DNA of 23,107 bases. It comes from a virus. A program made the position numbers and the translations under genes. The notes under the pieces are model-generated. The model did no database searches and was not told where the DNA came from. It saw nothing but the letters and a program-made list of their open reading frames with translations. Shown here one piece after another: positions 1 to 23,107 of this stretch (its first letter is position 1; every line of letters begins with the position of its first letter). Where the stretch lies: positions 1 through 23,107 of IMG/VR virus record IMGVR_UViG_3300032092_000272. One strand, written 5' to 3'.

Positions 1-95
1 CGTGTTGCTGATGTTAGTGACGCTGTGTTTGTTGTTACAAACAATGCAGCAGCACCAACAATAATGTTAGCGTTTGAGCCTCTTGTATATGCCAT
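1..95 (-). CDS. Probable major tail (tube) protein, N-terminal part only
   Basis: Reading from the ATG at 95 down to the window edge gives 31 residues starting MAYTRGSNANIIVGAAALFV and still open. A likely Shine-Dalgarno (AAAGATGGTGA, 7 bases upstream) supports this start. An in-frame ATG at 116 would add seven residues but has a poorer ribosome site. The gene follows the tail terminator gene, where HK97-like long-tailed phages carry the tail tube gene, and it has its own promoter at 151-159, as expected for an abundant virion protein. The tail-tube assignment rests on position and promoter rather than on a recognised motif. Confidence 0.5.
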   Translation of the reverse strand, partial: MAYTRGSNANIIVGAAALFVTTNTASLTSAT

Positions 96-150
96 ATTTA
101 TTTCACCATCTTTCATTTATGAATTAATGGGCGTGTGTTTCCTCTATATA

Positions 151-159
151 AGTATAACA
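151..159 (-). promoter_or_regulatory. Extended -10 promoter before the tail tube gene
   Basis: On the minus strand the bases read TGTTATACT, a TGn-extended -10. No good -35 is visible. It lies just past the stop of the upstream gene (172). Transcription would start near 144, giving a leader of about 49 bases to the ATG at 95. Confidence 0.6.
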
Positions 160-171
160 CAGTTTTAGGTA

Positions 172-696
172 TTACTCTAATTCGACCATTGTGTAGTCAT
201 AGTAGATGACTATCTTGTTACCGCCATAGGTTCTGGCTGAAGCAAAGTTGATGATATCTCTTGTTTCTTGCAACTGAAATACCCTGAAACTGTGGAATCT
301 AAAGTTTGGCTGAAGACTTACTCCCTCTACTACAATAGGTCCATGTTTAATGCACCACTCATTTAGGTCTTGGGCTGTTTCATCCTCACCATCCATAAGT
401 CTATTTACTTTTTCAGTGATTTTAATCATGTTGATAGTTGAGTTTTCTGCTGTTGCATAAAAGTAATACAGCAACTGCTCGCACTTGATATGTGGAAAAG
501 AACTCTTACGCATTCTCATCATTCTGTCGTAAGTACACATAACTCCACCTGGAGGAAAAAACTCTGTTACATCGTTAATTGTAGATGGTGTGGTTGGAAA
601 GAATGGAACTGTTTCAAAACCTAGGTCTTGCAATTTTTCTTGCAGGTAGGCATTTACCCATAACACTGGGGTATTCAGGATTGATGTTTTACTCAT
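172..696 (-). CDS. Probable tail terminator / tail completion protein
   Basis: This 174-aa protein follows the HK97-gp10-like protein and precedes the probable tail tube gene. That is the place of the tail terminator (lambda gpU / HK97 gp11 type), which caps the tail tube and joins it to the neck. The start ATG overlaps the previous stop as TAATG, so translation is coupled. No catalytic motif, signal peptide or membrane segment is visible; it is a mixed alpha/beta soluble protein. The size is at the upper end for tail terminators. The role is inferred from gene order, and another neck component is possible. Confidence 0.55.
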   Translation of the reverse strand: MSKTSILNTPVLWVNAYLQEKLQDLGFETVPFFPTTPSTINDVTEFFPPGGVMCTYDRMMRMRKSSFPHIKCEQLLYYFYATAENSTINMIKITEKVNRLMDGEDETAQDLNEWCIKHGPIVVEGVSLQPNFRFHSFRVFQLQETRDIINFASARTYGGNKIVIYYDYTMVELE

Positions 697-1373
697 TATT
701 CAATTCTACCACCTTTAGATACCCAGTCATAGCCAACTTTAAATCCTAGTGATTTTCCTTGCTTTGAACCTGCCGCAAAATTGTTTTTATAGGTTCTTAT
801 ATCTTTAAAATGTTCTGCTATTCCACTGGATATCAAGAAAGACTGTGTAAAATAATTGTTAAAGAAATCTTTTAGTGTGTTTTCAAAACCCCCTTGTGTG
901 GCTGAACCTCCTGGATTTTCTACGACAACTGGTTTTTTTGTAAACACCTGCTCTTCATTGTCATTAAAAGACAGCACCCCTCCCTGTTTTGGTCTTATTG
1001 TTATAGGAGAACCATTCTCCATAATTGTTGCCTTATTGTAAAATGGCACCGTTGACCCTTTAGAATAAGAGTTTGATTGAGAAAATTCGTAACTAAAAGA
1101 TATTACGCTATCGTTATTTACTATGTAGTCTAAATCAAACAGTCTTGCATTTGGGCTTCCTGTTTCATACCATTCGTAAACATGATGAAGTATTTCTGGG
1201 TTTACCCTAGCGTTAGAGTCTATAAAGTTTTTAAGAGATTCTATTACAGTCTCTCCTAAATTGTTTAGAAACTTACCCTGTGCTTCTTCTGCACCCTCCA
1301 AAAATCCAATAGAATACTTTGCAATATTATTTAACTTTTCAACCAAAGAATCTGATTCAAACTTGACTATCAC
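696..1373 (-). CDS. Probable neck / minor tail protein, HK97 gp10-like
   Basis: A 225-aa soluble protein, started by GTG at 1373, which overlaps the previous stop as GTGA. There is no early in-frame ATG to replace it. The N-terminal third looks helical (residues 1-60), as in HK97 gp10-like proteins. It sits between a head-closure-like protein and a tail-terminator-like protein, the usual gp10 position. The C-terminal part ends in a Gly/Lys-rich stretch (about residues 200-225). Function is inferred from order and size; no diagnostic motif was recognised. It ends with TAATG coupling to the next gene. Confidence 0.5.
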   Translation of the reverse strand: MIVKFESDSLVEKLNNIAKYSIGFLEGAEEAQGKFLNNLGETVIESLKNFIDSNARVNPEILHHVYEWYETGSPNARLFDLDYIVNNDSVISFSYEFSQSNSYSKGSTVPFYNKATIMENGSPITIRPKQGGVLSFNDNEEQVFTKKPVVVENPGGSATQGGFENTLKDFFNNYFTQSFLISSGIAEHFKDIRTYKNNFAAGSKQGKSLGFKVGYDWVSKGGRIE

Positions 1374-1816
1374 AAGTCTACCGCCTGATTTTCAGAACGT
1401 CTAAGAATAACCTTGTAATACTCTACCTTTCCAAATGGACCAACGATTGGGCTTAGAGTTGCTACCTCAAACAAAGTGGTGTTTCCAGAACGTGGTCCTG
1501 AAGATTCATTATAGATACTTTCTCCAGCATTGTTTCTAATATTAGTAATAACAATATTAGTGATAGAATATAGGGTTTCTGTGCTAGACACTGCTGGGTC
1601 GTTTCTGACTCTCCCAATGATTGCAGTTCTTATGTTTAGGTTTGGTTCTGTATTAACATCTTCTTTAAACTTGCTACCAGCAACATTAAAGAAACAGGCT
1701 ACTGTTTTATCTAAAACCCATTGCTTTTTTGTATTTCCATAAGCACCTGTTTCTACAATAGGATAATAAATATCAGCAAGTAGAGGGTAGGTAAAGTCTG
1801 TAGTTTCGCATATCAT
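1370..1816 (-). CDS. Probable head closure (stopper) protein
   Basis: A 148-aa protein directly after the head-tail adaptor, coupled to it by a TAATG overlap and to the next gene by GTGA. In HK97/SPP1-type phages this slot holds the head-closure protein that seals the portal channel and docks the tail. The sequence looks rich in beta strand (for example the LYSITNIVITNIR stretch, about residues 82-94), consistent with the small beta-barrel stopper fold. No motif proves this. It could be another connector component. Confidence 0.5.
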   Translation of the reverse strand: MICETTDFTYPLLADIYYPIVETGAYGNTKKQWVLDKTVACFFNVAGSKFKEDVNTEPNLNIRTAIIGRVRNDPAVSSTETLYSITNIVITNIRNNAGESIYNESSGPRSGNTTLFEVATLSPIVGPFGKVEYYKVILRRSENQAVDL

Positions 1817-2958
1817 TATAGTATTGCTGGCTTGAAGACATTGCCCTTATAGTTGTTAAGAATCTTATCAACAAGCATGTTGCCAGTTCCCTCCAAGAAT
1901 TGTGGGGCAAACTTGATATCAAATTGGTCTGTTTTGTACTGGGTTACAAATCTTTTGTAGTAGTCATTTGAGCCACATTTTAGTTCTTCTACAAGAATGG
2001 TTGCAGCCTTTTCAACATCTGCTGGAATTGTTTTATATCCTGCATCTAAAACAAAAGTAAAGTCGCTTCCTTCTGCAAACGCTACATAACCAGTTCTTTG
2101 TCCAGCGTGTACCGCTAGGTCTCCAGAACCTGCTGGAAGTCTTAGAGGAGTTGATTCATTTCTATTGTATACCCCATTTGCCTCCACCCTAGCAATAGCA
2201 GAATTGTCTAGCAATGTCTTGTACTCATACTCCCATACTCTAAGAACCGTACCAGCAGTAGATATATTTCCTGTTGTTGAGTTTGCAAAACTAAAAGATG
2301 TGGTTGTTGGAACTGCTGTAACTACAAATGTTCCACGATATCCTGTTGGAACAACTGTAGAAATAGTCACTACTTCTCCAACTTCAAATCCGTGTGCAGT
2401 AGCAGTTGTTAGGGTTACGGTTCCAGATGATATCGTTGGGGTTTGTGTTGCAAGAGTAATTGGAACATCTTCGCCATTATAAATAAGAACGTTATTTTCA
2501 TAGACCTTTAGAACCTTGTTAACATTGTGCCAGATTGGAAAATAATCCCCACCCTGACCTTCTTTGACAATAACAAGTTTATGATTGTAGAAATCGCTTT
2601 TGTCAAGATAGTTATCCATAATAGACCTAGCAATGATTTCCCATTTCTTATATTCCGCAATTTCAGTTGCTGTAGTTGCTAGAGTATTTGGATTAACATA
2701 TGGTCTATAGATTGTTAGGTTTTCATCTACAACGATTTCTCCAGCAGAATCTTTTACTTGAAACAAAAAGTCACGGTCGTATTGAACTTTTGACCTTGGC
2801 AAAATATATGAAATTTGTTTATTTGCATCTGATGTGAGGGTTGTTGTTTCGGATGAGTGGTCCACCAAATCCTGTACATAAACAGAGTATGCAGTGTTAG
2901 CCGCTGGTACATCCCATTTAGTTGTAATTGGATAAGGTGGAACTCTCAAAACCTCCAT
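1816..2958 (-). CDS. Head-tail adaptor / connector protein with an inserted beta domain
   Basis: A 380-aa protein whose ATG abuts the stop of the 127-aa gene. Its position after the capsid genes and before the stopper suggests the head-tail adaptor that binds the portal (HK97 gp6 / SPP1 gp15 role). It is much longer than the usual 100-200 aa. Part of the extra length is a beta-rich module at residues 174-239 with the pattern TA-HGF-VGE-V-IS, G-Y-GTF-V-AV and NIS-AGTV. The same module occurs in the 1105-aa LamG protein of this window (residues 59-120), about 25 of 51 positions identical by eye. The C-terminal 110 residues are more helical. TAATG couples it to the next gene. The connector role is inferred from context. 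Confidence 0.55.
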   Translation of the reverse strand: MEVLRVPPYPITTKWDVPAANTAYSVYVQDLVDHSSETTTLTSDANKQISYILPRSKVQYDRDFLFQVKDSAGEIVVDENLTIYRPYVNPNTLATTATEIAEYKKWEIIARSIMDNYLDKSDFYNHKLVIVKEGQGGDYFPIWHNVNKVLKVYENNVLIYNGEDVPITLATQTPTISSGTVTLTTATAHGFEVGEVVTISTVVPTGYRGTFVVTAVPTTTSFSFANSTTGNISTAGTVLRVWEYEYKTLLDNSAIARVEANGVYNRNESTPLRLPAGSGDLAVHAGQRTGYVAFAEGSDFTFVLDAGYKTIPADVEKAATILVEELKCGSNDYYKRFVTQYKTDQFDIKFAPQFLEGTGNMLVDKILNNYKGNVFKPAIL

Positions 2959-3342
2959 TTAGGCAAATGCCTCCGCTACTTCTTCTGGAGTACATAGGCG
3001 AATGCCTCTTTGTGCTGTCCAGAAGTCTGCATATCTTTTTGGAACAATGTTGTAACCAACATTAATTTTTCCAAAACCATCTGCATATACGTTGCGTGTT
3101 GAAAATAATGCAACCTTAGTGGTTGTTGATACTTCTTCAACTTCTTTCTTTTCTACCTTTGCTTTTCCAGCATTTGTGGTTGTTGAACCAATTACGCCAT
3201 CTGCATTAAATCCCAATGTAGGAACGTCTCTTGTTGGTTCTGGTGCTACGATAACCTTTTCCTCAATTACTTCTGCCACTGTTTCTGCAACCGCATCTTC
3301 AACAACAGGCTTTGTGGTAGGTGTCTTTTTTTCTTCAGCCAT
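2959..3342 (-). CDS. Small acidic capsid-adjacent protein, function unknown
   Basis: A 127-aa protein directly downstream of the capsid gene, with its own promoter (TGGTATAAT at 3369-3377) and a strong ribosome site (AAGGAGG, 3350-3356, 7 bases from the ATG). Residues 1-70 are a low-complexity Glu/Val/Thr/Pro-rich arm. Residues 75-127 are a compact domain ending in TPEEVAEAFA, with a conserved-looking core around STRNVYADGFGKINVGYNIV. Small proteins of this layout are familiar next to phage capsid genes, but I cannot assign a function; head decoration or connector assembly are possibilities. Its separate promoter and the terminator before it suggest that its dose is set independently of the capsid. 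Confidence 0.7.
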   Translation of the reverse strand: MAEEKKTPTTKPVVEDAVAETVAEVIEEKVIVAPEPTRDVPTLGFNADGVIGSTTTNAGKAKVEKKEVEEVSTTTKVALFSTRNVYADGFGKINVGYNIVPKRYADFWTAQRGIRLCTPEEVAEAFA

Positions 3343-3368
3343 GATAAATCCTCCTTAGATTTAATTTA

Positions 3369-3377
3369 ATTATACCA
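3369..3377 (-). promoter_or_regulatory. Extended -10 promoter after the capsid terminator
   Basis: The minus strand reads TGGTATAAT. The start of transcription would fall near 3362, giving a leader of about 20 bases that holds the AAGGAGG site. It lies immediately downstream of the terminator at 3392-3419, so the connector genes restart here after capsid transcription ends. Confidence 0.72.
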
Positions 3378-3391
3378 GATAAATATAGAAA

Positions 3392-3419
3392 GGGGGTAGA
3401 GAACTTAATCCCTACCCCC
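3392..3419 (-). terminator. Rho-independent terminator after the capsid gene
   Basis: GGGGGTAG (3392-3399) and CTACCCCC (3412-3419) form a perfect 8-bp stem with a 12-base loop. In the capsid transcript direction the stem is followed by TTTCTATATTT. It lies 25 bases after the capsid stop and just before the next promoter. Confidence 0.82.
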
Positions 3420-3444
3420 ATTCAAGTGTAACGCTAAACAGAGA

Positions 3445-4608
3445 TTAGTCTGTTGTTGCGTCTGCGAATGCTACTGCATCCAGTTCTTCCCATGCGATTC
3501 CAAAGCGAACGAATACTGTATATTCTACAGTGTCCTTCTTTGGTACATAGAAACGGTTTACAGTGATATCTCTCTGGAAGCCCCAAATACGGTTCTGTGG
3601 GAACGTTAGGTCAACGAATCCTGCAGGGTAGTAAGGAACTTCAAGAACAGGTACACCTAGAACACGAGTCTGACGTGCTTCACCGAAAGTCTGGTTTGCA
3701 CCACCTAGGAACTCTCCACGAGAACCTTCAGTAGAACCGATGTTAGCAATAACAGTACCATTGTTCTTAACAATGTTGGCAAATGTGTCTGTACCAGCAT
3801 AGAACTTTAGTCCGTTAGTGATAGCACGGTATCTGCGAGGCATAGCCAAGATAAGTGCTTGCATTCTTTCAGTTGTCCAATCAGTGAACGCAGCATTTGA
3901 CCCAACTAGTGTTGTGTTAATTACTTCGTGTGCACTTCCAGGGTTGTTACCAGAACTAACGCTAGGGTTAGTCTTCTCCAAGTTAATGAATCCATTCATA
4001 ATGCTTAGGAACGAACCTGTTGAACCGTCACCGTTAATGGCTAGGTCTTCGATGTCGTTACCGAAAGCATTAGTCATTAGACGAACTAGGTGGTCCTCTA
4101 GAGCAGCACCCTCGATGTTATCTTCGAGTGTCTCCGCAGAAACTTCCCAGTCTAGACGAATTTTCTTGGTAGTTAGTTCAACCTTTGAGAAAGTTGCACC
4201 TGTGTTAGTGTATGTTGAAACACCCTGGTTTGCAGCACGAATAACACGGTCTCCCACGTTAATCTTCTCCAACTCCATTGTGTTTGCTCTCATTGTAACT
4301 CTGCGTCCGTCCTTTGCAAGTGTGGTTGCGTCCCAAACATAGTCGATAAATCGTCTTGCCTGTTCAGGGCGTAGGATACCAGTACCTGGATAGTTGTTGT
4401 TCGCAGTGCTAGATGGGTTTACAGCATTTGCACCTGTTGTTACACCAAAGTTAGCAGTTGGGCTGTTGCCTAGGAAAGTTCCGTTTTCTGAGAACGCTCC
4501 TGTGCCGCTTGACACGCTGTCTGATGTACCGAAAGCACCTTCAGCGTTAGGGTATCCAGAAACTGGAGACGCACCTGAAGGCATATTTTTGATAATTTCT
4601 TCTGACAT
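3445..4608 (-). CDS. Major capsid protein, HK97 fold
   Basis: A 387-aa protein that builds the icosahedral head. It directly follows the protease/scaffold gene, as in HK97-type phages. The motif EDLAINGDGSTGS (about residues 190-202) is typical of the phage major capsid family, and the C-terminal half carries the expected P-domain and A-domain style sequence. The first 70 residues are low-complexity Gly/Ser/Asn/Ala and may be flexible or removed by the protease. The start chosen is the ATG at 4608: its ribosome site AGGAGGTGA lies at 4617-4625, 8 bases upstream. A GTG at 4620 lies inside that site and is unlikely. A strong terminator follows, fitting a highly expressed gene. Confidence 0.9.
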   Translation of the reverse strand: MSEEIIKNMPSGASPVSGYPNAEGAFGTSDSVSSGTGAFSENGTFLGNSPTANFGVTTGANAVNPSSTANNNYPGTGILRPEQARRFIDYVWDATTLAKDGRRVTMRANTMELEKINVGDRVIRAANQGVSTYTNTGATFSKVELTTKKIRLDWEVSAETLEDNIEGAALEDHLVRLMTNAFGNDIEDLAINGDGSTGSFLSIMNGFINLEKTNPSVSSGNNPGSAHEVINTTLVGSNAAFTDWTTERMQALILAMPRRYRAITNGLKFYAGTDTFANIVKNNGTVIANIGSTEGSRGEFLGGANQTFGEARQTRVLGVPVLEVPYYPAGFVDLTFPQNRIWGFQRDITVNRFYVPKKDTVEYTVFVRFGIAWEELDAVAFADATTD

Positions 4609-4631
4609 TTTATTTTTCACCTCCTAGTGAA

Positions 4632-5120
4632 TTATTTTAGTAAATCGGATGTTGTGAGGAAACTTCCGCCCCATACTGATTTTTCCACCAGTACTGGTTC
4701 CTGAATGACCTCACCGAGGTCACCAGACTTGCGGAAAGCGGTGTCTGCTTCAACAGCATCGATACGCTTTCCAAGATTGTTAAAGCCTGACTCTGCATCT
4801 GTAACTTTTGAGGCTACATATCCGAGTGACTTCTTTAGTTCAGCAACTTCGGAAACTAGTGATGCATTTGCATCTGCTAGTGACTTAATGATTGCTGTAA
4901 TGTCGCTAAAGGCTGTTGTAACTGTTGAGCCTAGTTCTGAAACTGCCTTGGCAATTTCTTCCTCTGAACCTGGAACAACTTCTTCTACAACTTCTTCTAC
5001 ATGTGTTGGTTCTGCTACTGGAGCGTCTTCAACAACTTCTTCTGTAGCAGGAGCGTCAACTACAACTTCTGCCTCTGGAGCGACATCTACTGATTCAACG
5101 TTTACGTTTTCATCGGTCAT
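4632..5120 (-). CDS. Nested scaffold protein from an internal start
   Basis: Inside the protease gene and in the same frame, an ATG at 5120 is preceded by AAGGAG (5130-5135), 9 bases upstream. The main start of the same gene has no ribosome site. The product would be 162 aa: an acidic N-terminal arm, then a predicted coiled coil, and no protease residues. Lambda uses the same layout: protease C contains scaffold Nu3 from an internal start. It would give the excess of free scaffold needed to shape the procapsid around the capsid protein encoded next. The site and frame are seen; expression is inferred. Confidence 0.68.
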   Translation of the reverse strand: MTDENVNVESVDVAPEAEVVVDAPATEEVVEDAPVAEPTHVEEVVEEVVPGSEEEIAKAVSELGSTVTTAFSDITAIIKSLADANASLVSEVAELKKSLGYVASKVTDAESGFNNLGKRIDAVEADTAFRKSGDLGEVIQEPVLVEKSVWGGSFLTTSDLLK

Positions 5121-5882
5121 GTTATCATTCTCCTTTTTAATAGTCTTAGAAGTATTAATGCCTTTAGCACTATCTACTAAGAACTTTATCATGTCAAGTT
5201 TGTCAGCATCTGACTTCTCGACAAAACCTATGTTTTGCATACTTGCACCAGTGACTGGGCTTAATGCTGTTTCTTCTTCTGAGATTGTTACTAATCCAGA
5301 TTCTTTATCCCAGAATACATTTTCTAGGATTGTTTCTGTACCCTCGCCTGTGATGGTATCAACACCGTCTACCTTTTCAACAGATAGTATATTGGCAAAC
5401 TGATTTGCTGGACTATCAACCAATGATAGTTCAACCAAATCGTAATCTTTGATAATCCTAATAGCAGTGTCGCTCTTCTCATCATAACCGTCATCCCATT
5501 TATTCATCTTGCCACCGATTGAAAAACCAGTGTATGTTCCATCAATAACTTTTTCCCATGCATCCTGAGCACCCTTAGAAACATATGCTGATACATAGAT
5601 GCCTTGATAAAACTTCTTTGTCTCTGGGTCAAAATACTTATCTTCTTTGAATGCTACCATTTTGCCAATTGCCTTTGGTTGGTGCATTTCACGGATGTTA
5701 CCACGGAACTTTGAGAAGGCTGATAGAGATGCTTCTGGGGTAACGATATCATTCTGCTTGTCAATGTTATCAAGCGTAGCAAAACCAGATACGATTCTGC
5801 GTTCTACGTCTACCTTTGTGAGAGGCATAGAGATACGGACATTATTTCCGTCAATGTCAAAATGTGCTTTTTGAATACTCAT
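4632..5882 (-). CDS. Prohead protease (XkdF-like, S78 type) fused to a scaffold domain
   Basis: A 416-aa protein. Residues 1-165 match the XkdF/S78 prohead protease type, which cleaves scaffold and capsid N-termini during head maturation. Likely catalytic residues are H67 (in REMHQP), S121 (in YTGFSIGG) and E151 (in LVELSLVDSPAN), close to the H65/S114/E148 of HK97 gp4. Residues 255-305 are very acidic Glu/Val/Ala/Pro-rich. Residues 310-385 look like a coiled coil, as expected for a scaffold. The start used is the ATG at 5882, which follows a TATAAT by 7 bases and has no Shine-Dalgarno, so it looks leaderless. An upstream in-frame start at 6056 would run through the promoters and into the portal gene. 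An internal start at 5120 can make the scaffold alone. Confidence 0.85.
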   Translation of the reverse strand: MSIQKAHFDIDGNNVRISMPLTKVDVERRIVSGFATLDNIDKQNDIVTPEASLSAFSKFRGNIREMHQPKAIGKMVAFKEDKYFDPETKKFYQGIYVSAYVSKGAQDAWEKVIDGTYTGFSIGGKMNKWDDGYDEKSDTAIRIIKDYDLVELSLVDSPANQFANILSVEKVDGVDTITGEGTETILENVFWDKESGLVTISEEETALSPVTGASMQNIGFVEKSDADKLDMIKFLVDSAKGINTSKTIKKENDNMTDENVNVESVDVAPEAEVVVDAPATEEVVEDAPVAEPTHVEEVVEEVVPGSEEEIAKAVSELGSTVTTAFSDITAIIKSLADANASLVSEVAELKKSLGYVASKVTDAESGFNNLGKRIDAVEADTAFRKSGDLGEVIQEPVLVEKSVWGGSFLTTSDLLK

Positions 5883-5889
5883 AGTATTA

Positions 5890-5895
5890 ATTATA
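5890..5895 (-). promoter_or_regulatory. Proximal TATAAT for a leaderless protease mRNA
   Basis: The minus strand reads GGGGCTATAAT, then exactly seven bases, then the ATG at 5882. Transcription would begin on or next to the A of the start codon. It lacks the TG extension seen elsewhere and has no clear -35, so it may be weaker than the promoter at 5928-5936. Confidence 0.55.
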
Positions 5896-5927
5896 GCCCC
5901 TTTTTGTGAAAGTGTTATACAAATGTT

Positions 5928-5936
5928 ATTATACCA
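5928..5936 (-). promoter_or_regulatory. Distal extended -10 promoter before the protease gene
   Basis: TGGTATAAT on the minus strand, starting four bases after the portal stop codon. It would give a leader of about 40 bases with no Shine-Dalgarno close to the ATG at 5882. Together with the TATAAT at 5890-5895 it forms a tandem promoter pair in a 58-base gap. Confidence 0.6.
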
Positions 5937-5940
5937 CTTT

Positions 5941-7539
5941 TTAAGAGGAGCGTCTCCCCTCGCCTTGAGCATTTCTACCTGCAGTTGTTGCTGTGTTGTC
6001 AGCCTGAGCCTGTTGTCTTTGAGCATCACGCTCTCTGTTACCTGCGTTGTTGGCATTAGAGTCTGCTGCTTGGCGAGCAGTTGGTTGAATCATTGAATCA
6101 CTTTCAGAACGTTCTGGAAGATTTAGAAGTTCACGAGCCTCATTAGGAACCATAATCTGGTTCTTGACATAGTTAGTAAGAATCTGTGACTGAGCCAATT
6201 CATCGGTAAGAGTAAGTTCGTTAAACTTGAATTCTAGAACATCTGTCTTTTCACGAATAATCTTATTAAGAATCTTTTCAAGATTGCGTTGTGCTGGTCT
6301 TGCAACCTGCTCTTTAAATGTTCTGTCCTGTGCTAGTGAATCAGCAATTGATGATGAACTACTGCCTCCAAGTTTTGAAAGTGGTACTTGGTGAGCAACA
6401 AGAATATCGTCACGATTCTGGTCACGATACTTTGAGAATGAACCTTCTTGGATGCCATTTTCAATCGGTTCCATCTTGAACTCAACCTTGTTACTATCTG
6501 AGTCTCCTGGCAATGGAATGTAAAGAGTTCTGTGTGACTGTCCTTTTAAACCAGTCTGCAAGAAACGGAACAACTTGTCTTCTGCTTCCTGTGTCAATTG
6601 TGCACCCTTAAGAGTAACGATGTAGCGTGGTACAGCCTTATTATTAAAGTAATCGATGTTGTATTGTGATGCCAGCATGTCTCCCAGTAGAGATGGCATA
6701 GCAGCCATAATGTCTGGAACACCATAGAAAGTGTTTAGAGGAGAGTATTCCTTAATGTGGATAATTTCATTTGGTCGTGGGTCTTCGGTAATGTAGTTAA
6801 TGTTCTTTGCCCCGAAGTTGCGGAAATAAACAACCTTGTTTGAAATGATTTGAACGTAACCATCACGCAATCTGCGAACACGCATTGTTGAAGCAGGAAT
6901 ATGACCAATGTAGCCAATGTCTCCGCTAGTTGTTCTTCCAACCTCAATGTAGCCATTACCCATTGCGTGTACGTCAGTAAATACCTTTTCTAGAACAGAG
7001 GAGAATGATTCGTCCTGATTTAGTCCTTCTACCCAATCCCTAAGTTGAACCTTAAGTCTTTCAATTCTGTTTCTGGCACGAGCCATTTGGTCTGCTGATG
7101 CAGCCTCTAGTTTAAGGTTTGTTTTGTCAGATACGATAAAATCATAGCCAAGACCAACTGTATTTTCTACCTTTGCGTCAATAGCAGCGTGGTTAGCAAA
7201 AGAGGTGTCATAATAGTTTGCAAGTTCGTAAAGGTTGTATGGTGGAGTAATTACGTCAAAGAGTGAGTATGCATTGCGAAATACTATACCAGGGTTAATG
7301 GCATTTGAGCGAGCACCATTAGTACCCATCTGGATTGCACCAGCAGACTCTAGATAGGCATCATCACCTAAAGCCTTAGCCATTCTAGAACTTCTACGCT
7401 TAAAGTTAGTCTGCATACCAGAAAGACCCTTTAGTTCGTCCCATGATTTTGTAAATGGGTCCATAGAAGCAAATTCGTTTACAGCCTCTTGAGCCTCATC
7501 TAGTCTTGCAGGGGTATTGGCGTATTCATAATAATTCAT
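5941..7539 (-). CDS. Portal protein, PBSX/phage-portal family
   Basis: A 532-aa portal protein. Twelve copies form the ring at the head vertex through which DNA is packaged and ejected. The central region carries family features: NGYIEVGR (about 214-221), PNEIIHIKEYSPLNTFYGVPDIMAA written here in part as HIKEYSPLN...YGVPD (about 260-280), then a long helical stem region. The C-terminal 60 residues are a disordered Gln/Asn/Ala/Arg-rich tail. It pairs with an XkdF-like protease, as in PBSX-type modules. The ATG overlaps the previous stop as TAATG, so it is translated after the 131-aa protein and shares that gene's promoter. The terminase genes expected just upstream are absent. Confidence 0.9.
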   Translation of the reverse strand: MNYYEYANTPARLDEAQEAVNEFASMDPFTKSWDELKGLSGMQTNFKRRSSRMAKALGDDAYLESAGAIQMGTNGARSNAINPGIVFRNAYSLFDVITPPYNLYELANYYDTSFANHAAIDAKVENTVGLGYDFIVSDKTNLKLEAASADQMARARNRIERLKVQLRDWVEGLNQDESFSSVLEKVFTDVHAMGNGYIEVGRTTSGDIGYIGHIPASTMRVRRLRDGYVQIISNKVVYFRNFGAKNINYITEDPRPNEIIHIKEYSPLNTFYGVPDIMAAMPSLLGDMLASQYNIDYFNNKAVPRYIVTLKGAQLTQEAEDKLFRFLQTGLKGQSHRTLYIPLPGDSDSNKVEFKMEPIENGIQEGSFSKYRDQNRDDILVAHQVPLSKLGGSSSSSIADSLAQDRTFKEQVARPAQRNLEKILNKIIREKTDVLEFKFNELTLTDELAQSQILTNYVKNQIMVPNEARELLNLPERSESDSMIQPTARQAADSNANNAGNRERDAQRQQAQADNTATTAGRNAQGEGRRSS

Positions 7540-7934
7540 TAGTCATCACGTCCGTACAGGTCTAGAGTTTTCTTGGCATCTACCATTGCACCTAGGTCTG
7601 TTTCTGAAGGAATATATCCCTGAGCCATACGGTCAATTTGTTCGCTGTACTCTTCATCGGATACCTTGCGAACATTAGCAAAAAATACTGCCTGACCATC
7701 TGGCTGTCCTAGCCAAGTAGCCTCGTTACGAAGCAAGGCAATTCTTGATTCATCGCCCTTCATAGAGTCAATGCTAAGGGCATTTCCCTCTCCATCGGTA
7801 AACATTTTACCTGAGCGTAGTTGCCAAACGTAGATTCCGTAGTCTGAAAAAGGTTCTTCTACGACAGAAACTCTTGTTTTGCCAATTTGGTTGGGCATGA
7901 CTTGACCAATATCTTTTGTAGTATCTATATTCAT
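7539..7934 (-). CDS. Conserved small pre-portal protein, function unknown
   Basis: A 131-aa soluble protein coupled to the portal gene by TAATG. The start used is the ATG at 7934, exactly 7 bases after a TGGTATACT promoter and without a Shine-Dalgarno, which suggests a leaderless mRNA. A GTG two codons earlier is less likely. Features include RVSVVEEPFSDYGIYVWQL near residues 21-39 and SETDLGAMVDAKK near 110-122. I recall proteins of this type before portal genes in actinobacteriophages, but that is memory, not a search result. A structural or packaging-accessory role is plausible from its coupling to the portal. Confidence 0.72.
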   Translation of the reverse strand: MNIDTTKDIGQVMPNQIGKTRVSVVEEPFSDYGIYVWQLRSGKMFTDGEGNALSIDSMKGDESRIALLRNEATWLGQPDGQAVFFANVRKVSDEEYSEQIDRMAQGYIPSETDLGAMVDAKKTLDLYGRDD

Positions 7935-7941
7935 AACCACT

Positions 7942-7950
7942 AGTATACCA
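7942..7950 (-). promoter_or_regulatory. Extended -10 for the leaderless pre-portal/portal unit
   Basis: TGGTATACT on the minus strand, 7 bases from the ATG at 7934 and only 2 bases beyond the stop of the 1105-aa gene. No clear -35. The promoter occupies nearly the whole 18-base gap between the two genes. Confidence 0.7.
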
Positions 7951-7952
7951 CA

Positions 7953-10900
7953 TTAGTCTGCAGAGTATATGTATTTGGAAGATTTGTAGTCTCCATACAC
8001 ATTATATTGAATATCGTGTGCTGTAATTCTCTTGTTTCTGTTGTAAAAATCTGGATAAAGTATGTTTGTTCCTACAAACGAGCCATAAATATTTGATGGT
8101 GATATTGGATAATAATCTAAAGGAAGATATGTTTGTAGGTCTAGCCAAGTATATGGTGTTAACCAATATTCCCAGGTATAGTTAATTCCAAGGGTAGATG
8201 TTTTTACGTCTTCCCAGGTGCCAACATTTTGACCACCTAAAAACTCATTATCTGTAAAACCATAAAAAACCAAGTTGTCTATTGCTATTGGACCTGTAAT
8301 ATTAAACTCTCCTACAAAGTTGTCAAGGTTAAGTGATTGAACAAAGACGATAGTAAGAACTGTCCACTCGTTTGTTCTAAGAATAGGGTTTGCTTGAAGT
8401 TCACCATTTATGTAGTATTTAACTTCTGGCTCAACATACCCCAAATCATTGACAGTGGATATTGGCAAATAAGAGTTTATTCCTCCACCAGATGCTCCAA
8501 GCACAGTGGATAACGTTTTATCTAAAGAAACTATGTTAAAAATTTCTTTTAGTTCGAAAGGAAATGCTTCTAGATTAGAGGTGTCTACGTCAACAGGTGC
8601 GTCATAATATAAAAACATTTGTATTGAACTTAGTTTTGATTTTAAATTTTGCTTTTCATTAAGAGGAACCCTAATTCCTCTGTAAACTCCAGCAACTGGA
8701 GAGTCCAACTCTAGTAGTCTAATTCCAGATAATCTTTCTAGATTTAAGTATGGACTGGTCTTTTTTTCTATCAAGAATGGGTTTCTTGCATTACCAGTGC
8801 CAGAATAATTATAGACTTTTGTTGGTCCACTAAGGGTATAGGTATATGGAATGATATTTTTTCCATACTTTGTATATACTGGATTTTGAACAGTTGTGTC
8901 TAAAGATAAGGCTTGTGAGCACATTTCCAAAGACTTTATATCTACTTTGTTATTTACTGTATCTGAAATTTCAACCTCGATATGGGTTACTATTTTTAAG
9001 GTAGATATGTCTACTCCTGTTGGCGGATATATTATTGAACCGTCTACTACCTCATATTTTGTTGTTGCCCAGTTTGCATCTGGAGCAACTACTCTACTTA
9101 AACTAATTTGTTTAGTTCCGTTTGAAAAGTAACTGTCTTCTCTATAGTTTGAAGAAGTTGTTTCAAAAGTTATATAGGTTTTTACATTTGACAAAGATGT
9201 GTCAAAGTATTTAATTCCAGATACTGCTGGTGTGTTTATAACTGGTGCGTCATAGTCTACATTGAACTGAATATTATTAAAAGTATAAACATCATTGCCA
9301 CCAGAGTCTTTCACATATTTAGCAAAATGAGTAAGTGGTGTATCATCTTTCCAATATCCAGATGTACCTATTGAAAAGTAGTTTTCAGACTCGTATAATT
9401 GGCTATAGGTGTATGATGTATTGTAAATCTTTTTATTTTGTATATAGTTAAGTTGATAGTTTCCTACCGCTGAATTTAAAATTGCTTCTTGATTTGTTGA
9501 AACTGCTGCATTTGCTGGATAGAAAAATGTTCCATCTGAATTAATTAATATTGTATTGAGTTTATCTAATTGATATTGTGAAAGAAATTTTATCCATCTA
9601 ACAGTTACATCTGGAGTTGTGTCTATTGTTAGGTCATTATCTCCAAGTGCAAACATTGTAAGTTCTTCAAGATTATTAAAGAAATTGGAAATGCTGCTGC
9701 TAAACTGTGTAGAAAACTTATCTATATTCATTCCTATAAGGAAGTTGTATCTTCCTGGACCAGACTCAAAGTAGTGTGGATTTGTTTTTGTTGCTAAAAG
9801 TGTTTCCACATTTGAGTTATATTTAAATCTATACTTTACTTCTATGTTTGCTCCAACATACTGTAAAGTAATCTTTAAATAGTTTCTATTAATTTTATTA
9901 ACTATTTTAAAAATAGTTTTTTCTGATGTTGATGGCAATGCAGATGAATAACAATCTATATAGAATCCTTCAATTTTGCTCTTAAGTAGGTCTAGTGATT
10001 CGAATTCTACGTTAGAGTTTATTGATGAAAAAGAACCATACTTTTGTTTCCATGGTTGGTTTCCTGCGGAAAGAACTGTTATAAAATCATTTTTTGACAA
10101 AGAGATTTCATTGACTGTATCGTAAAAATTAAAAACTGGGAGTTCGAACTCTTCGTTTGATATAGAGTATTTCTTTATATCTAATCCTTCAGATACTCCA
10201 TTTTTCCATTCTGCGTTAGTTGGATAGTTTAGATTTGAAGCATACCTTGCACTTGGAAAATCTACGGAAACAGTTGCCGCACCGTAACTTTTATTGATTG
10301 TTTCTGGCATAGACACTGCTTGTCCATATGCGTAGTGCATTTTTATTTGTGATGCAGAAAGTTTGTATGGATATATTGCTGGACAATCAAATGTTGCAGC
10401 CTGTAAAACTAAGCAATTTTCTGAAGATGTTGTTGGATTTTTTAACAGTTGCAAGTCTTCTTCTTCTAATACAAGATTTATCAACTGTTCTCCATTCACA
10501 AATAATGATGCCAAGTTTTCTGAATATGTTATTTGTATCAGCATTGGCTTGTTCATCTGTTTAATAAAAACTTCATCAGATTTATTTCCAATTTTTAAAA
10601 TAAAAGAAGTGTCGTTATAGTATAGTCCATTGCCATCGTCTGTTTCTGGGTCTGTATTCATCAAGCCAATTAACTTGAATTTGTCTTTGCTAGTTGACCT
10701 TTTTACCTTTACCCAAGTTTCAAATGTGTACTGACCATACCTTCCATCTTCGCTTAGAAATCCAAATGATGGTAACATAAATGAACCATAATGCGATTTT
10801 GAAGAACCGTAAACTATTGGGGTTTTTTCAACTAATGGATTTGAAGCCAAGACGTATCCAGGATATTTTTCTGAGTTATAGCACTCCAGTTTATATACTT

Positions 10901-11270
10901 CCATGCTTTTTTTGACAGTTCCTGCTGCAGAAATGTTTGCAGTTGTAGAGCCAGCAACATAGAAGCGTGTATCACTCACTATTCCAAGAACAGTGTATTT
11001 CCCATTATATGCAGATGGACTTAATCCAGAAATAACTACATGCTCTCCAATTGAAAAACCATGGTTTCCTGTTGTAGTAAAAGACATATATCCTCCACCA
11101 TTTGAGGTTGCTTGTATTGGAATTACCTTTGATGGCTGGCTTGGATAAAGAGAGTCTATATTTGTTAAATTTAAAAAATCTGATAGCACTGGCTCTTCGT
11201 CTAGTGTCCAGACTGCTGTGGGGTGTTCTAAAAGAATTTTATCTAAATAAAGATTGGTGTTATTAGCCAT
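7953..11270 (-). CDS. Large LamG-type adhesin / minor structural protein
   Basis: A 1105-aa protein, all-beta in appearance. Residues 59-120 are a beta module shared with the head-tail adaptor. Residues 161-318 look like a LamG / concanavalin-A-like lectin domain: YTFETWVKVK strand, DTSFILKIG-type and FVNGEQL turn, and a final LSASQIKMHYAYG helix. The remaining 790 residues are rich in Asn, Tyr, Ser and Thr with no motif I recognise, but repeat a jelly-roll style pattern and may hold further carbohydrate-binding folds. No signal peptide or membrane segment is present. It likely binds host surface sugars as part of a tail or head fibre. The ATG at 11270 lies 7 bases after a TGGTAGAAT promoter, with no Shine-Dalgarno. 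It stands alone between the RNR terminator and the portal unit. Confidence 0.72.
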   Translation of the reverse strand: MANNTNLYLDKILLEHPTAVWTLDEEPVLSDFLNLTNIDSLYPSQPSKVIPIQATSNGGGYMSFTTTGNHGFSIGEHVVISGLSPSAYNGKYTVLGIVSDTRFYVAGSTTANISAAGTVKKSMEVYKLECYNSEKYPGYVLASNPLVEKTPIVYGSSKSHYGSFMLPSFGFLSEDGRYGQYTFETWVKVKRSTSKDKFKLIGLMNTDPETDDGNGLYYNDTSFILKIGNKSDEVFIKQMNKPMLIQITYSENLASLFVNGEQLINLVLEEEDLQLLKNPTTSSENCLVLQAATFDCPAIYPYKLSASQIKMHYAYGQAVSMPETINKSYGAATVSVDFPSARYASNLNYPTNAEWKNGVSEGLDIKKYSISNEEFELPVFNFYDTVNEISLSKNDFITVLSAGNQPWKQKYGSFSSINSNVEFESLDLLKSKIEGFYIDCYSSALPSTSEKTIFKIVNKINRNYLKITLQYVGANIEVKYRFKYNSNVETLLATKTNPHYFESGPGRYNFLIGMNIDKFSTQFSSSISNFFNNLEELTMFALGDNDLTIDTTPDVTVRWIKFLSQYQLDKLNTILINSDGTFFYPANAAVSTNQEAILNSAVGNYQLNYIQNKKIYNTSYTYSQLYESENYFSIGTSGYWKDDTPLTHFAKYVKDSGGNDVYTFNNIQFNVDYDAPVINTPAVSGIKYFDTSLSNVKTYITFETTSSNYREDSYFSNGTKQISLSRVVAPDANWATTKYEVVDGSIIYPPTGVDISTLKIVTHIEVEISDTVNNKVDIKSLEMCSQALSLDTTVQNPVYTKYGKNIIPYTYTLSGPTKVYNYSGTGNARNPFLIEKKTSPYLNLERLSGIRLLELDSPVAGVYRGIRVPLNEKQNLKSKLSSIQMFLYYDAPVDVDTSNLEAFPFELKEIFNIVSLDKTLSTVLGASGGGINSYLPISTVNDLGYVEPEVKYYINGELQANPILRTNEWTVLTIVFVQSLNLDNFVGEFNITGPIAIDNLVFYGFTDNEFLGGQNVGTWEDVKTSTLGINYTWEYWLTPYTWLDLQTYLPLDYYPISPSNIYGSFVGTNILYPDFYNRNKRITAHDIQYNVYGDYKSSKYIYSAD

Positions 11271-11277
11271 ATCTACT

Positions 11278-11286
11278 ATTCTACCA
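11278..11286 (-). promoter_or_regulatory. Extended -10 for the leaderless LamG gene
   Basis: TGGTAGAAT on the minus strand, exactly 7 bases before the ATG at 11270. It begins 9 bases after the terminator hairpin, so the two form one stop-restart module. Confidence 0.66.
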
Positions 11287-11295
11287 CATAAGAAA

Positions 11296-11323
11296 ATACC
11301 CTGCCAAGTTAATGACAGGGTAT
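11296..11323 (-). terminator. Terminator after the ribonucleotide reductase gene
   Basis: ATACCCTG (11296-11303) and CAGGGTAT (11316-11323) form a perfect 8-bp stem with a 12-base loop. On the minus strand it is followed by TTTTCTT; on the plus strand by CTTTTTATTTAG, so it could work in both directions. It lies 8 bases after the RNR stop. Confidence 0.84.
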
Positions 11324-11331
11324 CTTTTTAT

Positions 11332-13371
11332 TTAGTTTTTATCTGGAATTTTGATTTCACAGTAATCGGTGGTGCAGTAGGCTTCGCCTTGTGCTTCCAG
11401 ATTGTCTACTCCATCATAGATAGCAGAAAAGTCAATCTTTGCTAGTCTACCGATGTAGTAGTCGTACTCATCTTCTGTAATTTCAGAATATGGCTGTTGT
11501 GGATAAACAGTGTTACCCATTGGCAAGAAGGATACAGCCTTTAACTGTCCTTCGTACATGTTTAGAACAGATGCAATGTGTTGTTTCTCAGTTGCTGTGT
11601 CAAACGATAGCGTTACTGAAACACCGTTGTCTGACCAGTACTTCTGAGCAGTAGCAGCAAGTGCTGTCTTCTCAAATAGAGTTACATCCTTTTCTGCTCG
11701 CTTCTGTCCCGATGCAATTGGGAAGTATACCACTGAAGTATTTGCTGACACTAGGTCTGCCTCAATCCTATACCCTGCTGCTTTGAACAAGTGTAGCATT
11801 GGGTCTGTGTTTCCAAAACGAATTGCTCTTAGGTAGAACTTTCCGCCTGGACCCCAGTGAACACCAGGTGTTGCACCTGAAAGGATTGATACAGAACCAG
11901 ATGGCTTAACTGTGGTTACACGAATTGATTCACGAACACACATCCATTCTGAGTACTTGTTGTCATAGTAACGAATCTTGTTGTATCCTTCGTCCATCCA
12001 CTCACGAGTAGTAGGAAGACCATGCTCATCAGCGAATGATGCGATGCCAGTTAGAGATGTTCCGATTCTACGGTTTCTCTGCATGATACCGTTGGTCTGT
12101 TGCCAGTGAGTAGGGAGAAGTGTTACAGTCTTTCCATACAGGTAAGCGAACTTAAGAGTACGCAGGAAGTCTTCCTTTGACTCGTGACGGTTTAGGTGTA
12201 CTTCCACAAGGGTACATAGTTCATATGACTCTAGTGGCTGTTCTGCACACGGATTGAAGCCCATTACACGATAGTCCTTGCCATCTGCTGGGTCTGCTAG
12301 TCTACCAAAGTTACGAGCAACGTCAAGCCAAATAAATCCTGGCTCACCATTGTCAACAATGCGGTCTACATACTTTTCGTAGTCCATGCCAACAGATGCT
12401 TCGATAGAGTTGTTTGACATCCATGCCCAACCTGGGTTCTCTGGGTCGTATGAGTTACGCTCTGGGAATACATCTGCATTCTTTAGGTTTAGGAAGTCTT
12501 CGTCTCCATCTACGCCTAGTGCAAGGGTAGCGGAACGTCTGACGTTACCTGAAACAACACAAGTACCAATAAGGTTGATTAGGTCAACGATGGCACGAGC
12601 ATCTAGTGTCTCTCCTACACGCTGTCCTAGTACATGACTAATTCTTTCGTGTAGTTTGATTAGTGGTGCTGGTCCTGACGCTACCCCACCAAATCCCTTA
12701 ATAGGTGCACCTTCTGGACGAACCTCAGAATAGTCAAACTTCTGGATGTTCTGACCTGCACGAAGATATGAGTTGATTAGCAAGCGAGTTGCCTCTACCC
12801 AGCCTTCACGAGTATCAGGAATTACATAAGTAACTTCTGGTTCTGATGGTGCATAAATAGCAAAGTTCTTGTCTTTTCCAAGGGTATCAAAGCCAACTCC
12901 AATACCAAGCATAAGAGCATCCATAACCCAAGCAAACAACTGACCTGGGTCATTCTTGTCTAGGTCTTTTGTAGATACCATAGCACAATTCTGAAGAGCC
13001 GCTGAGTTACGCTTTTCCATTGTGAGTGGTGTACCAAATGTCCACATACCACGACCTGGAGGTGTCCATTTTAGATTGAACATACGGTCAAATGCTTCTT
13101 GTGCTGACTTCTGTGCCTTGTAGTCATTCCATGGGAGACGATTCTCCTTTGCATGGTTTTTCTGTACAGAGTACATACCTTCAATAACTCTGCGTACGAC
13201 TTCGTACCAGCGTTCTTTAGTTCCGTCATCTTTGACTCGTGAGTAGGTGCGAACAAAGGTAATTTCACCTAGTGCGTTGCCACCTGCATCCACGAATCCA
13301 AAGGGTGATTCCAATGATTTGTACTTTTCGACAAAATCTGTTGGGAGTGTAAATGAGAAAAATTCCGACAT
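11332..13371 (-). CDS. Class II (B12-dependent) ribonucleoside-triphosphate reductase, monomeric type
   Basis: A 679-aa enzyme that reduces ribonucleotides to deoxyribonucleotides using adenosylcobalamin to make a thiyl radical, supplying DNA precursors in infection. Residues matching Lactobacillus leichmannii RTPR are visible: C129 (its C119), N373-P-C375-A-E377 (N406, C408, E410), C386 (C419, same 11-residue spacing) and the C-terminal relay pair C666/C671 (C731/C736, same 5-residue spacing). So all radical and redox residues are intact. The family member from Lactobacillus is 739 aa, so this one is compact. No beta subunit or activase is needed. The ATG at 13371 has a ribosome site (GGAAAGGTGG, 13379-13388), its own promoter and a candidate operator, and the gene ends at a terminator: an independently controlled metabolic unit. 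Confidence 0.94.
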   Translation of the reverse strand: MSEFFSFTLPTDFVEKYKSLESPFGFVDAGGNALGEITFVRTYSRVKDDGTKERWYEVVRRVIEGMYSVQKNHAKENRLPWNDYKAQKSAQEAFDRMFNLKWTPPGRGMWTFGTPLTMEKRNSAALQNCAMVSTKDLDKNDPGQLFAWVMDALMLGIGVGFDTLGKDKNFAIYAPSEPEVTYVIPDTREGWVEATRLLINSYLRAGQNIQKFDYSEVRPEGAPIKGFGGVASGPAPLIKLHERISHVLGQRVGETLDARAIVDLINLIGTCVVSGNVRRSATLALGVDGDEDFLNLKNADVFPERNSYDPENPGWAWMSNNSIEASVGMDYEKYVDRIVDNGEPGFIWLDVARNFGRLADPADGKDYRVMGFNPCAEQPLESYELCTLVEVHLNRHESKEDFLRTLKFAYLYGKTVTLLPTHWQQTNGIMQRNRRIGTSLTGIASFADEHGLPTTREWMDEGYNKIRYYDNKYSEWMCVRESIRVTTVKPSGSVSILSGATPGVHWGPGGKFYLRAIRFGNTDPMLHLFKAAGYRIEADLVSANTSVVYFPIASGQKRAEKDVTLFEKTALAATAQKYWSDNGVSVTLSFDTATEKQHIASVLNMYEGQLKAVSFLPMGNTVYPQQPYSEITEDEYDYYIGRLAKIDFSAIYDGVDNLEAQGEAYCTTDYCEIKIPDKN

Positions 13372-13390
13372 AGTGTTTCCACCTTTCCAT

Positions 13391-13419
13391 AACTGTGATG
13401 TATAAAGTATACCACAGTT
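13391..13419. promoter_or_regulatory. Inverted repeat over the RNR promoter, candidate operator
   Basis: AACTGTG (13391-13397) and CACAGTT (13413-13419) are perfect 7-bp inverted arms 15 bases apart. Between them GTATA and TATAC (around a 3-base centre) form a second inverted repeat. The element covers the -10 and the expected start site, where a bound repressor would block initiation. It does not look like an NrdR box. Confidence 0.5.
13406..13414 (-). promoter_or_regulatory. Extended -10 promoter of the RNR gene
   Basis: TGGTATACT on the minus strand. Transcription would begin near 13399, giving a leader of about 28 bases with the GGAAAGGTGG ribosome site. The -35 is weak. Confidence 0.68.
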
Positions 13420-13465
13420 TTAAGAAATAGCAAACACTATGCCAGAATATTTTATAATTAGTATA

Positions 13466-13711
13466 TTACTCAGTTACGTTAGCAACTGTTAGAGAGTCCA
13501 ATTCCTGCTTGTAAACAGAAATCATCTGGTCAAGCAGTGTGATGTTGTTATCAATTTCGGTTAGTGCCTTTTCATTTGGCTCTTCCTGTGCTTGTAGAAC
13601 CTTTTTGTTTAGAGTTAGTTGATATGCTTCAACTGCTAGTTGCTGTACTCTTTGTGTAACTACCGAAGTTCTTTCTTCCACGGTAAGTAATGAATTAAAA
13701 TCAATAGACAT
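13466..13711 (-). CDS. Small helical protein upstream of RNR, unknown
   Basis: An 81-aa acidic, largely helical protein, with heptad-like hydrophobic spacing around residues 20-75, so it may form a coiled coil. The ATG at 13711 has a ribosome site AAAGGTGG (8 bases upstream), almost identical to that of the RNR gene, and a promoter TGCTATAAT at 13745-13753. No membrane segment or known motif. It is followed by 94 bases with the RNR promoter and operator; no clear terminator separates them, so its mRNA may read through into RNR. Function not recognised. Confidence 0.72.
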   Translation of the reverse strand: MSIDFNSLLTVEERTSVVTQRVQQLAVEAYQLTLNKKVLQAQEEPNEKALTEIDNNITLLDQMISVYKQELDSLTVANVTE

Positions 13712-13744
13712 TGATTAACCACCTTTCAAGTGTTGTATTTTTTA

Positions 13745-13753
13745 ATTATAGCA
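13745..13753 (-). promoter_or_regulatory. Extended -10 promoter of the 81-aa gene
   Basis: TGCTATAAT on the minus strand, 33 bases before the ATG. No -35 near consensus. It is back to back with the plus-strand promoter at 13761-13789, so the two polymerase footprints overlap. Confidence 0.66.
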
Positions 13754-13760
13754 CATGATA

Positions 13761-13789
13761 GTGACATTTAGGTTAATTCGTGGTATAAT
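13761..13789 (+). promoter_or_regulatory. Strong sigma70-type promoter of the NlpC/P60 gene
   Basis: GTGACA (-35, 13761-13766), a 17-base spacer, and TATAAT (13784-13789) with a TGG extension. This is the best promoter in the window, with both elements close to consensus. The start site would be near 13796. Confidence 0.8.
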
Positions 13790-13798
13790 TTATATACG

Positions 13799-13821
13799 AC
13801 ACCCTTCAAAAAGGTGTTTTT
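13799..13821 (+). promoter_or_regulatory. Leader hairpin with a T tract before the NlpC/P60 gene
   Basis: ACACC (13799-13803) pairs with GGTGT (13813-13817), with two more possible A-T pairs in the loop, then TTTTT (13817-13821). It lies at the very 5' end of the predicted mRNA, before the AAAGGAGG site (13827-13834). It could be a weak attenuator or a 5' stabilising hairpin. Confidence 0.45.
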
Positions 13822-13839
13822 CCATTAAAGGAGGAAAAT

Positions 13840-14385
13840 ATGAATAATTCAAAAATCAAAAAATTACTCGCTGTCGGAATACTAAGTTTTATGTTGTCTG
13901 GGTATCCAACCCCTATTGCTCAGGCAGACAAAGTAACCCAACAAACAATTAAAGAAAACGGCTTTGACTATCGAAGTCAGTTGATTAACCGTGCCAAATA
14001 TACTAAGAATACTGAAAGAATGAAGGTGACTGTCCAAAAATTAATGAGACGTGTTCACAAAACTTCTTATGTATTTTCTGGGTCTACCCCATATGGGTGG
14101 GACTGTTCTGGAATGGTAAGATGGACATACAAGCAGTTTGGCTTAGATGTTCCTCATTCTGCCAACAAACAAGCACACATTGGTAAAAGAGTTTCTGTTC
14201 CAAAATTAGGAGACATCGTTGTCTTTGCTTATAAAGGTTCGACAAACTTTTATCACTCTGGTATCTATATCGGCAAGGGTAAAATAGTAAATGCTCATTA
14301 TGAGGCTGGCACTACAATCATCCAACCATTAACAGATTACAAAAATAGTCAAATAAGATTTGTAAGGGTTGTCCCTACTCTTTAG
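13840..14385 (+). CDS. Secreted NlpC/P60 peptidoglycan hydrolase
   Basis: A 181-aa cell-wall enzyme. Residues 1-29 are a Sec signal peptide: KIKK, a hydrophobic core (residues 9-20) and a likely cleavage site AQA/DK after residue 29. Residues 60-181 are an NlpC/P60 domain with candidate catalytic Cys89 (GWDCSGMVRW), His139 (FYHSGIYIG) and His153 (NAHYEAG). Such enzymes cut peptide bonds of peptidoglycan stem peptides. It may be the phage endolysin exported by the host Sec system, or a cargo gene acting on the cell surface. It has a strong promoter, a leader hairpin and an AAAGGAGG ribosome site. It is the only plus-strand gene within the structural half, and its TAG overlaps the stop of the opposing fibre gene by three bases. 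Confidence 0.9.
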   Translation: MNNSKIKKLLAVGILSFMLSGYPTPIAQADKVTQQTIKENGFDYRSQLINRAKYTKNTERMKVTVQKLMRRVHKTSYVFSGSTPYGWDCSGMVRWTYKQFGLDVPHSANKQAHIGKRVSVPKLGDIVVFAYKGSTNFYHSGIYIGKGKIVNAHYEAGTTIIQPLTDYKNSQIRFVRVVPTL

Positions 14386-16607
14386 TTAATACCAAAAAGT
14401 TTTGCTGTAACTATCTGACCTGTGACTGTTCCATTAAATGTTAGAGTCATTGATGTTACTGCTGTTGTCCTATTTTTCCAAGCAAATGTTCCATAGCAGA
14501 TTGCATCTGAAATATAGTTATAGTAACCATCGTATCTTCCAATCTTAGAACCTGAAGTGGAAGCATAATTGTCTATATTAAAAGAACCAATAGCAGTATT
14601 TTCTGGATGATTCATAGGAACAAGAATGGCTACTTGGTCAAATCCGTTTGCATATGATGATGGTGCAGAGGTATTTGTTGATGCAGTTCCAGTGTATTGT
14701 TGGAAAGCATATGTATAGTTTGTTGCTGTATCTCCAGAAAATTGAATTGATAGCGTTGTAGCGGCAGTGTTTGCTGTTCCAACTGTATACTCAACTTCTA
14801 AACTTTTGTAAGTTTGTGGTATTGAAGAAAAAGTTATTGTCGATGCACCTGCTGTTGATGTTACTGTTTGAAGTAATGCTTTTCCAATGTTGGCAGTTCC
14901 AGTAACAGTAATAGTACTGGATGTGCTTCCACCAATGTTAATGTTATTATTGGCAGTTGTTGTTGAGTTAACTCCAATGTTAATTGTTTGACTATTACCA
15001 GTACCAGAAGCAGCACTACCAATATTTATTGTTCTTAATGTCGTAAAAGAACCAGTAGCCAAGTTCATAGTTGTAGCCTGACCACCTAGGCTTACCGTTG
15101 CAGCGGTTGTATTAAAGATAGATGCAGTTCCAGTAGACGATGTTGCAATTGTTGGGCTTGAGCCATTCATGTTCAAGGTTGCGGTACTTGCAAGGGTAAG
15201 TGTTGGCGAGTTGATTGTAAAAGTTCCACCAATAGAAGAACCCATGGTAATATTTGTTGTTGAGCCAGAGCCACCTCCAGTACCAATATTGAGTGTTTTT
15301 GTTGTTGCTGTTGCAGTTACACCCGAAGCAATATTATATGTTGAGGCACCTGTAGATGCAGTAAACATATTAACAGTCTGTGCTGCTGTGGCGGTATTTC
15401 CAATAGACAATGTTGTTGCTGCTCCACCGATATTTAGTGTAGTACTTCCTGTATTAAATACATCCATAGATGCACCGCCAAGAATTGATGTAGCAAAAGT
15501 TGGTGATGTAGTAAGAACTACGTTTCCAGAACCAGTTGATGAAGAAAAAGCGGTGCTTGTATTTGCAGAACCATTTCCAACGGAATATAAAAATCCTGGG
15601 GCAGTTGCAGTAACTCCAGCAAGACGAGCAAGAGTTCCAGGAGTACCAGTTGCAGATGCGTAAATAACATCACCGATAGTTGTTGTTGGATTAATGGCTA
15701 GAGTTCCTGCTACCGCTGGAATTGTTATTGCTGTTGTTCCAGCAGTTGCTGCTGGGGTAAGTGTAATTGTTCCAGATGTAGCACCTGGCATTGCAAGGCT
15801 AGAAATACCAGTCAAAGCCTGATTAGCAGATGAGATTTGAGCAGTAGTTGTTCCAATATAATAAGAACCAACACCAATAAACTGATTATAGGTTACAGTG
15901 TCTGTTCCAATTCGAATTGTTCCAGTTGGTAATCCACCAGTGGCACTTGATGTAGTGAGCATAAATGCCTCATTTGCATTTGTGCTACCATCGGAAACAT
16001 ATAAAAAGTCACCTTCGGCAAAGTCTCCAGCAAGTGTATTATTTGCATCTGTTGAACGAACAAGAACTACTTTTGTAGCACTTCCATTTGAAAAAGTTGG
16101 AGTTAATGTTGCTTGTCCACCAATTCCATCGGACTGTACGACATAAATGCCATTAGCAATGCTTGAGGTTGTTCCTGCGGCACCAAGAGTAGTTCCATTT
16201 TTAACAAGAACTCTATCTCCAAGGACAAGGTTTGCACCACTATCTATGGATTGAGCACCAGTTGCTGTAAAAGTAATATATGCATTAATCCCAGTTCCTG
16301 GAGTTGCAGAGTTGTCTGCAGAACCAGCGGAATATGTTCCAGTTATTGTTGTTGTTGTGGCATATTTAGCATTTTCGTGAACGTTAATTCCAGATTGTAG
16401 GGAACTAATTTGATTTTGTAGTTGTGCAAGCATTCCGTAAATACCACTAGAAGTTGATAGAGATGTTCGTGGGGTAGTTCCAGCATCCGTAGAACCATAA
16501 TATAAAAAGTTAATTGTGTTTTGAATATTGGCAACTTCAGAAAGTGCTGAAAGATAGGGTGGAGTAGTTACTCCAGAGATTGTTGGGTATGATAATGCGG
16601 TAGCCAT
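14382..16607 (-). CDS. Ser/Thr/Ala/Gly-rich tail fibre
   Basis: A 741-aa fibre. Residues 20-75 include a helical segment that may trimerise. Residues 105-215 contain the tail-fibre pattern VLGDRVLVKNGTT...NGIYVVQSDG. Residues 250-575 are low-complexity beta repeats with many NIG, LSIG and TTLNIG steps, typical of a beta-helical shaft. From about 576 a distinct C-terminal domain begins (TITFSSIPQTYKSLEVEY, then FSGDTATNY), a type seen at receptor-binding fibre tips. The ATG at 16607 lies 7 bases after a TGGTATAAT that sits inside the end of the upstream glycosyltransferase gene, with no Shine-Dalgarno: a leaderless start. The exposed Ser/Thr-rich shaft is an obvious target for the two glycosyltransferases next door. 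Its stop overlaps that of the convergent NlpC/P60 gene. Confidence 0.8.
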   Translation of the reverse strand: MATALSYPTISGVTTPPYLSALSEVANIQNTINFLYYGSTDAGTTPRTSLSTSSGIYGMLAQLQNQISSLQSGINVHENAKYATTTTITGTYSAGSADNSATPGTGINAYITFTATGAQSIDSGANLVLGDRVLVKNGTTLGAAGTTSSIANGIYVVQSDGIGGQATLTPTFSNGSATKVVLVRSTDANNTLAGDFAEGDFLYVSDGSTNANEAFMLTTSSATGGLPTGTIRIGTDTVTYNQFIGVGSYYIGTTTAQISSANQALTGISSLAMPGATSGTITLTPAATAGTTAITIPAVAGTLAINPTTTIGDVIYASATGTPGTLARLAGVTATAPGFLYSVGNGSANTSTAFSSSTGSGNVVLTTSPTFATSILGGASMDVFNTGSTTLNIGGAATTLSIGNTATAAQTVNMFTASTGASTYNIASGVTATATTKTLNIGTGGGSGSTTNITMGSSIGGTFTINSPTLTLASTATLNMNGSSPTIATSSTGTASIFNTTAATVSLGGQATTMNLATGSFTTLRTINIGSAASGTGNSQTINIGVNSTTTANNNINIGGSTSSTITVTGTANIGKALLQTVTSTAGASTITFSSIPQTYKSLEVEYTVGTANTAATTLSIQFSGDTATNYTYAFQQYTGTASTNTSAPSSYANGFDQVAILVPMNHPENTAIGSFNIDNYASTSGSKIGRYDGYYNYISDAICYGTFAWKNRTTAVTSMTLTFNGTVTGQIVTAKLFGIN

Positions 16608-16614
16608 AAACTAT

Positions 16615-16623
16615 ATTATACCA
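16615..16623 (-). promoter_or_regulatory. Extended -10 for the leaderless fibre gene, inside the GT gene end
   Basis: TGGTATAAT on the minus strand, exactly 7 bases before the ATG at 16607. The same bases encode the last codons and stop of the glycosyltransferase, so promoter and coding sequence overlap. Confidence 0.72.
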
Positions 16624-17656
16624 CGTCTGTCTCTTTAAATAAGTCAAAATTAGAACTAGCAATTCCATTGACATTAAGAGACATTTTGTCTTTTCTATTT
16701 TTAAACTTTAGATTGTGGTTGCAGACATAAAGCATGTTTTTTGGAAGATACCCCCAGGCTTGCTCAATGTAGTTGTGGTCAGTTGTTCTTTGAGTAATGG
16801 CAAGTATCTTTTTGCAATACTTTTTGGCATTTCTCCAGTCATTTTTCAGAAAGTAGTGTACAGCCAAACAAAATAGCGGTTCACGAGCGTACCAAACTTT
16901 AAGGGCAGAGATTAGGTGTTTCTTCTGCTTCTTAAGTTCTAGATTTGAAAGAATAATGTATGCTGTACAAATGTCGGTAGGAAGTCTTCCAGAGTCTTTC
17001 ATGGAGATATACTTTTTAAATTCTTTTATTGCCTGTTCTCTATCTTCATAAATTAAAGCCTTTGCATAATATAACTGATACCTGTGGCTATCTGGCTCTT
17101 CATCTAAAGCATCTTTAATTAAAGTGTCATACACCTTTCTGCTTTTATCATTATCTGGGTAGTGAAGAATATGGAAGTCTTCGCATTCTTCTAGAACATG
17201 GTTTTCGTTTCTATCTGTAACAATGTACTCGTGAACGATATACTTCCAACGGTATCCATGACGAGCATGAACTTTTGACTGAGAAGATATCATACCTGGA
17301 ATAGTCTGGTCCTTGTTGTTCCAACTGTGAGTATACTTATATAGAATCTGAGTACCAGTAGTTTTTTCTAGTGCCTCTCTCCACCCCTTATCCAATACCT
17401 CGTCAACATCTAGAGAAATACACATATCGATGTCATCTGGTAGGGCAGCCAGAGCAGCATTACGAGCATCATCAAAACGCCAAGGCTTAATAGAAATGTT
17501 AATTACATTAATACCAAGTTTCTTAGCAAGTTTAACAGTCTTATCTGTAGAGCCAGTGTCAGCAATTAGTAGATAGTCTGCGTCTTTGGCAGACTCATAC
17601 CAACGCTCTATAAACTTTTCTTCATTGAGAGCAATTGTGTATACCGCAATTTTCAT
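16616..17656 (-). CDS. Family 2 (GT-A) glycosyltransferase with a helical-repeat tail, copy 2
   Basis: A 346-aa enzyme that would transfer a sugar from a nucleotide-sugar donor. Residues 1-100 are a GT-A domain: VYTIALNEEKFIERW, the ADTGSTDKT loop (residues 32-40) and the DxD metal site D83-V-D85. A conserved HARHGYRWKYIVHE segment follows near residues 128-141. Residues 185-310 look like TPR-type helical repeats, often a protein-substrate platform. It is a clear paralogue of the adjacent upstream gene. ATGA overlap plus a ribosome site AAAGGA (7 bases upstream) link the two. Placed between two fibre genes, its likely target is a virion protein, though cell-surface or teichoic-acid modification cannot be excluded. 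The last 30 residues diverge from the paralogue. Confidence 0.85.
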   Translation of the reverse strand: MKIAVYTIALNEEKFIERWYESAKDADYLLIADTGSTDKTVKLAKKLGINVINISIKPWRFDDARNAALAALPDDIDMCISLDVDEVLDKGWREALEKTTGTQILYKYTHSWNNKDQTIPGMISSQSKVHARHGYRWKYIVHEYIVTDRNENHVLEECEDFHILHYPDNDKSRKVYDTLIKDALDEEPDSHRYQLYYAKALIYEDREQAIKEFKKYISMKDSGRLPTDICTAYIILSNLELKKQKKHLISALKVWYAREPLFCLAVHYFLKNDWRNAKKYCKKILAITQRTTDHNYIEQAWGYLPKNMLYVCNHNLKFKNRKDKMSLNVNGIASSNFDLFKETDVV

Positions 17657-18606
17657 TCTTCAATCCTTTGTTCATTATCATTATACCACTGTTCAATCTT
17701 TGCTTGTAGTTGTTCTACAGCACCATCCCAAACTCTAGGATTATTAAAAATATCAAAACTAGGCTTTGTGTGCCTTAAGGCTTGCTCTACATACATTCTA
17801 GCCAAGCCCCAGATTTCTTTTTCTACATAGTATTCTGCTAAGTAATAGTATGGCTCTCGTCTTTCTCTAGAATGCTTTAGGCATTCGGAAAGGTATTGAT
17901 AGCGTTTCTCTGGAACAATGTCAGCCAAAACTTTATAGACGTGAGACTTGTCTGTATCGCTAAATCCTGGAACCTTCATCATTTCTAGATACCAGGTTTC
18001 AGCCTCTTCGTATCGTTCAAGGGATACTAAAGCATCTGTGTAGTATTTGTAATATCGTGTGATTTCCCTAGTTTCATCTAAGGCAGCCTTGATGAGGTCA
18101 AGGTATTGACTGCGAGGTTTTTCTGTATCTGGCAAATGATAAACTTCAAGACCATAAGCAAACTCAATGTCTGGCTCAGTTCTGTCTTGAACAATACCTT
18201 CGTGCATAATAAACTTCCAGACATATCCGTGACGTGAATGAATCTTGTTATTGACCATACTGTGCTGCTTATGATAGTTGTCAAAGACATAGGTAATCTG
18301 ATTTCCAGTTGTCTTTTCTAGAATCTCTCTCCAGCCTTCCGAGATTGTCTCGTCCATGTCAAGAGATACGCAGAGGTCTATATCGTCTGGTAGTAACGAT
18401 AGGGCTGTGTTTCTGGCTACGTCAAATCTCCAAGGCTTGATTGAGATATTATAAACATTTATACCAAGTGACTTGGCAATTTCCACGGTACGGTCAGTAG
18501 AACCAGTATCCGCAATAAGGATATAGTCAGCGTCCTTTACTGAGTTGTACCAGCGTTCGACAAACTTTTCTTCATTAAGTGCAATTGTATAAACTGCGAT
18601 TTTCAT
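17653..18606 (-). CDS. Family 2 (GT-A) glycosyltransferase with a helical-repeat tail, copy 1
   Basis: A 317-aa paralogue of the next gene; over the first 100 residues most positions are identical. Visible features: VYTIALNEEKFVERW, ADTGSTDRT (32-40), DxD at D83-M-D85, the shared HSRHGYVWKFIMHE segment (123-136), then TPR-like helices (about 185-300) with alternating Tyr/Ala/Leu positions. No membrane segment or signal, so it acts in the cytoplasm, where virion proteins are made. The ATG at 18606 has AAAGGA 9 bases upstream and a promoter TGCTATAAT at 18633-18641. It ends in an ATGA overlap with copy 2. Having two kept copies suggests two acceptors or a two-sugar chain. Confidence 0.86.
   Translation of the reverse strand: MKIAVYTIALNEEKFVERWYNSVKDADYILIADTGSTDRTVEIAKSLGINVYNISIKPWRFDVARNTALSLLPDDIDLCVSLDMDETISEGWREILEKTTGNQITYVFDNYHKQHSMVNNKIHSRHGYVWKFIMHEGIVQDRTEPDIEFAYGLEVYHLPDTEKPRSQYLDLIKAALDETREITRYYKYYTDALVSLERYEEAETWYLEMMKVPGFSDTDKSHVYKVLADIVPEKRYQYLSECLKHSRERREPYYYLAEYYVEKEIWGLARMYVEQALRHTKPSFDIFNNPRVWDGAVEQLQAKIEQWYNDNEQRIEE
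17680..17688 (-). promoter_or_regulatory. Extended -10 inside the end of GT copy 1
   Basis: TGGTATAAT on the minus strand, 23 bases before the ATG of GT copy 2, encoding Trp-Tyr-Asn of copy 1. It could give copy 2 a separate transcript. Because it is also coding sequence, chance is possible, but the match is full. Confidence 0.5.
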
Positions 18607-18632
18607 ACCCTAAAATCCTTTGTTCGATATAT

Positions 18633-18641
18633 ATTATAGCA
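18633..18641 (-). promoter_or_regulatory. Extended -10 promoter of the glycosyltransferase pair
   Basis: TGCTATAAT on the minus strand, between the collagen fibre stop and the GT copy 1 start. Transcription would start near 18626, with a leader of about 20 bases holding AAAGGA. Confidence 0.7.
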
Positions 18642-18655
18642 GATAGAGGCTTAAC

Positions 18656-21600
18656 TTACTTAGATAGAGCCTGAACTTGGATTTCTAGGGCTTGAATTCT
18701 AGCGTCTTGATGCTTAATTGCTGATACAAGTGCTGCTACCATTTCACCATAAGCAATGCCATCTGGAATTACTGAACCATCTTCTTGAGTCAGGTAATTT
18801 ACAAAAACCTTTAGGCTTTCAATCTGGTCTACGTCTTCAGCAATAAGACCAGCGTAAAGTTTAGAATCTGGATTTTCTTCAGCCTCATCCTTTAACCTAA
18901 ATGTTTTTGGTGATAAAGCCAAAACATCTTCATAAACAAAGTTAGCATTTTGGATATCCTGCTTATATCTAGCAGATGATGTAGTTCTAACAAACTGACC
19001 AGAATTATTGATAGAGGCACCAGTAGTTCCTCCACCATTTAGAGCAGTTCTAGTTAGAGTTCCACTAGTAGTAAGGTTTCCTCCAGTCACTGTTCCAGTG
19101 GCATTTATACTACTGCTAAATGTTGCTGCTCCAGTTAAATCAAAGAATCCGCCTACTCCGCCGCCTCCGATAGACAAGCCTGAGTTTGGAATGCTAACTT
19201 CTGAGTTTATATTTGTGACTCCTCCAGTCTTTCCAATGTTTAGAACGGCAGATGTTGTAGCAAAGTTCATTGTTGCAATAGTGCTAGTCAGTAAATTAAA
19301 CGTTGTTGTCGTTGGCGTTGTTATGCTTGTAGTTATTGCTGGGGAAGTCATTGACTTTACTCCAGCAAAAGTTTGAGCACCAGTTGTTACGATACCAGAA
19401 ACAGAACCAGATGCAGAAGGAATTGCTGCAAAAGAAACAGCAGACATTCCGCTACCAGTTAAAGAGCCTGTTGGTCCTGAAGTTGTTCCATCAGTATATG
19501 TGAAGGTTGTTGGATAAAAGTTTGTATCTGTGCCACTAAAAGTAGTCCAGGTAGGTGTTGCACCTGTTCCAGCAGAAGTAAGTACTTGACCAGAAGTTCC
19601 TGCAGAATTATTTAAAAGTATAGGGCTTGTAGTGCTTGAGTGATTTACTGGTCCATTTAATGTTACCTTGCTTGTTCCACCGCCTGTAGACCCAAGATTT
19701 AATAAAGTTGCACTTCCAGCAGTACCAATATTTATTTCATTTGCACCAGAAGGCTCATTACTATTAAGACCAGTTTTACCAATATTGATTCGATAAGTCT
19801 GTGTATAACCTATATTTACATTTCCATAAATTTCACCGCCCTCTTCGTCACCAAATGATGTAGTGCCAGTATAAACATCAACATTTCCAGATTGTCCAAA
19901 GTAACCACCAGAAGCATTACCAGATTTCAAAATCAGTGTGCCAGTAGTTGCAACAGAGAAATAACCACCAGCAGTTACGTTACCTGTACTCAGAACAATT
20001 GAAGCACCAGTCGTACTTGTGGAGGTAGTTAGATTAGTTCCCTGAATACCTGTAATAGACGTACCTGCACCAGTAAATCCAGAACCACCACCAGCATTTA
20101 CCCATTGAGTATTATAATTAGTTCCATCTATCTTGGCTAGTACCTGACCTGTTGTTCCACCAGTAGGGACACCCTGACCATTAGTTCCATTGGTTCCATT
20201 GGTTCCGTTAGTACCGTTTGTGCCAGCAGCACCAGTTGCACCTGTTTCGCCTTGAATACCTTGAATTCCTTGTGCTCCAGTAGCACCTGCTGGTCCCTGA
20301 GCACCTGTGTCACCTTTTTGTGCAAGCAATGCCCAGAAAGATGCTTGGTTTGCACCAATTCCAGGTTGAGTTATTGATGCAGAAGTGTGGGCGGTAGTGG
20401 CTCTATAAGAAGAACCATCTTCTCTAACAACATCATTAACTGCATAAACAGTTCCTGTTGCCCAAGCACCACGGAATAACAATCCTGCTCCAGTAGCACC
20501 TGTTGCACCAGTTTCTCCTTGAATACCTTGAGGACCTTGAGCACCAGTGGCTCCTGTTGCTCCAGTTAATCCAGTTGGTCCTTGAGGACCTGTTGCTCCT
20601 GTTGGACCTGTGTCTCCTGTGTCTCCCTTTGGTCCAGTTGCACCCTGAATACCCTGCGGTCCTTGAGGACCAGTATTACCAACAGCAACAATAACTAATA
20701 TAAGCGGATGATTGCTTGCAAAGTTTGTTGTACCAGTACCAGCACTGGTCAAAAGAGTTACAGGAAAATTATCCCAGGTATCGTTGTAAGTTGGAGTTCC
20801 ATTGACTTCCCATTTTTGATAATTAGCCGCATTGTTTGCGTCTTGAATGATAAGAATGTCACCTTGATTTATGAGGCTTAAGAAAATGCTATCGTCTTGA
20901 TTGTCTTTATCAATGTGGTTGACTCTCAGGGCAGTGGAATTTATTTGAGTTGCATTATTCCAACCAAGTTGATTAGTTGTAGGGTCTCCCGAAATTGTGT
21001 TAGTTCTAGCATTATAGTGATAGTGAGAACTAGAGCCACCAGTAGGACCAGTGGCACCAGTAACGCCTTGAATACCTTGGATACCCTGTGGACCCTGTGG
21101 ACCAGTAGAACCTGTGTCTCCTGTATCACCTTTAGGTCCAGTTGCTCCTGTTAGTCCAGTATCGCCTTTAATACCCTGAATGCCTTGTATGCCTTGTGGA
21201 CCAGTTGGACCTGTAGCACCAGTAGGACCTGTTAGCCCAGTGTCACCTTTGACACCCTGGATACCTTGAATTCCTTGTGCTCCAGTGGCTCCAGTATCGC
21301 CCTTAAGTCCTTGAATGCCCTGTAAACCTGTTTCACCTTGAATACCTTGAATTCCTTGAGCACCTGGGTTTCCTGTGTCTCCTTTGACACCTTGGATACC
21401 TTGTGGTCCTGTATTCCCAGTATCACCTTTTGGACCAATTGGACCTGTAGCACCAGTCAAACCAGTGTCTCCCTTTATACCTTGAATACCCTGAATACCC
21501 TGTGGTCCAGTAGCACCTGTTGCTCCTGTAGCACCAGTGGCTCCAGTTGGTCCAGTAGGTCCTTGGATACCTTGTGTTCCTTGAGGTCCGCCAAAATTAA

Positions 21601-21688
21601 CTACAGCAATCTTAGAAGATTCTGTTGTGGTCGTTACTTTGATTTGAGAAGATTGGGTGGTATCAGGAATAATTTTAAATGTTGTCAT
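18656..21688 (-). CDS. Collagen-like tail fibre with C-terminal S74 self-cleaving chaperone
   Basis: A 1010-aa fibre. Residues 1-32 are probably the anchor. Gly-X-Y collagen blocks at 33-217, 338-401 and 458-505 would form triple helices. Between blocks 1 and 2 (219-336) is a beta domain beginning [16 protein letters not shown]; between blocks 2 and 3 (404-457) is a CBM5/12-like chitin-binding-type module ([23 protein letters not shown]). Residues 540-900 are beta-rich NIG-type shaft. From 905 is an intramolecular chaperone of the endosialidase (peptidase S74) type with the Ser905/Lys909 dyad (SARYKQDI), which helps trimerisation and then cuts itself off, ending in a coiled coil (990-1010). 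The ATG overlaps the previous stop as TAATG. It probably binds host surface sugars. Confidence 0.92.
20174..20317. repeat. Collagen repeat block 3, with a (Thr-Asn-Gly)5 tract
   Basis: Codes for Gly-X-Y triplets of residues 458-505. The last part (20177-20221) is a 9-base-type tandem repeat giving five Thr-Asn-Gly units, a likely site of slippage in copy number. Confidence 0.75.
20486..20677. repeat. Collagen repeat block 2
   Basis: Codes for about 21 Gly-X-Y triplets (residues 338-401), mainly Gly-Pro-Gln, Gly-Ala-Thr and Gly-Asp-Thr, with imperfect 9-base and longer DNA repeats. Confidence 0.8.
21035..21592. repeat. Collagen repeat block 1
   Basis: Codes for about 62 uninterrupted Gly-X-Y triplets (residues 33-217). 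Units such as [15 protein letters not shown] and GATGPTG recur in a higher-order pattern, so the DNA has many imperfect repeats that could recombine. Confidence 0.85.
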
Positions 21689-22083
21689 TAAAGAGTGCTC
21701 CCAGTAATGTCAGAGCGAACTACTATAGTTCCGACAATAGGAGTCCACTTCTTGCTAGAGATTGTTACTTGTAAATCAAATATAAGTTCAGCGACAATTG
21801 GAGAACTTCCAACACCCCATCCTGCAGTCATAGCAGAATCAGCACTTACTGTAACATACCCTGCTGCCGATGTTGGTGTCAGAGTGTACTTAGTCGTTGT
21901 CTTAGGGTCATAGGCACTTGCTAAATATGTCCATCCTGTGGTATCCTTGAGAGTAACACCATCGTCTTCGTACCATTCAAACTTGGCAGAGATATCGTCT
22001 CCACGGACTACAGTCCATTTAACGTTTTGAGGTTCCGCACCAATAAAAATCGGGGAATCAGGAGAGCATGAAGTACAAGACAT
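21688..22083 (-). CDS. Small structural protein paired with the collagen fibre
   Basis: A 131-aa beta-rich protein starting [11 protein letters not shown], with three Ser/Cys residues in a short N-terminal arm. The remainder ([18 protein letters not shown], then [13 protein letters not shown], then EWIFDL-like strands near the end) looks like one immunoglobulin-like or baseplate-type sandwich. It is coupled to the fibre gene by TAATG, which suggests equal amounts and perhaps a role as fibre adaptor or baseplate component. The start at 22083 follows TATAAT by 6 bases without a Shine-Dalgarno; a GTG five codons earlier lies within the promoter. No family was recognised with certainty. Confidence 0.7.
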
Positions 22084-22089
22084 ATAAAC

Positions 22090-22095
22090 ATTATA
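22090..22095 (-). promoter_or_regulatory. -10 element of the leaderless fibre-adaptor/fibre unit
   Basis: The minus strand reads AGTGTATAAT, then 6 bases, then the ATG at 22083. The same AGTGTATAAT string precedes the 22603 gene. It comes 12 bases after the terminator hairpin at 22108-22157. Confidence 0.66.
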
Positions 22096-22107
22096 CACTA
22101 TAAATAA

Positions 22108-22157
22108 AGAACCAGTGCCTGAAGTGGGTATGAGAGAGAGTATCAGACACTGGCTCT
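22108..22157 (-). terminator. Long imperfect hairpin, probable terminator
   Basis: Arms 22108-22122 and 22143-22157 pair over 15 positions with two mismatches, around a 20-base loop. On the minus strand the hairpin is followed by TTATTTATAG, moderately U-rich. It would end transcripts from the membrane-protein gene just before the next promoter restarts. Confidence 0.6.
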
Positions 22158-22159
22158 AT

Positions 22160-22309
22160 ATGATAAATTATATCATTTTGTAGGGATTTCTGTTTTCTAT
22201 TTGACAAATCACAAAAAGTGTGATACCCTCTTATCTATAGAGATAAGGGCTATATATTATATATTTATATATTAGTATATATTATAGTTTATATATATTA
22301 TATTAATAA
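22160..22309. other. AT-rich intergenic region with nested inverted repeats
   Basis: No gene is seen. Inverted repeats: ATGATA/TATCAT (22160-22176, 5-base loop), ATCACA/TGTGAT (22208-22224, 5-base loop) and a 9-bp stem at 22228-22249 with core TTATCT/AGATAA around ATAG. A TTGACA (22201-22206) lies 17 bases before TACCCT (22224-22229) on the plus strand, a weak possible promoter whose spacer is filled by the ATCACA/TGTGAT repeat. From 22250 to 22309 nearly every base is A or T, with several TATAAT-like strings on the minus strand. Confidence 0.6.
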
Positions 22310-22603
22310 TCAAAGTTCGGTGTTTTCTGATTTCTTATTTTTGTTAGTCTTGACACCTTCGTTTATAAGAACGTTATAAAGGTTGTCAATTTTTTCTTCT
22401 AGTTTGTGAGACTTTTCTTCTAGTCTGTTAACCTGGTCTTTCATCGATGACCCTCCGTTAGGCTTGAGTTCTGATAAATTGTTTTTAAGTTCGGTTGATA
22501 GGACTTTCATTTCTGCGGTAATGAACCATCTGATTCCGCCAACAGTAATAGCGATGATAGACAATGCAGTTAATATTAAACCTGCCCAATCTGATATAGT
22601 CAT
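22310..22603 (-). CDS. Small one-TM protein with a coiled-coil tail (holin-like or membrane anchor)
   Basis: A 97-aa protein. Residues 6-28 are a hydrophobic membrane segment (WAGLILTALSIIAITVGGIRW), residues 33-50 a helix, then a turn LKPNGGSSMKDQ (50-61), then a charged coiled coil (62-85, RLEEKSHKLEEKI) and a Lys/Asn-rich end. Small proteins with one N-terminal TM and such a Pro-Asn-Gly-Gly-Ser-Ser turn are familiar in actinobacteriophages and are often called membrane or holin-like proteins; this is recollection. It could act in lysis with the NlpC/P60 enzyme, although the two genes are 8 kb apart. The ATG at 22603 lies 9 bases after TATAAT and has no Shine-Dalgarno; a GTG at 22621 is inside the promoter. 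Confidence 0.68.
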   Translation of the reverse strand: MTISDWAGLILTALSIIAITVGGIRWFITAEMKVLSTELKNNLSELKPNGGSSMKDQVNRLEEKSHKLEEKIDNLYNVLINEGVKTNKNKKSENTEL

Positions 22604-22612
22604 AATAAAATA

Positions 22613-22618
22613 ATTATA
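22613..22618 (-). promoter_or_regulatory. -10 element of the membrane-protein gene
   Basis: AGTGTATAAT on the minus strand, 9 bases before the ATG at 22603, so any leader would be only a few bases. No convincing -35. Confidence 0.6.
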
Positions 22619-22621
22619 CAC

Positions 22622-22785
22622 TATCTTTTGACTGTTTGCGGATTTTTAAAACGGTCGAAATAAGAGACACCAAACCCATACAAATGCCTGTATGCAACAA
22701 AGTTGCCAGATAGGGCAAATAAGGGTTTAAATGCCCCCTAGAGACCACAACACCCATATTTCCATACACACATACCCCTCAAATA
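22622..22785. other. Divergent intergenic regulatory region
   Basis: About 160 bases between the minus-strand structural module and the plus-strand genes, with no gene I can support. GCAAC/GTTGC (22694-22706) is a perfect 5-bp stem with a 3-base loop, followed by TAGGGCA (22711-22717) and TGCCC (22732-22736) as a second possible stem. These could be regulator sites or leader structures. Confidence 0.5.
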
Positions 22786-22794
22786 TGTTATACT
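22786..22794 (+). promoter_or_regulatory. Extended -10 promoter of the HTH gene
   Basis: TGTTATACT on the plus strand, 26 bases before the ATG at 22821. No clear -35. The predicted leader is about 20 bases and includes AAAGAGAGAG. Confidence 0.62.
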
Positions 22795-22820
22795 ATAAAT
22801 CTACCGAAAGAGAGAGCGAT

Positions 22821-23003
22821 ATGGACGAAAAAGTACCGTATGTCAAACACTACGAGTCAAAAGAATATCTTGAAGCATGCATAGCAGCCAAGATGAATTC
22901 AAAAGAAATAGCCAATCAGAGTAAAGTGTCATATAAACTTATTAACTATTGGCTGATAAAGCATGGATTGCTTCGCAATACCCCAGACGTTAGGCTACCC
23001 TAA
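22821..23003 (+). CDS. Small helix-turn-helix DNA-binding protein
   Basis: A 60-aa protein that is mostly one homeodomain-like HTH. Residues 14-27 form the first helix (KEYLEACIAAKMNS), SKEIANQSKVS the turn region and YKLINYWLIKHGL (33-45) the recognition helix. Such short HTH proteins are common in phage early regions and may be regulators. A longer reading from 22731 is possible but would run over the promoter and has no ribosome site; the ATG at 22821 has a purine-rich AAAGAGAGAG just upstream. It diverges from the structural genes and its stop overlaps the next ATG as TAATG. Regulation of the divergent promoters is a reasonable guess, not shown. Confidence 0.66.
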   Translation: MDEKVPYVKHYESKEYLEACIAAKMNSKEIANQSKVSYKLINYWLIKHGLLRNTPDVRLP

Positions 23004-23107
23004 TGGAAATTATTATATTCTTAGCAGCAATGCTCTTTGTATTAGCATTTAACTTTATTTATGACAAATACAAAATGATTAATACCCCCAAAAAGAAACA
23101 CAGATGC
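23003..23107 (+). CDS. Small membrane peptide, 3' end outside the window
   Basis: Starting at the ATG that overlaps the HTH stop (TAATG), 35 codons stay open to the window edge. Residues 2-19 are a hydrophobic membrane segment (EIIIFLAAMLFVLAFNFI), followed by a Lys-rich, probably cytoplasmic tail (YDKYK, then KKKHR). The overlap and the membrane-then-basic layout support a real gene. Function unknown. Confidence 0.55.
   Translation, partial: MEIIIFLAAMLFVLAFNFIYDKYKMINTPKKKHRC

Follow-up and report, generated by a model that had tools for sequence, protein, structure and literature searches.

An inverted gene for a predicted exported NlpC/P60 peptidase, with its own conserved promoter and leader, in the structural module of an actinophage

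What might a phage gain from a cell-wall enzyme that is predicted to be exported and is encoded against the direction of all the main genes around it? The question is raised by a 23,107-base linear fragment of a phage record (the window, meaning the whole stretch of DNA analysed), in which the main genes from 172 to 22621 all lie on the minus strand, save an NlpC/P60 gene at 13840-14385(+); an extra short plus-strand open reading frame occupies 22731-23003. A first-pass annotation had pointed to this inverted gene, with its Sec signal peptide, in the structural module, and the observation is real and conserved: the protein matches PF00877 at 1.6e-18 (residues 75-162; 67 bits versus a curated cut-off of 23), it carries a predicted signal, and its neighbours are on the minus strand.

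The minus-strand genes encode, among others, a major head protein, head maturation protease, portal, ribonucleotide reductase, collagen-like fibre and two related glycosyltransferases. The ribonucleotide reductase gene (11332-13371(-)) lies within the structural module, and the glycosyltransferases form a tandem pair (16616-18606(-), PHROG 13126) with fibre genes on either side. A conserved 103-aa protein with a hydrophobic N-terminal stretch (22310-22621(-)) belongs with PHROG 9869/1009, of unknown function. The virus is a phage of actinobacteria. Its head protease is 39.5-41.6% identical to those of large Streptomyces phages (20 matches listed), and WhiB, which marks actinobacteria and their phages according to two reports (PMC10202952; PMC6802176), is encoded in all five large records; the window fragment has no WhiB. 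A tyrosine integrase was found in none of six records.

The protein has 181 aa from an ATG start, and is laid out as an export signal, a short linker and an NlpC/P60 (C40-type) domain that is recognized by Pfam, profile and fold matches. In a profile search of the PDB, MepS was the best match (2.9e-17), followed by Spr and RipC. A structure model built from 27 relatives is papain-like and matches NlpC/P60 structures with Z up to 18.0; its pLDDT is 80-97 in blocks from residue 61 and below 50 for residues 7-42. A Cys-His-polar catalytic set is present, with roles assigned by alignment to MepS: Cys89 (codon 14104-14106(+)), His139 (14254-14256(+)) and Asn151 (14290-14292(+)), the last being the probable third triad residue by its position. 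None of the three varies among the 27 aligned relatives, so selection probably maintains an active enzyme. We infer that the product is an NlpC/P60 peptidoglycan endopeptidase, both in its activity and in the bond that it would cut.

The N-terminus, MNNSKIKKLLAVGILSFMLSGYPTPIAQA followed by D, looks like a Sec signal both to the eye and in its hydropathy (13840-13926(+)), with the cut predicted between AQA and D and a hydropathy of 2.5 across the best 10 residues, as calculated for locus L002, which is identical to the window. A lipobox is found in 76 of the 86 relatives with a readable N-terminus (three further loci are cut). The ten without it comprise L041, L042 and L002-L009; these last eight are the loci closest to the window and have Tyr in place of the Cys. 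In the window the Tyr22 codon (TAT, 13903-13905(+)) stands at the position of the lipobox Cys, giving SGY, and by the lipobox criterion this copy is not a lipoprotein.

The 89 loci studied as relatives derive from a protein search that gave 41 loci in viral contigs and a profile search that gave 259 candidates, of which the best 80 were kept (32 of these 80 on contigs already in the set). Annotated phages yielded 115 matching records, all below 60% identity and at most 37.9% identical among the 40 matches listed. A scan of cellular genomes, which requires exact short patterns and favours close relatives, returned five related loci, and its best identity of 42% does not support a recent acquisition from a host.

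In a tree of the NlpC domain, which is short (119 columns, with 29 of 66 inner branches open), a branch with support 99 sets the window and 34 loci apart from the rest. In this group, 32 loci have opposite-strand genes on both sides and two more lack one flank; the recurrent gene order is ribonucleotide reductase(-), an 81-aa gene(-), NlpC(+) and glycosyltransferase(-). The 81-aa gene (13466-13711(-)) is a divergent, conserved partner of the NlpC gene. A separate scan used ribonucleotide reductase as its anchor and retained 80 loci; where the site was covered and reductase identity was at least 89%, nine of nine had the inverted gene, and below 89% it was present in 3 and absent in 24. At the same inverted site, loci L246, L247, L249, L258, L261, L273, L276, L286 and L287 have a copy that is only 38-43% identical. 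The inverted site seems to stay filled while the allele changes. Six records picked by their head protein (~65-72% identity) lack the NlpC gene. In some sister-group loci (L031, L242) the gene that converges directly on NlpC is a ribonucleotide reductase homologue.

The gene has its own promoter at 13761-13789(+), consisting of a weak, poorly conserved -35 (13761-13766) and an extended -10, GTGGTATAAT (13780-13789). Read as GTGACA-N17-TATAAT with TG ahead of the -10, it scores 11 of 12. One other site, 9371(+), within a minus-strand gene, has the same score, and the first 20 kb hold 60 promoter-like sites versus 56.3 +/- 7.4 by chance, so the consensus match by itself proves little. The proof of a promoter, as far as sequence can give it, is the conservation of TGGTATAAT, which all 21 leaders share without change, in contrast to the variable -35. 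The site had been described earlier as the best promoter of the window; it does have this conserved element, and it shares the top score with 9371(+).

Downstream of the promoter, a start-site-proximal hairpin (ACACC/GGTGT, 13799-13817(+)) runs into a T5 tract (13817-13821), which together resemble a terminator, and a Shine-Dalgarno sequence GGAGG follows at 13830-13834(+). The hairpin and T-tract leader and the strong ribosome site noted at first pass are thus both present, and the leader is conserved. From the -10 to the start codon, mean pairwise identity is 0.932 (20 leaders, 190 pairs), versus 0.787 for the domain DNA and 0.604 for third codon positions of the domain in the same pairs. 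Divergent alleles have ACTTCC/GGAAGT and then T5 at the equivalent position, and L261, with a variant -10, has the same kind of hairpin. Among 159 distinct 60-mers starting with TGGTATAAT in the loci scanned, the hairpin and T-run occur in 26 of 26 that precede an NlpC gene versus 0 of 133 others. The predicted energy is modest (-5.3 to -8.8 kcal/mol), and the window leader folds no more stably than shuffled sequences (z -0.91). Rfam gave no match for the window leader and none credible for that of L246. With the promoter upstream of it and the ribosome site downstream, the hairpin could be either a terminator that transcription must pass or a structure in the 5' part of the mRNA. In divergent alleles (L246:4118-4292(-), L273, L286, L287, L247, L258) a further conserved leader of ~100 nt lies 3' of the hairpin and T5, and a predicted hairpin also encloses the start codon.

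A second RNA element precedes the gene in the sister group, where a highly conserved stretch of ~65 nt leads up to the start codon and would fold into a small hairpin and a stem closing over the ribosome site. Examples of this structured leader lie directly upstream of a lipoprotein NlpC gene (L211:3961-4028, L209:4017-4080). An RNA model built from 14 leaders gave 46 matches in the loci at E up to 1, before an NlpC start save for one stray (L229:7543, E 0.65) and including a weak L036-L040 group (E 0.057 to 0.76); in a further set of 36 sources the only match was in L139, and this is the L033 site again, both loci being from one record. In the model-fitted alignment (29 distinct rows), which leans to its structure, 98.5% of cells pair and two-sided changes occur in 4 of 12 pairs versus 0.9 in shuffles, a count biased in the same direction; a MAFFT alignment of these leaders has no two-sided change. 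The element is absent in some sister loci (e.g., L031, L242 and L041), and Rfam gave no credible match for the leaders of L211 and L037. In cellular genomes, under stricter filters, the model matched 0 of 3 and then 1 of 396 actinobacterial genomes, and this single match is within an open reading frame, presumably of a HIT-family gene, so it is probably due to chance. Conservation indicates that the NlpC gene family is under leader control in at least two unrelated forms.

The timing of expression bears on what the enzyme could do. The extended -10 GTGGTAKAMT occurs at nine sites in the window versus 0.23 expected; the minus strand has eight of them, of which seven lie at most 50 nt upstream of a gene start. 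Elements of this class lie 35 nt upstream of the ribonucleotide reductase gene (GTGGTATACT, 13406-13415(-)), 46 nt upstream of the head maturation protease start as taken from relatives (5928-5937(-)) and 8 nt upstream of gene 14382-16607(-) (16615-16624(-)). The divergent 81-aa gene has its own -10-like element, GTGCTATAAT (13745-13754(-)). Four extended -10 motifs (703-712(-), 7942-7951(-), 11278-11287(-) and 16615-16624(-)) are 2-8 nt upstream of start codons, a spacing that we take to be expected for leaderless transcripts of actinobacteria. In two relatives, G001 and G005, GTGGTAKAMT heads an operon of a coiled-coil/PA14 protein and a holin-like gene. Expression outside the late programme, as had been proposed, is not supported, given a promoter motif common to structural genes and to this holin operon. 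The motif is also found upstream of a few other genes, and thus marks a type of promoter rather than a proven time class. The first gene of the holin operon, which encodes the exported coiled-coil/PA14 protein, seems to start at ATT (L131:10028-11968 in G005, and the matching site in G001); in G005 there is no ATG, GTG or TTG between the stop codon and the signal peptide.

Whether the NlpC enzyme is the endolysin itself can be judged from the relatives. G005 has 91,335 bases, and given that its ends flank the NlpC site it is probably close to a whole genome. Pfam scans of 33 + 66 sequences from its 136 open frames, with the tape measure protein as two pieces, found one NlpC/P60 and one Peptidase_M23 among the families listed (25 of 26 and 25 of 29). 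The M23 gene is ~37 kb from the NlpC gene and close to a holin-like gene; a small two-helix membrane protein gene and two tRNA genes precede it, its product has no export signal by eye, and that product had no match in annotated phages. We call the membrane protein holin-like because of its shape, its place and a weak PHROG holin match of the L209 homologue (0.0038); its best PHROG is annotated as 'nuclease', which we doubt. A search for another endolysin, suggested at first pass, was thus successful, with M23 in 10 of the 11 NlpC-bearing records of at least 70 kb (G020 is the exception). Neither Amidase_2 nor GH25 was found in any of 17 records, and CHAP exceeded its cut-off in three of the 17 (G015 and G016, both without NlpC, and G004); weaker CHAP matches mostly fall on the NlpC gene itself. 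The M23 genes of the relatives rule out the NlpC enzyme as the sole endolysin. Nor does it look like a canonical holin-cassette endolysin, given its export signal and the separate M23 gene. The earlier view that this is unlike a standard lysis cassette agrees with G005, where the NlpC gene is inverted and the M23 and holin-like genes are far off.

In other relatives the distance is short. Of the 89 loci, 24 have a holin-like or M23 homologue within 5 kb of the NlpC gene (same strand in 20, divergent in 4), and the usual order in the sister group is NlpC, two small genes, holin-like, coiled-coil/PA14 exported protein, small membrane protein and M23. The inverted loci have no holin-like or M23 neighbour in the flanks covered. 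Where at least 4 kb is available on both sides, 5 of 27 loci have lysis neighbours and 22 have none.

The best reading, to which we give an even chance, is an accessory enzyme that aids lysis from the membrane side and is tightly controlled at the RNA level. In this scenario, the host Sec machinery would export the endopeptidase during infection. As a lipoprotein, the enzyme of most relatives would stay attached to the outer surface of the cytoplasmic membrane; that of the window's clade, which has lost the anchor Cys, would probably be cut free into the wall. Working from the wall side, the enzyme would need no holin hole, and may loosen or help break the sacculus jointly with the holin and the cytosolic M23 endolysin. 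The leader would hold synthesis back, with the extended -10 start followed at once by the hairpin and U-tract, which may be an attenuator or a 5' structure that gates translation.

We favour lysis mainly because of the holin-like and M23 neighbours in the sister group (24 of 89 loci overall). The domain and fold matches, the invariant triad, the lipobox in 76 of 86 and M23 in 10 of 11 also support it, as do the promoter shared with structural genes and the holin operon, the leader identity of 0.932, the hairpin (26 of 26 versus 0 of 133) and, in Streptomyces phage GiJojo, a signal-bearing NlpC/P60 protein encoded ~2 kb before an amidase endolysin. The reading is weakened by the inverted gene of the window's lineage, far from the lysis cassette, by lysis neighbours confined to part of the sister group (5 of 27 versus 22) and by a leader that folds no better than shuffles. 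Given that an endolysin is already present, the NlpC enzyme may be dispensable for lysis.

Among the alternatives, superinfection exclusion or wall masking ranks next, and is rather unlikely. Here the exported, mostly anchored enzyme would alter the wall or block further phages, by analogy with Ltp of phage TP-J34, which it resembles in place and not in fold; to our knowledge, Ltp has no enzymatic domain. The lipobox in 76 of 86 relatives and the fibre and glycosyltransferase genes that adjoin the window gene are consistent with exclusion. Ltp is reported to be a phage lipoprotein on the outer membrane face that blocks DNA injection (PMC3952083). However, a steric blocker would not need invariant catalytic residues, the window's clade has lost the lipid anchor, the promoter is of a class that is not specific to early genes, and the sister group has lysis neighbours. 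Besides, the lack of an integrase in six of six records suggests that there is probably no lysogen to protect.

Somewhat less probable again is remodelling, in which the enzyme would keep the wall of the infected cell growing or plastic, or release wall peptides, with no role in final lysis. The closest solved relatives are the host endopeptidases MepS, RipC and RipB, which serve growth and division, but no recycling or wall-synthesis gene was seen among the neighbours, the promoter motif is common to virion genes, and the lysis neighbours of the sister group count against it as well. A moron, the self-contained accessory gene expressed outside the late programme that was preferred at first pass, is improbable: the gene has its own promoter, opposite strand and intact neighbours, but it is fixed in its lineage (nine of nine loci at reductase identity of at least 89%) instead of sporadic, its GC resembles the flanks, no plus-strand terminator is listed at its end in a scan of the window (its stop codon overlaps that of the convergent gene 14382-16607(-)), its promoter class is common to neighbouring genes, none of six records has an integrase, and allele replacement suggests a site kept filled.

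If the accessory lysis enzyme is the correct reading, its relatives may form a widespread phage-specific family. We tentatively suggest, with well below even confidence, that exported, usually lipid-anchored NlpC/P60 enzymes are a second, membrane-side lysis arm of virulent actinophages, gated by lineage-specific RNA leaders (the start-site hairpin and U-tract in the window's lineage, the ~65-nt element pairing across the ribosome site in the sister group). Lysis of Gram-positive hosts is usually told as the work of a holin and a cytosolic endolysin. With an exported family beside this pair, phages would have a separately controlled arm on the wall side, and the holin would share the timing of lysis with an RNA switch that acts on an exported enzyme. 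The leader also provides a candidate phage RNA element for simple testing.

The listings of the literature searched describe no phage NlpC/P60 lipoprotein, and the nearest comparisons are with host enzymes and other phage proteins. MepS/Spr, a lipoprotein endopeptidase of E. coli, is like the window enzyme in profile (2.9e-17) and fold (Z about 16), and its lipoprotein state is matched by most phage relatives, whereas the window copy lacks the lipobox Cys. MepS/Spr is a host enzyme, and the third position is His in the MepS chain, where we take it to be catalytic, and Asn in the phage protein. The actinobacterial RipB, RipC and RipA are alike in fold (RipB, Z 17.4) and profile (RipC chain 8idc, 1e-15), but the aligned Rip chains are longer, and the phage protein is one small domain after signal and linker.

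Among phage proteins, GiJojo gp173 ('peptidase') is likewise a signal-bearing NlpC/P60 protein of an actinophage, encoded near its endolysin; it is 25.6% identical to the window enzyme, lacks a lipobox and is on the same strand as its neighbours. In GiJojo, two exported wall enzymes adjoin (L123:6019-7102), NlpC/P60 and a LysM-bearing one that looks Rpf-like to us, ~2 kb before the amidase endolysin. NlpC/P60 tail lysins (PHROG 329, 400 and 1015) have the same catalytic domain but are parts of large tail proteins, whereas the window enzyme is free-standing, with a predicted export signal that argues against a virion tail lysin. Exclusion lipoproteins of the Ltp type share the predicted location of the lipobox relatives, on the outer face of the membrane (PMC3952083), whereas the phages that carry Ltp are temperate. 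The last comparison is with other lytic enzymes that depend on export. Secreted and signal-arrest-release endolysins reach the wall via Sec and not through a holin hole, and serve as the main endolysin of their phages, whereas relatives of the phage studied here carry a separate M23 endolysin.
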